This document shows positions 1 to 64,000 of a stretch of 64,000 nucleotides of DNA, one piece after another. Numbering within the stretch: the stretch's first letter is position 1; every line of letters begins with the position of its first letter. The notes below the pieces were generated by a model. That model was not told the origin of the DNA, made no database searches, and saw only the letters and a list, made by a program, of their open reading frames with translations. This DNA comes from Acidimicrobiales bacterium. GTDB lineage: Bacteria > Actinomycetota > Acidimicrobiia > Acidimicrobiales > SHLQ01. The stretch lies in contig JAHDEJ010000003.1 in NCBI GenBank assembly GCA_020628865.1, forward strand, positions 1-64,000. Reading direction: 5' to 3'. The position numbers were made by a program, and so were the translations under genes.

Positions 1-104
1 CGTTCCACGACGGCAGCATGGAAGCACACGAAGCCATGAAGAGTCGGCGGCGATCAACGGCCGAGGCCGGCGACACTGCAGCAGTCATCGAGAGGAACAA
101 CTGA
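1..104 (+). CDS. C-terminal end of an unidentified upstream gene
   Basis: The reading frame that begins at base 3 stays open to a TGA at 102-104 and gives a 33-residue tail ending in ERNN. The stop overlaps the next start in a TGATG junction, so the two genes are translationally coupled and probably share an operon. Too little is present to name a family. The final residues are basic then acidic, and no domain is recognisable. Confidence 0.5.
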   Translation, partial: FHDGSMEAHEAMKSRRRSTAEAGDTAAVIERNN

Positions 105-970
105 TGCTCGAAGCAGGTGGCCAGAAGGCGAGCCCAACCGGGGAACACGTGGCGGCATTTCGCCGCGACGGCGTGGTCTGCGTTCGGTCCGCGTTCTCGG
201 CGGAATGGATCGAGCTGCTTCGTGCCGGCCTCGATCGTCACCTGGACGCACCCACCGAACGGGCACGCATCTGGGACCGTGACGCCGAAGGGCGCACCAT
301 GTTCTGGGACAGCATGGCCTGGCATGACGTCCCCGAATATCAGCGCTTCGTGCACGAGTCCGGTGCGGGGGAGCTCGCCGGGCGGATCCTCGAGACGGAG
401 CGCATCAACTTCTTCTTCGACGCCGTCTTCGTTCGCAGCGCCGGATCGCAGTTTGCGACGCCCTGGCATCAGGACGAGCCGTATTGGTCCGTCTCCGGGC
501 ATCAGACGTGCACGATCTGGATGCCGCTCGTGCCGGTCGCCGCAGAGAACGCGCTGGCGTTCGTGCCCGGCTCCCATCTGAGCGACTGGGTCTTCGATCA
601 CTACGATTTCGGGCTGCTGAATCCCGACGCGAAGGCCGATGTCGATCGCAGCGACTTCTCTGCGATTGCCGATGCACCTGTGCCCGACATCGCCTCCGAC
701 CCGGAGGGTTATGGCGTGGTCAGCTGGGCCATGGAGCCGGGAGACTGTGTGATCTTCAACAGCCGGATCCTCCACGGGGGATCGGGACGCCTCCCCGAAG
801 ATCGCGACCTCTGCGTCTTCACCTCGAAGTGGCTCGGCGACGATGTGCGGATCGCCTTCCGCGACCACGGCATGGATCCGGACTTCAGCCAGATCATGCG
901 CTCCCACGGCCTCGCCGATGGCGACCGTCCGGGCACCGAGTTGCTCCCGGAGGTCTGGGCCGCCACCTGA
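104..970 (+). CDS. PhyH-family Fe(II)/2-oxoglutarate dioxygenase
   Basis: A 288-residue member of the phytanoyl-CoA dioxygenase superfamily, whose members hydroxylate small substrates with O2, Fe(II) and 2-oxoglutarate in the cytoplasm. The facial triad is visible as the HxD in TPWHQDEPYW near residue 127 and the distal His in SRILHGGSG near residue 222. The ATG at 104 follows an AGAGGA ribosome site and overlaps the stop of the upstream gene. The family includes PhnY, which hydroxylates 2-aminoethylphosphonate, as well as ectoine hydroxylase and many uncharacterised enzymes. The gene converges, with only 7 bp between, on a fused phosphonate-type protein, so a phosphonate or quaternary-amine substrate is possible. 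That is inference from position alone, and the substrate is unknown. Confidence 0.85.
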   Translation: MLEAGGQKASPTGEHVAAFRRDGVVCVRSAFSAEWIELLRAGLDRHLDAPTERARIWDRDAEGRTMFWDSMAWHDVPEYQRFVHESGAGELAGRILETERINFFFDAVFVRSAGSQFATPWHQDEPYWSVSGHQTCTIWMPLVPVAAENALAFVPGSHLSDWVFDHYDFGLLNPDAKADVDRSDFSAIADAPVPDIASDPEGYGVVSWAMEPGDCVIFNSRILHGGSGRLPEDRDLCVFTSKWLGDDVRIAFRDHGMDPDFSQIMRSHGLADGDRPGTELLPEVWAAT

Positions 971-977
971 TCTCCGG

Positions 978-3305
978 TCAGCCAGCGGTGAGTGCCGAGG
1001 ACCGGATCGCATCCATGTCGATGTAGCACCCCTGGAGGTGGCGTCGTTCCGTCGCTCGGAACGCTCGGCGTCCGTGAAGGACGCGACGATTGTCGAAGGC
1101 CACGACCTCCCCGGGGCGGAGCGTGAGCTCGATGGCGAAGTCATCACGGTCGAGCATGGTCACGAAGCGGGCGTAGGCGGCGTAGAACGCCGCTGACTGC
1201 GGGTCGTCGGCCGTCAGCGGCTCCATGGATCGGTTGTTGACGCTGACCGCGATCACCGTGCCGGAGTTGTCGAGCTCGACCAGCGGACGAGTGGCCCGAA
1301 GGTCGGCGCCGTCGCCGTGATACCGGAACGTCACATCGGTCGTGGTCAGGACCCGGAAGTCCGCCGGATGCTCGAGTCGCAGCGCCTCGGCCACAGACAG
1401 TCCGTCGACGAACCGGCTTGCGCCGCCATCGGCGGCCGCCGCGATGCAGTGCAGCAGCTGCACCGTTGGGCACGGGTTTCGATACGGATTGTCGGTGTGC
1501 GCCGGAAGCCCGAGCGGCGTGTATGCGAGGTTGACGGGGTCCGGCTCGGCGATGACGTCGAACAGGTCGCCATAGTTGGTCACGCGGACATGGCCGATCG
1601 TGTTGCCGACAGTCAGCACGGTGCGCTCCTCAGCGCCGCAATCGTGCAGCAGCGCAAGGCCCCGCTCGGCGAGCTGGCGGACGAACGGCGTGCGATCGGC
1701 GGACCACGCCGTGCTCTCGGCCCGGAGACGGTTTGCGAGGTCTGCGGTCCATGGCTCGGCTGGGGGTTCCGGGATCGGTGCCGCAGGGATGATGCAGAGG
1801 TGGCGTTCGCCGCTCTCTCGATGGAGCGTCACGCGCAGCTCCTCGTCGGGTCGGTCGGTGCGCACAACCGTCCAACCATCGAGCGCCGTGGCGTCGATCA
1901 AGTGCTGGTCGTTGCCAGCGTCTCGGCACTCCGGGCATCGGCACGCGTCGCGCGCCCATGCAGGATCGATGGGTCGGCGCGCCACCAGCGCTTCCCCGAG
2001 CAATGGTCGGTATGCGTCGAGCGGCGGGATCTCGAGGCCGTCGACCTTTCCGTCGTCGTCGTAGGCGCGGAGCTGCACCGCTTCGGCGGTGAACGGCAGC
2101 GCTCCGAAGGCCGCCGCTTCCTCAGCGGTCATCGGCCCGCCCTGCTCCTCGAGCGACATCTGCGACGCCAGGCTCAGGCGATCGTGGTAGGTCGGATCCA
2201 CGGCGACCTGGAAGCGCTTCGCATCGACATGGTGGCGGATCGGTTCGACGATGGCAGGGGACAACAGCGGCTGCAGGGCTCGTGCACCCACGTTGGCATG
2301 TCCGGGGAGTCCCCAGTCGCCGGCCGCACCCATCACGTGGCCGAGATCGTGGAGCAGGCAGGCCAGGACCATCTCGTCACCCGCGTCGGCCGCATGGGCA
2401 AGGGCAGCGGATTGGAGCGCATGGTCGAGCATCGTGACCCGCTCGCCATAGGACTCGTGGGCCGTGGCCTGGAGCAGGTCCATCAAGGTGTCGACGACGT
2501 CCACCTCATGGCCGAGGAGCGACGCTCCCTCCCATCGAGCGTCCGGCGCAACGCCACAGAGGTCAGCGACGGTGGGTGCGACGTCGAGCGCGGACGTGTG
2601 CTCCCACGCGGTCGCAGGTGCCACCCGTCCGGGCGCTCGGACGACGACGAACGTCTCGAGGACCTCGGGAACCTCGTCGGCGTGATTGGTGCCGATGCCT
2701 CCGTGATCTGTCGTCACGAGCACATTTGTGTCGGGGCCGGCGGCATCGAGCAGCCGAGCCAACTGTGCGTCGGACCGCGTTGCGGCATCGATGTACTCGG
2801 GACTGTCCCAACCGAATTCGTGGCCGTCGACGTCCGGACGGGAGAGGTAGGAGAAGACGAGGTCGTGGGCGCCTTCGCGCAGCAGTGAGACTGCCGCGTC
2901 GGTCGATCGGCGATCGTCGTCCGGCCCGTAGCCGCCGTCGATGACGTGTCGGTGCTCGGCAGCATCGCGCTCGATGACCGCGTCGAGGGGAAGCCAATTC
3001 ACGAACATGGCGGTACGGAGGCCAGCGTTTCGAGCGTGCTTCAGGAACGACGGAGCATCGGTGGACAACGGCTTCGGGGTGTTGTCGGCCAGGCCGTGCG
3101 TTGCGGGATCGATTCCGCGGAACAGTGACGTGTGGACGGGCAGTGTCCACGGCGGACTGACTGTCTTCGACGTGAAGCACGACGCACCTTCGAGTGCAAG
3201 CGTCGTCAGGGTCGGCATCGTCGTCCGCGTGATGTGTCGGGGAGCGACGCCATCGATCGAAACGACGAGCGTCGTACGGCCGGCGGACTGGTCGGGAGTG
3301 GGCAT
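978..3305 (-). CDS. Three-domain fusion: phosphodiesterase, PhnZ/TmpB-type HD oxygenase, TmpA/GBBH-type dioxygenase
   Basis: A 775-residue protein made of three enzymes. Residues about 10-270 are an alkaline-phosphatase-superfamily phosphodiesterase (NPP type) with metal and nucleophile residues D18, T54, D158, H162, D200, H201 and H236. Residues about 275-445 resemble the phosphonate-degradation HD oxygenases (PhnZ/TmpB), with H295, H319-D320 and H323, followed by the family's HVDAKRF and QGGPM motifs. Residues about 447-775 are a gamma-butyrobetaine hydroxylase/TmpA-type dioxygenase with zinc cysteines C455, C457 and C460, HTD at 603-605 and the distal His 744. TmpA hydroxylates 2-trimethylaminoethylphosphonate, and TmpB then cleaves its C-P bond to glycine betaine and phosphate. 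The phosphodiesterase could free the substrate from a diester, which is inference. The start at 3305 is preferred because GGAGG lies 11 nt upstream; a longer frame exists to 3386. I do not know this three-part fusion from characterised proteins. Confidence 0.88.
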   Translation of the reverse strand: MPTPDQSAGRTTLVVSIDGVAPRHITRTTMPTLTTLALEGASCFTSKTVSPPWTLPVHTSLFRGIDPATHGLADNTPKPLSTDAPSFLKHARNAGLRTAMFVNWLPLDAVIERDAAEHRHVIDGGYGPDDDRRSTDAAVSLLREGAHDLVFSYLSRPDVDGHEFGWDSPEYIDAATRSDAQLARLLDAAGPDTNVLVTTDHGGIGTNHADEVPEVLETFVVVRAPGRVAPATAWEHTSALDVAPTVADLCGVAPDARWEGASLLGHEVDVVDTLMDLLQATAHESYGERVTMLDHALQSAALAHAADAGDEMVLACLLHDLGHVMGAAGDWGLPGHANVGARALQPLLSPAIVEPIRHHVDAKRFQVAVDPTYHDRLSLASQMSLEEQGGPMTAEEAAAFGALPFTAEAVQLRAYDDDGKVDGLEIPPLDAYRPLLGEALVARRPIDPAWARDACRCPECRDAGNDQHLIDATALDGWTVVRTDRPDEELRVTLHRESGERHLCIIPAAPIPEPPAEPWTADLANRLRAESTAWSADRTPFVRQLAERGLALLHDCGAEERTVLTVGNTIGHVRVTNYGDLFDVIAEPDPVNLAYTPLGLPAHTDNPYRNPCPTVQLLHCIAAAADGGASRFVDGLSVAEALRLEHPADFRVLTTTDVTFRYHGDGADLRATRPLVELDNSGTVIAVSVNNRSMEPLTADDPQSAAFYAAYARFVTMLDRDDFAIELTLRPGEVVAFDNRRVLHGRRAFRATERRHLQGCYIDMDAIRSSALTAG

Positions 3306-3371
3306 GGTTTGCGGCGCCTCCGGAAGCGTGATCCGCACAGCATGACGGAGCCAAATCGCCCCGGCAACCCG

Positions 3372-3416
3372 CCAGGTGCCTGGCACCTAACACCCGCTTA
3401 GGTGCCAGGCACCTAA
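3372..3416. repeat. Two copies of a GGTGCC-N-GGCACC palindrome
   Basis: Two 15-bp palindromes (AGGTGCC, one base, GGCACCT) lie at 3374-3388 and 3400-3414. The second extends to a perfect 19-bp palindrome, TTAGGTGCC-A-GGCACCTAA, at 3398-3416. They sit between the fusion gene and fur, upstream of both. The same core recurs at 8671-8683, and a related GGGGTC-N-GACCCC palindrome recurs at 50.36-50.43 kb, so these look like dispersed intergenic repeats rather than an operator private to one gene. Confidence 0.8.
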
Positions 3417-3452
3417 GGCTCCCACGACGGACTTACACCGATGGAGTTCGAC

Positions 3453-3487
3453 AGAATCAAACTCTTGACTCAGTCCAGAATCTCTGC
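3453..3487 (+). promoter_or_regulatory. Probable furA-katG promoter/operator region
   Basis: The bases just before fur are unusually AT-rich for this window and contain the word AGAATC twice (3453-3458 and 3477-3482), with TTGACT at 3465-3470 between them. In actinobacteria furA represses its own operon by binding an AT-rich site here. The exact -10 and operator cannot be settled by eye. Confidence 0.35.
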
Positions 3488-3913
3488 TTGAGTGACACCG
3501 TGGACGACAGCACCGAGCAGAAGCTCCGCAGTCATGGGGTACAGGTCACCGCTCAGCGGCTCGCCGTGCTCGACGCGGTTGCTGCCCGGCCCCACGCCAC
3601 GACGGAGGAACTGACCGAGGACGTCCGGTCCAGCATCGGTTCGATCTCCCGTCAGGCCGTCTACGACACCCTCGGCGTCTTTGTCGAGAAGAACCTGGTG
3701 CGCCGCATTCAACCGACCGGATCGGTCGCACGGTACGAGGATCGGGTGGGGGACAACCATCACCACCTCGTCTGCCGCGAATGCAGCATCATGTTCGACA
3801 TCGACTGTGCCGTAGGTACGACACCATGCCTCACCGCCAATGACGATCACGGGTTCGAGATCGACGAGGCCGAGGTCGTGTACTGGGGTCGCTGCCCCTC
3901 CTGTCGGGCCTGA
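3488..3913 (+). CDS. furA: Fur-family regulator, FurA type
   Basis: A 141-residue ferric-uptake-family repressor. The N-terminal winged helix covers residues about 10-85 ([15 protein letters not shown], then [12 protein letters not shown]). The C-terminal metal and dimer domain has the HHH of NHHHLVC, followed by CREC and a closing CPSC. Placement directly before katG (57 bp between them) matches the FurA-KatG arrangement of actinobacteria, where FurA senses iron or peroxide and represses the catalase-peroxidase. The start used is TTG at 3488; an in-frame GTG at 3500 is equally possible. No ribosome site decides between them, and translation may be leaderless. Confidence 0.9.
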
Positions 3914-6115
<2,202 letters not shown>

Positions 6116-6125
6116 TCCAACCATC

Positions 6126-7031
6126 GTGACCGCCCCGTCGGGATCTTCGGATCTCGGCGGGGCGTTTTCGCGTCCTCGGAGCCGTCATGCGGCCGGCCTG
6201 ACGCTCATCAGCGTGCTGGCTGTGGTGCTCCTCGGTTTGGCGCCGGCGAATGCGACCTGGTCCATCGTGGGCGTCGATCCGGACACCGGAGAGGTCGGCG
6301 TGGCGATCGCGTCGTGCGTTCCCGGCGTGTTGCTGGGGGATCTCGACGAGCCGCTCGAACCGGTCGTGCTCGTTCCCGGGGTGGGCGCAGGGGTCTCTCA
6401 GGCGGCGCTGAACAGCGATGCTCCGCCGGAGATCCGACGGCTGCTCGCCGACGGCGCGCCACCGGAGGCGGTTCTGTCGGCGATCACCTCGCCGACGTTC
6501 GACGCCCGCAGCGAGGACCGACAGCACGCGGTGGTGCTCCTCGGAGGCGAGGGCGCCGGTTTCACGGGGCAGTCGAATCAGTCGGTGGCGCTCGATCGGT
6601 CTGCCGACCTCGGCTGGGTCCAGGGCAACATCCTCGTGTCGGAGGCGGTCGTCGACGACGCAGTGGTCGCCTTCGAGACGAACGACGGTGACCTGGCCAC
6701 GAAGCTGGTCGCCGCACTTCAGGCCGGTGCCGACGCCGGCGGAGACAGCCGTTGCGGTGAGCAGACGGCCTTGTTCGCCCATGTCGTCGTGGCGGATCGG
6801 GAAGACCCTGCCGACGCACCGTCGGTGCTGCTGAGCGTCTCGGTCGTCGAAGGCGATGGGGACAACCCGGTCACGATGCTCGTGGACGCCTTCGAGGCAG
6901 GGGAGCGCCGCTGGGTGAGCGGTCCCACGTTCATCGAAGAGTTCGGCCCGTCGTTCGCCGTGCTCGGCCTCGGGTTGTTCCTGCTTGTCGGGCTCGGAGC
7001 CGCCATCCGCGCCCGCCGAAGGGCCGCGTAG
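6126..7031 (+). CDS. Exported, membrane-anchored DUF1028 protein
   Basis: About 301 residues. The body starts with ATWSIVGVDPDTGEVGVAIAS, the signature of DUF1028, an Ntn-hydrolase-like family of unproven function that is often found with peptidases. A hydrophobic signal segment (residues about 25-42, ending APANA) precedes it, and a transmembrane helix with a basic RARRRAA tail closes it, so the domain is predicted outside the cell and anchored at its C-terminus. The start at GTG 6126 is doubtful because the katG terminator lies at 6131-6168; a GTG at 6213 would give a minimal signal peptide. Family DUF1028 proteins are usually described without a membrane anchor, so the architecture is uncommon. 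Confidence 0.75.
   Translation: MTAPSGSSDLGGAFSRPRSRHAAGLTLISVLAVVLLGLAPANATWSIVGVDPDTGEVGVAIASCVPGVLLGDLDEPLEPVVLVPGVGAGVSQAALNSDAPPEIRRLLADGAPPEAVLSAITSPTFDARSEDRQHAVVLLGGEGAGFTGQSNQSVALDRSADLGWVQGNILVSEAVVDDAVVAFETNDGDLATKLVAALQAGADAGGDSRCGEQTALFAHVVVADREDPADAPSVLLSVSVVEGDGDNPVTMLVDAFEAGERRWVSGPTFIEEFGPSFAVLGLGLFLLVGLGAAIRARRRAA
6131..6168 (+). terminator. Rho-independent terminator of katG
   Basis: A 7-bp GC stem, CGCCCCG at 6131-6137 and CGGGGCG at 6158-6164, is followed directly by TTTT at 6165-6168. It lies 15 bp after the katG stop and overlaps the first codons of the longest possible DUF1028 frame. Confidence 0.8.
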
Positions 7032-7055
7032 CCGTCTCCGGATCGCTCCCGTGCC

Positions 7056-8126
7056 TCAGGTGCCTGCGACGTGGTTGACGTGCCCCATCTTGCGCCCCGG
7101 CTTGGTCTCGGCCTTCCCGTACAGGTGCAGGGCGGCTCGGCCATCGGCGGCGAGCGCCGGAACCGAGTCCATGTCGTCGCCGATCAGGTTCTGCATCATC
7201 ACGTCGCTGTGGCGTGCTGGATCGCCGAGGGGCCATCCGGCAACCGCACGGATGTGCTGTTCGAACTGGTCGATTGCACAGCCGTCCTGGGTCCAGTGTC
7301 CGGAGTTGTGGACACGTGGAGCGATTTCGTTCACGAGCAGACCCTCCGACGTGACGAAGAGTTCAACGCCCAGTACACCGACGTAGTCGAGGGCCTCCAG
7401 GATCGTGGTGGCGATGTCGACGGCGGCCGCCTGCGTTCCGTCGTCGATCGATGCGGGCACCGTGGTGGTACGAAGGATTCCTTCTGCGTGAACGTTCTCG
7501 CCGGGAGTGAAGCATGCCGTGGAGCCATCGACCGACCGTGCCGCAATCACGGAGATCTCGCGCTCGAAGGCCACGAAACCCTCGAGGACCGCCGGCGCTC
7601 CGGCAATCGCTTCGATCGCCGATGAGGCATCTTCTGTGCCGGCCAGTCTCGACTGGCCCTTGCCGTCGTATCCGAACCGCCGCGTCTTCAGAATGGACGG
7701 AGTACCGATCTGATCGAGCGCCGCGTGCAGCGAGCTCAGGTCGTCGACCTGCGCATACGGCGCCACAGCCAGTCCAAGCCCGCTGAGGAAGTCCTTCTCG
7801 GTGATTCGGTCCTGGCTGATCCGCAACGCTTCGCGGCCCGGGCGAATCGGTGCCAGCGATTCGAGCAGGTCGAGGGCGCTCGTGGGGACGTTCTCGAACT
7901 CGTACGTGATGACGTCGACGGCCTCGCCGAACGCACGGAGTGCTTCTGCATCCTCGTAGGGCGCAGTCGTCACGCCGTCGGCGACGTGGCCGGCCGGCGG
8001 GTGCGCTCCCGGCTCGAAGATGTGGCAGCGCAGGCCGAGCCGTGACGCTGCGACGGACAACATTCGCCCGAGCTGACCGCCACCGAGAATCCCGATGACG
8101 CCGCCCTGCGGCAACGGTTCAGCCAT
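7056..8126 (-). CDS. purK: N5-carboxyaminoimidazole ribonucleotide synthase
   Basis: A 356-residue ATP-grasp enzyme of purine synthesis that uses ATP and bicarbonate to carboxylate aminoimidazole ribonucleotide. The N-terminal [12 protein letters not shown] motif is diagnostic, followed by the ATP-grasp core ([12 protein letters not shown]) and [23 protein letters not shown]. The ATG at 8126 overlaps the purE stop by 8 nt; a frame open to 8186 is rejected because it runs through purE. Product transfer is to PurE, encoded immediately upstream. Confidence 0.96.
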
Positions 8127-8607
8127 CGGAGGGCTCGTCGGCGATGGAGGCGGACAGCTCGGCACGCCAGGTGTCGAGTCGGTCACCGAGTTCGGGGTCG
8201 GAGGTGGCCAGGATCGACGCCGCCATCAGGCCGGCGTTTGCGGCGCCGGCGCTTCCGATGGCCATGGTTGCGACCGGAAAGCCCTTGGGCATCTGCACGA
8301 TCGAATACAGGCTGTCGACGCCCGACAGCGCTCGTGTCTGTACAGGTACGCCGACGACAGGCACGCGTGTCTTCGAGGCCATCATGCCGGGAAGATGGGC
8401 GGCGCCACCGGCGCCAGCGATGATCACCTTCAGGCCACGATCGACGGCGGTTCGTCCGTACTCCCAGAGTCGGTCGGGGGTGCGATGGGCGGAGACGATC
8501 TTCGTCTCGTAGGCGATCTGCAGCTGGTCCAGTATGTCGGCGGCTTCTTTCATGGTCGGCCAGTCGGACTGACTGCCCATGATGATTCCGACGTGCACGT
8601 CTGCCAT
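8119..8607 (-). CDS. purE: N5-carboxyaminoimidazole ribonucleotide mutase
   Basis: A 162-residue enzyme that moves the carboxyl group of N5-CAIR to C4 in purine synthesis. Class I PurE motifs are clear: [22 protein letters not shown] and [11 protein letters not shown]. The ATG at 8607 is the only sensible start. The gene is translationally coupled to purK. A 13-bp palindromic repeat lies 64 bp upstream, between it and the last gene of the kynurenine operon, so purEK may have its own promoter there. Confidence 0.97.
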
Positions 8608-8670
8608 GTGTCGCTGCCTCGTGTCCGGTGAAGCCCGAAGTCTACCGACCCACCGCGCCCACACCCCAAA

Positions 8671-8683
8671 GGTGCCAGGCACC
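8671..8683. repeat. Single GGTGCC-A-GGCACC palindrome
   Basis: A perfect 13-bp palindrome in the 77-bp spacer between the AspDH-like gene and purE. It is the same core as the pair at 3374-3414. It could act as a weak hairpin separating the two transcription units, but there is no T-run after it. Confidence 0.7.
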
Positions 8684-8684
8684 A

Positions 8685-9485
8685 TCAGATGATGACGGGG
8701 TTGACTCGGTTCTGGATTGCTCGGGCGAGGTTCAAGGCCGCCATCGCCGAGGTCTTCGGATTGCCCGGGAGTGGATTGTTGGCGATGACGACGTCCAAGG
8801 CGCCGAATGCGCCGGACGCAGAGATCTCGTGGCGATTGGTCGTCGAATCCGGGTCGGCCACGAGCGAGATGATGGTGCGGTCCGGGCCGATGCCGGCGAG
8901 TGCCGTGGTCATCGCAACGTTCGCGTTCTTCGGAAACGCCGTCGCCGTTGCGGCGGCCGAGTCCTGAAAGAAGGTGATCGGTTCCGACAAGTGCTCGAGA
9001 TCGCACAGATGCTCGGCGGGTGTCGATCGCCACGCTCGAGGCGGCTTCACGATCCGATGCTCGACCGAGTCGACCCCCATGCGCATCGCTCCGGCGAGTG
9101 CATCGATGCCGCCGAGGGCACCCGTTTGGATCTCCAGCTGGCACTGGTGGCGAATGGCGCTCGCCCGAAGTGCCTCGAGCAACGCCGGATCGGCCAGGGC
9201 GGAGACGGACGAGACGATGAAGTCTGCGCCCGACTGCAGCGACGCCTGACCCCACGGTTCGACGCTGTCGCGACCCGCCGCCTCGGCGACGAGCCGGACG
9301 TCGTGGCCCACGATTTCCGCCGGATCCGCAATGAGTGTGGTTCCGGCCGGCAGGCCGGAGCGAGCCCGCTCTGGGTTATTCACTGCGACGAACGCGATCT
9401 CGATGGGCGAGTCTTCGAGCAGTCGCGCGACGGTCTGGCCGATCGCACCCCAACCGATGAGGCCGATTCGCATCGGCCGGCTCAC
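8685..9485 (-). CDS. L-aspartate dehydrogenase-like protein (NadX/DUF108 family)
   Basis: About 266 residues with an N-terminal Rossmann fold ([16 protein letters not shown]) and family motifs GALGGIDAL near residue 143 and [11 protein letters not shown] near 206. Aspartate dehydrogenases of this family interconvert L-aspartate and oxaloacetate or iminoaspartate and can feed NAD synthesis. The gene is the last of the tryptophan-kynurenine operon, and its GTG start at 9485 overlaps the preceding stop (GTGA); an ATG lies at 9473. In this setting it may act on aspartate, or on an unsaturated or amino product of 3-hydroxyanthranilate ring cleavage; the second idea is inference. Confidence 0.8.
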
Positions 9486-10435
9486 ACCTGGAGCCCGCAG
9501 GCCTCGAAGGCTTCGCGTGTGACGGCCTTCTCCTCGTCCGTCAGTTCGAGCAGGGGAAAGCGCACGTGGCCGCCGACCTGGCCCAGAAGGTCCTGCCAGT
9601 ACTTCTGGTGGGAATGGGGCTTCTCCGCCGGGCGGGTTCCCCAGAGCGCGTTGCGCACCGGATCGAGGCTGGCGCTGATGGCCTTCGCTTCATCGGCGCG
9701 GCCGGCGAGGGCGGCCTGGGTGTAGTCGTGCATCCGGCGATCCTTTGCGCTCTGGAGCAGGAAGGGCGGGGACGAACACAGATACAACTTCCAGTTGAGC
9801 TCGAGGATGTTGTCGAGCCACTCCGGTTCTGCCGCGGTGCTGACCTGGATGCGGTCGGAGGCCAGCTCGGTCAACTCGGCGTACATGGATCGATCGACGC
9901 TGTACTTGATGGCGACGACGTTCTCGAGATCGGCGAGGCGGTTGCACAGCTCAGGCGACATCAGGTAGCCGCTCGCAGGGTGGCTCCAGAGCGCGATGCC
10001 GATGTCGACGCTCTCCGAGATCTTCCCGTAGTAGCGCATGAGCGTCTCGTCCTGCTCCTTGAAGAAGTGGAGGGCAGGCGCGTGCACGACGATGTAGTCG
10101 GCGCCGACGTTCTCGGCGTGGCGGGCCAGATCGAGAACGACGTCGAAGTTCTGATCGGAGCAGGACATGATCGTGTGGCCGTGGTCGCCCGTCGCTTCGA
10201 CGGCGAGTTCGAAGGTTCGCTTGCGCTCCTCGATCGACATCGAGAAGAACTCTCCCTGCTTGCCCGAGATGAACAGCCCTTCGATCCCGAGGTCCTGGGT
10301 CCAGTGGCGGATGTTCTCCCGGAATCCGTCCTCGTCGATGCGATGATCCTCGGTGAAGGGGAGCAGGGCGGCAGCCCAGATGCCCTTCATGTGCTCCATT
10401 GCGTACGACTTGGCGTCGCTTCTGCGGTACTCCAT
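9482..10435 (-). CDS. DapA/NAL-superfamily lyase with altered active site
   Basis: A 317-residue TIM-barrel protein of the dihydrodipicolinate synthase/N-acetylneuraminate lyase superfamily. The Schiff-base lysine is present in NVVAIKYSVDR. The usual GTTGE substrate loop is replaced by SGKQGEFFS, and the PYYN segment carrying the catalytic tyrosine reads HAPALHFF, so classical DapA chemistry is unlikely. The ATG at 10435 has an AAGGA site. The gene follows the aldehyde dehydrogenase stop by 18 nt and overlaps the AspDH-like gene, so it belongs to the kynurenine operon. An aldolase, hydratase or decarboxylase acting on a ring-cleavage product of 3-hydroxyanthranilate is a reasonable but untested guess. 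Confidence 0.8.
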   Translation of the reverse strand: MEYRRSDAKSYAMEHMKGIWAAALLPFTEDHRIDEDGFRENIRHWTQDLGIEGLFISGKQGEFFSMSIEERKRTFELAVEATGDHGHTIMSCSDQNFDVVLDLARHAENVGADYIVVHAPALHFFKEQDETLMRYYGKISESVDIGIALWSHPASGYLMSPELCNRLADLENVVAIKYSVDRSMYAELTELASDRIQVSTAAEPEWLDNILELNWKLYLCSSPPFLLQSAKDRRMHDYTQAALAGRADEAKAISASLDPVRNALWGTRPAEKPHSHQKYWQDLLGQVGGHVRFPLLELTDEEKAVTREAFEACGLQV

Positions 10436-10453
10436 GCTCGTTCCTTCGGCGGT

Positions 10454-11890
10454 TCAGACGATCGAGAGGCTGTGGGACACGTTCTTGACGACCGTGTAGT
10501 GGTGCAGGCCTTCGGCGCCGCCCTCGCGGCCGTAGCCGCTCCACTTCACCCCACCGAACGGGGTTTCCGGCAGCGATGCCTCGAGCGTGTTGATGGACAG
10601 GTTGCCGGCTTCGACACGATCGACCATGCGGTCGGCGTAGTCGGCCCGGTTCGTGAACCCGTAGGCGGCGAGGCCGTAGGGCACCGAGTTGGCACGTTCG
10701 ATGGCGGTGTCGAGCGAGTCGACCGAATTGACGATCGCCAGCGGGCCGAACGGCTCCTCCTGCATGACGGCGGCCTCGTCCGGCACGCGGGCAAGGACCG
10801 TGGGTTCGAAGAAGTAGCCGGACGAGCCGATGCGTGAACCGCCCGTCATCAGGGCGGCTCCGTGGCCGACGGCGTCGTCCACCATCCGCCGCATCGCGGC
10901 GATGCGGCGATCGTTGGCCAGTGGCCCCATCTCGACACCATCGTCCATGCCGTCGCCCACGATCGTCTCGGCGCAGCGGCGGGTGAAGGTGTCGAGGAAG
11001 TGCTCGTAGACGTCCTCGTGGACGAAGAACCGGGTGGGTGAGGTGCACACCTGACCCGCGTTTCGCATCTTGCGGACCGCCGAGGTCACCGCAGCCGATT
11101 CGACATCGGTGTCTTCGCAGACGATCACCGGGGCATGGCCTCCGAGCTCCATCAGCACGGGCGTCATGTGGTCGGATGCCATGCCGGTGAGGTGACGGCC
11201 GATCGCCGTGGACCCCGTGAAGGCGACGAGGTTGATGGTGTCGCTCGGGATCAGGTAGTTCGAGATGTCGCCGGGGATGCCGAACACGAGGTTGAGGACG
11301 CCCGGGGGCAATCCGACGTCCTGGAACGCCTTGACGATGTGCATCGCTCCGGCCGGCGTCTCCTCGGCCGCCTTGAGGATGATCGAGCACCCGGACGCAA
11401 CGGCACCGGCGATCTTGCGGGCGGGCTGGCTCATCGGGAAGTTCCACGGGGAGAACGCCGCCACCGGGCCGATCGGAAGGTGGTGCACGATGTACTTCAC
11501 GCCGGGCCCGCTCGGGATCACGCGGCCATAGGTGCGAACTGCCTCACCGGCGTCCCACTCGAAGAATTCGCATCCGCGGATCACCTCGAGCTGGGCCTGG
11601 CGGAACGGCTTGCCGTGCTCCATCGTGATCGAGTGGGCGATCTCGTCCTGCCGTTCGCGCATCAGGGCAGAGGCGGCTCGAACGAGGTCGGCGCGCTCCT
11701 TCGGCGAGGTCTGGCTCCAGCGTTCGAACCCGGCTGACGCAGCGGCGAGCGCGTCGTCCAGGTCGGCCGTCGTGGCGATCGGGACGCGGCCGATCTCCTG
11801 TTCGGTTGCCGGGTTGACGACCGGCAGACTCTCAGCGGTCGTCCGCCACTCGCCGTCGATGTGGAGTTTCAGCTCCGGGTAGGTGTGCAC
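10454..11890 (-). CDS. NAD(P)-dependent aldehyde dehydrogenase of the kynurenine operon
   Basis: A 478-residue aldehyde dehydrogenase with the full catalytic set: MELGGHAPV (general-base Glu), GQVCTSPTRF (nucleophilic Cys) and the FTGSTAIG cofactor motif. The GTG at 11890 is preferred because AAGGAGAG lies about 8 bases upstream. It sits 19 bp after tryptophan 2,3-dioxygenase. In classical bacterial kynurenine breakdown the dehydrogenase at this step oxidises 2-aminomuconate semialdehyde (AmnC/NbaE), but the sequence also looks like succinate-semialdehyde dehydrogenases, so the substrate is assigned only from context. Confidence 0.88.
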   Translation of the reverse strand: MHTYPELKLHIDGEWRTTAESLPVVNPATEQEIGRVPIATTADLDDALAAASAGFERWSQTSPKERADLVRAASALMRERQDEIAHSITMEHGKPFRQAQLEVIRGCEFFEWDAGEAVRTYGRVIPSGPGVKYIVHHLPIGPVAAFSPWNFPMSQPARKIAGAVASGCSIILKAAEETPAGAMHIVKAFQDVGLPPGVLNLVFGIPGDISNYLIPSDTINLVAFTGSTAIGRHLTGMASDHMTPVLMELGGHAPVIVCEDTDVESAAVTSAVRKMRNAGQVCTSPTRFFVHEDVYEHFLDTFTRRCAETIVGDGMDDGVEMGPLANDRRIAAMRRMVDDAVGHGAALMTGGSRIGSSGYFFEPTVLARVPDEAAVMQEEPFGPLAIVNSVDSLDTAIERANSVPYGLAAYGFTNRADYADRMVDRVEAGNLSINTLEASLPETPFGGVKWSGYGREGGAEGLHHYTVVKNVSHSLSIV

Positions 11891-11909
11891 TCGGGTCTCT
11901 CCTTCGGAT

Positions 11910-12722
11910 TCAGAACGCGGTTCGGATGGCCCACAGGTCGGGGAACGCCGGTTGGAACAGGGTGGTGGCCAGGTATGCGGCGCCATCTGAGCCGCCGGTG
12001 CCGGGCTTGGTCCCGATCGTTCGGCGCACCATCATCACGTGGCGATAGCGCCACTCTTGAAGGCCTTCATCGAGATCGGTGAGCGTTTCGCACAGGCCGG
12101 CAAAGGCCTCGTCCCCGTACCGCTCGACGATGATGGCCTGGAGCGCGGCGTTCTCGGCGATCGGCTGCCGAACGTCGCGGTCGAGCACTTCAGCCGGCAC
12201 GGCGTAGCCGTCTCGAGCGAGGACGTTCACGAACGCGTCCCACAGGGTGGGGGCGTCGTAGCGGGCTGCGAGGCGCTCACCCTCTGCGCCGGTGAACCAG
12301 TCGAGCTGGATTCTGTCTTTGACGCCAAGAACGAATTCGAGCTCCCGGAACTGCGCGGACTGGAACCCGCTGGCATTCGCCAGGAAGTTGCGGAAGCTGG
12401 CGAACTCGGCCGGCGTCATCGTCTCCAGCACGTCGATCTGGCCGACGAGCGTCTTGAGGATCTTCAGCACACGCTTGAGGTGGTGACGGGCGGCGTTGAC
12501 CTTGTGGGCGTTCAGCAGGCTGACGATGTGATCGAGCTCGTGCAGCATTTGCTTGAACCAGAGCTCGTAGACCTGATGGATGATGATGAACAGCGTTTCG
12601 TCGTGCTCGGGAAGACCGGTGTCCTCGTCGATTGACACGCACTGTTGCAGCGACAACAGCTCGGGGATCATCAGGTAGTTGCCGTACGTGAAGTTGTCGT
12701 CGTTTTCGAAGGGAAGGCTCAT
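11910..12722 (-). CDS. kynA: Tryptophan 2,3-dioxygenase
   Basis: A 270-residue haem enzyme that opens the indole ring of L-tryptophan to N-formylkynurenine, the first step of the kynurenine pathway. Recognised by FTYGNYLMIPELLSLQ at the N-terminus, HDETLFIIIHQVYELWF, and the haem region YRHVMMVRRTIGTKPGTGG near residues 226-244. Start MSLPFEN at 12722 overlaps the kynurenine monooxygenase stop (ATGA). No formamidase is seen in the operon, so hydrolysis of formylkynurenine must come from elsewhere in the genome or from another hydrolase. Confidence 0.97.
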   Translation of the reverse strand: MSLPFENDDNFTYGNYLMIPELLSLQQCVSIDEDTGLPEHDETLFIIIHQVYELWFKQMLHELDHIVSLLNAHKVNAARHHLKRVLKILKTLVGQIDVLETMTPAEFASFRNFLANASGFQSAQFRELEFVLGVKDRIQLDWFTGAEGERLAARYDAPTLWDAFVNVLARDGYAVPAEVLDRDVRQPIAENAALQAIIVERYGDEAFAGLCETLTDLDEGLQEWRYRHVMMVRRTIGTKPGTGGSDGAAYLATTLFQPAFPDLWAIRTAF

Positions 12723-14080
12723 GAGATCGAGAGCGCCGTTGGATCGGCGAGTGGGTCGTTGGATGGAAGGGGAGCGAGGGCGCGAACCATGGCATCGATG
12801 TCGATGGTTGGATCGGCGAGTGCGGACTCGATGAGCGCGGACTGGGCGGTTGCACGGGACAGTGCTTCCGCGTACGGCATGGTCGAGAACATGACCATGT
12901 TGTAACGAGGGCGAAGGTGCTCCGGGTGCCGTTGTTCGAGCTCGAGGGCGAGCTCGCGCTTGGCCAGGTAATTCGGGTCGATCACGCCGGCCCGCATCTC
13001 CACGTAGTTGCTCAGCGCCATGTCTGCGATTGCGTCGGCGTCGGGCTTCCGTTCGGCCTCGAATGCCCGGAAGGCCGAATCGAGGTCGTCCGGTTGGTTC
13101 CGCATGTGGCGATCGAGCGCTCGAACACTCTCGAGGGCGGCGTTCATGCCCTGGCCGTGAAACGGGACGATCGCGTGGGCGGCGTCGCCGACGATCACGG
13201 CGCGGCCTTCGTGACTCCAACCCGTTGCCCGCATCGTGCCGAGTGGACCGATGGGATTCTCCAGGAACTGGACGGCGAGGTCGGGGAGCAGGCGGGCGAA
13301 GCCGGGAAATTCCTCGTCGAAGAAGCGGTCCACCTCGGACGCGTCGACGAGTTCGGCGAACGTGGTCTTCGGCGCGAACAGCGTCACTGTGAAGTCGCCC
13401 TCCGGGTTGGCCAGGGCGATCAACATGAACTCACCCCGCGGCCAGATGTGCAGGGCATTGGGGTCGAGGCGGTGCCTGCCGTTCTCGTCGGGTGGGAGCG
13501 TGAGTTCCTTGTAGTCGTGATCGAGCCATTCGGTGGCGAACTCGCAGGAGCCAGCCGCTGCCATCGCCTTGCGAACCCGCGAACCGGCGCCGTCGGCTCC
13601 GAAGACCACGCCGAACGGCTCGGCCCGGCCGTCGGTGAAGCGGAGCTCCGAGGTGTCCAGGTCGACGGAAGCGATCCGGGCATCGAACTCGATGTGCACG
13701 TTGCCCGTGGCTTCCGCTGCGTCCAGCAGGATGGCGTTCAGGTCCGAGCGCGAGACCGAGTGGATCACTTCGTGCGGGTTGGACCCGTATGGCTGGAGGT
13801 CGGGCGTGGGGTCGCCGGCCGCGTGAACCATGCGACCGCGCATCGGAATGGTGATCGAGTCGACGTCGGCAATGACCCCGGCGTCGATCAATGGGACGAT
13901 GCCTCGGGTGGCGAGTGCGAGGTTGATCGAACGACCGGCGTCGATGTCGACCCGCCGCAGATCGGGACGGCTCTCGTACACGGTCACGTCGTGTCCGGCC
14001 CGGCCGAGCAGCAGGGCGAGCAACGCCCCCGCCTGTCCGGCGCCCACGATCACGAGACGGCCTGCGTCGTCGAGCCTCAT
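12719..14080 (-). CDS. kmo: Kynurenine 3-monooxygenase
   Basis: A 453-residue FAD enzyme that hydroxylates L-kynurenine to 3-hydroxykynurenine with NADPH and O2. It has the dinucleotide fold (VIVGAGQAGALLA), the KMO-type INLALATRG segment near residue 56, and GDAAHAIVPFHGQGMNA. Coupled by 4-nt ATGA overlaps both to kynureninase upstream and to tryptophan dioxygenase downstream. The C-terminal part is hydrophilic; there is no clear membrane anchor of the kind found in mitochondrial KMO. Confidence 0.95.
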   Translation of the reverse strand: MRLDDAGRLVIVGAGQAGALLALLLGRAGHDVTVYESRPDLRRVDIDAGRSINLALATRGIVPLIDAGVIADVDSITIPMRGRMVHAAGDPTPDLQPYGSNPHEVIHSVSRSDLNAILLDAAEATGNVHIEFDARIASVDLDTSELRFTDGRAEPFGVVFGADGAGSRVRKAMAAAGSCEFATEWLDHDYKELTLPPDENGRHRLDPNALHIWPRGEFMLIALANPEGDFTVTLFAPKTTFAELVDASEVDRFFDEEFPGFARLLPDLAVQFLENPIGPLGTMRATGWSHEGRAVIVGDAAHAIVPFHGQGMNAALESVRALDRHMRNQPDDLDSAFRAFEAERKPDADAIADMALSNYVEMRAGVIDPNYLAKRELALELEQRHPEHLRPRYNMVMFSTMPYAEALSRATAQSALIESALADPTIDIDAMVRALAPLPSNDPLADPTALSIS

Positions 14081-15312
14081 CGGGTCACCTCGTCGAGGAT
14101 GTCGACGAAGCGGTCGATCTCTTCGAACGTGTTGTACAGGGGAACCGGGGCCACGCGGATGACGTCGGGTTCGCGCCAGTCGCAGAGAACCCGGGCGGCT
14201 TCGAGCTGCTCGAAGACGTGGCGACCGTTCCCGCCGACGACCTGGAGGGCATATTGGCACCCACGTTCGTTCAGCGCCGTTGGGGTGAGGTTGACCACCC
14301 GGCCGGCGAGTCGATCCTCCAACAGGCGATCGAAGTGGGCGATCTGCAGCTCGGACTTGCGGCGCAACGCCGGCATGCCACCGGCACGGTCGATGATGTC
14401 CAGCGACGCCCGCAAGGTCGCCATCGGCAGGATGGGAGCGTTGGACAGCTGCCACGACTCGATCGTCGGGATCGGATCGAATTCGGTCGCCATCTCGAAG
14501 CGCGTGCTCGGATTCGTTCCCCACCAGCCCAAGAGCTTCGGGAGGTCCGGGTCGGCGACGTGGCGCTCGTGCACGTAGGCGCCGGCGACCCCTCCCGGTC
14601 CACTGTTCAGGTATTTGTAGGTGCACCAGGCGGCGAAGTCGACGTCCCAGTCGTGCAAGGCGAGCTCGATGTTGCCGACGGCATGAGCCAGGTCGAATCC
14701 CACGGTCGCTCCGACGCCGTGCGCCGCCTCGACGATGTCCGCCATCGGCAGGACCTGTCCGGTGTAGTACTGCACACCCGGCAGCAGGACGAGCGCCAGC
14801 TCGTCGCCGTGTTCGCTGATCGTCGAAAGAATGTCGGCGGTGCGCAGCGTCTCCTCGCCATCGCGCGGCGACAGGACGACGAGCGATTCAGTCGGATCGA
14901 ACCCGCGTTGGCGAATCTGTGACTCGGCGGCGAAGTGGTCGGACGGGAAGGCATGGGCCTCGATCAGCAGCTTGTGGCGCGTTGGCGTCGGCCGGTAGAA
15001 GCTGATCATCAGCAGGTGCAGGTTGACGGTGAGGGCGTTCATCGCCACCACCTCAGCCGGGCGAGCGCCGACCAGGTCGGCAAGCGGCCCGGTCAGGAGC
15101 TCGTGGTAGTCCTTCCACGCAAGCGCTCCGGTGAAGTGGCCCTCCACGCCGAGCGAGCTCCACCGGTCGAACTCGGTGGCGACGTGGTCGCGAGCGGCGC
15201 GGGGGAGGGCCCCGAGCGAGTTGCCGACAAAATAGATGCCCTCGGGAAGTTCGAACTCCTTCCGGAACGGGGCGAGTGGGTCGGCCGCGTCGAGCTCCGC
15301 TGCCGTTGTCAC
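14077..15312 (-). CDS. kynU: Kynureninase
   Basis: A 411-residue PLP enzyme that cleaves 3-hydroxykynurenine to 3-hydroxyanthranilate and alanine. Motifs are YFVGNSLGALPR at the N-terminus, GFDLAHAVGN, and the PLP lysine in TYKYLNSGPGG. The start is GTG at 15312, overlapping the dioxygenase stop as GTGA. The presence of KMO next to it indicates the 3-hydroxy branch rather than the anthranilate branch. Confidence 0.97.
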   Translation of the reverse strand: MTTAAELDAADPLAPFRKEFELPEGIYFVGNSLGALPRAARDHVATEFDRWSSLGVEGHFTGALAWKDYHELLTGPLADLVGARPAEVVAMNALTVNLHLLMISFYRPTPTRHKLLIEAHAFPSDHFAAESQIRQRGFDPTESLVVLSPRDGEETLRTADILSTISEHGDELALVLLPGVQYYTGQVLPMADIVEAAHGVGATVGFDLAHAVGNIELALHDWDVDFAAWCTYKYLNSGPGGVAGAYVHERHVADPDLPKLLGWWGTNPSTRFEMATEFDPIPTIESWQLSNAPILPMATLRASLDIIDRAGGMPALRRKSELQIAHFDRLLEDRLAGRVVNLTPTALNERGCQYALQVVGGNGRHVFEQLEAARVLCDWREPDVIRVAPVPLYNTFEEIDRFVDILDEVTR

Positions 15313-15866
15313 AGTCGGCCGTCCTTGCCGGCGTGAAGTGTTCCGCAGTGGGGGCAGGTTCGGGCTTCGAGGTCCTCGTTGAACGCGGCAAACAGCGGGG
15401 GAAGGTCTTTGTCGATCTCCTGAACCTGCAGTTCAACGCGGTGCACGACCCGGTTGCAGTTCGTGCAGGCCCATTCGAAGCCATCGAGTTCACCGATGTC
15501 GCGTTGGTACTCGACGACGAGGCCGATCGAGTCCGGGTCCGGGCGTTGCGGGGAGTGCCGGAGTCGCGGCGGGAGCAGGTAGACCTCGCCCTCCTTGATG
15601 GGCATCCGGTACGGCTCGACGCCGTGCTCGGGCCAGATCCAGAGGTCCATGTCGCCCTTGATCTGGTAGAAGAACTCTTCGCGGGGGTCGTCGTGGAAGT
15701 CGTTTCGTTCGTTGCCGCCGCCGACGATCATCACGATCATGTCGGCCTCGCGCCAGACCTGCTTGTTGGCGACCGGCGGTCGCAGTTCGTCGCGGTGGTC
15801 GTCGATCCATTGCTGGAGGGCGAACGGCCGGCGCTGTGCCGGTACACCGGGGTCATAGTTGGTCAT
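15309..15866 (-). CDS. nbaC: 3-hydroxyanthranilate 3,4-dioxygenase
   Basis: A 185-residue cupin that opens the ring of 3-hydroxyanthranilate to 2-amino-3-carboxymuconate semialdehyde (ACMS), which cyclises to quinolinate if not used. The active-site R54, H58 and E64 (NERNDFHDDPREE) and H104 (RLRHSPQRP) are visible. The C-terminal rubredoxin-like iron site CTNC and CPHC, typical of the bacterial dimeric form, is intact. ATG 15866 is chosen over GTG 15869 because AGGAG lies 7 bases upstream. It is the first structural gene after the MarR regulator. Confidence 0.96.
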   Translation of the reverse strand: MTNYDPGVPAQRRPFALQQWIDDHRDELRPPVANKQVWREADMIVMIVGGGNERNDFHDDPREEFFYQIKGDMDLWIWPEHGVEPYRMPIKEGEVYLLPPRLRHSPQRPDPDSIGLVVEYQRDIGELDGFEWACTNCNRVVHRVELQVQEIDKDLPPLFAAFNEDLEARTCPHCGTLHAGKDGRL

Positions 15867-15887
15867 CACGATGCTCCTGAGTGGTGA

Positions 15888-16358
15888 TCAGCCGGCACGG
15901 GCGGCCTCGATGGTGCGTTCCCGAAGTTGGGCTTCGACGGTGGCGGTGAGGCTGCGGAGGTGATCGACGAGGTCGGTCAGGTCGCCGGCCTCGGCGAGCG
16001 CGGTCGCTTCGAGTGCGGTTGCCTCCCCCATGAGGGTCTGTGTGAGCGTGGATCCGGCAGTGGTGATCGAGATGAAGCGATGGCGCTTGTCTTCGGTTCC
16101 GAGTGTCCGTTGGACGAGCCCGCGCTCCTCGAGTCGGCGCAACGCGTGGGTGACCGTGGGTTGCGGACTCAGCGCAGCGACTGCGAGATCCCGAACGGGG
16201 AGTTCGCCTGCATCCTCGAGTACCGCGAGAACCCGCCATTCCGATCGGGCGACGCCGTACTCGGTCAGCACTGCGTAGAAGGGAGCCGAGAGCGTCTGGT
16301 CCGCTTGCCGAAGCAAGTACGGCAGGTAGTCGTGCAGGAAGGTGGACTGCGGTGCCAT
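15888..16358 (-). CDS. MarR-family regulator of the kynurenine operon
   Basis: A 156-residue winged-helix protein. The DNA-binding region is around residues 36-95 (ARSEWRVLAVLEDAG, then LSPQPTVTHALRRLEERGLV). It is the first gene of the operon, 21 bp before 3-hydroxyanthranilate dioxygenase. Two palindromes of the kind MarR dimers bind lie just upstream. It resembles the KynR/NbaR-type regulators in position; kynurenine or 3-hydroxyanthranilate is the likely inducer by analogy, not by sequence. Confidence 0.92.
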   Translation of the reverse strand: MAPQSTFLHDYLPYLLRQADQTLSAPFYAVLTEYGVARSEWRVLAVLEDAGELPVRDLAVAALSPQPTVTHALRRLEERGLVQRTLGTEDKRHRFISITTAGSTLTQTLMGEATALEATALAEAGDLTDLVDHLRSLTATVEAQLRERTIEAARAG

Positions 16359-16371
16359 GGAGTGACACTAC

Positions 16372-16406
16372 ATTCACGTGAATATGTCGTCAACATTCAT
16401 GTGAAT
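16372..16406 (-). promoter_or_regulatory. Tandem MarR operators
   Basis: Site 1 is a perfect 12-bp palindrome, ATTCACGTGAAT, at 16372-16383. Site 2, ATTCATGTGAAT at 16395-16406, differs by one base. Their centres are 23 bp apart, about two helical turns, so both dimers would lie on the same DNA face. They are 14 bp upstream of the MarR start and just after the end of the MFS gene. Their position suggests that MarR represses its own operon from here. Confidence 0.8.
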
Positions 16407-16411
16407 GCATC

Positions 16412-17590
16412 TCAACTTCCGGTCGGACCCGCCTCCACCGATGGTTCCTCCATCACGAACGCCGCCAGGAGGACGGCGATCAACCCGGTCGCACTGGCCA
16501 CGGCCATCGTCACGCCGAATCCCCGCTCCAGATAGATGCCGGTGGCGATCAGTGTGACGGCGGCCCGGACGAACGTGGTGAAGCCCATCGCTCGGCCGAC
16601 CATCTGTGCCCGAGCGCCTGGATCCAGTTCGGAGATCAGGGGGATCGCCGAGACGATGGCAAATTCGAAGCCGAGAAACGCTGTGACGAGGAAGAGCAGT
16701 CCGACCACGAGCGGCGGGCTCGCCCAGAGCGCAAACGCGAGCATCGCTCCGGTCATGAGGGCGCCGCCGAGGATGATCGATCGGCGCTTGCCAAGGCCGT
16801 CGGTGAGGCGTGAGGACGCCATGGTCGCAATCACCTCGACGATGCCCACGGCAACCACGGCGAATCCGACCTGCGTGGCATCCAGGTCGTAGGCGTCTTC
16901 CAACCAGAGCCCGTGCGAGAGAAACAGGAACTGTGCCGACGCGGCGAGAGCGCCGTTCGTGGCCATCGCCGCAATGACCGGCCGGCTCATCCGTGGCTTC
17001 CGTTGCGCCGTCATCGGCCCCTCGGAAAGCGTCGTCTCGTGCGTGCGCATTCGGAGGCTCAAACCCATGGTGGCGAGACCGAGGGCGAGTAAAGGAAGCC
17101 ACCAGCTCCAGCCGATGAGGAGCCCGATGATAGGCAGCCCGATCAGCGACGCGCCGCCCCAGGTCAGCTCGATCAGGCCGGTGACGCGACCGCGGCGCTG
17201 GTACGCGACGACGCTCCCGACCCACGCGTTGAGCGCCACCTGGTGGGCTGTCCGTCCGAACCCGAGGACGAGGAGGCCGATGACCAGGCCAGTCGACCCG
17301 AGCGTCGCGACCAGCAGGCCGATCGCGGCAACGAAGCCGCCGGCCGCCATGACCCGAATCGGGCCGAGGCGGTCGCTCACACGACCCAGCTGCGCCGCTG
17401 ACAGCGTGGTGAGCTCCCGAGCGCTGAGCGCATAGCTCATCGACTGAACGGACAGGCCCGAACCCCGGGCGAACGCCGGAAGGAACGTGTAGCCCATTCG
17501 CATGGCGACGTTGATCGCGAATCGGACGCCGATGATCGCCGGAAGGACCCTGCGGACCTCGGGGCGGAACTCGGTGTCGATCGCAGGCAC
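16412..17590 (-). CDS. MFS transporter
   Basis: A 392-residue integral membrane protein with about 12 hydrophobic helices and the MFS loop signature GRVSDRLGPIRV after helix 2, repeated in the second half as SSRLTDGLGKRRS. Such proteins exchange small molecules using the proton gradient. It is encoded directly upstream of, and on the same strand as, the MarR-kynurenine operon but ends before the operators, so it is probably a separate unit; uptake of tryptophan or kynurenines is possible but not shown. The start is GTG at 17590. Confidence 0.88.
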   Translation of the reverse strand: MPAIDTEFRPEVRRVLPAIIGVRFAINVAMRMGYTFLPAFARGSGLSVQSMSYALSARELTTLSAAQLGRVSDRLGPIRVMAAGGFVAAIGLLVATLGSTGLVIGLLVLGFGRTAHQVALNAWVGSVVAYQRRGRVTGLIELTWGGASLIGLPIIGLLIGWSWWLPLLALGLATMGLSLRMRTHETTLSEGPMTAQRKPRMSRPVIAAMATNGALAASAQFLFLSHGLWLEDAYDLDATQVGFAVVAVGIVEVIATMASSRLTDGLGKRRSIILGGALMTGAMLAFALWASPPLVVGLLFLVTAFLGFEFAIVSAIPLISELDPGARAQMVGRAMGFTTFVRAAVTLIATGIYLERGFGVTMAVASATGLIAVLLAAFVMEEPSVEAGPTGS

Positions 17591-17671
17591 GCGAAATGGT
17601 CTAGCAGTCCATCAACCATCCGAGTGCTGTCGGCGTCTCCGCTGAGACGACGACCGCCGGACGTTGGGCAA

Positions 17672-18664
17672 TCAACCCGCCCGGTTCGCCGTCACGTATT
17701 CCGCCGAGGCCAGCAGTGCGTCCTCCGTGGGGATGTAGCTGAAACCCATGACCCGTTCGGCCTTCGAGCCGTCGACGTCGCTGTTGCGGTCGAGGTTGCC
17801 GACGACCTGCCGTACCGTCTTGTCGAAGCGGCCGAGGAGGCGAAGCAGGAAGTTGGGGGCCTTTCGCGTCTTGATCCCGTTGTTCGGGTAGTGCGTCGAA
17901 AGCAGCTTGGCGGCATCGAGCATGTCGATCGCTCCTGCGTTCGCTGCAAAGCGTTCCCCGATGGTTTCGTCGTTGCCGAGGGCGTGAACGTGCATGTAGG
18001 CCACGTCGCGAACGTCGACTGCCGGGAGGTTGATGGCCGGATACATCGGATCGGCGGCATCGAGAAATCGTTCGACGAGTTCGAGCGACGTTCCGTAGTT
18101 GGCGTCCATCGCCGGACCGAACACGCCGCCCGGGTTGATCGTGGTGAGCTGCATGTCGTTGGCTTGGGCGAAGTCCCAGGCGGCTCGCTCGGCCAGCGTC
18201 TTCGATGCCTCGTATGCGGAGACGAAGGACGCGTCAGGATCCGTCCAGTTGGCTTCGGTCGACTGCTGCATCGGGGGCTTCGCGCTGTCCTTGTAGATGG
18301 CGGCACAGCTCGAGGTGAGGATGACCCGCCGGACTCCGGCCTTGTGTGCGGCGGTCATCGCCCGCATCGTTCCGTCGACGGCCGGTCGGATGAGTTCCTG
18401 GGGGTCCTTGGGTTCTTCCTGCGGGAACGGCGATGCGGTGTGCATCAGCACGTCGACGCCGTCGAGAGCGTCGTCCCAGCCGTCGTCGCTGGTCAGGTCG
18501 AGCATCGCGAACTCGAGACTCGCGTCGGGAAACAGTGCCTCGACCTCGGCTTGGCGCTTCGCGGAGCGAACCGTGCCCCGCACGGCGTGACCGCTCTCCA
18601 GCAGCTCTCGGACGATGTGCTTCGCGATGAACCCGGAGGCTCCGGTGACGAGGACCTTGCTCAT
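17672..18664 (-). CDS. NAD(P)-dependent epimerase/reductase, dihydroflavonol-reductase type
   Basis: A 330-residue extended short-chain dehydrogenase. It has the N-terminal cofactor motif VLVTGASGFIAKH and the catalytic SAYEASKTLAE (Tyr-x3-Lys) near residue 153. Family members reduce aldehydes or ketones such as dihydroflavonols, methylglyoxal or cinnamoyl compounds. The ATG at 18664 has AAGGAG upstream and overlaps the TetR stop (ATGA), so the two form an operon and the TetR protein probably controls it. The substrate is unknown. Confidence 0.88.
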   Translation of the reverse strand: MSKVLVTGASGFIAKHIVRELLESGHAVRGTVRSAKRQAEVEALFPDASLEFAMLDLTSDDGWDDALDGVDVLMHTASPFPQEEPKDPQELIRPAVDGTMRAMTAAHKAGVRRVILTSSCAAIYKDSAKPPMQQSTEANWTDPDASFVSAYEASKTLAERAAWDFAQANDMQLTTINPGGVFGPAMDANYGTSLELVERFLDAADPMYPAINLPAVDVRDVAYMHVHALGNDETIGERFAANAGAIDMLDAAKLLSTHYPNNGIKTRKAPNFLLRLLGRFDKTVRQVVGNLDRNSDVDGSKAERVMGFSYIPTEDALLASAEYVTANRAG

Positions 18665-19224
18665 GGTGTGGCTCCTTGTGAGAGGGGCGCCCGCGTGATG
18701 CTCTTCCACATCGCGTCGAACGCCGTGTCGTGAAGAGCCGGGTCGAGTTGTGCCTCGACGACCAGCTCAAGTTGTTGCTGGACGAGTGCGCTCAGGTACT
18801 CGGCCGGCAGATCGATGAGGACACCCTGCGCTTCGGCGTCCTCGAGAATGCGCCGCGGGACGGCGAACCCCGCCAGCGCCTCGTCGACGGCGTCGGCGCT
18901 GGCCAATCCCGACTGATGCAGGAGTCGGACCACGCGGTTGCGAGCGAGGTCGTCGAGCATCCAGTTCAGCCACCGGCTCCAAACCAGGTGGACCTGGTCG
19001 CGAATGGGGAGCCCCGGATCGACGTCGCCGATGGCTTCGGCGAGCTCCGTCTTCGTGCGGGTGTAGAGCGCGTCGAGGAGATCTTGTTTCGAGGGGAAGT
19101 AGTTGAACAGGGTGCCGTTGGACACGCCGGCCGCCTTGGCCACATTGGCCGTGGACACCCCGACGCCGTCCGCATCGAACAACGTGATGGCGGCGTCGAG
19201 AATCTGCTCAGGACGGTGCTTCAT
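18661..19224 (-). CDS. TetR-family regulator
   Basis: A 187-residue repressor. The N-terminal helix-turn-helix runs over residues about 5-50, with VSNGTLFNYFPSKQDLLDALY as the recognition region. The ligand domain is unassigned. It is coupled to the reductase gene downstream, and a perfect inverted repeat lies 16 bp upstream of the start, so autoregulation with derepression by an aldehyde or aromatic effector is likely. Confidence 0.92.
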   Translation of the reverse strand: MKHRPEQILDAAITLFDADGVGVSTANVAKAAGVSNGTLFNYFPSKQDLLDALYTRTKTELAEAIGDVDPGLPIRDQVHLVWSRWLNWMLDDLARNRVVRLLHQSGLASADAVDEALAGFAVPRRILEDAEAQGVLIDLPAEYLSALVQQQLELVVEAQLDPALHDTAFDAMWKSITRAPLSQGATP

Positions 19225-19239
19225 GAGCCCAACCTAGCA

Positions 19240-19263
19240 TTTGGAGTGATCAGTCACTCCAAA
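19240..19263 (-). promoter_or_regulatory. TetR operator
   Basis: Perfect 10-bp inverted arms, TTTGGAGTGA and TCACTCCAAA, separated by four bases. The 24-bp symmetric site between the TetR gene and the preceding hydrolase gene is the size and form bound by TetR dimers. Confidence 0.8.
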
Positions 19264-19281
19264 TATGACCAACGGCCGAGA

Positions 19282-20055
19282 TCAGCCGTGACGCAGCAGA
19301 AACTCCCGGACCGGTGCAACGACCCGCTCAGGCGCTTCGACGGTGATCGAGTGCCGAAGTCCCTCGAGAATCACGAGCGTCGAGTCCGGCAGCGCATCGT
19401 GGATGAACCGGTTGTGCCGTGGGCTGCACCCGGGATCGTGCTCACCGGTCATCACCAGACATGGCGCCTGGACTTCGCCGAGCCACGGCGCCATTTCCGT
19501 CTCGGCGTAGATGTCGAAGACCGTGAGGAAGACCTCGGCCGGCGTGCCCAGGACCTGCTCGATGCGGTGCCCGATTGCGTCCGGCCGGGCTTCTCGGAAG
19601 TCGTCCGTGTACCAACGATCGACGAGCGTCGGGAGCACGGCATCGATGCCCTCGTCGCGCATCCGGGCGATGACGGCGGCGAGGCGAGCACGGTCTTCGG
19701 CTGTCCGGCCCGCTGCCGTGCTGAGCAGCACGACCGAGGCGGTCTGCTCCGGAAAACGTTGGGCGTACCGCGGCCCGATCTGCCCGCCCAGGGAGTGCCC
19801 CACGACGTGGATCTGCTCGTGGCCGAGCCGGCCGCGGAGCTGCTCGAGATCGTCGACGAGGTCGTCGAGGTCGAACGGCACGTCGGTGATGGGGCTCTCG
19901 CCGTGGCCGCGTTGGTCGTACGAGACGCACGTGAAGACGTCGTCGAGTCCGGCGACGATCGGGGCGAAGGACGACTTTCTGGACCCGATGCCGTGCGCGA
20001 AGTAGACGGCCGGACCTGTCCCCGACACCTGATGGGCAAGATCGACAGCGGTCAC
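19282..20055 (-). CDS. Alpha/beta-hydrolase
   Basis: A 257-residue hydrolase with the complete triad: Ser in VVGHSLGGQIG, Asp in GEHDPGCS and His in GLRHSITVE. The oxyanion region is YFAHGIGS. The GTG start at 20055 overlaps the stop of the luciferase-like monooxygenase gene (GTGA), so the two are co-translated. A ring-cleavage-type C-C hydrolase, lactonase or esterase acting after the monooxygenase is a reasonable role; the substrate cannot be read from sequence. Confidence 0.88.
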   Translation of the reverse strand: MTAVDLAHQVSGTGPAVYFAHGIGSRKSSFAPIVAGLDDVFTCVSYDQRGHGESPITDVPFDLDDLVDDLEQLRGRLGHEQIHVVGHSLGGQIGPRYAQRFPEQTASVVLLSTAAGRTAEDRARLAAVIARMRDEGIDAVLPTLVDRWYTDDFREARPDAIGHRIEQVLGTPAEVFLTVFDIYAETEMAPWLGEVQAPCLVMTGEHDPGCSPRHNRFIHDALPDSTLVILEGLRHSITVEAPERVVAPVREFLLRHG

Positions 20056-21104
20056 GCGTCGATCCGATCGATCGGCGCCGTTCGTTCCGGCGAGGAGAAA
20101 TGCGGCATGACCTCCTCGGCGAAGCACGAGATCGTCTCCATCGTCGCCTGCTGTCCGACGGCGAAGTTCACGTTCAGGATGACCCGATCGATGCCGAGCT
20201 CGGCGTACGGTGCGAGCCGGTCCACCATCTCGGACGGGGTGCAGATCAGGAGGCTCTCGTCGAGCTCCTCGATGGTCTGGCTTCGGGGGATCTGACGGAT
20301 CATGCCGTTGTCCACGAGACCCGGACCGGTGTAGATGTTGTCGAAGCGCCCGTAGTACGAATGCGCCGCCTCGAGACGGGCGCGGCGCTCCGTCTCGTTC
20401 GATGCGAGGAACGCGACCCGCGACAGGCTGAGCGTCAGGTGGTCGCCGTCGGGGCCCATGTCGCTGCGGGCATGGTGAAACGCATCCACCTGGCTTCGCA
20501 ACATGTCGTCGTCGCCGGCCAGGGGCGTGGTCTGGATGTGGAAACCGCGTCGGGTGCACGCAGCGATGCCGGCGGGGTTCATCACGGCCATCATCAGCTG
20601 CGGCCCATCACCCACGGGCCGGGGCATGATCGTCAGTGGCTCGAACTGGTAGTAGTCGCCGTCCCACGAGACCTCCTCCGAGCCGAGGAGCGCCTGCAGC
20701 ACGTCGAGGGACTCGTCGAAGCGGGCGCGGGTTTCGTCCATCGGAACACCCAGGCGCTCCATCTCGTAGGGGAACGCGCCGCGCCCCACACCGAGAAGCA
20801 GGCGGCCGTCCGTGAGGATGTCTGCGACCACCAACTCTCCGGCGAAGATTCGCATGTCGTGCAGCGGCAGCACGACCACCGACGTCATGATGCGGATCTG
20901 CTCTGTGAGTGCAGCGATCTTCACGGCGAACTGCAGCGGGGCAGGGTTCATCAGGCAGTTGACGAGGTGGTGCTCGGTGAGGCTCACGGCATCGAAACCG
21001 AGCGCGTCGGCCAACACGGCCTGATCGATCATGTCGCGATACACGCGGTCGCCCCCGTACGACTTGTCCGGGTAGTCGGCCGACAGCTGGATGCTGAACT
21101 GCAT
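20052..21104 (-). CDS. Luciferase-like monooxygenase
   Basis: A 350-residue TIM-barrel flavin- or F420-dependent oxidoreductase of the bacterial luciferase superfamily. Recognisable parts are AVSLTEHHLVN near residue 42, the core strand RIMTSVVVLPLHD, and LLLGVGRGAFPYEM. The ATG at 21104 starts the conserved barrel; an upstream frame to 21143 is unlikely. It is followed by a co-translated hydrolase. Divergently, 95 bp away, lies an aminotransferase and a second luciferase-like enzyme, so the four genes may serve one catabolic route. Confidence 0.85.
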   Translation of the reverse strand: MQFSIQLSADYPDKSYGGDRVYRDMIDQAVLADALGFDAVSLTEHHLVNCLMNPAPLQFAVKIAALTEQIRIMTSVVVLPLHDMRIFAGELVVADILTDGRLLLGVGRGAFPYEMERLGVPMDETRARFDESLDVLQALLGSEEVSWDGDYYQFEPLTIMPRPVGDGPQLMMAVMNPAGIAACTRRGFHIQTTPLAGDDDMLRSQVDAFHHARSDMGPDGDHLTLSLSRVAFLASNETERRARLEAAHSYYGRFDNIYTGPGLVDNGMIRQIPRSQTIEELDESLLICTPSEMVDRLAPYAELGIDRVILNVNFAVGQQATMETISCFAEEVMPHFSSPERTAPIDRIDA

Positions 21105-21199
21105 CGCGCCACGATGCCATGACCGGTTCCGCCGAGCAACCATGGGCGAGGGTCCGGTGGCTAACGTGTCAGCTCCGGACGACCGCCGTGGAGACTGCG

Positions 21200-22378
21200 A
21201 TGCGATACACCACCACCGTGAACCGTCTCGCCACCGAGGGCGCCGATGGTTGGGCCGTGTACCGGCGGGCCAAGGAGCTGATGGCGTCCGGCACCGACAT
21301 CATCGAGATGGCGATCGGCGAGCCCGACGTGCCCACGCCGGAGTCCATCACCACAGCGGCCATCGACGCGCTCCGTGCGGGGCGCACGAACTATGCCGCC
21401 AGCGCCGGTGAGCCGGAACTGCGGAACGCCCTCGCGGCACGCTATTCGTCACGCCTCGGGCGTGAGATCACACCGGATCGGTTCATCTGTTTCCCGGGAA
21501 CCCAGACGGCGCTCTACACGGTGATGCGCGGCATCGCCGGGCCCGGCGACGAGGTGATCGTAGGCGATCCGATGTACGCAACCTACGGCTCGGTCATCGC
21601 CGCCTCAGGCGCGACCGCTGTACCCGTGCCGCTCCGGGCCGAACACGGTTTCCGGATCCAGGCGACAGACATCGCCGCGGCCGTCACCCCAGCGACGACT
21701 GCGGTGCTGCTGAACACCCCACACAACCCGACGGGCGCCGTGCTCGCGGGCGACGACGTGCGAGCCATCGGCGAGGTCGCCCAACGGCACGACCTCTGGA
21801 TCGTCGCGGACGAGGTGTACGAGGACATGATCCACGGCGACACGCCGTTCGTCTCTCCACTGTCCGACCCGGAATTCGAAGATCGAGTGGTGGTCGTCAA
21901 CTCGATTTCGAAGTCGCATGCCGCCCCCGGCCTCCGCAGCGGGTGGTGCGTGGGATCCACCGACTTCTGCGTGCGGCTGCTCCCGCTCTGCGAGGCCGTG
22001 CTCTTCGGAAACCAACCCTTCATCGCCGATGCGACGGCGCTCGCGGTCTCCCGACCATCGCCCGTCGCACACGGCATGTCGACCCGCTTCGCGGCACGCG
22101 CGGTACGGCTGGCCGAGCGATTGCACGAAGCGACCGATCTCCGGGTGCAGCTTCCGGGCGCCGGGATGTTCGCGCTGGTCGACGTGTCATCCACCGGTCG
22201 TACGGGCCTGGAGCTGGCCAACGACCTCCTCGATCAGGCCGGTGTCGCCGTGATGCCCGGTGCATCGTTCGGCGCGTCGCTCGAGCGCTGGATCCGCATT
22301 TCGCTGACGCGAGAGGACGACGAGTTCGACATCGGATGCAACCGCATCATCGCCCATGTGAACGGAGCCCGACCATGA
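21200..22378 (+). CDS. Class I/II PLP aminotransferase
   Basis: A 392-residue fold-type I enzyme of the aspartate aminotransferase group. Motifs are TPHNPTG, VADEVYEDM, the PLP lysine in NSISKSHAAPGLRSGW, and the carboxylate-binding Arg in RWIRISLT. The ATG at 21200 begins the family's N-terminus. The stop overlaps the next start (ATGA). The substrate amino acid is not determinable. Confidence 0.9.
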   Translation: MRYTTTVNRLATEGADGWAVYRRAKELMASGTDIIEMAIGEPDVPTPESITTAAIDALRAGRTNYAASAGEPELRNALAARYSSRLGREITPDRFICFPGTQTALYTVMRGIAGPGDEVIVGDPMYATYGSVIAASGATAVPVPLRAEHGFRIQATDIAAAVTPATTAVLLNTPHNPTGAVLAGDDVRAIGEVAQRHDLWIVADEVYEDMIHGDTPFVSPLSDPEFEDRVVVVNSISKSHAAPGLRSGWCVGSTDFCVRLLPLCEAVLFGNQPFIADATALAVSRPSPVAHGMSTRFAARAVRLAERLHEATDLRVQLPGAGMFALVDVSSTGRTGLELANDLLDQAGVAVMPGASFGASLERWIRISLTREDDEFDIGCNRIIAHVNGARP

Positions 22379-23304
22379 CACAACCTGCACCTGGAAGCGA
22401 CCGGATGAAGATCGGTGTCCAACTGCCCGAGGTCGAGTGGGAAGTGCCGTTTCCCGAGCTGATCGCCATGGCCCAGGCCGCCGAGACCGTGGGTTTCGAC
22501 TCGGTCTGGTACGGCGATCATCTGATCTACGACCTCCCCGTCGGTCCCCGGGGCCCATGGGAGGCCTGGACGACACTTGCAGCGCTCGCAGCGTCGACCT
22601 CGACCATCGAGCTTGGCCCGCTCGTCGCGTCCACCAGCTTCCACGCACCGGCAATGCTGGCCAAGCAGGCGGCCACCGTCGATGCCATCTCGCAGGGGCG
22701 GCTGATCGTCGGACTCGGCGCCGGATGGAACCGCCGCGAGTACGACGCCTTCGGCTTTCCCTACGACCACCGGGTGAGTCGGTTCGAGGAAGCGTTCACG
22801 ATCATTCGGTCGCTGCTCGCCGACGGAGAGATCGACTTTCACGGCGAGTACTACAGCGCTGACCGATGCGTCCTGCATCCTCGATCGCCCGGCGAACGGG
22901 GCCCGCGCCTGATGGTCGGTTCGATCGGCCCGCGCATGCTGGGAATCACGCTGCCGCACGTGGACGCGTGGAACATGTGGTGGAATCAGTACGGGAACTC
23001 CGCTGAAGGCTTCGCCGAAGTCAAGGCTCGGGTGGACGAGCTCGTCGAGGCAGCGGGTCGACGGCCAGGCGCGGTGGAGGCGACGGCTGCCGTGCATGTA
23101 CGACTCGACGGGGGCTCGGGTCGCCAGATGGGCGACCACAGCGACGTCGAGGTGCAGCCGCTGACCGGCACACCCATGGACCTCGCCGACCAACTTCGTG
23201 CGTTCGAATCGGCCGGAGCGCGACATGTGCAGCTCGTCGTCGACCCGATCACCCGGAGCACCATCGAATGGTTGGGAGACGTGCTGGTCGAGTTCCGAAG
23301 GTGA
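22375..23304 (+). CDS. F420-type luciferase-like oxidoreductase
   Basis: A 309-residue luciferase-superfamily protein with DSVWYGDHLIYD, ELGPLVASTSFHAP, and RLIVGLGAGWNRREYDAFG, which are typical of F420-dependent reductases and dehydrogenases in actinobacteria. Start at ATG 22375 overlaps the aminotransferase stop; an alternative ATG at 22405 (MKIGVQ) removes ten poorly conserved residues. It probably works with the aminotransferase. Confidence 0.85.
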   Translation: MTQPAPGSDRMKIGVQLPEVEWEVPFPELIAMAQAAETVGFDSVWYGDHLIYDLPVGPRGPWEAWTTLAALAASTSTIELGPLVASTSFHAPAMLAKQAATVDAISQGRLIVGLGAGWNRREYDAFGFPYDHRVSRFEEAFTIIRSLLADGEIDFHGEYYSADRCVLHPRSPGERGPRLMVGSIGPRMLGITLPHVDAWNMWWNQYGNSAEGFAEVKARVDELVEAAGRRPGAVEATAAVHVRLDGGSGRQMGDHSDVEVQPLTGTPMDLADQLRAFESAGARHVQLVVDPITRSTIEWLGDVLVEFRR

Positions 23305-23329
23305 GCGAACGGACGCACTCCGCCCAGGG

Positions 23330-24844
23330 TCAGAGCACGTTGTCGTAGACCCAGTCGTTGTACCGAACGCCCTCGGGCAAGACGTGCACGGTGGCCTGGT
23401 CGTCGGGTACGTGCCGCCAGTTCGGAGCTCCGCCGTTCGCATAGAGCGAGCGCAGGAAGGCGCGGCGACGCTGGCTCTCCAGAACCCGGTGCGTCAGCTC
23501 CTCGACGTCCCATCGTCGATGCAACAGGGCGTCCAGTTCGGCCTGGAGGGTGCCGTGCTCTGCTGCTCCGGCGAGGTTGGTCAGCTCGTGCGGATCGCCG
23601 TCGAGATTGAACAACTGTGCCGGGTCGCAGCCGCTCCAGACGTACTTCCACGCGCCGCGCTTCGCCATGAGGATCGGCGCGGTGGCGCCCTCGGACAGGT
23701 TCTCCCCGAACACGATGTCCTCTTCTGGAGCCACGGGAGCACCATCGAGGGCCGGTACCAGTGATCGGCCGGCCATGGGATCGACGGGCTCGACCCGGCC
23801 ATCTCCGGACCCGGCCAACTCCAGGAATGTGGGGAGGAGGTCCACCAGCGACACGTTGGCGGAGACCCGTGTCGGTGAAAATCGCTCCGGCCAGCTGATC
23901 ATCAACGGGATCCGCGACGACCCCTCGAAGAAGGACCGCTTGTACCAGAGGCCACGCTCGCCGAGCATGTCGCCATGATCGGTGGTGAACACCACCACGG
24001 TGTTCTCGGCCATGCCTGATTCGCGCAACGCCTGGAGGACGCCGCCCACCAGATCGTCGACATAGCTGACCGCGCCGTAGTAGCCGTGGCGGGCCAGGCG
24101 AACCTGATCAGGCGACGGCTGAAACGACTCGAGCCCGTACTGGCGCCGGAGCCGCCGACTGTAGGGGTCGTCATCCTCGATCAACGGGACAGCCGGCATG
24201 TCGATGTCGTCGGCCGAATAGCGGCCGAAGTGGGAGTGCGGGCTCTGGTACGGGTCGTGCGGATGCGTGAACGACACCGTGAGATGCCAGGGGGCACCCT
24301 CGTCCACACCAACGTTGCGCGCCAGGTCGAACAGCTTGCGCCGAGCCCGATGCGCAACCTCCTCGTCGTAGTCCATCTGGACGTTGCGCGTGCAGGGTCC
24401 GGCAAGCGTGAACGACCGCGCATCGTTGCTGTGCGCCTCGGTGGCCTCGTTCCAATCACCGGTCCACGAGAAACTGCTCGGGTAGATGTCGGTGGTGAGG
24501 CGCTCGTGGTAGCCGTGCAGCTGATCTGCGCCGACGAAGTGCATCTTGCCGACCAGCGCCGTGTGGTAGCCGGCGGCGTCCAGATAGTGCGCAAAGGTCG
24601 GAATCGAGCTGGGAAAATCGGCCCCGTTGTCGTACGCACCGATCTCGGACGCCAGTCGACCGGACATCATCGAGAACCGCGAAGGCGCACACAACGGAAA
24701 GTTCGTGTAGGCGGCGTCGAACACCACCGACCGCTCGGCCAGTGCATCGATGTGCGGCGTGTCGGCGATCGTGTTCCCATATGCGCCCAGGAACGAGGCG
24801 TTCATCTGGTCGACCTGGATGAAGAGAAGGTTCGGCTGCGTCAT
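23330..24844 (-). CDS. betC: Choline-sulfatase-like sulfatase
   Basis: A 504-residue sulfatase. The formylglycine site is PLCAPSR near residue 51 and the metal residues appear as QVD near the N-terminus and TTDHGD. The segments GAYDNGADFPSSIPTFAHYL and KMHFVGADQLHG match choline sulfatases (BetC), which release choline from choline-O-sulfate as a carbon, sulfur or osmolyte source. No signal peptide is seen, so it is cytoplasmic as in BetC. No betaine-synthesis genes are adjacent. The exact substrate is a family-level inference. Confidence 0.85.
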   Translation of the reverse strand: MTQPNLLFIQVDQMNASFLGAYGNTIADTPHIDALAERSVVFDAAYTNFPLCAPSRFSMMSGRLASEIGAYDNGADFPSSIPTFAHYLDAAGYHTALVGKMHFVGADQLHGYHERLTTDIYPSSFSWTGDWNEATEAHSNDARSFTLAGPCTRNVQMDYDEEVAHRARRKLFDLARNVGVDEGAPWHLTVSFTHPHDPYQSPHSHFGRYSADDIDMPAVPLIEDDDPYSRRLRRQYGLESFQPSPDQVRLARHGYYGAVSYVDDLVGGVLQALRESGMAENTVVVFTTDHGDMLGERGLWYKRSFFEGSSRIPLMISWPERFSPTRVSANVSLVDLLPTFLELAGSGDGRVEPVDPMAGRSLVPALDGAPVAPEEDIVFGENLSEGATAPILMAKRGAWKYVWSGCDPAQLFNLDGDPHELTNLAGAAEHGTLQAELDALLHRRWDVEELTHRVLESQRRRAFLRSLYANGGAPNWRHVPDDQATVHVLPEGVRYNDWVYDNVL

Positions 24845-24944
24845 CGAAGCACTATCGCAGCACGAGAGCGAGCGCGCGCGATCGGCCCGCTGAGCCGGAA
24901 GCGCAAGTATCGTCGGCTCTGCTCATCTGCAGTGAAGGAACCCC

Positions 24945-25895
24945 ATGGCTGGTGGACTGGTCGGATTGCTCGACGATGTGGCGGCGCTCGCGAAGCTTGC
25001 CGCTGCGTCCATCGACGACGTCGGCGCCGCTGCCGGCCGGGCGAGTGCGAAGGCCGCAGGGGTCGTGGTGGACGACGCCGCGGTGACGCCCGCGTACGTA
25101 CAGGGCCTGGCCGCCAACCGGGAGCTGCCGATCATCAAGCGCATCGCGACCGGTTCGCTCAAGAACAAGCTCCTCTTCATCACACCGGCCGCGTTGCTCC
25201 TCAGCGCCATCGCTCCCTTGCTGGTCGAGATCATCCTCATGGCAGGCGGCACATACCTGTGTTTCGAGGGCGCCGAGAAGATCTACCACAAGCTCTCGGG
25301 CGACGATCACGACCACGACGTACCCGCTGCGGTCAAGGGCCCTGAGGCCGAGGAAGCCACCGTTGCCTCCGCAGTCCGAACGGACTTCATCCTGTCGGCG
25401 GAGATCATGGTGATTTCGTTGAAGGAGGTGATCGACGAAACCTTCTTCCAGCGAGCGATCATCCTCGTCGTCGTGGCCCTGTTCATCACGGCGATCGTCT
25501 ACGGCGTCGTGGCGCTGATCGTGAAGATGGACGACATCGGCCTGTCGCTCGCCGAGCGGGACTCCGAGTCCTCGCAGCGCCTCGGCCGGGCGATGGTTGC
25601 CGGCATGCCGAAGTTGCTCACCTTCCTGTCCGTGATCGGCACGGCCGCGATGCTGTGGGTCGGCGGCCACATCATGATCGTGGGGGCACACGAGCTGGGT
25701 TGGGATCTGCCTTACGACATCGTCCACGACCTCGAAGCGTCCGTCGAAGACGTGTCCGGGGTCGGCGGGCTGCTTGCCTGGCTGGTGAACACTGCGCTCT
25801 CCGCCGTGGTCGGGCTCGTCGTGGGTGCGCTGGTGGTCGCCGTCGTGTCTCGTTTCCACGGCAGCGATCACGCGGAACACGCCGCCGCGCATTGA
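24945..25895 (+). CDS. DUF808 integral membrane protein
   Basis: A 316-residue membrane protein of the DUF808 (YedI) family, recognised by the N-terminal GLLDDVAALAKLAAASIDDV and later TPAALLLSAIAP and FLSVIGTAAMLWVGGHI. Five to six hydrophobic helices are visible, with a His/Asp-rich loop (GDDHDHD) near residue 125 that could bind metal. The function of the family is unknown. An AAGGA site precedes the ATG. Divergent from the sulfatase gene. Confidence 0.88.
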   Translation: MAGGLVGLLDDVAALAKLAAASIDDVGAAAGRASAKAAGVVVDDAAVTPAYVQGLAANRELPIIKRIATGSLKNKLLFITPAALLLSAIAPLLVEIILMAGGTYLCFEGAEKIYHKLSGDDHDHDVPAAVKGPEAEEATVASAVRTDFILSAEIMVISLKEVIDETFFQRAIILVVVALFITAIVYGVVALIVKMDDIGLSLAERDSESSQRLGRAMVAGMPKLLTFLSVIGTAAMLWVGGHIMIVGAHELGWDLPYDIVHDLEASVEDVSGVGGLLAWLVNTALSAVVGLVVGALVVAVVSRFHGSDHAEHAAAH

Positions 25896-25925
25896 GCCGT
25901 CGGCCCCGGTGGCGCCGGAGGTTGG

Positions 25926-27164
25926 TCAGAGCGCCATCTGCGCCCGCCCGAGCTCCGTCAGATCGTCCACGGTCGCCCGTCCGCTGAAGCCGACCTCGAA
26001 GTCGCGGGGCTTGAAGTCGGGTGAGCTCCGCCCATCGAGGAAGTGGGCGGCCTGCTGCCGGGCATACATGAGGTTCTTCGGACAGCGAGGTGTGGCGGCG
26101 ATGTACATGACGTTGGCTTGCTCCTCGCCCTGATGCTCGTCCTCCACGCCGTGGATCACATCCGGGTGCCACCAGACCGTGTCGCCGGGCTCGACCTCGG
26201 GAATGCTGACCATGCCGTGCATCAACTCGGGATGACTGGCCTCGTCGGCGCCCAGCACGCGTCCTGGCTCTGCGAGCAGCAGCTCGTCATCGGCCACGTC
26301 GGGTTGGAGAGACCGGAGCAGCACGTGCGCGATGCCGTCGACGAGCGGGAGAAGGCGGAGCGTGCCGGTGTGAGGGCCTTGCGTCGTCAGCGCCGTCCAT
26401 CCCTGAAAGGTGCGAAATGCCGAACACACGGTGGCGGAATCGAACTCGCGGGTCTGCGTGCGATGTGCGGCGCGCCACGGGTCGTAGCTCGTCCAGTCGT
26501 CGGAGAAGAGGTTTGCGTAGACGGCCCGGTAGGCGGGGTCCACCCATCGTTCGAACGATCCGGTGTCGATGTGCGGAGCGAGACCCAGCGTCGAATCACC
26601 GGGATCACGGCGACGGATGCGGTCCGCGTAGACGAAATCGTGAGCGGGATCGAATTCGGGTCCGGCGGGGGCGTTCACGTCCCAGAGGCCATTGAGGAAG
26701 CGCTTGGTGCGTGCCATCGACTCTGCCTGACGGGCCAGCACCTGGGGGAGTGACCAGTAGATGTCGAAGATCTGCGGGTTGCCGAAGCTGAGGTTGTCGA
26801 AGAAGTCGTCGGCCACGCCGGCGTTCAGCCGGTCGTGGTAGTCGTTCGTGGCGAGATACTCGCCGAGGTCCCGGTTCCACTGCTCGGCCGTGGCCCGAGG
26901 GAACACACCGCGGATGACCACACAGCCCCGCCGGCGAATCTCGGTGATGGTCTCGGCGCTGACGGCGTTGTGTTCGATCTGTTCGAAGGGGACCTCCGGA
27001 ATCACGGACCCACCGGCATCGGTCACCCGGCGGATCTCGATCGCCTCGTCCTCCATGCGCGCTCGTATCTGGGCGAACCGGGCCTCGGTGTCACACACGC
27101 CACGAAGGGCGGCCTTGGTGCTTCGGATCGAATCTCGGACGTGGTCGGGGACGGGTCGAGCCAT
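25926..27164 (-). CDS. DUF1479 (YbiU-like) putative dioxygenase
   Basis: A 412-residue protein of the DUF1479 family, related in fold to Fe(II)/2-oxoglutarate dioxygenases. Candidate metal residues are the HID of LGLAPHIDTGSFERW and the later His in WWHPDVIHGVED. The family's start region RRRGCVVIRGVFP is present. ATG 27164 (MARPVPDH) is used; the frame is open for another 42 bases. E. coli YbiU has no proven substrate, so none is given here. Confidence 0.85.
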   Translation of the reverse strand: MARPVPDHVRDSIRSTKAALRGVCDTEARFAQIRARMEDEAIEIRRVTDAGGSVIPEVPFEQIEHNAVSAETITEIRRRGCVVIRGVFPRATAEQWNRDLGEYLATNDYHDRLNAGVADDFFDNLSFGNPQIFDIYWSLPQVLARQAESMARTKRFLNGLWDVNAPAGPEFDPAHDFVYADRIRRRDPGDSTLGLAPHIDTGSFERWVDPAYRAVYANLFSDDWTSYDPWRAAHRTQTREFDSATVCSAFRTFQGWTALTTQGPHTGTLRLLPLVDGIAHVLLRSLQPDVADDELLLAEPGRVLGADEASHPELMHGMVSIPEVEPGDTVWWHPDVIHGVEDEHQGEEQANVMYIAATPRCPKNLMYARQQAAHFLDGRSSPDFKPRDFEVGFSGRATVDDLTELGRAQMAL

Positions 27165-27215
27165 GGCCGAATCGTAGTTGCACCTGCTCCGACGGTGCCG
27201 TGTCACGGTGGACGC

Positions 27216-28235
27216 TCAGAGCGGCTCGATGCTCCAGGTGGCGGGGTCGACGAGGTTGCCGAGGTGCAGGTGCCAGCGACGGCGTTCCCCTGCGCGAATG
27301 TCGGCGTCGACGCGGAACACCCGGTTGCCCCAGCTGGTCGGGGGAGCGAGCGGAGATGTCGTGAGCGAGACTTGGTCGTCGAATGCGGTGTCGAACCAGA
27401 CGCACAGGCCGTCGACGACCGCATCCGTGCCGGCCGTTCGGTCGATGACGTGGTCAACGGCGAGGGCCTCGAGCGAGGGCAGGTCGTTCAGCGAGAATTC
27501 GAGGACCGGTACCGGCGGTTGGACCGTGGACGCGACCGAGCCGGGCCGGGCCCACACCTGGTCCATCCGTCCGGTGTCGAATCGGGCGGCCGTGAGGGAG
27601 TGCTCCGTGGCCGACAGGTCGAGATCATCGGGCAGCTGGATGTTCCACAACCGACGGACCCGATACTCGGGAGCGAACGTGACCGGTTCGACGAACAACC
27701 GGAACGCGGCCGGCAGCACCCGTCCGCCGGGGCGGAGCACCCGATCTCGAAGGTCGAGCACGTTCTCCACCATGTTCTCGTTGAACAGTTCGTCGCCCAT
27801 CTGTTCGTGCAGGATCACGTCCACTGGTTCCGGCGGGGTGAACTCACGGCTGTTGGTGCGGACGAAATCGATGTTGTCGCAGCCGTTGTGCGCCGCGATC
27901 TCCCGAGCGAGGTCGATGATCTCGCCGTGCTCGAGGGCATACACCTTCGCTGCGCCGGCTCGGCTGGCCATGCACGCGAGGATGCCGGATCCCGTTCCGA
28001 GGTCGACGACCACGTCGCCCGGTCTGATGTTGGACTGGATGCCACGGTGGTAGGCGTCGACGCGAACCCGGTCGCTCAGCATTTCCTCGTGTTCCGAGAG
28101 GCCGGTGAAGTTCGTTTCGTTCATGAGGTCGTAGACGACGCTCGTCAGCCACCCGTTGGATGCGACACGCTGTGCCCCGAAGCCGAGGGCGGAACGTGCG
28201 GCTCTGGTGGCGGAGGAACGGACGCGATGCAACAT
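27216..28235 (-). CDS. Protein arginine methyltransferase-like enzyme
   Basis: About 339 residues. The SAM motif VVDLGTGSGI (77-86), the double-Glu loop HEQMGDELFNE with E144 and E153 nine residues apart, and TSPLAPPTSWGNRVF near 293-307 correspond in order to the Rossmann, double-E and THW elements of eukaryotic type I protein arginine methyltransferases, although the THW histidine is Ser301. PRMTs are common in eukaryotes and rare in bacteria. The protein or small-molecule target is unknown. ATG 28235 is used, but 28286 would add 17 residues; neither has a convincing ribosome site. Confidence 0.8.
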   Translation of the reverse strand: MLHRVRSSATRAARSALGFGAQRVASNGWLTSVVYDLMNETNFTGLSEHEEMLSDRVRVDAYHRGIQSNIRPGDVVVDLGTGSGILACMASRAGAAKVYALEHGEIIDLAREIAAHNGCDNIDFVRTNSREFTPPEPVDVILHEQMGDELFNENMVENVLDLRDRVLRPGGRVLPAAFRLFVEPVTFAPEYRVRRLWNIQLPDDLDLSATEHSLTAARFDTGRMDQVWARPGSVASTVQPPVPVLEFSLNDLPSLEALAVDHVIDRTAGTDAVVDGLCVWFDTAFDDQVSLTTSPLAPPTSWGNRVFRVDADIRAGERRRWHLHLGNLVDPATWSIEPL

Positions 28236-28355
28236 GCCACGAAGGCTACGGGGCTGCCCGCGCCCATCGACGAACGTCGACCGCATTCAGGTCATGACGC
28301 CTGCGATACGATCCGAATCGGCGGCCGGGCACGGCCGGCCTACCGGGGAGCGCAC

Positions 28356-29564
28356 ATGACCTACGACTTCGATCGAGTGATCGATCGGGCCGGAACCAAC
28401 GCCGTTGCCAAGCTCGGCTTCCACGACTATCTCTTCGACGGCGACCCGCCGCCGTTCCCGTGCGAGGACGATGCACTCATCTCGATGTGGGTGGCCGACA
28501 TGGCCTTCGCGAGCGCTCCGGCCGCCATCGCAGCGATGCACGAGCGTCTGGAACATCCGATCTTCGGCTACTCCGCGCATTTCGACGGTGCCTACTCCGA
28601 CGCCTTCGGCCGGTGGTGTGCGCGACGGTACGGCTGGACCCCGGACCCCGACCACTTCCTCACATCTGCCGGCGTTGTCCCGGCCCTCTTCGATCTCGTC
28701 GACTGCTTTGTCGCACCAGGCGAGCGCGTGCTCACACTCACGCCGTCCTATGGCTTTTTCCGGGCGGCGCCCGAGCACCACAGCCGAGAGCTCGTCACGT
28801 CGGCGTTGGTACCCGACGGTGCTGGTGGTCATGACCTGGATGTCGACGATCTGATCAGGAAGATGGCGGACCCGCTCGTCACGATGTTCTTCCTCTGCCA
28901 TCCGCACAACCCGACGGGACGGGCGTTCACCGATTCGGAGCTGCGGCTCGTGATGGAGCTGGCCGAGGAGCACGACGTCTTGGTCGTGTCCGATGAGATC
29001 CATTGCGATCTGTTGCGGCTCGACGTGACGCACACACCGCTCGCGAAGCTCTTCCCCGATTCGGATCGGCTCATCACCTGCATGTCCACCAGCAAGACGT
29101 TCAACCTCGCCGGGCTCGGGCTGTCCCATTTGCTGATCGCCGATCCGGTGAAGCGTGAACGCTGGGAAGACCGCACGTCGCCGGTGATCAACCCTGTGAG
29201 CCTTGCGGGCGTTGTCGGGGTGCTCGAACACGGCGACCCCTGGTGGATGGAGCTCCGTGCCGCGCTGGATCGCAACTTCGAAACCGTTCGGGACACGTTG
29301 GCGACAGCGTTGCCGGAGGCGATCTTCTCGATCCCCGACACCACGTACCTCGCGTGGGTCGACCTCGGCGCCTACTTTCCGCCGGACACGAACCTGACGC
29401 GTTGGTTCGGCGAGCATGCCGGTGTCCTGCTCGAAGGCGGTGACATGTTCGTCGCCGACGCCGACGGACACGTTCGGATCAATGTGGCATGCCCGGCGTC
29501 CGTGCTCGCCACGGGACTGGATCGGATCGTGTCTGCGGTCAGGAGTTCAGCGCCGTCCGCATGA
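28356..29564 (+). CDS. MalY/PatB-type aminotransferase or C-S lyase
   Basis: A 402-residue PLP enzyme. CHPHNPTGRAF, VVSDEIHCDLL and the PLP lysine in MSTSKTFNLAGLGLSH are those of the MalY/PatB group, many of which cleave cystathionine or cysteine conjugates to thiols, pyruvate and ammonia. The ATG at 28356 is chosen because the MTYDFDRVIDR N-terminus is the family's. The last 26 bases overlap, tail to tail, with the racemase-family gene on the other strand. Confidence 0.88.
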   Translation: MTYDFDRVIDRAGTNAVAKLGFHDYLFDGDPPPFPCEDDALISMWVADMAFASAPAAIAAMHERLEHPIFGYSAHFDGAYSDAFGRWCARRYGWTPDPDHFLTSAGVVPALFDLVDCFVAPGERVLTLTPSYGFFRAAPEHHSRELVTSALVPDGAGGHDLDVDDLIRKMADPLVTMFFLCHPHNPTGRAFTDSELRLVMELAEEHDVLVVSDEIHCDLLRLDVTHTPLAKLFPDSDRLITCMSTSKTFNLAGLGLSHLLIADPVKRERWEDRTSPVINPVSLAGVVGVLEHGDPWWMELRAALDRNFETVRDTLATALPEAIFSIPDTTYLAWVDLGAYFPPDTNLTRWFGEHAGVLLEGGDMFVADADGHVRINVACPASVLATGLDRIVSAVRSSAPSA

Positions 29565-30315
29565 GCGCCCCCAGACCGGCGAGCTGATCTTCCACACCGG
29601 CCAGGCGGAGCAGGTGCCACGTGAACGCCAGATTGCTCGACACGACCGGAATGCCGAGTTCCGATTCGAGCGCCTCGATGATGCCGAAGGCACGAAGACT
29701 GGTGCAGGATACGAACACCGCGTCGCAGCCACCCTGCGCCGCCATCGCACGGACCCCGTCGGCGACAGAAGCCTCGGAGATCTTGGCGACCACATGGTCG
29801 CTCGACTCGAGGAACGAGCCGACGGCCGAGACCTCGAGGCCGCCATCGGTGAAGAAGCGGATGATGGGTGCCGTGACGTCGGCCGTGTAGGGCGTGACCA
29901 CCGCAATCCGTTTTGCCCCCAACGACTCGAAGGCCGCTCGAGCCGCCGAGATCGGGTTGCTGGCGGCGAGCCCCGGATGCGCCGAGTGCAACGCCTTCTC
30001 GACCCCGTCTTCGCCGATCAGCGTCGCCGCCGAGGTGCACCCGAAGCCGATTGCGGAGAAGTCGAACTCGGTGGGGAGCAGCCCCGCCGCAACCGGAAGT
30101 CGCGCTTCCATGTCGGTGAGCGTCGTCGGTGTCACCTCCGGCTCCATCGGAATGCGGGAGTGATACCAGGCGACGCCCGGCACGGCGAGTTGGCTGATCT
30201 CTGCTTCGAGCGTGTGGTCGGTCTCTAGCACGACGACGCCGATCCGGGCGCGCTCACCGAATCCGCCATCGGTCTGAAACGGCAGTCGGACGGGTTCCAT
30301 CACGGTCATGGCCAC
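29539..30315 (-). CDS. Asp/Glu racemase-family protein (maleate isomerase/arylmalonate decarboxylase type)
   Basis: A 258-residue protein with the two catalytic cysteines of the family in GFGCTSAATLIG and FVSCTSLRAFGII. Members include maleate cis-trans isomerase, arylmalonate decarboxylase and aspartate racemase. The N-terminus RIGVVVLETDHTLE and MEPEVTPTTL resemble maleate isomerases. Start uncertain among GTG 30315, ATG 30309 and ATG 30300. It lies in a long same-strand run with an enoyl-CoA hydratase and an FrhB-like gene upstream. Confidence 0.85.
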   Translation of the reverse strand: MAMTVMEPVRLPFQTDGGFGERARIGVVVLETDHTLEAEISQLAVPGVAWYHSRIPMEPEVTPTTLTDMEARLPVAAGLLPTEFDFSAIGFGCTSAATLIGEDGVEKALHSAHPGLAASNPISAARAAFESLGAKRIAVVTPYTADVTAPIIRFFTDGGLEVSAVGSFLESSDHVVAKISEASVADGVRAMAAQGGCDAVFVSCTSLRAFGIIEALESELGIPVVSSNLAFTWHLLRLAGVEDQLAGLGALMRTALNS

Positions 30316-30367
30316 GAATCGTACGGGTCATACACGGCCGGCGAAAGCCGTCGATGGCGGACGGTGG

Positions 30368-31201
30368 TCAGTCGCCGACCGGCCCGCCCCGAAAGTCGGC
30401 TGGACGCTTCTCGCGGTGGCTGGCGAGTCCTTCGGCGGCATCGGGGCCCATGAAGCCGAGAAACTCGTAGGCGAGCGACGCATCGAAGGCCGGTTCAAAC
30501 ATGCGGTACGCGTGGTTCAACGTGCGCTTGGTCCATCGGATGGCCTGCTGGGCTCCGTCGGCCAGCTCGGTGGCCACCGCAAGGGCTTCGGCCACCACCG
30601 GCTCCGACCCATCGGTGTCGTCGACGCACAGGGACACCAACCCGATGCGCTCGGCTTCCGCTCCGGACAGATCCCGACACGTGAGCAGGTAGTACTTCGC
30701 CTTGGCCATCCCGCACAGCATCGGCCAACAGATCGCAGCGTGGTCGCCCGCGGCGACACCGAGCCGAGTGTGGCCGTCGATGATGCGGGCGTTGGTGCCG
30801 ACGACGGAAACGTCGGCGAGGAGCCCGGCCACGAGGCCCGCGCCGACGGCCGGGCCCCACATTGCCGACACGACCGGCTTCGAGCAGTTGATGATGTTCA
30901 TCACGAGGTCGCGAGCCTCACGAAGGACCGACAGGTGCGTTTCGTAGTCCTGCATCATCCCGTCGATGAGGTCGAAACTGCCGCCGGCGCTGAATCCTCG
31001 ACCGGCCCCAGTGAGCAGGGCCACCCGCACCTCTGGATCTCGATCGATGGTCAACCAGACGTCGGCGAGCTGCCGATGCTTGTCTGGCCCAACGGCGTTC
31101 ATGCCCGGACCTTCCAACGTGATCTGCAGCACCCCGTCGGCGGGGTTGGTGAAGGTCAGGGCCGGAAAGTCTGTGCTGTAGCGGTCGATCATGGCCGCCA
31201 T
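30368..31201 (-). CDS. Enoyl-CoA hydratase/isomerase-family protein
   Basis: About 277 residues of the crotonase fold. The oxyanion-hole segments are [13 protein letters not shown] and [18 protein letters not shown]. The position of the usual second acidic residue reads [14 protein letters not shown], so it could be a hydratase, isomerase or another crotonase such as a decarboxylase. ATG 31201 or 31192 are both possible; the first leaves 19 bp after the FrhB-like gene. Together with that neighbour it may form an operon. Confidence 0.87.
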
Positions 31202-31220
31202 CTTGCCACCCGACGCCGGC

Positions 31221-32468
31221 TCAGGCGGGAGGTTCCAAGAACTGTCCATCGGCGACGCGCGATGCGGTGGCTGCGTACTCGTCCGCACGTTCCCGCTCGG
31301 TTCGCGTTTCTGCGAGCGTCCGGATTCGCAGGCCGGTCACCTCCGGCACGCGACGACCGGCATCGTGGAGGGCGTCGAGGCGCGACGCGACGGCCCGCTT
31401 CTTCCGCACCTGGTGTGGTTGGGCCTCGTCGAGCGATCGGGGGGTGAGCGTCTGGTCGACCGTGAGCGCGCCTGCGGCCTCGGCGTCTGCCAGGAGCCTG
31501 GACCCGGCTGCCGTGCGGGTGATCACGCCGTTGAAACCGGCGTCCTCGCCGGTCGGCCCGCCGCCGGGCCAGAGGTCCGACGCCGCAAGGTCGGCGGCCT
31601 CGCCGATCGCGTCCGGGCAGATCTTGCATCGGTACTGAATGCGCCAGGTGTTCTCGTCCGCCCACATGTCGTTGTACTCGAGCTCTTCCGCCCGGCCATC
31701 CCGGGTTTCGATCCGCGTTCTGCCGGGGTTGCCGTAGCCCCGATACCGGAAGAGGCTCAGCTCTTCCTCGTCGATGCCAAGCGCGTCGAGAACGTCCGTC
31801 GACTTGCCGAGTTCGGAGGCCCCACCGCACACGAGGGTCAGCATGAAATGGCAGAACCGGTCGACGCGATCGTCGACGGTCGCAAGGTTGCGCAGCGCAG
31901 TGACGTCGCACGGCTTGCCGATGAAGGCGAACGGCTGTTCACGGTCGAGCAGCGTTGAGATGTGGGTCATCGGGGCGGCCGGGCCGTACCTCGACCCGGC
32001 CGCCGCAAGGACGTCGGCACGGGTTTCGCTGACATGGGCGATCGAACGCATCGGCTGCTCGGGGTCGGCCGAGACGTGGGCGATGAACGCGACCGTGCCG
32101 GACTCGAGAAGACGAAGCGCCAGCGCGGTGAGTACCCCGCCGGTCGAGCCCCGGAACCGTACGTCCGGGTCGGCTGCGTATGCCCGGACGACGGAGCGAT
32201 ACGGGCCCCAGACGTCGTCGATGGTGGTGTCGGCATCATGGAGGTCGTCCGGGAGGCCGCGCACCGTCGAGCCCGGGCAGGTGCGATCGATCGTCGCCAG
32301 CGTCGTCTCGGACAGCGGCCGAAGGGTCTGCGGCCGGAGCCTGCCCTCCGGGGTCATGCGCATCCGGACATGCTCCGTGCCGGCCACGCTCTCGCACAGC
32401 CCACAGCCAATGCACATGCCGCTGGTGACGATGTCGTCGAGGTGGGGGAGCGGCGAGGGCATCGGCAT
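31221..32468 (-). CDS. FrhB/FpoF-like F420 hydrogenase or dehydrogenase beta-subunit family protein
   Basis: A 415-residue iron-sulfur flavoprotein. An N-terminal CIGCGLCE motif and a later [10 protein letters not shown] are the cluster ligands typical of the coenzyme F420 hydrogenase/dehydrogenase beta-subunit family, with [16 protein letters not shown] as the flavin and F420 region. Relatives include F420-reducing hydrogenase, sulfite reductase partners and hydroxymethyl-chlorophyll reductase. ATG 32468 is the first start of the family N-terminus. The presence of luciferase-like monooxygenases nearby supports F420 use in this organism. Its partner is unknown. Confidence 0.85.
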
Positions 32469-32515
32469 CGCAGCGAGCGTAGTGCTCGGCGCGGAAGGGG
32501 CTTGGAGCCGGGCGG

Positions 32516-34243
32516 TCAGTCCTTTGCCTCTGACCACCGGTGGATGATGCTGACGTCGGCAACGAATCGGACGTCGGGTTGTGGCGACCAGTGATGGGCG
32601 GCCTCGCCGATGGCGGCGGTCATCGCATCGGCGGCAGCCTCCGTTGACTGCTCGGGAACATGGACCAACAATTCGTCGTGCAGGCACAGGACCACGGAGG
32701 CGCCGAGCGGGCGAAGCCTCCGGCGCACCAGGACAGCCCAGACCTTGAAGAATTCGGCAGCAGCGCCCTGGATCAGCGCGTTGCGCGCGTAGCGGCCCCG
32801 GCTTGCGGCGGCCGATCGGGCACGTTCGATGTCCCCGTCCGGAGATGCGCCCCCGCCCATCCGGACCCGACGCCCGCCGATCGTGAAGACGTCTTCCCCG
32901 ATCCGGCCACGTTCCGCTGCGTTCTCGAGCAACTGCATCGCCGTTGGAAAGCTGCGTTGGAGACCCTGCAACGCCCCGGCCGACTCGCCGGTCGTGGCGC
33001 CGTACATCGCTCCGAGCACAGCCACCTTCGCGATGTCCCGGGACACCCCGAGGCGATGAGCGACGGGCCGATAGAGGTCCGCCTCACGTGTGGCCTCGAT
33101 GAGCGCTGAGTCTCCTGAAACTGCGGCGAGCACGCGGGGCTCGATCTGACCAAGATCTGCTCGCACGAATCGGTACCCGTCCTCGGCGGCGACGGCCGGC
33201 CGCATCGGGGCAGGCAGGTTGTGCAGGCCCGCGGATGCCGTCATTCGACCAGCTGCTCCATCCGCGCTCGTCCACGTTCCACGGAGGCGCCCACCGGTCA
33301 CGTTCTCGTCGAGCCAGGTCCAACCGTACGTCGTCGCAATGCGCTCGTCCTTCCGCCATCGCATTAGTGCGTCGATGAGCGGATCGGTGCCCCGAAGCTG
33401 CTCCAGGCGCCACGCTCGGGTGTCCGGCAGGTCCAACCCGGCCCGCCGCAGCATGCCTTTCACCTCGGCCGGGTTGCGGAGGTTGACGTCTTGGCGAGGC
33501 TCCAGCAATCGCAGCACCTCGGCATCACGCTGTGCCCGGGCGGCGTCCTCTTCGGCGTACGTTCGCGGCCGCGGACCGCTGGCATCACCGATGATCCGGA
33601 TGGCTTCGGTCTCGTCGATCGGCAGTCCGTCGCGTTCGAGCTCGGCGCACAGGAGTTCCGCAGCCGATTCCGACCGAGCGGTCGAGCGAAGACGTCCCGA
33701 TGGATCCGTTGCGTCGAGTTGCGCGATCTGCGTCGTCGCACTCTCGAGGGTCAGTTCGGCCCAGCGCTCGCGGCGTCTCGCGGACTGGGCCCAGGAGCCA
33801 GCGATCCACTCCGGACGCAGGTGCCCGTCGGGGCGCGTGGGCTGATCCAGGTCGTCTCCCTCGTCGGCCGTCGTCAGGAGATCGAGTTGCCCCATCTGCG
33901 GCACCGTTGCGACGTCCAGCCCATGCAGGTGGGCCCACACCTCGGCAACGGAGGTCGCCCAGCCGCCCGCCTGGAGTCGATGCGCGATCAGGAGATCCCA
34001 GCACTTGTCCACCACCACGTCGGCTGCGGCGAGCCGATCGGCCGTCGAGCGATCCCACCACACCCACCTCGGGCGCAGTTCCCGTTCGATCTCCTGCACG
34101 ATCGCCACCGGGTCGCCGGGCAGGTCGATCGTCGCAGAGCGAGCGGCCACCGCCACGCCGGCGTCCTCGTCGAACGCAAGCGCCACGAGATCGCCGGGCT
34201 CGATCTGCAGCCGGGAACCGGGTTCACCGCGGTCATCACTCAC
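32516..34243 (-). CDS. Pol A-family DNA polymerase with degenerate exonuclease region
   Basis: A 575-residue family A polymerase of the short actinobacterial type often annotated as bifunctional 3'-5' exonuclease/DNA polymerase. Motif A is RADLGQIEPRVLAAVSGD, motif B RDIAKVAVLGAMYG and motif C LCLHDELLVHVP, so the polymerase residues are intact. The position matching E. coli Pol I Phe762 is Leu. The first 180 residues lack a convincing DxE exonuclease motif. No 5'-3' nuclease domain. The GTG at 34243 is used; the open frame to 34345 overlaps the neighbouring gene. It is probably a repair polymerase in addition to the main PolA elsewhere. Confidence 0.87.
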   Translation of the reverse strand: MSDDRGEPGSRLQIEPGDLVALAFDEDAGVAVAARSATIDLPGDPVAIVQEIERELRPRWVWWDRSTADRLAAADVVVDKCWDLLIAHRLQAGGWATSVAEVWAHLHGLDVATVPQMGQLDLLTTADEGDDLDQPTRPDGHLRPEWIAGSWAQSARRRERWAELTLESATTQIAQLDATDPSGRLRSTARSESAAELLCAELERDGLPIDETEAIRIIGDASGPRPRTYAEEDAARAQRDAEVLRLLEPRQDVNLRNPAEVKGMLRRAGLDLPDTRAWRLEQLRGTDPLIDALMRWRKDERIATTYGWTWLDENVTGGRLRGTWTSADGAAGRMTASAGLHNLPAPMRPAVAAEDGYRFVRADLGQIEPRVLAAVSGDSALIEATREADLYRPVAHRLGVSRDIAKVAVLGAMYGATTGESAGALQGLQRSFPTAMQLLENAAERGRIGEDVFTIGGRRVRMGGGASPDGDIERARSAAASRGRYARNALIQGAAAEFFKVWAVLVRRRLRPLGASVVLCLHDELLVHVPEQSTEAAADAMTAAIGEAAHHWSPQPDVRFVADVSIIHRWSEAKD

Positions 34244-34289
34244 GGCAGCAGTCTGCCGCAGTCGGTCGCCGAGGCCGAGGTCGAGGGAT

Positions 34290-36233
34290 TCAGGCGGCGC
34301 GCTGTTGGTGCTGGTTGAGGCCCACCAGTTTGGAGAACGTCGCACGCGACATCGGTCGATGGAAGAGGAAGCCTTGTGCCGATCGTCCGCCGAGGTCTCG
34401 GACCGCTTGTGCGTGCTCCTCGGTTTCGATTCCCTCGAGGATCACATCCAGGGCAAGGGCGTCACAGAGGCCCAGCAGTGCCTCAGTGACCGAACGAGTG
34501 ACCGGATCCGTGTCCAACTCGGCGACGAATGATCGGTCCACCTTGACGACGTCGATGGGGAGTTCGCGAAGGTGCGCCAACGAGCTGAAACCGGTGCCGA
34601 AGTCGTCGAGTCCGATGCGCACCCCGGCGGCCCGCAGCTCCTCGAGAACGGGAACGGCTGCGGTGGTCGAGAGCACGGCCAGTTCGGTGATTTCAACCAA
34701 CATCTGGTCAGGCCGCATGCCGGCAGACTCCAGCATGTTCAGGGAGCGTCGGGCGAACGTCGGCTCGAGGAGGTCCTGGGCCGTCACGTTCACCGAGACA
34801 TCGATGTCGAGCCCGGCATCGGCGAGCTTGGCGCCGAGATTCGTGGCGTCGGCCAGTACCAGGCGTCCGATTTCCGGCAGGAGTCCAACCTCCTCGGCTA
34901 CGTCGAGGAACGCACCCGGCCCGAGCAGTACACCATCCGGCGATCGCCAACGCAGCAGTGCTTCAACACCGATGATCGACTCGTCGTCGAGGCTGACGAC
35001 CGGCTGATAGTGGACCTCGAAGCCATCGTGCTTCAGCGCGTGTCGCAGACCGGCCTCCACGTTGAACCGGCGGTCCACGGCCGCCCGCAGCTCCTCGTCG
35101 AAAACCACCCAGCCGCCGCGGCCGAGCGACTTGGCTTCGTAGGCGGCGGTGTCGGCCTCGCCCAGGAGCGCAGAGCTCGTCGACAGGCCCGCCTCGGTTG
35201 CAACCGCGATCCCGATGCTCATCGAGACGTGGATCGCGCGCCCGGCGATGTCGAACGGAACCGTCATCGCGTCGAGCGTTTCCTTCGCAGCCGCCACCGC
35301 CCGGTTCACATCGGCGTCACCGAGCAGAACGACGAACTCGTCGCCGCCCAATCGGGCGACCAGCGAGTCCCGGGTGACTGCGAGGTGATCGAGGCGTCGT
35401 CCGAGACGGGCGAGCAACTCGTCTCCGGCCTGATGACCGAGCGAATCGTTGATGACCTTGAAGTGGTCGAGGTCGCAGAACATCACCGCGGGCGTGTGGT
35501 CGCCGGCCAACCAGGTATCGAGCTCCTGAAGGAATCGAGCGCGGTTGGCGAGCCCCGTGAGCTCGTCCGTGTAGGCCCGACGCTCGAGCTCGGCGTTGGC
35601 ACGACCTTCTTCCGTGACGTCGCGGCCGATGCCGAAGCATCGACCGACGGTGGTGTCGAAATGCAGGGCCCACCGGACGACGCGATAGGAGCCATCCTTC
35701 CGACGCATCATGAACTCGGGCTCACTTCGGCCGTATGCACGAAGGTCGGCCTCGACCTGTGGCCGGGTTTCGGTGTCGGTGGGAGGGAGCAGTGTCCAGG
35801 AGTCGAGCCCGAACAACTCGTCGCGTCCGTATCCGAGCAGGTTCTCCCAGGCGGCGTTGGACTCGATCACCCGACCGAACTGGTCGTAGACCACGAAGAG
35901 GCTGTCGCCCGACGAGAAGAACTTTCGGAGCAGATGGTCGCCGGCGTCTTCGCGTTCGCCGGTGGCCAGGAGAACGACCGCGTCCTGGTCGAGTGGCCGA
36001 ACCCGCCAACGGGTGTCCGAATCTGCACCGAACGCCAGGCCGGGAGCCACGCGCTCAGCGCTCGGAGCGATGAGTCGGTCGCCCGGATCCGTTTCGAGCC
36101 ACCGGTTCGCCTCGACGACTTTGCCCTGCGCGTCGACAATCGCCGCCGGGATCGGCAATGCATGCAGCATGGCCGACCAGTGCGCGAGTGCGTCACCAGC
36201 CAACAGCTCCGCCAGCGGATTGGATGTGGACAT
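34290..36233 (-). CDS. PAS-GGDEF-EAL cyclic-di-GMP protein
   Basis: A 647-residue signalling protein without clear membrane helices. A weak N-terminal PAS-like region (HALPIPAAIVDAQGKVVEAN) is followed by a PAS domain at residues about 110-220 (GDSLFVVYDQFGRVIESN), a GGDEF domain near 225-385 with intact LGGDEF, and an EAL domain near 400-640 with GVEALLRW, DDFGTGFSSL and VKVDRSF. Both cyclase and phosphodiesterase motifs look complete, so it may make or break c-di-GMP under PAS control. ATG 36233 chosen; no neighbour suggests the signal. Confidence 0.93.
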   Translation of the reverse strand: MSTSNPLAELLAGDALAHWSAMLHALPIPAAIVDAQGKVVEANRWLETDPGDRLIAPSAERVAPGLAFGADSDTRWRVRPLDQDAVVLLATGEREDAGDHLLRKFFSSGDSLFVVYDQFGRVIESNAAWENLLGYGRDELFGLDSWTLLPPTDTETRPQVEADLRAYGRSEPEFMMRRKDGSYRVVRWALHFDTTVGRCFGIGRDVTEEGRANAELERRAYTDELTGLANRARFLQELDTWLAGDHTPAVMFCDLDHFKVINDSLGHQAGDELLARLGRRLDHLAVTRDSLVARLGGDEFVVLLGDADVNRAVAAAKETLDAMTVPFDIAGRAIHVSMSIGIAVATEAGLSTSSALLGEADTAAYEAKSLGRGGWVVFDEELRAAVDRRFNVEAGLRHALKHDGFEVHYQPVVSLDDESIIGVEALLRWRSPDGVLLGPGAFLDVAEEVGLLPEIGRLVLADATNLGAKLADAGLDIDVSVNVTAQDLLEPTFARRSLNMLESAGMRPDQMLVEITELAVLSTTAAVPVLEELRAAGVRIGLDDFGTGFSSLAHLRELPIDVVKVDRSFVAELDTDPVTRSVTEALLGLCDALALDVILEGIETEEHAQAVRDLGGRSAQGFLFHRPMSRATFSKLVGLNQHQQRAA

Positions 36234-36282
36234 TGGGATGCCGATCGGCAGAAGCGAGCGAATGTTGAGGCTGGGTGGCTGC

Positions 36283-38307
36283 TCAATCCGCCGCCGGGGA
36301 CAGCCGGATGGCGTTGTCGTGAAACACTGCCCCCGAGCCCATGTCGGCATCGCGCTCGTGGGTCGTCGAGTTGATCGAGTGGTGCCACCAGCCCTTGGTG
36401 GTGGCGACGACACCGGGGCGGACGGCGTCGCTGATCTCCAGGCGAGCCTCGAATCCGCCACGATCGTTGTGCACGCGTACGATCTCCCGGCCGATGACCC
36501 CGGCCGCACGGGCATCGTCGGGATGGACGGTGACGGCGGGGACACCGGCCCGGTCCCGGGTGTGTGCGGTGCCGGCGAAGGTGCTGTTCACGTGATGCTC
36601 ACTTGCGGCCGCGATCAGCGCGAGCCGACCGCCCTCCGGGGACGCGGCCTCCGCGGCCAACCCGGGTTCCGGGACGAGCCCGTGGCCCTGCAGATGCGCG
36701 TCTTCGCTCGCGAACTGGAAACGGCCGGACGGCGTCCGAAACGGACGGTTCGCCGGCGCCGGACGCGGCGGGAGCGGGAGATGACCGCGATCGAGCAGCC
36801 GGTCTCGTGTGACCCCAGCCGAGCGGAAGGCCTCGACGTCGAGAAGATCGTCGATCAATTCAGCGTCGCTCGCCTGCAACTCGGGTTCGTCGTAGCCCAT
36901 CGCCGTGGCGAGCCGCCGAAAGATCTCCGTGTGCGGGAGGCAGGATCCCGCCGGCTCGACCGCGGGTGCGTTGAGTGCGAGGCGGCGGTGGTTGTACGAG
37001 TCGTTCAGCTCGTACTGCTCGTGCTGCATCGTCGACGGAAGCACCAGATCGGCGAAATCGACGGTTTCGGTGTGATGGATGTCGATGACGGTCGTGAACA
37101 GATCCGTCCGCTCGAGACCACGCCGAACGAGGTTCGTTTCCGGGTTCGAGACCATCGGGTTGGCGCCCCAAACGACCAGGGCATCGACCGGTGGGTCTGT
37201 GAGCTCGAGAAGGTTTCGGCCGAGATTGGTCATGGCCAAGGTCCGTGGTCGATCACCCAACGTTGGCCGACGACTCTTCTCGAGGTTGTAGCCCTTGTGC
37301 AGCGCAGAACCGGAATAGAGCGAGCCACCGCCGACGTCGTCGTAGCTCCCGAGGACTGCGGGGACACAGGCGACCGCGCGCATGGCCTGACCACCATGGG
37401 CGTGGCGTTGCATGCCATGGCCGACGCGAAGGCCGAGCGGCGTGCAATCGGAGAGGAGATCCACGAAGGAAGCCAGGGTTTCCTGGGGGATTCGTGTGAT
37501 CTCCGCAGTCTGCCCAAGTCTGAGGTCGTGCACCCCGGACGCGAACGCCTCCCAACCCGTCGTTCGTTCGGTGATGAACGGCTCGTTTGTGCGATTGCGG
37601 CGAATGAGTTCTGCGCAGATCCCCAGCGCAAGGACCGCGTCGGTTCCCGGCTGGGGAGCGAGGTGCAAATCGGCCCGTTCCGCCGTGCGCGTCCGTATCG
37701 GGTCGACCACCACGAGAGGAGCATCGTTGCGTTGCCTGGCCTGTTCGATGAATGGCCAGAGATGGCGATTGGTGACCAACGTGTTGGATCCCCACACGAC
37801 CACCAGGCCCGAATGCACGAAGTCTTCTGCGTCCATCCAATCGCCCTGACCGACCGTGTGGACCATGCCGACGTTGCCCGCCACCGAACAGATGCTCATG
37901 TTGTGCGCTGAGGCCCCCATCCGGCTCCACACGCGGCTGGGGCCGTTGCTGCCCTGCAGCCATCCCAGGTTGCCGGTGCCGTGAAACGGCCACACGGCGG
38001 CACCGCCGTGCCGCTCGATGACGGCATGCAGGCGTTCCGCCAGCTCGTCGATCGCCGACTCCCAACTGATGGTCGTGAATCGGCCGGACCCCTTCGGCCC
38101 CGATCGCCGCATCGGCTCGAGCAGGCGGGACTCGTCGTTCGCATGCTTCAGCCACGGATTCACCTTCGGGCACAAGCCACCCGCAGTGAACGGATGATCA
38201 GACCGTCCACGGAGCCGGACGGGAACGCCGGCATCGTCGACGAGGACCTCCCACGCGCATGCGTCCGGACAGTCCAGCGGGCAGGATCCGAAGACGGTTG
38301 TGGTCAT
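36283..38307 (-). CDS. Molybdopterin (bis-MGD) oxidoreductase
   Basis: A 674-residue DMSO-reductase-superfamily protein. The N-terminal CPLDCPDAC plus CPK near residue 46 binds a 4Fe-4S cluster. The molybdenum site is probably around NMSICSVAGNVG near residue 137, and the C-terminal domain (HPDDARAAGVIGREIVRV) binds the dinucleotide. No Tat signal is seen, so it is cytoplasmic. It ends a tight operon: the DddP-like and deaminase-family genes lie upstream with gaps of 1 and 3 nt. Substrate class unknown; relatives include formate dehydrogenase-like and thio- or N-oxide reductases. Confidence 0.9.
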   Translation of the reverse strand: MTTTVFGSCPLDCPDACAWEVLVDDAGVPVRLRGRSDHPFTAGGLCPKVNPWLKHANDESRLLEPMRRSGPKGSGRFTTISWESAIDELAERLHAVIERHGGAAVWPFHGTGNLGWLQGSNGPSRVWSRMGASAHNMSICSVAGNVGMVHTVGQGDWMDAEDFVHSGLVVVWGSNTLVTNRHLWPFIEQARQRNDAPLVVVDPIRTRTAERADLHLAPQPGTDAVLALGICAELIRRNRTNEPFITERTTGWEAFASGVHDLRLGQTAEITRIPQETLASFVDLLSDCTPLGLRVGHGMQRHAHGGQAMRAVACVPAVLGSYDDVGGGSLYSGSALHKGYNLEKSRRPTLGDRPRTLAMTNLGRNLLELTDPPVDALVVWGANPMVSNPETNLVRRGLERTDLFTTVIDIHHTETVDFADLVLPSTMQHEQYELNDSYNHRRLALNAPAVEPAGSCLPHTEIFRRLATAMGYDEPELQASDAELIDDLLDVEAFRSAGVTRDRLLDRGHLPLPPRPAPANRPFRTPSGRFQFASEDAHLQGHGLVPEPGLAAEAASPEGGRLALIAAASEHHVNSTFAGTAHTRDRAGVPAVTVHPDDARAAGVIGREIVRVHNDRGGFEARLEISDAVRPGVVATTKGWWHHSINSTTHERDADMGSGAVFHDNAIRLSPAAD

Positions 38308-38310
38308 CGG

Positions 38311-39324
38311 TCAGCCTGCGCCGAGCACGGCGAGCCAGTCGTCAACCTGCTCGCGTGGAGCGAAGCTGCGTTCGAGCGAGTTGCGACACAGCGCCCGCAC
38401 GCCGTCCAACGAGAGACCGGCCCACTGCCAGGCGCGCTCGTACTCGTCGAGCAGCCGTGTTTGGAACATCGGCGGATCATCCGATCCGAGCGTGATCGTG
38501 ACGCCGGCTGCCAACATCGTTGGGAGCGGGTGCTCTGCCGCAGATCCAACTGCGGCGAGCGCGAGGTTCGAGCCGGGGCAGACATCACAGGCGATGTCGC
38601 GATCCACGAGCAACTGGAGGACGTCGGGGTCCTGCGCAGCGCCGATGCCATGCTGGATTCGAACGGCACCGAACTGCTCGACGGCGAATCGGACCTCGTC
38701 GGCGCCGCCGTGTTCGCCGGCGTGCGAGACCGCAGGGATGCCGACGCTCCGGGCAAGGTCGAAGATCGGCACGAAGTCGTCGGTGGTCCACGTGTCGGCC
38801 GGGCCGCCCATCCCGGCCGCTGCCAGATAGGTCGTGTCGTGGGCGAAGACCGTCTTCATCGCTTCGAGGCAATCGGCGGCGGGCAGGTGCGGTGAGATGT
38901 CCGGAATCAATCCCCAGGACATGCCGGTGGCAGCGGTCGCCGCCGTGCATCCGGCGACGATGCCGTCGTGGATCGGTCCCCACTCCTTGCTGTTCTCGAC
39001 GATGTGGCCGGTGGCGGACACGTGAAACTCGGTGTGGACGACACCCTGCTCCGATGCTGCCGTGAGGTAGCGCTCGGCAATCAGGCGGAAGTCGTCCGGC
39101 GTCCGAATCAGGCCGAGCACGGTGAAGTACCGCTCGAGAAACATCGGGAACCCGTCGAAGCGATACCACTCGTCGACGCCTTCGACGTCCTCCGCCGGCG
39201 GTTGAACACCATGGCGCTCGGCCAACATCAGCAGGGTCGTTGCGTCGACTGTGCCCTCGAGATGCACGTGCAACTCGGCCTTCGGCATCGCTCGAACGGC
39301 ATCGATCGGAAACGGCTCGCCCAT
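38311..39324 (-). CDS. Adenosine/adenine deaminase-family hydrolase
   Basis: A 337-residue amidohydrolase-superfamily enzyme. Zinc and catalytic motifs are PKAELHVHLEGT, VSHAGEHGG, RIQHGIGAA, DVCPGSNLAL and LGSDDPPMF, the pattern of adenosine deaminase, adenine deaminase and related aminodeoxyfutalosine deaminases. The CPGSN motif points to the bacterial adenine-deaminase-like group rather than classical adenosine deaminase. It is the middle gene of the three-gene operon with the DddP-like protein and the molybdenum enzyme. Confidence 0.9.
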   Translation of the reverse strand: MGEPFPIDAVRAMPKAELHVHLEGTVDATTLLMLAERHGVQPPAEDVEGVDEWYRFDGFPMFLERYFTVLGLIRTPDDFRLIAERYLTAASEQGVVHTEFHVSATGHIVENSKEWGPIHDGIVAGCTAATAATGMSWGLIPDISPHLPAADCLEAMKTVFAHDTTYLAAAGMGGPADTWTTDDFVPIFDLARSVGIPAVSHAGEHGGADEVRFAVEQFGAVRIQHGIGAAQDPDVLQLLVDRDIACDVCPGSNLALAAVGSAAEHPLPTMLAAGVTITLGSDDPPMFQTRLLDEYERAWQWAGLSLDGVRALCRNSLERSFAPREQVDDWLAVLGAG

Positions 39325-39325
39325 G

Positions 39326-40582
39326 TCAGTGCAGAAGATCGTCTTCGAACGGGAACTCGGAGAGCAGTTCCACTCCGTCGTCGGTGATCAACACCTGTTG
39401 TTCGAGCTTGACGCCCTCACCGCCGTCCTCGGCGCCGATGAAGCTCTCGACACAGAGGGTCATGCCGGGAAGGATCGTGCCGTCGTAGCCAGCATCGGGG
39501 AAGTCGGCGTGGTGGTAGAGATACGGATACTCCCCGGTCATGCCGTTTCCGTGCGCGGACAGGTAGTAGCGGTGCTTGTGGTAGCGATCCGGGATGTCCC
39601 ACGCCCGGTCGGCGTACTCGCGGAACGTGAGCCCCGGTTCGAGCACACCCATGTTGTGATGGACCTGTTCATGCGCAAGCCGATACAGGGTCTTCTGTGC
39701 TTCGGTGGGTCGGTCGGGGCCGGCATGGAACGTCCTCGAGAAGTCGGAGTAGTAGCCGTGGCATCCGACCACGTCGGTGTCGAGGGCAATGAGCACGTTC
39801 GGCTGGATCACGTGACTCGACGTCTCCTGGAACCACGGGTTGGTCCTCGCACCGGCGCTGAGAAGCCGCGTCTCGCAGTAGTCGCCGTTCTGCTCGATCA
39901 CCGACTGGTGCAGCACGGACCAGAGTTCGGCCTCGGTGAGTCCTGGCCGGATCGCGTCCCGGAGCTTTCCGACGGCCACCTCCGTGGCCCGCAGCGACGC
40001 CCGAATGCACTTGAGTTCCTCGTCGGACTTGATGGCGCGGGCCATCTCGACCGGCTCCTGGGCGTCCACGACACGAAGGCCCGTCGCCGCGAGGGCGATC
40101 GCCGTGCCGGCATTCATGCGTTCGATCCCGACGGTGGGGGAGTCGCCCGTCAGCTCTCGAACCGTGGCAGCGATGTCCTCGGCCCACGCCCGTTCCCGGT
40201 TTGCGATGTCTGGACCTGCGGCGCAGTAGCTCGCGGTGGATGAGGCACGAACCTCGTCGACCGTCTCGAAGCCGTCGGCGAGGTGCTCACAGCCGGCGAA
40301 CTCGTGGAGGATCGATCGGTCCTGCGTGAGGACCAGATAACGAGCCGGTGCGTTGCGGCTCGAGAAGATCTGCATGTTGCGCGTGCCGGTTGCGTACCGG
40401 ATGTTCACCGCATCGGACAGGATGACGGCATCGATGTTCCGTGCTGCCATTTCGCGGCGAACACTGGCTTGCCGATAGGCACGCACCGCACGCAGGTCGA
40501 TGCCGGCGGACTCGGGCGCCCGATCGAGGAGGGCGGCTCCGGTGAGGTCGGCACGTTCCGCGTGCCAGTCGAGAAGCGTCAT
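39326..40582 (-). CDS. DddP-like M24-family metalloprotein
   Basis: A 418-residue M24 (creatinase/aminopeptidase P fold) protein that closely resembles DddP, the M24-family DMSP lyase. The six metal ligands D268, D270, D280, H344, E379 and E394 have the same spacing as the ligands I remember for Ruegeria DddP, and NIRYATGTRNMQIF, ETRLLSAGARTNPWFQE and KLEQQVLIT are shared signatures. The position of the Asp that I recall as the lyase catalytic base (Asp377) is Gly350, followed by Glu351, so DMSP cleavage is not assured. ATG 40582 follows GGAGGG. It is the first gene of an operon with a deaminase-family gene and a molybdenum oxidoreductase. A peptidase or other hydrolase is the alternative. 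Confidence 0.8.
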   Translation of the reverse strand: MTLLDWHAERADLTGAALLDRAPESAGIDLRAVRAYRQASVRREMAARNIDAVILSDAVNIRYATGTRNMQIFSSRNAPARYLVLTQDRSILHEFAGCEHLADGFETVDEVRASSTASYCAAGPDIANRERAWAEDIAATVRELTGDSPTVGIERMNAGTAIALAATGLRVVDAQEPVEMARAIKSDEELKCIRASLRATEVAVGKLRDAIRPGLTEAELWSVLHQSVIEQNGDYCETRLLSAGARTNPWFQETSSHVIQPNVLIALDTDVVGCHGYYSDFSRTFHAGPDRPTEAQKTLYRLAHEQVHHNMGVLEPGLTFREYADRAWDIPDRYHKHRYYLSAHGNGMTGEYPYLYHHADFPDAGYDGTILPGMTLCVESFIGAEDGGEGVKLEQQVLITDDGVELLSEFPFEDDLLH

Positions 40583-40678
40583 CGGGTCCCTCCGGTCCAG
40601 GCGATCCGGAGAGGCTACACCCGGCCATGTGACGGACGTAGCCCGGACCCGACGGGTGGCAGCCGTTAGCGTGGGGCG

Positions 40679-42022
40679 ATGGCGCACCCGGTTCGATACG
40701 TCTCGGTCGATGGCATCGACATCGCGTACCAAGTGGTCGGTGACGGGCCGATCGACCTCGTCCTCGTGGACGAATGGTCAACTCCGCTCGAAGCTCGGTG
40801 GGAGGTGCCGGCCATTGCGAGCCGGTTGAATCGGCTGGCGTCCTTCGCGCGGGTGATCAGCTTCGACAAGCGGGGCATCGGGCTGTCCGGCCAGGGGGAC
40901 CGAAACCGGATCGCGACGCCGGAACTCTGGGTTCGGGATCTCGTCGCCGTCGTGGATGCTGTGGGCGCCGAACGGCCCGTGATCCTCGGTGCGCACGAAG
41001 GCGGACCCATCGCGATGATGTATGCGGCAAGCCTGCCCGAGCGCACCGACGCGCTGATCCTCGTGAACACCGGGCCCAAGTTGGTGGCCGAGCCCCCGGA
41101 CTACCCGTTTGGCTACACCCGCCACGAATGGCGGCCGGACATCGAAGGCATCCTTCACCTCTGGGAATCGGGCGCGGGCGGCGAAGGGCTCATCAGCGCC
41201 ACGGCGCACGATCCATGGTGGAGAGAGTGGTATGCACGCGCAAGGCGGCAACAGGCGTCGCCCACCGCAGGCCTTGCACTCATGAAGATGCTCGGAGAAC
41301 TCGACGTGCGGAGCATCGTCCCCTCCATCACGGCGCCGACCCTGATCGTGCACCGCAAGGACGCGCAGTACTGGCCGGTCGAAGGCGCTCGCTGGCTCGC
41401 TGACCGAATGGACGACGCTTCGCTGGTCGAGCTGGAAGGAAACGACGGTTACTGGTGGGCCGGAGACGCCGACCGTGTGGTCGACGAGATCGAACAGTGT
41501 CTGCTGGGGGAGCGGGTCTCGATCACCAGCAACCGCTGCCTGGCGACGATGGTGTTCACCGACGTGGTCGACTCCACCCGAACGACGGCGGCGATGGGGG
41601 ACCACGCCTGGCGGGCACTCCTCGACGTCCACGATGCGGCCACCATCGCCGAGGTGGAACGCCACGGTGGAACGGTGGTCAAGAATCTCGGCGACGGCTT
41701 CCTTCTGACCTTCGACGGCCCGGCGGCGGCCATTCGAGCCAGCAACGACATGCAGGCCGCCTACGAACGGCACGGCCTTCCGGTTCGGATCGCGGTGCAC
41801 ACGGGCGAGGTCGAGCAACGCGGCGATGATCTGACGGGCCTCGCCGTCAACCTGACGTCACGGATGTTGGACGTGGCGCAAGGCGGTCAGGTGGTGGTGT
41901 CGGGAGTGGTCCGTGGCCTCGTCGCGGGCTCCGGAATCGGCTTCTCTCCGCTCGGGGAACACTGCTTCAAGGGGATCCCGGACGCGTGGGACGTGCATTG
42001 CGTCTGCGAGGACGAGAGCTGA
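40679..42022 (+). CDS. Class III nucleotide cyclase fused to an inactive alpha/beta-hydrolase domain
   Basis: A 447-residue protein. Residues about 1-275 are an alpha/beta-hydrolase fold whose nucleophile elbow reads GAHEGG instead of GxSxG, so the serine is missing. Residues about 280-445 are an adenylate/guanylate cyclase catalytic domain with metal aspartates in MVFTDVVDSTRT and KNLGDGFLLTF, and with AVNLTSRM for transition-state binding. Actinobacteria have many such pairs, in which the dead hydrolase probably senses a small ligand. Monocistronic. Confidence 0.92.
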   Translation: MAHPVRYVSVDGIDIAYQVVGDGPIDLVLVDEWSTPLEARWEVPAIASRLNRLASFARVISFDKRGIGLSGQGDRNRIATPELWVRDLVAVVDAVGAERPVILGAHEGGPIAMMYAASLPERTDALILVNTGPKLVAEPPDYPFGYTRHEWRPDIEGILHLWESGAGGEGLISATAHDPWWREWYARARRQQASPTAGLALMKMLGELDVRSIVPSITAPTLIVHRKDAQYWPVEGARWLADRMDDASLVELEGNDGYWWAGDADRVVDEIEQCLLGERVSITSNRCLATMVFTDVVDSTRTTAAMGDHAWRALLDVHDAATIAEVERHGGTVVKNLGDGFLLTFDGPAAAIRASNDMQAAYERHGLPVRIAVHTGEVEQRGDDLTGLAVNLTSRMLDVAQGGQVVVSGVVRGLVAGSGIGFSPLGEHCFKGIPDAWDVHCVCEDES

Positions 42023-42035
42023 CCGATTGTTGCGA

Positions 42036-42815
42036 TCAGCCCGGGGCGTCCGCCTTCGAACGATCGATCATGTTGAAGGTCGACCCCCACGGGTCCATCA
42101 CCGAGGCTGAGCGACCGAACATGGTGTCGGTGGGCGGCATCAACACGCTTCCGCCGTTGCTGACGAGGTACTCGACCGCGACGTCCGTGTCGTCGACCGA
42201 GAAGTTGACGACCCAGTGTGAGGGAACCTCGGCCGGGAGTTGGTCGGGCATGGGCATCGTGCCGGCGAGCGGCTGCCCCTCGTGGAGGAAGACGGTGTAC
42301 GGGAAGTCGCCCGGCATCGCCTGCGCGTCCCAGCCGAACACCGCTGCATAGAAGGCCTTGGCCGCCTTCACGTCACGGCTCATGCAGTCGAACCAACACG
42401 GTGCACCGGGCTCGTCGAGCATCGACATGCCGTTCTCCTGCATGCCCTCGAACAGACAGATGGCCGCTCCGGCGGGGTCGCCGATAACGGCGATACGCCC
42501 GCCGTCGGGAATGTCGAAGGGAGGCTGGAACACGGAACCGCCGGCAGCCTCTGCCGAAGCGATGGTTGCGTCGGCGTCCTCCACGCTCACGTAGATTGAC
42601 CAGATCGGGGGCATCTCGCCCATCTCCGGGGTGAGTTCCATCGCGCCGGCCACCGCGGCGCCGTCCCGCTGGAAGATGTGGTACGGCGTTTCGCCATCGT
42701 TGAACGTGGTCCAGTGCATCAGGCCGCGGTAGAAGTCGAGCGCTCCGTCCAGGTCCTTGGCGGCCAGGTCGACCCAGCTGATGGTGTTGTTCTCGTGGCG
42801 TTCGTACGTCGGCAT
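42036..42815 (-). CDS. Two-domain VOC (glyoxalase-fold) protein
   Basis: A 259-residue protein of two vicinal-oxygen-chelate modules (residues about 9-128 and 137-255), each with FY near the start of the second strand (LDFYRGLMHW and KAFYAAVFGW) and a DP-x-G segment (GDPAGAAICLF and MDPWGSTFNMID). Proteins of this form include self-resistance, methylmalonyl-CoA epimerase-like and dioxygenase types; none is indicated here. It is divergent, by 66 bp, from the ArsR gene. Confidence 0.87.
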   Translation of the reverse strand: MPTYERHENNTISWVDLAAKDLDGALDFYRGLMHWTTFNDGETPYHIFQRDGAAVAGAMELTPEMGEMPPIWSIYVSVEDADATIASAEAAGGSVFQPPFDIPDGGRIAVIGDPAGAAICLFEGMQENGMSMLDEPGAPCWFDCMSRDVKAAKAFYAAVFGWDAQAMPGDFPYTVFLHEGQPLAGTMPMPDQLPAEVPSHWVVNFSVDDTDVAVEYLVSNGGSVLMPPTDTMFGRSASVMDPWGSTFNMIDRSKADAPG

Positions 42816-42851
42816 GGGCGAAATCTAGGGCAGGTTGCGCCCAGAAATCGA

Positions 42852-42882
42852 TTGACATAGCCACATAACATGATAGTTATAT
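42852..42882 (+). promoter_or_regulatory. Promoter overlapped by an inverted repeat, upstream of the ArsR gene
   Basis: TTGACA at 42852-42857 is a perfect -35. The -10 lies in the AT-rich TAGTTATAT at 42874-42882. An inverted repeat, ACATAAC at 42863-42869 and GTTATAT at 42876-42882 (one mismatch, six-base spacer), covers the spacer and -10. This is where an ArsR-type repressor would block its own transcription. Transcription would start within a few bases of ATG 42887, implying a leaderless message. Confidence 0.65.
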
Positions 42883-42886
42883 GGAG

Positions 42887-43210
42887 ATGGCTGCGGCGAT
42901 GACCTCCCTCACTGACATCGAGAGCGTACTGAAGGCGCTCGCAAGCGAGCGTCGACTGCAGATCCTCGATTGGTTGAAGGACCCCGTCGCACACTTCCCT
43001 CCTCAGGAGCACGGCGACCCCGAAGCGCACGGCGCGTGCAACCAATTCATCGTCGAGAAGCTCGGCGTCTCTCAGCCGGCAGGTTCGCGGCACCTGAAAG
43101 TGCTGACCGACGCCGGGCTCGTCATCCCGACCCGCCGGAAGGGATGGGTCTACTACCGCCGCAACGAAGCTGCGCTGGCCAACGTGGCCGCGCTCGTTGC
43201 ATCCATCTGA
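42887..43210 (+). CDS. ArsR-family regulator
   Basis: About 107 residues with a winged helix (SVLKALASERRLQILDWL, then QPAGSRHLKVLTDAGLVIPTRRKGWVYY). An acidic, His- and Cys-containing loop, FPPQEHGDPEAHGACNQ at residues about 38-54, could bind metal or another effector, but the usual CxC of ArsR itself is absent. Possible starts are ATG 42881, 42887 and 42899; 42887 is chosen because it fits a leaderless start from the promoter just upstream. It is followed by the SDR-hyuAB cluster, which it may control. Confidence 0.85.
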   Translation: MAAAMTSLTDIESVLKALASERRLQILDWLKDPVAHFPPQEHGDPEAHGACNQFIVEKLGVSQPAGSRHLKVLTDAGLVIPTRRKGWVYYRRNEAALANVAALVASI

Positions 43211-43256
43211 TTTCATCCACTACGAACCCTCATCACCACGACGGAGAACCCACCAA

Positions 43257-44060
43257 ATGCACGAATCACTCAACAACAAGGTTGTCGTCGTCACCGGCGC
43301 CGCCGGCGGCATCGGGCGGGCGATCGCCGAGCGCTTCGCCGGGGTGGGCTCGAAGGTCGTCGTCAACGACGTTCGGGCCGATGCCGTGAACGACGTCGTC
43401 GAGGCGATCAACGCATCCGGCGGCGACGCCATGGCGGGCGTGGCCGACGTGTCCGATTCGACAGCTGTCGGCGCGATGGTCGATGCGGTGATGGCGGCCC
43501 ACGGTCGGATCGACGTTCTGGTCAACAACGCCGGCATCATCTCGCCGATGCTGCACTTCTTCGAGGCGGATGAGGCCTGGTGGCGCAAGATCATCGACGT
43601 GAACCTCACCGGTCACTTCATCGTGTCGCATCCCGTCGCCCGCATCATGGCGAAGCAGGGTGGCGGTTCGATCATCAACATGAGCTCCGGCGGCGCCACA
43701 CGAGCACACCGCTCGTTCACCGCCTACGACGCGACCAAGGGCGGGATCGAGGCCCTCACCCGGGCGATGGCCCTCGACCTCGGTCCGTACAACATCCGGA
43801 TCAACGCGCTGATGCCAGGCTCGATCGACACGAGCGGGATGGACCTCGAGGCCCGCAAGCTCCGGGGCGAGAACGTGCCGCTCGGTCGCATCGGTGAACC
43901 GATCGATATGACCGGCGCGGCGCTGTTCCTCGCGTCCGACGACGCCAGCTACATCACCGGCGATGTCATCAAGATCGACGGCGGCATGCTCGCCCAGCAG
44001 CGTTCGGCCACGGTCGACATCATGCCTCCGTCAGACTTCCCCAAGATCGAGGACCTGTAG
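43257..44060 (+). CDS. Short-chain dehydrogenase/reductase
   Basis: A 267-residue classical SDR. It has the cofactor motif VVTGAAGGIGRAIAERF, NNAGIIS, the catalytic Ser in INMSSGG and YDATKGG (Tyr-x3-Lys). Asp in VVVNDVRAD after strand 2 suggests NAD. It precedes hyuA by 2 nt and so is part of the hyuAB operon, perhaps oxidising an alcohol of the same catabolic route. ATG 43257 has a GGAG-type site upstream. Confidence 0.93.
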   Translation: MHESLNNKVVVVTGAAGGIGRAIAERFAGVGSKVVVNDVRADAVNDVVEAINASGGDAMAGVADVSDSTAVGAMVDAVMAAHGRIDVLVNNAGIISPMLHFFEADEAWWRKIIDVNLTGHFIVSHPVARIMAKQGGGSIINMSSGGATRAHRSFTAYDATKGGIEALTRAMALDLGPYNIRINALMPGSIDTSGMDLEARKLRGENVPLGRIGEPIDMTGAALFLASDDASYITGDVIKIDGGMLAQQRSATVDIMPPSDFPKIEDL

Positions 44061-44062
44061 CC

Positions 44063-46156
44063 ATGTCCATTCGGATCGGTGCCGACGTCGGCGGAACCTT
44101 CACCGACGTCGTGCTGGAGCGGGCCGACGGCTCCTTCGCTTCGACCAAGGTGCTCACGACCCATGAGGGGCCCGAGCAGGGCATCCTCGCCGGAATCGAA
44201 CAGCTCGCCGCCGAGTGTCGCGTGGCGCTGGCCGACGTCGACCAGATCATCCACGGCACCACGCTTGCGACCAATGCACTCATCGAGCGTCGCGGAGCAC
44301 ACACGGCGCTCGTGACGACCGAGGGCTTCCGGGACGTCATCGAGACCCGCACCGAGGGACGATTCGAGCAGTACGACCTGAATATCGTGCTGCCGACGCC
44401 GCTGATCGAACGCCGACACCGCTACACGGTGGCCGAGCGGCTCAACGCACGAGGAGAAGTGCTGCTCGACTTCGACGAAGCCGGTGCCGCTGCGGTCATC
44501 GACCGAATCGAGGCCGAGGGGTACGAGGCCGTCGCTGTCGGCTTCATGCACAGCTACCGAAACCCGATGCACGAACAGCGCTTCCGTTCGATGCTGCTCG
44601 ACCGGCTGCCCGACATCGCCGTTTCGATCAGCTCCGAGGTCTCGCCCCAGATGCGCGAGTTCGAGCGATTCAACACGGTCTGCGCGAACGCCTACGTACA
44701 GCCGCTCATGGCCACGTACCTGCACCGGCTGGCCGACGAGCTCCGGGCCCGTGGCGCCACGTGCCCGCTCTACCTCATTCACTCCGGCGGCGGGCTCGTC
44801 AGCGTGGAGACTGCAGCTGCCTTTCCGGTTCGGCTGGTCGAGTCGGGTCCTGCCGGTGGAGCGATCTTTGCCGCCGACTTGGCCGCCCGCTACGGCCGCG
44901 ACCGTGTGCTCTCGTACGACATGGGCGGTACCACGGCGAAGATCGCTCTGATCGAGGACTACACGCCGCAGACCGCCAAGACTTTCGAGGTGGCTCGTAC
45001 GACCCGGTTCAAGAAGGGGAGCGGCATGCCCATCTCGATTCCGGTGATCGAGATGATCGAGATCGGCGCCGGCGGCGGGTCGATCGCCTCCGTCGACACC
45101 CTCGGACAGATTCGCATCGGCCCCCACAGCGCGGGTTCCGAACCCGGGCCTGCCGCTTACGATCTGGGTGGCGACGCCCCCACGGTCACCGACGCCAACG
45201 TGCAGCTCGGTCGGCTCCACCCGGACACCTTCGGCGCAACGAGCATCCGTCTCTCGCCCGAGCGGGCTGGAGACGCGATCGATGCGGCGGTCGGGTCGAA
45301 GCTCGGCATGGACACCGACACGGCGGCCATCGGCATCGCTGAAGTGGTCGACGAGAACATGACCAACGCCGCCCGGGTGCATGCGGTCGAGAACGGCAAG
45401 GACCTCGCCGGCTTCTCGATGATCGCCTTCGGCGGTGGCGCGCCGCTGCACGCCACCCGGCTGATGGACAAGCTCGGACTCGAAGAGCTCTTCGTGCCGC
45501 CGGGGGCCGGCGTCGGCTCCGCCATCGGCTTCCTGCGTGCGCCGTTCGCCTACGAGGCCATCCGCTCCCACTACGCGCGGCTCGACGCGTTCGATCCGGC
45601 GGTCGTGAACCAGGTATTGGGCGAACTCCGTGACGAGGCCGAGACCTTCGTTCGTCAGGGCACCGACGCGGACCTCGTCGTCGAGCGGCAGGTGTCGATG
45701 CGCTACAAGGGCCAGGGCTGGGAGATCCCGGTCCGGTTGGCCGACGGCGACTTCGACGATTTCGCCGCCGAAGGCCTCGCCGCTGCATTCACCAAGGCCT
45801 ACGAGGAGTTCTTCGGCCGATCGATCGACGATCTGCCAATCGAAACCGTCAGCTGGGCCGTACGGGTCGCTTCGGTGCTCGACCTCCCCGAACCGGTGGA
45901 GGCCGTCGACGCCAGGGATCCCGTCACCGTCGAGACGAAACGGCCGATCTTCGACCCGGTCATCTCGGAACGTGTCGAGTCCGCCGTGATCGAACGGGAC
46001 GGGCTGGGATCGGGGGCCACGGTCGCCGGGCCCGCCGTCATCATCGAAGCACAGACCACCACCGTGCTCGGCACCCACCACCAGGCCGTCGTGCAACCAG
46101 ACGGAAGTCTGCGCATCACCAGAACCGCTGTCGCAGAGAAGGGGGCGAGCTCATGA
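44063..46156 (+). CDS. hyuA: Hydantoinase/oxoprolinase A subunit
   Basis: A 697-residue ATP-dependent amidohydrolase subunit of the HyuA/OplA/AcxA family. Actin-like ATPase motifs are RIGADVGGTFTDVVLE, GTTLATNALIERRG, ESGPAGGAIFAA and SYDMGGTTAK. With HyuB it hydrolyses cyclic amides such as N-methylhydantoin or 5-oxoproline, or carboxylates ketones in related complexes. It overlaps hyuB by 4 nt (ATGA). The adjacent DAO-type flavoprotein would suit an N-methyl amino acid product such as sarcosine, which favours an N-methylhydantoinase; this is inference. Confidence 0.93.
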   Translation: MSIRIGADVGGTFTDVVLERADGSFASTKVLTTHEGPEQGILAGIEQLAAECRVALADVDQIIHGTTLATNALIERRGAHTALVTTEGFRDVIETRTEGRFEQYDLNIVLPTPLIERRHRYTVAERLNARGEVLLDFDEAGAAAVIDRIEAEGYEAVAVGFMHSYRNPMHEQRFRSMLLDRLPDIAVSISSEVSPQMREFERFNTVCANAYVQPLMATYLHRLADELRARGATCPLYLIHSGGGLVSVETAAAFPVRLVESGPAGGAIFAADLAARYGRDRVLSYDMGGTTAKIALIEDYTPQTAKTFEVARTTRFKKGSGMPISIPVIEMIEIGAGGGSIASVDTLGQIRIGPHSAGSEPGPAAYDLGGDAPTVTDANVQLGRLHPDTFGATSIRLSPERAGDAIDAAVGSKLGMDTDTAAIGIAEVVDENMTNAARVHAVENGKDLAGFSMIAFGGGAPLHATRLMDKLGLEELFVPPGAGVGSAIGFLRAPFAYEAIRSHYARLDAFDPAVVNQVLGELRDEAETFVRQGTDADLVVERQVSMRYKGQGWEIPVRLADGDFDDFAAEGLAAAFTKAYEEFFGRSIDDLPIETVSWAVRVASVLDLPEPVEAVDARDPVTVETKRPIFDPVISERVESAVIERDGLGSGATVAGPAVIIEAQTTTVLGTHHQAVVQPDGSLRITRTAVAEKGASS

Positions 46157-47994
46157 ACCGCCGCGAAGTCGACTTTCAGATCATGTGGAACCGTCTGATC
46201 TCCGTCGTGGAGGAGCAGGCGCTCACCCTCGTCCGCACGGCGTTCTCCACAAGTGTCCGCGAAGCCGGCGACCTCTCCGCCGGTGTGTTCGACCGGTCCG
46301 GCCAAATGGTCGCCCAGGCCGTCACGGGCACGCCCGGCCACGTCAACACCATGGCCGCCGCCGTCGGGCACTTCATCAACGACATCGGCCCCGAACGCAT
46401 TTATCCCGGCGACGTCTACATCACCAACGACCCGTGGAAGGGCACCGGCCACCTCCACGACATCACCGTCTGCACGCCGGTGTTTCGCTCGGCGCTTCCG
46501 GCCGAGATCCCCGGCGACGCGCATGGTCGCTCCGGGTCGTCTCGCTCGGCACTTCCGGCCGAGATCCCCGGCAGTCGGCATGGTCACTCTGCTTCGCTTC
46601 GTTCCCCTCAGGAGGCTTCTGACGATGTCACGGAGCCTGGGGACGGGGCCATCGGAGAGCGGAGCGGAGCGCAGCGAACAGGGGCGCAGACGCGGATCTC
46701 GGCCGGAAGTGCCGAGAAAGAGCAGCACCTCGTCGGCTTCTTTGCGTCCACTGCGCATGTCGTGGACGTGGGTGGTCGTGGGTATGGGCCTGAGGCGGCC
46801 GAGGTTTACGAGGAGGGGATCCGCATTCCCATCATGAAGTGGGCCGAGCGGGGCGAACTCAACCGGGACCTCATCAACATCATCCGCAACAACGTCCGCG
46901 AATCCGATCAGGTGCTCGGTGACATGCACGGTCTCGCTGCGTGCAACGAGACCGGTCGTCGCCGCCTTCTCGAGATGCTGAACGAGTTCGAGATGACCGA
47001 CCTCGAGGAACTCGCCGGCTTCATCTACGACCGCACGCGTGCAGCCACGCTCGGCGCGCTCGAGCGTGTACCCCGCGGGACCTACCACAACGAAATGCAG
47101 GTCGACGGTTACGACGAACCACTGACGCTCGCCGTCGACCTCACCATCACCGACGAGGGAATGCACGCCGACTTCACCGGAACGTCGCCGTTGTCCCGCT
47201 ACGGCATCAACGTGCCGATCGGCTACGCAGAGGCGTACTTCACGTACGGAATGCTCGTGGCGCTCGCGCCGGAGCTCCCGAACAACCACGCCTCGCTGGC
47301 GCCCTTCACGGTGAGCGCCCCCGATGGCGTGATCCTGAACGCGAAGGAACCCGACCCGGTCTCGGTCAGGCACGTGATCGGCCACTTCGTGACCGACCTC
47401 TGCCTGGGCGCCATTGCCAAGGCGCTCCCCGGAGAGATTCCGGCCGAGGGTGCCGGTGCGCTCTGGAACTTCCAGGCCAGCGCTCGCGCGGCCGATCCGG
47501 CGTCAGGACTGCCCCCGGTCGAGATCCTCATGTTCAACAGCGGTGGCAGCGGCGCCCGACCGGCACTCGACGGTCTGACCGCAACCGCATTCCCGTCGGG
47601 CGTGATGACGATGAGTGCCGAGGCGACCGAACAGGTCGGCCCGATCGTGATCTGGCGCAAGGAGATCCGCGAGAACAGCGGTGGAGCCGGCGCACAGCGC
47701 GGCGGCATGGGGCAGATCATCGAGGTCGGACCGGTCGATGGCTATCAGTTCGAGTTCTCCGCGATGTTCGATCGAGTTGCGAACCCGGCGCGGGGCCGCG
47801 ATGGCGGAGAGGACGGCGCACCAGGTCGGGTTTACCTCGACGACGGAACGCCGTTCCCGAGCAAGGGGAAGGAGACCGTGTCGGCAGACCGTCGGCTCGT
47901 GCTCGAACTCCCCGGCGGTGGCGGCTTCGGCGATCCATCCGAGCGCGACCCTGATGCGGTCGCCAATGACGAGGCCCAGGGGTACGTCTCATGA
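46153..47994 (+). CDS. hyuB: Hydantoinase/oxoprolinase B subunit carrying an in-frame repeat insertion
   Basis: A 613-residue HyuB partner of HyuA, with the family segments AGDLSAGVFDRSGQMVAQ, GDVYITNDPWKGTGHLHD and LPGGGGFGDPSERDP. Between TPVF (residue 111) and LVGFFASTAHVVDVGG (residue 193), where relatives join directly through a short turn, there are about 80 low-complexity residues that include two copies of RSALPAEIPG. The insertion is encoded by repeated DNA, described separately. The reading frame is intact through it and the flanks are well conserved, so the protein may still work with an extra surface loop. Coupled to both neighbours by ATGA overlaps. Confidence 0.92.
   Translation: MNRREVDFQIMWNRLISVVEEQALTLVRTAFSTSVREAGDLSAGVFDRSGQMVAQAVTGTPGHVNTMAAAVGHFINDIGPERIYPGDVYITNDPWKGTGHLHDITVCTPVFRSALPAEIPGDAHGRSGSSRSALPAEIPGSRHGHSASLRSPQEASDDVTEPGDGAIGERSGAQRTGAQTRISAGSAEKEQHLVGFFASTAHVVDVGGRGYGPEAAEVYEEGIRIPIMKWAERGELNRDLINIIRNNVRESDQVLGDMHGLAACNETGRRRLLEMLNEFEMTDLEELAGFIYDRTRAATLGALERVPRGTYHNEMQVDGYDEPLTLAVDLTITDEGMHADFTGTSPLSRYGINVPIGYAEAYFTYGMLVALAPELPNNHASLAPFTVSAPDGVILNAKEPDPVSVRHVIGHFVTDLCLGAIAKALPGEIPAEGAGALWNFQASARAADPASGLPPVEILMFNSGGSGARPALDGLTATAFPSGVMTMSAEATEQVGPIVIWRKEIRENSGGAGAQRGGMGQIIEVGPVDGYQFEFSAMFDRVANPARGRDGGEDGAPGRVYLDDGTPFPSKGKETVSADRRLVLELPGGGGFGDPSERDPDAVANDEAQGYVS
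46486..46716 (+). repeat. Foldback repeat element inside hyuB
   Basis: A 30-bp unit beginning CGCTCGGCGCTTCC occurs at 46486-46515 and again, with one mismatch, at 46543-46572, a 57-bp period equal to 19 codons. A 22-bp inverted copy, beginning GATCTCGGCCGG, lies at 46695-46716. Between them, GCTTCGCTTCG-rich and GGAGCGGAGCGCAGCG-rich tracts are partly complementary. The whole can fold into a long hairpin and keeps the hyuB frame. No transposase is present. Confidence 0.85.
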
Positions 47995-49208
47995 GCACAA
48001 GAACACCGATCACCACCACGCCGACCTCTTCCTCGTACGACGTTGTCGTCGTGGGTGGGGCCATCATCGGGTCGTCGGTCGCCTGGTGGCTCAGTCGGGA
48101 ACCGGGCTTCGACGGATCCGTCCTCGTGGTCGAGAAGGATCCGCTGTACCAGCAGTGCTCCACCGCCCACACCAACAGCTGCATGCGTCAGCAGTTCTCG
48201 AACCCGCTCAACGTGCAGATCTCGCGCTTTGCCGCCGACTACGTGCGCGACTTCCGAAGCTGGATGGATGACGATCCGGACGTTCCGGAGATCTACGTCA
48301 ACCACTACGGCTACATGTACCTGGCCGGCGACGACACGTTTGCCGACACGCTTCGAACGAACCAACGGGTGCAGGCCGATCTCGGCGCCTCGACGAAGAT
48401 CATGTCGCCCGACGAGATCAAGGCCGCCTACCCCTTCTACAACGTCGACGGCATCGTGTGCGGAAGCCACAACCTCGTCGACGAGGGGTATTTCGACAGC
48501 GGCACGATGTTCGACTGGTGGCGCAACAAGGCCCGCGAGAACGGCGTCGAGTATCTCACGGGCGAGGTGGTCGACGTGGAGCGAGACGGCGACCGGGTCA
48601 CCGGCGTGACGCTCGCTTCCGGCGAGACCGTCGCCTGCGGCACGCTCGTGAACGCCGCCGGGCCGAGTGCCGTGCGGGTCGCCAACATGGCCGGGCTCGA
48701 GCTGCCGGTCGAGCCCCGCAAGCGGTACACGTACATCTTCGACTGTGCCGAGGACCTCGGCATGGACGTCCCGCTCACGATCGACCCAACCGGGGTGCAC
48801 GTACGCTCCGAGGGCGATGCCTACATGACCGGCGCCACCCCGGACGATGATCCGGCCGTCGGCTTTGACGATTTCGCCATGGACCACGACATCTTCGAGG
48901 AGAAGGTCTGGCCGGCACTCGTCAACCGGATCCCAGCGTTCGAACGCATCAAGATCACGTCGCAGTGGGCCGGTCACTACGCCCACAACACCGTCGACCA
49001 CAACGTGATCGTCGGGCCCAATCACGAGGTGGCCAACTTCATCTACGCCAACGGCTTCTCCGGTCACGGCCTCCAGCAGTCGCCGGCGATCGGGCGGGGA
49101 GTTGCCGAGCTGATCGCCCACGGCGAGTACCGCTCGCTCGATCTGACGCCGCTCGGCTTCGAGCGAATCGTCAGAGGCGAACCGTTCATCGAGACCGCGA
49201 TCATCTGA
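47991..49208 (+). CDS. DAO-family FAD-dependent oxidoreductase
   Basis: A 405-residue flavoprotein of the D-amino-acid/sarcosine oxidase superfamily. The FAD fold is VVVVGGAIIGSSVAWWLS, and the C-terminal NGFSGHGLQQSPAIGR motif is typical. Members oxidise N-methyl or D-amino acids such as sarcosine, dimethylglycine or proline. Translationally coupled to hyuB, so the hydantoinase product is a likely substrate. A hydrophilic Thr/Ser-rich stretch of 14 residues precedes the domain. Confidence 0.9.
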   Translation: MSTRTPITTTPTSSSYDVVVVGGAIIGSSVAWWLSREPGFDGSVLVVEKDPLYQQCSTAHTNSCMRQQFSNPLNVQISRFAADYVRDFRSWMDDDPDVPEIYVNHYGYMYLAGDDTFADTLRTNQRVQADLGASTKIMSPDEIKAAYPFYNVDGIVCGSHNLVDEGYFDSGTMFDWWRNKARENGVEYLTGEVVDVERDGDRVTGVTLASGETVACGTLVNAAGPSAVRVANMAGLELPVEPRKRYTYIFDCAEDLGMDVPLTIDPTGVHVRSEGDAYMTGATPDDDPAVGFDDFAMDHDIFEEKVWPALVNRIPAFERIKITSQWAGHYAHNTVDHNVIVGPNHEVANFIYANGFSGHGLQQSPAIGRGVAELIAHGEYRSLDLTPLGFERIVRGEPFIETAII

Positions 49209-49210
49209 CC

Positions 49211-50302
49211 GTGCCGCAACGTCAACCGTTCATTCCGCCGCCGTATCCGTTCGACCGCCTCGACGAGGTTCGGGAGATCGCAGCCCGCCATCCGCAGGGT
49301 GCGCTCGACCTGTCGATCGGCACCCCGACCGATGCACCGGCGCCAGCGGTGATCGAGGCCTTGTCCACGTCGAATCTCGAACGTGGCTATCTGCCGTCCA
49401 TCGGCACGCCGGCGTATCGGGAGGCTGCTGCGAACTGGCTCAACCGCGTGGCCGGCGAGCCAGTCATCGACCCAGCGAACCTCATCGCCACGGTCGGGAG
49501 CAAAGAACTCGTCGTGGGGCTCCCGCACTGGCTCCGCCTTCGCCGGCCGGATCTCGACACCGTGCTGTACCCGGCCGTCAGCTACCCGAGCTACGCCATG
49601 GGCGCCGAATTGGCTGGCTGCCGTGCGGTCCCCGTGCCGGTTCGCGAGGACTGGACGCTCGACGTTGCTGCAATCGATCCGGCTGACGCGGCCCGGGCGC
49701 TCTGCCTATGGGTCGCTTCGCCTGGCAACCCGACCGGAGCGAGCGAGGATCTCGGCGCGATCGCTGCCTGGGGTCGAGCCAACGGCGTGCCGATCTTCTC
49801 CGACGAGTGCTACATCGAATTCACGTGGGACCGGGAGCCGCAGACGATCCTTCACCACGGCATCGACGGTGTCGTCGCCGTGCACTCGCTGAGCAAGCGA
49901 TCGAACCTGGCGGGGACCCGGGCGGGGTTCATCGCCGGCGACCCGGAGATCGTCGGCTTTCTGGCCGAGCTTCGTCAGCACCTCGGCCTTCTGGTCCCGG
50001 GGCCGGTCCTGGCAGCCGCCATCGCCGCGTACGGCGATCAGGGGCCGGTCGAGCAGCAGCGTTCGATCTACCGCACCCGGCTCGAGCAGCTGATCGAGCG
50101 CCTGTCGGCCCTGGGGATCGATGGGCCGATGCCGAGCGGCGGGTTCTACCTGTGGCTCGACATCACCGACGGCGACGGCTGGGAGCTGGCCAACCATCTG
50201 GCGGGGGAGTTGGGCATCGTCACGAGTCCCGGCGAGTTCTACGGAGACGTGAGCGACAAGCACCTCCGCATCGCCGCCGTCCGCGACCTCGGCCCCCGCT
50301 GA
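49211..50302 (+). CDS. dapC: N-succinyldiaminopimelate aminotransferase-like protein
   Basis: A 363-residue PLP aminotransferase close to the actinobacterial DapC group: PPYPFDRLDEVREIAARHP, DLSIGTPTDAP, VGSKELVVGLP and the PLP lysine in HSLSKRSNLAGTRAGF. DapC transfers an amino group to N-succinyl-2-amino-6-ketopimelate in lysine synthesis. It lies 2 nt after the flavoprotein with a GTG start, inside a catabolic cluster rather than with other lysine genes, so it may have a different substrate here. Confidence 0.82.
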   Translation: MPQRQPFIPPPYPFDRLDEVREIAARHPQGALDLSIGTPTDAPAPAVIEALSTSNLERGYLPSIGTPAYREAAANWLNRVAGEPVIDPANLIATVGSKELVVGLPHWLRLRRPDLDTVLYPAVSYPSYAMGAELAGCRAVPVPVREDWTLDVAAIDPADAARALCLWVASPGNPTGASEDLGAIAAWGRANGVPIFSDECYIEFTWDREPQTILHHGIDGVVAVHSLSKRSNLAGTRAGFIAGDPEIVGFLAELRQHLGLLVPGPVLAAAIAAYGDQGPVEQQRSIYRTRLEQLIERLSALGIDGPMPSGGFYLWLDITDGDGWELANHLAGELGIVTSPGEFYGDVSDKHLRIAAVRDLGPR

Positions 50303-50617
50303 ACCAGCATTCCGCCCCAGCACACGCATTCCAAGCGTCGCCCACACCCGTCCTGCGGCAGGGGTCAGACCCCTGCCGCGCCTTCGGGGTCTGACCCCTG
50401 GCGAGGGTTAGGGGTCTGACCCCTAAACGCGATTAGGTGCCAGAGCACAATGTGGTGGATTTGTCTGGTTCGATCAGGAAGATCCCCGAAAAATCAACGA
50501 TCTCGCTGTTGGGGTCGGTTGGGGCTCTGACCCTTGGAGCGCTTTAGGGGTCAGAGCCCTCGCGCGGAGCGCGGGCGCGGTGCGAGGTGAGGGAGGGCGG
50601 AGTTCTAGGATTCTTCG
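50303..50617. other. 315-bp spacer rich in palindromes
   Basis: The only stretch longer than 300 bases without a gene. No protein frame, tRNA or recognisable RNA is seen. The first 125 bases hold three GGGGTC-N-GACCCC palindromes and a decayed GGTGCC copy. A lower-GC segment (about 50444-50515) follows, then a long hairpin at 50522-50559 and a GC-rich run up to the M24 gene. The promoter of the M24 gene must lie here. Confidence 0.7.
50355..50559. repeat. Cluster of GGGGTC-N-GACCCC palindromes and a hairpin
   Basis: Copy 1 is a perfect 25-bp palindrome at 50355-50379 centred on GGGGTC-A-GACCCC. Copy 2, 13 bp, is at 50386-50398. Copy 3, 19 bp with TTA and TAA ends, is at 50408-50426. Near 50433 is a damaged version of the GGTGCC repeat. 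A hairpin with 14-base arms (GGGCTCTGACCCTT at 50522-50535, AGGGGTCAGAGCCC at 50546-50559) contains the same TCTGACCC core. Confidence 0.85.
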
Positions 50618-51778
50618 ATGGATCAGAGTGCGCCGCCGCGAGGCTTCACCGACGACGAGTTCGCCCACCGGACCGAACGGTGCCAACAGCTCATGGCCGA
50701 GCGTGGGATGTCGGCCCTGCTCGTCTGCACCGAACCGGAGGTGCGCTACCTCACCGGGTTCTTCACGCCGTTCTGGCAGAGTCCAACCCGGCCGTGGTTC
50801 ACCGTCGTTCCGTCGGTCGGAAAGCCCATCGCCGTGATTCCGAGCATCGGCGGACCGTCGATGCGCGCCACGTGGATCGACGACGTTCGGACCTGGTCCT
50901 CGCCGCGACCGCTCGACGACGGCGTGTCGCTGCTGATCGCGACCCTGCGCGAAGTCGGCGGTGATGGTTCGGTCGGTCTGCCGATGGGGCCCGAAACGCA
51001 TGTGCGCATGCCATTGAAGGACCTCGATCTCGTTCGCGAAGCGGTGGGCGGCCTTCTCGACGCCACCGACGTGATCACGTCGCTTCGAATGGTGAAGTCC
51101 GAGGCCGAGATCGCCAAGCACCGTCACATCTGCGGACTCGTCTCATCGGCGTTCGAGGCGCTGCCATCCATCCTCTCGACGGGTATGACGGAGCGGGAGG
51201 CGTTCCGAACGTTTCGCGAAGAACTCCTCCGGCAAGGAGCCGACGACGTGCCCTACCTCGTGGGAGCAACCGGACCGGGCGGCATCGACGACATCATCCG
51301 TCAGCCCTCCGACCGCGAGATCGATGCCGGCGATCTGCTGATCTTCGACACCGGCTCGACCTATGACGGCTACTTCAGCGACTTCGACCGGAATTTCGCA
51401 TTCGGTCACGCTGATCAGGGAGCCAAGGATGCCTATCGGGCCGTATGGGAAGCGACGGAGGCTGGCCTGGAGGCGATCCGACCCGGAGCGACCACGACCG
51501 ACGTGTTCTCCGCGATGAACGCGGTACTCAAGGCGAATGGATCGCTCGGGAACGACGTCGGCCGAATGGGTCATGGTCTCGGCATGCAGGTGACCGAATG
51601 GCCGTCACACACCGCGGACGACGAGACCGAATTGCTCGAAAACATGGTCCTGACGCTGGAGCCGGGCCTCGTGTGGGCGCCGGGCAAGGCCATGGTGCAC
51701 GAGGAGAACCTCGTGGTCCGGGCGGACGGAGCGGAACTGCTGAGCCGACGAGCCGCCCCAGAACTGCCCATCATCTGA
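50618..51778 (+). CDS. M24-family peptidase/creatinase-fold hydrolase
   Basis: A 386-residue creatinase/Xaa-Pro peptidase-fold enzyme. The N-terminal domain has VRYLTGF. The catalytic domain has all metal ligands: two Asp in IFDTGSTYDGYFSDFDR, His in RMGHGLGM and Glu in TLEPG and VHEEN. Relatives include aminopeptidase P, ectoine hydrolase and creatinase. Standing next to the hydantoinase and DAO-type genes it could hydrolyse a cyclic or N-blocked amino acid derivative. ATG 50618. It is only distantly like the DddP-type protein at 39-40 kb. Confidence 0.88.
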   Translation: MDQSAPPRGFTDDEFAHRTERCQQLMAERGMSALLVCTEPEVRYLTGFFTPFWQSPTRPWFTVVPSVGKPIAVIPSIGGPSMRATWIDDVRTWSSPRPLDDGVSLLIATLREVGGDGSVGLPMGPETHVRMPLKDLDLVREAVGGLLDATDVITSLRMVKSEAEIAKHRHICGLVSSAFEALPSILSTGMTEREAFRTFREELLRQGADDVPYLVGATGPGGIDDIIRQPSDREIDAGDLLIFDTGSTYDGYFSDFDRNFAFGHADQGAKDAYRAVWEATEAGLEAIRPGATTTDVFSAMNAVLKANGSLGNDVGRMGHGLGMQVTEWPSHTADDETELLENMVLTLEPGLVWAPGKAMVHEENLVVRADGAELLSRRAAPELPII

Positions 51779-51793
51779 CCGAGGAGAAACCCG

Positions 51794-53035
51794 ATGACCA
51801 ATCGCAGCGACCGCCCGTACGACCTCGTCGTGTTCGGCGCCACGAGCTTCGTGGGTGAGATCCTCACACGGCACCTCGTTGATCGTCACGGATCGACGGG
51901 CCCGCTGACCTGGGCGATGGCCGGACGCAACCCGCAGAAGCTCGCCGACGTCGCCGAGCGCACCGGAGCCAGCGTCGATCAGATCGTGGCCGACGCCGGG
52001 TCGGCCGACGATATGGCCGATCTCGTGGGAAAGACGCGCGTGGTCGTCAGCACGGTCGGCCCCTATGCGACGTATGGCTCCGAGCTCGTGGCCGCAGCGG
52101 CGGGCGCCGGTACCGACTATTGCGACCTGACCGGAGAACCCCATTGGATGCGGCGCATGATCGACGCCCACGGCGACACGGCGAAGGCGTCTGGTGCCCG
52201 CATCGTGCACGCGTGCGGTTTCGACTCGATTCCCTCGGACCTCGGCGTCTGGTTTCTGCAGCAGGAAGCACTGGCCCGATTCGGTCGTCCGTTGCAGCGC
52301 ATCGCCATGCGGGTCCGCGCCATGAAGGGTGGCCCAAGCGGCGGCACGCTCGCCAGCATGCACAACGTGATGGATGAACTCCGGGCCGACCCATCGCTGC
52401 GCAAGGTGCTCATGAACCCGTACTCGCTCGCTCCGGAGGGCATGCGGTCCGGGGTGCGGCAACCCGATGTTCGTGTGCCGGCAAGAGACGAACTCTTCGA
52501 CCAGTGGGTCGCCCCGTTCGTGATGGCCTCCGTCAACACCAAGGTCGTGCACCGAACCAACGCCCTGCTCGACCACGTCTACGGTGCCGACTTTGCATAC
52601 GACGAGGCGACGTTGATGGGATCCGGCCCCGCCGGCGCCCTCAAGGCTGGGGGACTGACCGCCGGACTCGGCGGGTTCATGGCGGCTTCGGCCGTTCGGC
52701 CGGTCCGTGACCTCCTCACCGGGCGCGTGCTGCCAGCTCCAGGCGAGGGTCCGAGCCCGGATGAGCAGCTGGCCGGCCGGTTCGACATTCGGTTCCGAGG
52801 CCGGACCGACGACGGGAGAACGCTCGGTGCGCGCGTCACCGGCGATCGGGATCCCGGCTACGGCTCCACCGGCAAGATGCTGGGGGAAGCCGCAGTCCTC
52901 CTCGTCGATCCCGAGCATCGGGGCGAGGGGAGTGGGGGCTTTCACACGCCGGCAACGGCGCTGGGCAATCTCCTCATCGAGTCGTTGCGCGACCACGCCG
53001 GCCTCACATTCGATGTGGACGACGTCGACGCATGA
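51794..53035 (+). CDS. Saccharopine dehydrogenase-like oxidoreductase
   Basis: A 413-residue protein with a Rossmann N-terminus (YDLVVFGATSFVGEILTRHL) and STVGPYATYGSELV, CDLTGEPHW and HACGFDSIPSDLGVW, which match the mycobacterial saccharopine-dehydrogenase-like group that includes the trans-acting enoyl reductase of phthiocerol and glycolipid synthesis (Rv2953 type). No lipid synthase is nearby. Preceded by GAGGAG, and it overlaps the enolase-superfamily gene by 4 nt. Confidence 0.87.
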   Translation: MTNRSDRPYDLVVFGATSFVGEILTRHLVDRHGSTGPLTWAMAGRNPQKLADVAERTGASVDQIVADAGSADDMADLVGKTRVVVSTVGPYATYGSELVAAAAGAGTDYCDLTGEPHWMRRMIDAHGDTAKASGARIVHACGFDSIPSDLGVWFLQQEALARFGRPLQRIAMRVRAMKGGPSGGTLASMHNVMDELRADPSLRKVLMNPYSLAPEGMRSGVRQPDVRVPARDELFDQWVAPFVMASVNTKVVHRTNALLDHVYGADFAYDEATLMGSGPAGALKAGGLTAGLGGFMAASAVRPVRDLLTGRVLPAPGEGPSPDEQLAGRFDIRFRGRTDDGRTLGARVTGDRDPGYGSTGKMLGEAAVLLVDPEHRGEGSGGFHTPATALGNLLIESLRDHAGLTFDVDDVDA

Positions 53036-54153
53036 GGATCGAGCGGATCGACGTCTTCCAACAGGACCTGCCCTTCTCCGGTGGCGTCTATCGGCTGTCG
53101 GGCGGACGCGAATACCGATCGTTCGATGCGACCTTCGTTCGCATCACCACCGACGATGGCGTGGAGGGGTGGGGCGAATCGACACCGTTCGGTTCCAACT
53201 ACGTGGCTGCGCACGCGGGCGGCGTTCGGGCGGGCATTGCCGAGATGGCGCCGTTGCTCCTCGGCGCAGACCCGCGGCATGTGGATCGAGTCAACGAGCG
53301 AATGGATGACCTGCTCACGGGCCACAATCACGCCAAGACGGCCATCGATGTCGCTTGCTGGGATGCGTTCGGTCGGGCGACAGGTCTTCCCGTTTGCGAT
53401 CTCCTGGGTGGTCCCACCCCAGGGCGGCTCCCGGTGATCTCGTCGGTACACGTCGGTGACCCCGACGACATGCGAGCTCGAGTCGAGGAGCATCGACAGC
53501 GGGGCTATCGGGGCCACTCGGTGAAGGTCGGAGCCAGCGAAGCCGAGGGCGGTCCGAAACTCGATGCCGAGCGAGTGGCGGCTTCGCTGGCAGACGCGCA
53601 GCCGGGCGAGTACTTCCTCGTGGACGCAAACGGCGGAATGTCCGTCGAGCACGCGTTGCGCTTTCTTCGCCTGTTGCCGCCGAATCTCGACTTCGTTCTG
53701 GAAGCGCCGTGCGCGACCTGGCGCGAAACCGTGTCGCTGCGCCGACGAACCGACATTCCGATCGTGCTGGACGAGCTTGGCGACACCGATGCGTCGCTGA
53801 TTTCGGCGATTGCCGACGATGCGGCCGACGGCATCGGACTGAAAATCGCGAAGAACGGCGGTCTGACGGCGGGCCGCCGCCATCGAGACCTCTGCCGTGC
53901 AGCGGGACTGACCATGAGCGTTCAGGACACTGTGGGATCGGAACTGAGCTTCGCTGCGGTCGTGCACCTCGGTCAGACGGTGCCGCCCGGGCTGCTGCGG
54001 TGTGTGCTCGACGTACGCGGCATGGTCAGCAGCGCCACCGGCCACATGGAGGTCACGATCGAGGACGGTGGGGTCCGAGCACCACGTTCACCGGGGCTCG
54101 GCGTGGACGTTGATCTCGACCAGATGGGCGAACCGGTCCTCACGTTTGCGTGA
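53032..54153 (+). CDS. Mandelate racemase/muconate lactonising enzyme-family protein
   Basis: A 373-residue enolase-superfamily enzyme. The metal ligands are Asp in LVDANGG, Glu in VLEAPCATW and Glu in VLDELGD. The catalytic lysines are in HSVKVGAS and LKIAKNGG. The pattern is nearest the subgroup containing cis-3-hydroxyproline dehydratase and hydroxyproline-betaine epimerase, which act on proline-type or betaine substrates by alpha-proton abstraction; that assignment is tentative. Coupled to the preceding gene by ATGA. Confidence 0.87.
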   Translation: MRIERIDVFQQDLPFSGGVYRLSGGREYRSFDATFVRITTDDGVEGWGESTPFGSNYVAAHAGGVRAGIAEMAPLLLGADPRHVDRVNERMDDLLTGHNHAKTAIDVACWDAFGRATGLPVCDLLGGPTPGRLPVISSVHVGDPDDMRARVEEHRQRGYRGHSVKVGASEAEGGPKLDAERVAASLADAQPGEYFLVDANGGMSVEHALRFLRLLPPNLDFVLEAPCATWRETVSLRRRTDIPIVLDELGDTDASLISAIADDAADGIGLKIAKNGGLTAGRRHRDLCRAAGLTMSVQDTVGSELSFAAVVHLGQTVPPGLLRCVLDVRGMVSSATGHMEVTIEDGGVRAPRSPGLGVDVDLDQMGEPVLTFA

Positions 54154-54156
54154 GCG

Positions 54157-55263
54157 TCAGCTGCCTTCCACCGGCGGCGGGACGAGCACGAGCTTCCCTG
54201 CGAACTGCTTCTCCAGGAAGTCCTTCTGTGCCGTGACGATGTCCGACAACGGATAGGTCGCGGCGACGATCGGTCGGATCTCTCCGCGCTCGATGTAGCC
54301 GACGAGGTTCTCGAACACGACCCGTGGCTGGAAGGTGCACCCCATGAGGGTGAGGTCCTTCAGGTAGAGCGTGCGAACGTCGAGCTCCACGATCGGACCG
54401 GCGATGGCCCCGGCGGTCACGTATCGGCCCTGGCGGCGAAGCACCTGGAGCAGGGACGGCCAGACCGGGCCGGCCACCACATCGGCGACGACGTCCACCG
54501 AATGCTCGCCGAGCGTCGCCACGAGATCGGCGTTCCGATCGATGAGCTGATCCGCACCGAGCCCACGCAACGAATCCCATTTCGACTCCGACGCCATCGC
54601 GATCACGGTCGCACCCCGGCGTTTCGCCAGCTGAATCGCAGCCGAACCCACCCCGCCCGAGGCGCCCGTGATGAGCACGGTCTCGCCAGTCGCCAGGCCG
54701 ACGCGATGCAGGACGCCCTCGGCCGTCGAGTAGGCACACGGGAACGAGGCAAGCTCGACATCGGTCAGCTCGGACACGATCGGGAACGCCTCTTCGGCCT
54801 TCACCAGGCAGAACTGTGCGAAACCACCGTCGATCTCTGAGCCGATCGTGATGCAGGATGTCGGGTCGTCGCCGGCGTACGCCGTCTGCATCGTTCGAAC
54901 GAGCACACGTTGCCCGATTCGATCCTGCGACACATCACTGCCTGCAGCAACCACATGTCCGGCCGCGTCGGCGCCTTGAATCCGGGGGAACTGCAGTCCC
55001 TCGCCAGCCCAGCCCCCGTCGGCGTCCACGTCGTCGTCGTACCCGCCATCTCCGCCCGCGTCGGTACCGCTCGTGATCGTCTTCGAATACCAGCCGATCC
55101 TGGTGTTGATGTCGGTGTTGTTGATGCCGGCAGCTCCCACCTGAACGAGGACCTCGTCCGGACCGGGCTGGGGAACGGGCACGTCGGTGCGATAGTCCAG
55201 CTGTTCGAAACCGCCGTGACCGCACAGGTGGACGGCGCTCATCGTCGAAGGGAGGGAGTTCAT
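54157..55263 (-). CDS. Zinc-less medium-chain dehydrogenase/reductase (quinone oxidoreductase-like)
   Basis: A 368-residue MDR protein. N-terminal GroES-like domain with GAAGINNTDINTRIGWYSK, then the Rossmann motif LITGASGGVGSAAIQLAK near residue 197. The cysteines that bind structural zinc are absent. An Asp/Gly-rich loop (residues about 66-92) precedes FPRIQGADAAGHVV; similar loops occur in relatives. It probably reduces quinones or enones with NADPH. ATG 55263 is used, with ATG 55242 (MSAVHLCGHGG) as an alternative. Converges with the enolase-superfamily gene, 3 bp apart. Confidence 0.87.
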   Translation of the reverse strand: MNSLPSTMSAVHLCGHGGFEQLDYRTDVPVPQPGPDEVLVQVGAAGINNTDINTRIGWYSKTITSGTDAGGDGGYDDDVDADGGWAGEGLQFPRIQGADAAGHVVAAGSDVSQDRIGQRVLVRTMQTAYAGDDPTSCITIGSEIDGGFAQFCLVKAEEAFPIVSELTDVELASFPCAYSTAEGVLHRVGLATGETVLITGASGGVGSAAIQLAKRRGATVIAMASESKWDSLRGLGADQLIDRNADLVATLGEHSVDVVADVVAGPVWPSLLQVLRRQGRYVTAGAIAGPIVELDVRTLYLKDLTLMGCTFQPRVVFENLVGYIERGEIRPIVAATYPLSDIVTAQKDFLEKQFAGKLVLVPPPVEGS

Positions 55264-55368
55264 GGCGCCCGAGTCTGTCGGAATCGACGCGACGAGACAA
55301 CGATTCGATGGGAATTCACCGGGCCACTCCGTCCGGGCCACGCGGGCGCGAGCACCTATCTTGACGCC

Positions 55369-55716
55369 ATGCCCGCCTCGTCCCGCCCGCTCGATGATCT
55401 GTTCGCCGAGATGACCGCCGATCCGGACCGACCGACCGAACTGCCTTCCGGCGTCGCCGAAATGCAGGCGGCGACCTTCACCGACGGTCGTCTGGAGTCC
55501 GGGGTGTGGACCTGCACCGTCGGCGCATGGGATGAGCAGGACGCCGCCGCCGAGGTGATGGTGATCCTCGAAGGCCATGTGCGCGTCACGGGCATCGATG
55601 GCACCGTGGCCGAGGCCCGGAGCGGTGAAATGCTGCAGATCCCCGCCGGATGGTCTGGACGGTGGGAGGTCCTCGAACCCGTGCGAAAGGTCTGGGTCAT
55701 CGCCGGAGAGGGCTGA
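55369..55716 (+). CDS. Small cupin (DUF861-like)
   Basis: A 115-residue single cupin domain with ESGVWTCTVGAW, VMVILEGHVRVT and GEMLQIPAGWSGRWEV. Such proteins are often accessory or ureidoglycolate-lyase-like enzymes, but the function here is unknown. A TATCTT -10-like hexamer at 55357-55362 lies six bases before the ATG, so the message may be leaderless. Confidence 0.83.
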   Translation: MPASSRPLDDLFAEMTADPDRPTELPSGVAEMQAATFTDGRLESGVWTCTVGAWDEQDAAAEVMVILEGHVRVTGIDGTVAEARSGEMLQIPAGWSGRWEVLEPVRKVWVIAGEG

Positions 55717-55719
55717 CGT

Positions 55720-58692
55720 CTACACCTCGGCGGAGCCGTCGGCTGCGGTCGGTGTGTCGCGTGGGCGCGGCGCCAGGAACATGACGACTTCGCCGGATTC
55801 GACCACCTCCGGCTCGGCACTCGTGTCGTCGGCGGCGGTCATGGCTTCGGCAAGCATCGGCTCGGCCGGGAACGCCTGCTCGTCGTCCGCCATGGTCATC
55901 GCCTCAGCAACCAGCGGCTCGCTGTCGAGTTCCATCGGATCTGGCGTGGGCTCGGCGGCCGTCGGTGCAGGTCTCGGCGCGGGCTCGGGGAATTCGAAGC
56001 CCTCGAAGAGCCATTGGAAGTGTTCGTTGACGGCTCGAACCATGGATTCGCGTCCGAGAACGGCCATGTGGCCGAACTCCTTCTCCGACAACATCTGGTT
56101 GCCGGTCGAGTAGTTCGGGAACGCCGGATCCTCCTTGGCAAAGCGCAGGATGTCGAGCGGCATCTGGTCGGATGACTGGGCCTTGAGCAGCAGCATTCGG
56201 CCGGTGGCTCCGTTGTCGTAGGTGATGTTGGCGATGGCCCAGTTGCGGGTGGCCCGGACTTTGTCACCAGGATGCATCTCGGACAGGCCGTGGCCATCGA
56301 CGAACTCGATTCGTGCCCCACACTCCAGACGAGCGAGCTCCACCGCCTCGCGGATGATCTTGAACGAGTGGGGCTGGTCGGCGGAGACATCGACCGAGAT
56401 GATCACCCCGGCGCGACGGCGGACCAACTCGACCATGGCGATGTTCTCCCAGTGGCCACCGTCGGTCACGTAGACGTTCGGCTCTTCGATGGAGAAGCTT
56501 CCGGTCAGTTCCTTGTACATGTTGATCATGTGCGGACCGATGCGCCGCTTGCCGTCTTCGTAGTCGGGATTCGGCATCCAGACGCCCAACCGCATGTTCA
56601 AGGCGGCGATGAGCGCGTCTGTCGTGCCGAGGGTGAGACGCCCGAGCGAGGGGGCGATGGCCGCCGCAGAGATGGCGGTGTAGCCGAGGATGCTCTGGAG
56701 ACGACGACTGCCCGCTCGACCGTTGAAGATCCGTTCGTAGTCGTCGGCGGCGATCGCAACCGAGTTCCGTTCGCCCTCCGGCGAGGGACCCTTGTGCAGC
56801 GTGACGCAGTCCGGTTCGAAGGTCATCGACACCACGCCGAGGCCCGTGTTCTCGCGCGTTCCACGGGCGGCTGCCGCACAGATCAGCGGCTTGGGGCCGT
56901 CGGCGTGTCGGTACGACGACATCCGGGGCCACTCCCTCGTCTCGAGCTCGGTCCATTCGGCGCCGTCGTGGCGATTGCCGAAGGTGCCGCGGATCAGGCG
57001 GGCGTAGATCGGGTGCAGCGACCACAGCTCCGGATTGAGAATCGACAGTGCCAGCACGAACAACACGACACCGGCGCTCCACATCATCCAGCTGTCCGGG
57101 ATGAAGAAGAAGTTCGACGGCGGGTTGATCGACTCGCTGGCGACGAGCATGGCCCAGAGCACGAGGGACAACGCAAGCAGCACCCCGCCGAGGTACAGGG
57201 CCCGAGACTTGATCGGCGCCTGCAACACGCGCCACGCACTCGCTGCCACGCCACCGCTGAGGGCGAGGGCAACGGTCGACTGGGGGCCGGCACCTCCGGG
57301 GAGCAGCTGTTCGATCGCGTCGAGCAGTTCGACCACCATCCACGGCACGATCACGAGCCCTGTCAGGAGCGCTACAGAAACGAACAGCCAGAAACCTGCG
57401 AGTCCGTCCCAGCGTTTGCGGGCCGGGCCGGCGTGGAGGAAGAGCCGGGGGAGGGCAAAGACGAGGAAGGCGACGAACGCCCAGCCAGCCGGACGGACCA
57501 GTCGGCTGTATTCGATGCTGTCCACGTCCGTCGTGATTGCCCAGGATCCGATGAACCGTCCCACCAGCCAGGCCACCAGACCAACGCTCCACAGCACGAG
57601 CCCGATGTGGAGGAAGAGCTGCAGCACGGTTTGGATCAGCGAGGCAGCCATGCCACCACGACCGTTCCGAAGGAACGACCGCCGAGCCATGATCCGGCCG
57701 AAAAGCGTGCGATCCCGCTGCTCCAACAATTCTTCGGGCACCCGATGCATGGCGGTCGGTACATGCAGGTTCGGATTGCCGATGAGCGGTTCGTCGTCGG
57801 GTCGTGGCTCGTCGTCCTGGCTGCCCTTCGCGATGCGCCAGGCCGTCCCGGCATAGCCGCCGCCAGAGACGGTCGCGAGAATCGCGGCAGAGTCGAGCAT
57901 CGATCGCTGGTTGTCGAGCGAGTTTCCGATCTTGAAGTCCTCCAGCGCGGAGAGCGCACCGATGCTGAAGGCGGCCGAGCGGATGCCGCCGCCGGACAGC
58001 GAGATGCAGAACGCACCCTCACCGTGACGGCCGTCCGGGGTCCACACCGTCTTCGGCGGTGCGTAGTCGCTCTGACTGGTCGAATCTCGCACCAGTCGGA
58101 GGCAGAACGCCACGCCGCGGACACTCCAGCTCAGCAGCGTGAGGACCAGTGCGACGAGCAGGAGGAACACCAACAGCCATTTGGCCCAGGCGAGTGCAGA
58201 GATCAGCGCCGGCCACGCGAGTGTCTGCCCGTCGGTGTCGATGTCGAGGTGGACGCCGGTGAGGACGGAGCCGACCACCGCCAGGAAGAAGGCGACACCG
58301 GCGATCGCCGGAAAGACATCGCCGCTGACTTTGGTTCGTCCCGGCTCACCGTCCCAGGACGCATTCCACCATCGGCGCAGCGTGGCTCCGAGCACGGCGC
58401 AGTACAGGGCGACGAAGGTCAGATTTCGCAGGAGGGAGTGGACCAAGGTGTTCTGTTTGCATCCGGCACCCGGGTCGAACCGGTCGGCGAATCGCTCCGG
58501 AGTCGTGGCGAACTGTGAGTCGACGACGACCTGAAAGCAGTCGTCCCCGCTGAACAGCAACCACGCCGACAACCCGACGGCCAAACCCGCAGCGGCGACC
58601 GTGGCGAAGTATCGGGCGAGATCTCCCCGGTGCCGTTCGGTCGATTCTTCGATCGCCGCAATGCGGGCAATCTCCTGTTGTAGCTCTGTCAT
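55720..58692 (-). CDS. Large membrane-spanning patatin-like phospholipase
   Basis: A 990-residue patatin-family lipid hydrolase. The oxyanion motif SLSGGGIRSA is at 232-240, the nucleophile Ser276 in ATVSGGGY and the catalytic Asp744 in VTDGG. Hydrophobic helices lie near residues 28-47, 88-107, 127-147 and 165-195 before the domain, and at least five more (about 350-385, 400-420, 432-455, 500-518, 535-552) lie between the nucleophile and the Asp. The last 90 residues are acidic and repetitive (EPMLAEAMTAADD, EAMTMADD). It should act at the membrane on phospholipids. ATG 58692 (MTELQQ) is chosen; the open frame continues but is shadow. Confidence 0.88.
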   Translation of the reverse strand: MTELQQEIARIAAIEESTERHRGDLARYFATVAAAGLAVGLSAWLLFSGDDCFQVVVDSQFATTPERFADRFDPGAGCKQNTLVHSLLRNLTFVALYCAVLGATLRRWWNASWDGEPGRTKVSGDVFPAIAGVAFFLAVVGSVLTGVHLDIDTDGQTLAWPALISALAWAKWLLVFLLLVALVLTLLSWSVRGVAFCLRLVRDSTSQSDYAPPKTVWTPDGRHGEGAFCISLSGGGIRSAAFSIGALSALEDFKIGNSLDNQRSMLDSAAILATVSGGGYAGTAWRIAKGSQDDEPRPDDEPLIGNPNLHVPTAMHRVPEELLEQRDRTLFGRIMARRSFLRNGRGGMAASLIQTVLQLFLHIGLVLWSVGLVAWLVGRFIGSWAITTDVDSIEYSRLVRPAGWAFVAFLVFALPRLFLHAGPARKRWDGLAGFWLFVSVALLTGLVIVPWMVVELLDAIEQLLPGGAGPQSTVALALSGGVAASAWRVLQAPIKSRALYLGGVLLALSLVLWAMLVASESINPPSNFFFIPDSWMMWSAGVVLFVLALSILNPELWSLHPIYARLIRGTFGNRHDGAEWTELETREWPRMSSYRHADGPKPLICAAAARGTRENTGLGVVSMTFEPDCVTLHKGPSPEGERNSVAIAADDYERIFNGRAGSRRLQSILGYTAISAAAIAPSLGRLTLGTTDALIAALNMRLGVWMPNPDYEDGKRRIGPHMINMYKELTGSFSIEEPNVYVTDGGHWENIAMVELVRRRAGVIISVDVSADQPHSFKIIREAVELARLECGARIEFVDGHGLSEMHPGDKVRATRNWAIANITYDNGATGRMLLLKAQSSDQMPLDILRFAKEDPAFPNYSTGNQMLSEKEFGHMAVLGRESMVRAVNEHFQWLFEGFEFPEPAPRPAPTAAEPTPDPMELDSEPLVAEAMTMADDEQAFPAEPMLAEAMTAADDTSAEPEVVESGEVVMFLAPRPRDTPTAADGSAEV

Positions 58693-58783
58693 TGCTCGAG
58701 CACCCCCGCCCACCGGCTGACCACGTCGGAGCGAGCGTAGTACCCGCCCTACAGGCGGCGCCGCTTTCGGCCGATCCGTTGTC

Positions 58784-59209
58784 ATGGCTGGATGGCGGAT
58801 GTCCAGAGCGTTGGGCAGTTTTGTGGCCGTCGTGCTCACTGCTGCGGGCTGCGGGGCGGATGCGACGAACGGCGCATCCTGCGCGGGCGACTGGTTTCCC
58901 GTCGGTGATGATTCGCTGAGCTTCGTCGGCAAGGGCGGGAGTTCGTCCGACAGCTACGTGGTGACGGAGCTCGTTCTGCGGAACACCGATGGGGAACGGG
59001 TGATCATCTCCATCTACGACGGCGCCATTCTGAGTCTTCCAGCCACGGCAATGAACGGTTACGCACCGTGGAACGGGCATCGTGTCGCTGTGGTCGACGC
59101 GTCGGCACGCACACCAGAAGGCGCAATCGGCCCTTGTGCCGTCTTCGACGTCACCCCGCTTCCATCGGACTGGCACCCGCCGGGCGAGGACGACTCGACC
59201 GGCCACTGA
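58784..59209 (+). CDS. Small putative lipoprotein
   Basis: A 141-residue secreted protein. A basic N-terminus and hydrophobic run end in LTAAGC near residue 23, a lipobox, so it should be lipid-anchored outside the membrane. The mature part (about 118 residues) has two further cysteines and an acidic C-terminus and matches nothing I recognise. Start at ATG 58784 or 58799 (MSRALG). It converges with the VWA gene, 5 bp apart. Confidence 0.7.
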   Translation: MAGWRMSRALGSFVAVVLTAAGCGADATNGASCAGDWFPVGDDSLSFVGKGGSSSDSYVVTELVLRNTDGERVIISIYDGAILSLPATAMNGYAPWNGHRVAVVDASARTPEGAIGPCAVFDVTPLPSDWHPPGEDDSTGH

Positions 59210-59214
59210 CCGTT

Positions 59215-60135
59215 TCAGCGGCTGACAGCGGCGAATGCCTCCGGTACGTCCGTGGGCCCGGCGAGCGGCGCCCACCGTGCGCCGATGGCGGCAGCAAGAT
59301 CTGCAGCGTCCTCGCAGTCGTCGGCGGGCGCCAGAATCCCGACGTCTTCGAGGCCGCCGGCGGCAAGCTCTGGCTCCGAGCCCGCTGTGGGTCGGCAGTC
59401 GGACAGCAGGATCACCCGGCGGCGGCTCGCCCCGGACCGTTCGAGCTGGGCGGCGGCTGTACGCAAGGCGAGTGAGAGGTCGGTTGGACCAAAGCCGCGG
59501 AGACGCAGCACGTCGTTGACGACGTCCTCCACCGGTCGAGGTGATCCGATGGCCTTCACGACGATGGCCTTGTCGCTGAATGCGATGATTGCGTAGTCCG
59601 TGTCGGCCTTCTGCGCAGCCGCCGCAGCGGCGACGGCAGCGGTGGCCACCCGATCGCCCGTCATCGAGCCGCTCCGGTCGATGAGGACCACGAACGCGGC
59701 GTCCGGTCGGGTCCAGGTTCGTGCCCAAAGATCGTCGACCGGCGGCGGCATACCCGACGCCTTCGCCGCGAGCAGGGCGTCCATGCTGCGCTCGATGTCG
59801 AGGTCGCCGCCCTCGTCGGACATGGGAAGGGAGCGCATTCGCCCGACGCCGCGGGTGGTCGATCCGGTCGACGCAGCCAAGTCGAGCACGACACGCGCCG
59901 CCATCCGTTGTGCGAGCGCACGCAGACGCACATCGGTGGCTCGCGCCATCTCGGTGAGCAACGACAGTGCCACGTCCGTGTCCTCACTGAGCGCGTGTTC
60001 CGTCGCGGCGATGTCCAGCTCGCCGACCTCGGGCGACATCTCGTCGAAGCCCTCCTGCCGCTCCAGCTTTCGGCGGGGTGTGGTCTCCCGCTGCTCCTCA
60101 TGAAGCTGAGCGGCGGCCTCTTCGCCCTCGAGCAC
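59215..60135 (-). CDS. VWA-domain protein paired with MoxR
   Basis: A 306-residue protein with a C-terminal von Willebrand A domain: the metal-binding DRSGSM near residue 153 and GPTDLS later. The N-terminal half is helical and acidic. VWA proteins act with MoxR AAA+ ATPases as metal-insertion or complex-remodelling chaperones. The GTG at 60135 is used; the frame is open further but no better start is seen. It follows the MoxR gene by 35 bp. Confidence 0.85.
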   Translation of the reverse strand: MLEGEEAAAQLHEEQRETTPRRKLERQEGFDEMSPEVGELDIAATEHALSEDTDVALSLLTEMARATDVRLRALAQRMAARVVLDLAASTGSTTRGVGRMRSLPMSDEGGDLDIERSMDALLAAKASGMPPPVDDLWARTWTRPDAAFVVLIDRSGSMTGDRVATAAVAAAAAAQKADTDYAIIAFSDKAIVVKAIGSPRPVEDVVNDVLRLRGFGPTDLSLALRTAAAQLERSGASRRRVILLSDCRPTAGSEPELAAGGLEDVGILAPADDCEDAADLAAAIGARWAPLAGPTDVPEAFAAVSR

Positions 60136-60170
60136 GTTCTCGTTCTCGTTGCCGCCCCCGCCTGGAGGGC

Positions 60171-61076
60171 TCAGGCTTTTCCCTCGGTGTCGGACCGCTC
60201 TCCGTCCTCGCGTGGAGCGGCCGCCTCCCAGAGTTCGATGACGACCTCCTCGGCCGTACGCCCGCTGCTCTCGTGGAGCCGAATGCGACCGCTCAGCGCC
60301 GTGGTGGCCGCGTCGATACCGGTGGTCGTATCGGCGACATCGACCCCTCGCAAGGCTGCGAGCTGCTGCGCAAGCAGAACCAGATCGATGGCGCCGCGAA
60401 CAGAGCTCCCGACGCGGACGTCCGGGTGCGAACGTGAGAGCCGCACGCAGCGAACGGCGCGCTGGGCGAGGGGAGAGTCGCCGGCCGCGTGGTCGACGAT
60501 CTGAAGCTCGTCCGCCTCGTCCTGGTAGCCGACCGCCAGCCGGTTCACGCGGTCGTAGATCGCTCCGGCGATGCGGGCGGTCCCCACGGCATCGAACGGG
60601 TTCATTGCTGCGACCAGCCGGAAATTCTCGTGGGCCGGAATCCGACCCAGCCGTGGAACGGAGATCTCGCGTTCGCTCATCACGGTGACGAGCAGGTTGA
60701 GGGTCTCCTCCGGGACGCGGTTGATCTCCTCGACATAGAGCAGGCCGCCGTCTCGCAGCGCGGACAGCAGCGGCCCATCGACGTAGACGTCGGGGCTGTA
60801 GCCCTGCGCAAGCACCTGAGCCGGGTCGAAGTGCCCGACGAGCCGGGCGGGTGTGAGCTCGGCGTTGCCTTCGACGAAGACGAGGTCGACGCCGGCGTGA
60901 TCGGCGATCGCACGCAGCAGCGTGGACTTGCCGGTTCCCGGTGGGCCTTCGAGGAGGATGTGTCGTGCCGCGGCGAGCGCGCCGACCACGATCTCGATCT
61001 CGCGCCGCCGCCCGACCACGCCGGAGTCGGCGGCATCGACGAGGGCAACGTCAAATTCAGGCTGGTGAGCGTCCAT
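60171..61076 (-). CDS. MoxR-family AAA+ ATPase
   Basis: A 301-residue AAA+ ATPase with Walker A EGPPGTGKST, Walker B LLYVEEINRV, sensor 1 VAAMNPFD and an arginine-finger region YDRVNRL. The group is close to MoxR and magnesium-chelatase-type ATPases that work with a VWA partner, which is encoded immediately downstream. ATG 61076. No client gene is adjacent. Confidence 0.92.
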   Translation of the reverse strand: MDAHQPEFDVALVDAADSGVVGRRREIEIVVGALAAARHILLEGPPGTGKSTLLRAIADHAGVDLVFVEGNAELTPARLVGHFDPAQVLAQGYSPDVYVDGPLLSALRDGGLLYVEEINRVPEETLNLLVTVMSEREISVPRLGRIPAHENFRLVAAMNPFDAVGTARIAGAIYDRVNRLAVGYQDEADELQIVDHAAGDSPLAQRAVRCVRLSRSHPDVRVGSSVRGAIDLVLLAQQLAALRGVDVADTTTGIDAATTALSGRIRLHESSGRTAEEVVIELWEAAAPREDGERSDTEGKA

Positions 61077-61184
61077 CGCGGACGACGGTAGCGGATTTCC
61101 TCCAACCGGGTCGCATGTGACGGCGGGCACGCCGACGGCCCACCATGTAGTGTCGAGTGTCACACAACCCAAGGGGGACCAACC

Positions 61185-62312
61185 ATGAAGACCCGTGCCG
61201 CCATCCTTCGAGAAGTCGGACAGCCGTGGAGTGTCGAGGAAATCGAGCTGGATCCTCCGAAACGGGGCGAGGTGCTCGTGAAGATGGCCGCGTCCGGTAT
61301 GTGTCACTCCGATGAGCATGCGATGGATGGTCACATCGCCGGACTGGTTCCGCCGGCGCCGATGATCGGCGGCCATGAGGGTTCGGGCGTGGTCGTCGAG
61401 GTGGGTGAGGGCGTCGACGGTCTCGAGCCGGGCGACCACGTGGTCTTCGGGTTCATTCCTGCGTGTGGCCGCTGTGCGAGCTGCGCCGACGGCCACTCCA
61501 ACCTGTGTGACACCGGCCTGGTGACGTTCCCCGAGGGCACACAGATGTCCGACGGCACCGCACGCCATCACACCTCCGACGGCGACGATCTCGGCCTCAT
61601 GTGTCTCCTCGGGACATTTGCCGAGCACACGGTCGTCAACGAGGCGAGCGTCATCAAGATCGACAAGGACTGGCCACTCGACAAGGCCTGCCTGCTTGGC
61701 TGTGGCGTCGTCACCGGCTGGGGGTCCGCCGTCTACGCCGCAGAAACCGGACCGGGCGACTACGTCGCCGTCGTCGGTTGCGGCGGTATCGGCATGAACG
61801 CCGTGCAGGGTGCGGCGATGACGGGCGCCCGCGCAGTCGTGGCGATCGATCCGGTCGAATTCAAGCGAGAGAAGGCCATGGCGTTCGGTGCAACCCACGC
61901 GTTCGCGTCGATCGCCGAGGCCCAGGCGGCCATGGGCGAGGTCACCTGGGATCGTGGCTACGACAAGGTCATCATGACGATGGGCACCGGCGACAGCGCT
62001 ACGCTCGGCGAGGCGTTCAACCTCGGCGGCAAGCGAGCCAAGATCGTCGTCACCAACCTGCACTCGACCGCCGAGGGTTCCGTGGACGTCCCGGCGATCA
62101 TGCTCACGATGTTCGAAAAGCAGCTCATCGGTTCACTTTTCGGCTCAGCAAACATCCGCAAGGACATCCCGAAGCTGTTCGAGCTGTACATCGAAGGGCA
62201 GCTCAACCTCGACGACCTGGTGACCAAGACCTACACGTTGGACCAGATCAACGAGGGCTACGACGCCATGCGTGCCGGCGAGAACGTGCGCGGCGTCATC
62301 CTGTTCGACTGA
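61185..62312 (+). CDS. NDMA-dependent zinc alcohol dehydrogenase
   Basis: A 375-residue zinc alcohol dehydrogenase of the actinobacterial NDMA-dependent group (TIGR03989-like), whose tightly held NAD is thought to be recycled through mycofactocin. Catalytic zinc residues are in SGMCHSDEHAM and GGHEGSG, structural zinc in PACGRCASCADGHSNLC and the Rossmann motif VVGCGGIGMNAVQG. The AAGGGGGA site upstream sets ATG 61185. It implies that the genome carries a mycofactocin (mft) locus, which is not in this window. Confidence 0.9.
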   Translation: MKTRAAILREVGQPWSVEEIELDPPKRGEVLVKMAASGMCHSDEHAMDGHIAGLVPPAPMIGGHEGSGVVVEVGEGVDGLEPGDHVVFGFIPACGRCASCADGHSNLCDTGLVTFPEGTQMSDGTARHHTSDGDDLGLMCLLGTFAEHTVVNEASVIKIDKDWPLDKACLLGCGVVTGWGSAVYAAETGPGDYVAVVGCGGIGMNAVQGAAMTGARAVVAIDPVEFKREKAMAFGATHAFASIAEAQAAMGEVTWDRGYDKVIMTMGTGDSATLGEAFNLGGKRAKIVVTNLHSTAEGSVDVPAIMLTMFEKQLIGSLFGSANIRKDIPKLFELYIEGQLNLDDLVTKTYTLDQINEGYDAMRAGENVRGVILFD

Positions 62313-62320
62313 GTGATCGC

Positions 62321-62342
62321 CGGCCGGGGCGCCCCGGCCGGC
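62321..62342. terminator. 22-bp palindrome between convergent genes
   Basis: CCGGCCGGGGC followed directly by GCCCCGGCCGG is a perfect 22-bp palindrome. It lies 8 bp after the alcohol dehydrogenase stop and 6 bp beyond the pyrC stop, so it could end both transcripts. It has no loop longer than a cruciform turn and no T-run, so a classical intrinsic terminator is not certain. Confidence 0.5.
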
Positions 62343-62348
62343 CACCGG

Positions 62349-63410
62349 TCATCCTTTTGGGTCGGCCTCGCGTACGGTCCATTGCATGGCTTCTTCGACG
62401 CCGAACAACACCACTTCATCGCCGGCCGAGGTCGTGAACTGGGTCGCCAGTTCGGAATCGACCGGTTCGCGCACCAACGTGATGTGATCGCTCGGGGCGT
62501 CGACCCCGTAGATCGCACACCCGTTGTGCGACGCGAACGCGGGCAATGCGTCGAGCGAGCCGTGGCTGTGAAAGGTCTCCGCAACCACTTCGAGGCCGTA
62601 GGCGGCGTTGAAGACGCCGGCCTTCGCCTTGGGCCCGTACTTGGCAGTGGTGGGGTGCGGGGCCGAGTCGGTGCCCAGACAGAACGCGGGATCCCCGCTC
62701 GTCGCAGCTTCGACGAGCCGAACACGGTCGGCTTCGGAGTTGATCACCGGCTTGCAATAGAGGTCGGGGCGCATGCCGTCTGCCAGCAGGTCGCTGCGCT
62801 CGCGTGCGAGATGATGGGGCGTGATGGTGGCCGCGGTCCCCGGACGGTCCCGCACGAGTTCCACGCCCGCCGCCGTGGACACGTGTTCCACGGTCACGAG
62901 CAGTTCTGGCATCTCGTCCATCAACGGAGCCAGCTGGTTCTCGAGGAAGTGGGCTTCACGGTCGAAGATGTCGACGGTCGGGTCGGTAGATTCTGCGTGG
63001 ACGAGCAGTCGCGTCCCGGTGTCGGCGAGCACCTCGTACAGCGGCATCAGGTCGCGCATGGAGGCTGCGCCGGCTTCGGAGTTTGTCGTGGCTCCGGCCG
63101 GGTAGTACTTCACGGCTGCGACGACGCCGTCGGCGATCCCCGTTCGCAGGTCGTCCAGATCGACCTCGGGCGAGGCGTAGAGGGCCATCACGGGCCGGAA
63201 GTCGCCGGAATCGGCCGGAGCCGATGCGAGGATCTTGTCTCGATAGGCCACCGCCGCGGCCACGCTCGTGAGCGGCGGGATCAGGTTTGGCATGACCATG
63301 GCGAACCGGAACCGTCGGGCCGTGTAGCCGACGACTGCATCCAGCATTGCGTCGTCGCGAAGGTGGACGTGCCAGTCGTCGGGGCGGGGGATCGTGATGG
63401 TCGACGTCAT
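62349..63410 (-). CDS. pyrC: Dihydroorotase, PyrC type
   Basis: A 353-residue zinc amidohydrolase of pyrimidine synthesis that interconverts carbamoylaspartate and dihydroorotate. Motifs are DDWHVHLRDD, the carbamylated lysine in AAVKYYPAGATTNSE, ITPHHLARER and LGTDSAPHPTTAK. This is the E. coli-type class II enzyme, which is not the usual form in actinobacterial pyr operons, and no other pyrimidine gene is adjacent. ATG 63410 begins the family N-terminus. Confidence 0.95.
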   Translation of the reverse strand: MTSTITIPRPDDWHVHLRDDAMLDAVVGYTARRFRFAMVMPNLIPPLTSVAAAVAYRDKILASAPADSGDFRPVMALYASPEVDLDDLRTGIADGVVAAVKYYPAGATTNSEAGAASMRDLMPLYEVLADTGTRLLVHAESTDPTVDIFDREAHFLENQLAPLMDEMPELLVTVEHVSTAAGVELVRDRPGTAATITPHHLARERSDLLADGMRPDLYCKPVINSEADRVRLVEAATSGDPAFCLGTDSAPHPTTAKYGPKAKAGVFNAAYGLEVVAETFHSHGSLDALPAFASHNGCAIYGVDAPSDHITLVREPVDSELATQFTTSAGDEVVLFGVEEAMQWTVREADPKG

Positions 63411-63539
63411 GCGACGCAGCGTAGTCGCCGACCTTCCGCCGTCCGTAGGTGGATCTGCAATGATGGGCCGAGGAATGCGGGGCACTTCACGAGGGTTCCG
63501 TGGTCGAACGCCCAGACCGGGCGAGATGGGGGACACACC

Positions 63540-64000
63540 GTGACGGACGAGCGCTCGGACGAGACACTCGAGTGGCACAAGATTCTTGAGCCCGGCGAGC
63601 TCGATGAAGGTCGCGTCAAGACCGTCGCGGTGGGAACCCGGACGTTCGCCGTCAGCCACCATGAGGGCCAGTTCGGCTGCATCGACAACGCCTGTCCGCA
63701 TCAGGGCGGACCACTCGGCGAAGGTTCGATCGAGAACGGATGGCTCCGATGCCCGTGGCACGGATACGACTACTCGCCGCTGACCGGCCAGCCGCCCTCC
63801 GGTTTCAGCGACGCACCGGCATGTTTCACCACCGATGTACGCGACGACGGCGTCTGGGTGGCGCTGCCCGGCGAGAAGCCGGTCGTGCGAACGGTCTCCG
63901 ACGTGATGGTCGAGACCATGGTCAACTGGGGTCTTTCCCATGTGTTCGGCATGGTGGGTCACTCCAACCTCGGATTCGCCGATGCGATGCGCAAGGCCGA
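63540..64000 (+). CDS. Rieske ferredoxin domain fused to a thiamine-diphosphate enzyme (partial)
   Basis: A GTG at 63540, eight bases after GGGGGA, opens a frame that runs off the window after 153 codons. Residues about 10-105 are a Rieske 2Fe-2S domain with CPHQGG and CPWHGYDY. Residues about 118-153 (SDVMVETMVNWGLSHVFGMVGHSN) are the start of a thiamine-diphosphate enzyme of the acetolactate synthase/pyruvate oxidase type, where the conserved catalytic Glu would follow. The two domains are joined in one frame with no stop between. The role is unknown; a redox-linked 2-oxoacid decarboxylase is possible. Confidence 0.82.
   Translation, partial: MTDERSDETLEWHKILEPGELDEGRVKTVAVGTRTFAVSHHEGQFGCIDNACPHQGGPLGEGSIENGWLRCPWHGYDYSPLTGQPPSGFSDAPACFTTDVRDDGVWVALPGEKPVVRTVSDVMVETMVNWGLSHVFGMVGHSNLGFADAMRKA

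Follow-up and report, generated by a model that had tools for sequence, protein, structure and literature searches.

A putative phosphonate ester-degrading fusion of a phosphodiesterase-like domain and two oxygenases in Acidimicrobiales

What would a phosphodiesterase-like domain contribute to a protein that also carries both types of oxygenase used in oxidative C–P cleavage? To our knowledge, characterised C–P-cleaving pathways start from free phosphonate. Cell-surface lipids and glycans incorporate phosphonates as esters, a purpose predicted for most phosphonate gene clusters (PMC6697681, PMC8316502). A partial literature search returned no paper on an enzyme that frees phosphonate from an ester, and no published protein with the order phosphodiesterase (PDE), HD oxygenase, TmpA-type hydroxylase. 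We examined a gene with this order in a 64,000-nucleotide window (the whole stretch of DNA analysed) from an Acidimicrobiales genome.

Three active sites in one reading frame

The frame is open from an ATG at 3305 to its stop at 978, and an alternative upstream start (GTG 3386) would lengthen the protein to 802 aa. A first-pass annotation had claimed three complete active sites in this one frame, and every residue it named is present in the 775-aa product: Thr54, H319-D320, HVDAKRF, QGGPM, HTD (603–605), His744 and CxCxxC (455–460). The domain search it called for matched the protein end to end with PF01663, TIGR03276 and TmpA NF049936/TauD PF02668. The main family alignment holds up to 23 rows, with invariance counted over those having sequence at a position; all metal ligands of the three sites are invariant in it, the only exception being the Cys motif in the PDE-less row L055. 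An AlphaFold2 model built from a 9-row alignment is of moderate quality (mean pLDDT 70.6, pTM 0.46), is poor around the TmpA core (571–612) and does not allow relative domain placement or substrate channelling to be judged.

Table 1 The fused gene and its parts, in window coordinates
Feature	Position	Strand	Remarks
Fused gene, whole	978..3305	(-)	775 aa: PDE, HD oxygenase, TmpA-like hydroxylase in one polypeptide
N-terminal PF01663 domain (NPP-like, alkaline phosphatase superfamily)	2508..3305	(-)	residues 1–266
Middle Phn-HD domain (PhnZ/TmpB-type di-iron oxygenase)	1986..2507	(-)	residues 267–440
C-terminal TmpA/GBBH-type Fe(II)/2-oxoglutarate hydroxylase	993..1970	(-)	residues 446–771
Zinc motif CRCPEC	1926..1943	(-)	C455, C457, C460; fourth ligand H502
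Predicted phosphonate clamp N690-N691-R692	1230..1238	(-)	TmpA contacts (PMC9296572) mapped by alignment

The N-terminal domain matches PF01663 over residues 12–226 (4.9e-23; 82.7 bits against a gathering cut-off of 23). Its closest solved structure by sequence is the Xanthomonas NPP, and the modelled domain superposes on this enzyme with a Z of 24.2 over 248 residues. Phosphoglycerate mutase and sulfatase folds are nearly as close (Z 23–24), so the substrate cannot be deduced from the fold by itself. D18, T54, D158, H162, D200, H201 and H208 are invariant in 21–22 rows of the family alignment, which rules out a degenerate domain. T54 is the predicted nucleophile and the other six are predicted metal ligands. 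H208, assigned from its conservation (22/22 rows), is most likely the third His ligand, since the His of WEHTS, the other candidate, is not conserved and was discarded. N75 stands exactly 21 residues past T54, the spacing of the NPP-type active-site Asn; we take the NPP counterparts of this pair to be Thr90 and Asn111. It is very improbable that the domain is instead a C–P hydrolase like phosphonoacetate hydrolase PhnA, which would give the protein two C–P-cleaving sites. PhnA belongs to the same superfamily and its model TIGR02335 is the best NCBIfam match of the domain, yet it scores 34.4 bits against a cut-off of 407.55, and the oxidative pathway makes no phosphonoacetate.

For the middle domain, placement with PhnZ and TmpB, on which the annotation had staked its reading, held up. 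Residues 270–436 match TIGR03276 Phn-HD at 2.9e-50, the closest structures by sequence are TmpB 6npa and PhnZ 4mlm (about 1e-24), and the AlphaFold2-modelled domain superposes on PhnZ/TmpB with a Z of ~25.5. Scores fall below the curated cut-offs (TIGR03276, 170.3 vs 214.6 bits; TmpB NF049941, 131.3 vs 300); the TIGR03276 cut-off is reached in only 1 of 148 genomes searched within Acidimicrobiales. The di-iron ligands H295, H319, D320, H336, H359 and D416, whose completeness had also been in question, occur in 23/23 family rows, and together with K363 and R413 they are kept in all 64 rows of fused and free-standing HD proteins. The substrate-gating loop of PhnZ and TmpB is YxxE (PMC8177086), whereas the loop here, Y286-G-E288, is one residue shorter (YxE). 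Most free-standing HD oxygenases of Acidimicrobiales share YxE, which thus characterises the wider group and was rejected as a mark of the fusion. Two loci (L028, L031) have an inserted residue in the gate-loop region.

The C-terminal domain matches TmpA NF049936 over residues 446–771 (4e-91; 305.6 bits against an equivalog cut-off of 400) and TauD PF02668 at 7.9e-44, and its closest solved structure by sequence is TmpA 6npb (6.7e-55). The Fe triad H603, D605, H744 and the zinc ligand H502 are invariant across 20–21 rows of the family alignment; R755, assigned by position as the 2-oxoglutarate (2OG)-binding Arg, is invariant wherever sequence is present. C455, C457 and C460 are kept in 20 of 21 rows, L055 being the exception; the zinc motif is retained in all three-domain rows aligned and is absent from the PDE-less L084 and L055. 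Because the TmpA, TmpB and Phn-HD cut-offs are all missed, we call the two oxygenase domains TmpA-like and PhnZ/TmpB-like rather than TmpA and TmpB.

TmpA contacts its phosphonate through N187, N287 and R288 (PMC9296572), which correspond by alignment offset to N592, N691 and R692 of the window protein; all three are present. Throughout the fused clade N592 and R692 are conserved without exception, while position 691 varies (N, K, H, P). Alongside N592 and R692, the aromatic positions Y578, F582, Y/F595 and Y761 are kept in both fused and tmpB-paired TmpA rows, position 595 being F in some family members. As a negative control, four GBBH/TauD-like paralogues in the host genome lack the substrate-contact combination. 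R692 alone was rejected as a phosphonate marker, as it also occurs in L006, L029 and L163; the groups are told apart only by N592, N690 and R692 taken together.

Genomic context and candidate substrates

Comparison of the loci of fused relatives revealed no conserved operon around the fusion, so its function has to be read from its domains and from the context of relatives. Three of the four best-scoring free-standing PDE homologues (L088, L153 and L154; 143, 123 and 122 bits; the same genes as L062, L063 and L065) are the last gene of an HpnW–PhnX-like–PhnT–PhnU–PhnV–PhnS–PDE operon. In L088, the one tested, PhnS scores 509 bits against a cut-off of 310, and PhnU, the PhnX-like protein and HpnW also exceed their NCBIfam cut-offs. 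These PhnSTUV-linked PDEs have Ser instead of Thr in the nucleophile column and the L088 PDE has, by eye, a signal-like N-terminal stretch, so that their substrates may be other esters, outside the cell.

A second association is found at L123:3878-10794: a frame encoding both a PhnY-type PhyH hydroxylase and an HD domain precedes a PF01663 gene, after which comes a betaine-type ABC transporter (ProV above its cut-off, plus an OpuAC binding protein); a limited literature search found no mention of this arrangement. A PF01663 gene also adjoins 7 of 35 non-fused Acidimicrobiales HD loci examined, five of the seven coming from one genus, that of the window, and so not being independent. The HD-adjacent PDEs form a clade of their own, and most of them lack the third His. 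Links between PF01663 proteins and phosphonate genes thus exist in three distinct lineages of the family.

These associations bear on what the N-terminal domain hydrolyses. PF01663 enzymes have diverse substrates, the NPP, phosphoglycerate mutase and sulfatase matches lie close together in Z, and there are weak choline-sulfatase matches to the domain. Accordingly, it could act as a nucleotide pyrophosphatase, on phosphomonoesters or on choline-type esters, the fusion then serving to co-express enzymes of phosphorus or quaternary-amine metabolism. We consider this unlikely given that most of the nearest free-standing relatives sit in phosphonate operons, that PF01663 genes recur beside HD oxygenases, and that the same polypeptide carries two C–P pathway enzymes. 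A phosphonate ester is the probable substrate.

The phosphonate itself is somewhat less firmly indicated. We lean towards 2-trimethylaminoethylphosphonate (TMAEP): among the phosphonate hydroxylases known to us, TmpA and DfmD of the TauD/GBBH type use TMAEP, those for 2-aminoethylphosphonate (AEP) and methylphosphonate are of the PhyH type (PMC10574752, PMC9296572; PhnY fold from NF052437/PhyH), and the trimethylammonium-pocket aromatics are largely kept. In G264 a choline-sulfatase gene (659.9 bits against a cut-off of 433) begins shortly downstream of the fusion, which fits quaternary-amine metabolism. It is doubtful, though deserving some weight, that the two oxygenase domains instead degrade AEP, its mono- or dimethylated form or another alkylphosphonate, with a carbon product other than glycine betaine. 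Such a specificity would suit the sub-cut-off TmpA and TmpB scores, the variation at TmpA N287 and the Phe found for Y595 in some members. Near the fusion in L023, L026 and L076 the ABC transporter genes are of polyamine rather than betaine type, a less specific context, and the PhnSTUV operons that hold the nearest free-standing PDEs are of the AEP type.

In the host genome the C–P lyase gene phnJ is absent, PEP mutase matches are all below the cut-off, and OpuAC-type binding proteins are present.

Several neighbouring features were recorded in passing. A PhyH-family dioxygenase gene (window 104–970) is convergent with the fusion, their stop codons 7 bases apart; it was dismissed as a pathway partner, not being conserved beside other fusions. 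Two copies of the palindromic repeat TAGGTGCCAGGCACCTA lie just upstream of the gene (3373–3415) and a third, weaker copy is at 8669–8685, amounting to five matches with both strands counted against 0.06 expected by shuffling. At 3488–6115 a Fur/PerR-type regulator gene is directly upstream of a catalase-peroxidase-like frame (katG, by eye), the usual peroxide-response pair. Elsewhere in the window's genus, alpha/beta-hydrolase, Phn-HD and PF01663 genes stand in a row, nearly touching or overlapping (L134:4590-7152, L149:4720-7288, L038:7896-10409), and no TmpA- or PhnY-type hydroxylase was recognised near these rows.

Distribution and origin of the fusion

A search for other genomes with the same domain order recovered all three domains in one frame in 18 distinct sequences from independent assemblies, at about 42–75% identity per domain, two of which end slightly short of the C-terminus. 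All belong to a single order, Acidimicrobiales, in which they represent four or more families (f1, f7, f18 and f34 among the G-handle genomes), and they rule out a chance frame or assembly artefact. A scan of contigs from 84,980 species by exact short peptide patterns, which reaches close relatives only, returned five full-length three-domain proteins, all in Acidimicrobiales MAGs and none outside the order; more were found by searching 397 Acidimicrobiales genomes. A PDE query of 396 sampled Actinomycetota genomes detected no fused-type PDE outside Acidimicrobiales.

Partial arrangements also occur, namely a PDE-HD protein without TmpA (L033), an HD-TmpA fusion without PDE (L084) and separate tmpA and tmpB genes side by side (L085–L087). 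Four further relatives (L035, L045, L052, L054) are broken, truncated or lacking a domain, L035 being a damaged HD/TmpA remnant from the window's own genus. Such relatives would be expected of a decayed, non-functional fusion or of misassembly, readings that we regard as extremely improbable given so many sequences from independent assemblies in several families, with invariant ligands in three domains. Fused PDEs form one clade in our trees (SH-aLRT 98), as do fused TmpA domains with L035 included (SH-aLRT 100), and fused HDs form a single lineage adjoining HDs paired with TmpA. The simplest history, with the tree root not fixed, is one assembly event followed by occasional domain loss.

As a separate observation, in two gammaproteobacterial loci (L029:361-2078, L030:7680-9676) a TmpA-like gene adjoins a distant HD gene with the motif HDIGD, which scores 45–52 bits against the fused-HD profile; these are possibly another hydroxylase-HD oxygenase pair.

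A proposed route and its relation to known systems

We hypothesize, as a fairly probable reading, that the fusion is a trifunctional cytosolic phosphorus-scavenging enzyme converting a phosphonate ester to phosphate. From the families to which the domains belong we infer what each does and in which sequence. The NPP-like domain, with Thr54 as nucleophile and a two-metal site, would hydrolyse the ester (C–P–O–R) and free the phosphonate. With Fe(II), O2 and 2-oxoglutarate, the TmpA-like domain would then hydroxylate the released phosphonate at C1; TMAEP or a closely related quaternary compound is the most likely substrate. Finally, the mixed-valent di-iron site of the HD domain would oxidatively cleave the C–P bond of the 1-hydroxyphosphonate, yielding inorganic phosphate and a carboxylate, which would be glycine betaine if the substrate were TMAEP. 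Both oxygenase types need a cytosolic setting (2OG, Fe(II)), and inspection of the fusion's N-terminus by eye gave no sign of a signal peptide. For these reasons we would expect a cytosolic ester or a small imported one, the latter being more likely to be acted on than an intact membrane phosphonolipid.

In favour of this model are the domain matches, the invariant ligands, the kept TmpA contacts, the operon context of PDE relatives, L123, the HD-PDE neighbours, the G264 choline-sulfatase, the lack of PhnJ and the position of the HD domain in the tree. Against it we count the sub-cut-off scores, the variable N287 position, the YxE loop, the Ser and signal-like N-terminus of PhnSTUV-linked PDEs, the separate clade of the HD-adjacent PDEs with its mostly missing third His, the shared genus of five of the seven HD-PDE neighbours and the lack of a conserved operon. 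Its least certain points are the PDE substrate and the identity of TMAEP. What gives the locus its interest is a hydrolase covalently tied to both oxidative C–P enzymes, with relatives that stand at the end of operons for phosphonate uptake. If the model is right, it names a missing first step, the release of phosphonate from an ester, and describes how a bacterium lacking C–P lyase could get from phosphonate ester to phosphate with one protein.

The first-pass annotation had proposed hydroxylation, C–P cleavage and a hydrolase that could free a phosphonate headgroup from a diester, all in one chain, and knew of no characterised protein with this order. The domains, active sites and PDE operon context support such a chain, but joining a hydroxylase to an HD oxygenase is already known. 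PhoF of the fungus Fonsecaea multimorphosa is a bifunctional PhnY-PhnZ fusion that degrades aminophosphonates (PMC10574752), and bacterial HD-TmpA (L084) and PhnY-HD (L123) fusions occur in the same order.

TmpA and TmpB of the Leisingera caerulea TMAEP pathway have the same two catalytic domain types, Fe triad, di-iron ligands, aromatics and phosphonate-binding Asn and Arg. They are separate proteins, whereas the window protein scores below their cut-offs, has YxE rather than YxxE and carries an extra NPP-like domain. PhnY/PhnZ and Gimesia PhnY*/PhnZ1 share the HD fold and ligands and the sequence of 1-hydroxylation followed by oxidative C–P cleavage; they differ in their PhyH-type hydroxylase and separate genes. 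Like the window protein, PhoF has hydroxylase and HD oxygenase fused in one protein. Its hydroxylase is of the PhnY (PhyH) kind, paired with a PhnZ-type HD domain as in the L123 frame, rather than TauD/TmpA type as here, and no phosphodiesterase domain is mentioned for it (PMC10574752). With the NPP family (Xanthomonas NPP, ENPP6/7) the N-terminal domain has in common the fold, the Thr nucleophile, the two-metal ligands and the Asn 21 residues past the Thr. It differs in its length of ~266 residues, its fusion to oxygenases and its third His, provisionally H208, just after DHGG. Set beside these systems, what appears to be new in the protein is its built-in hydrolase and its domain order.
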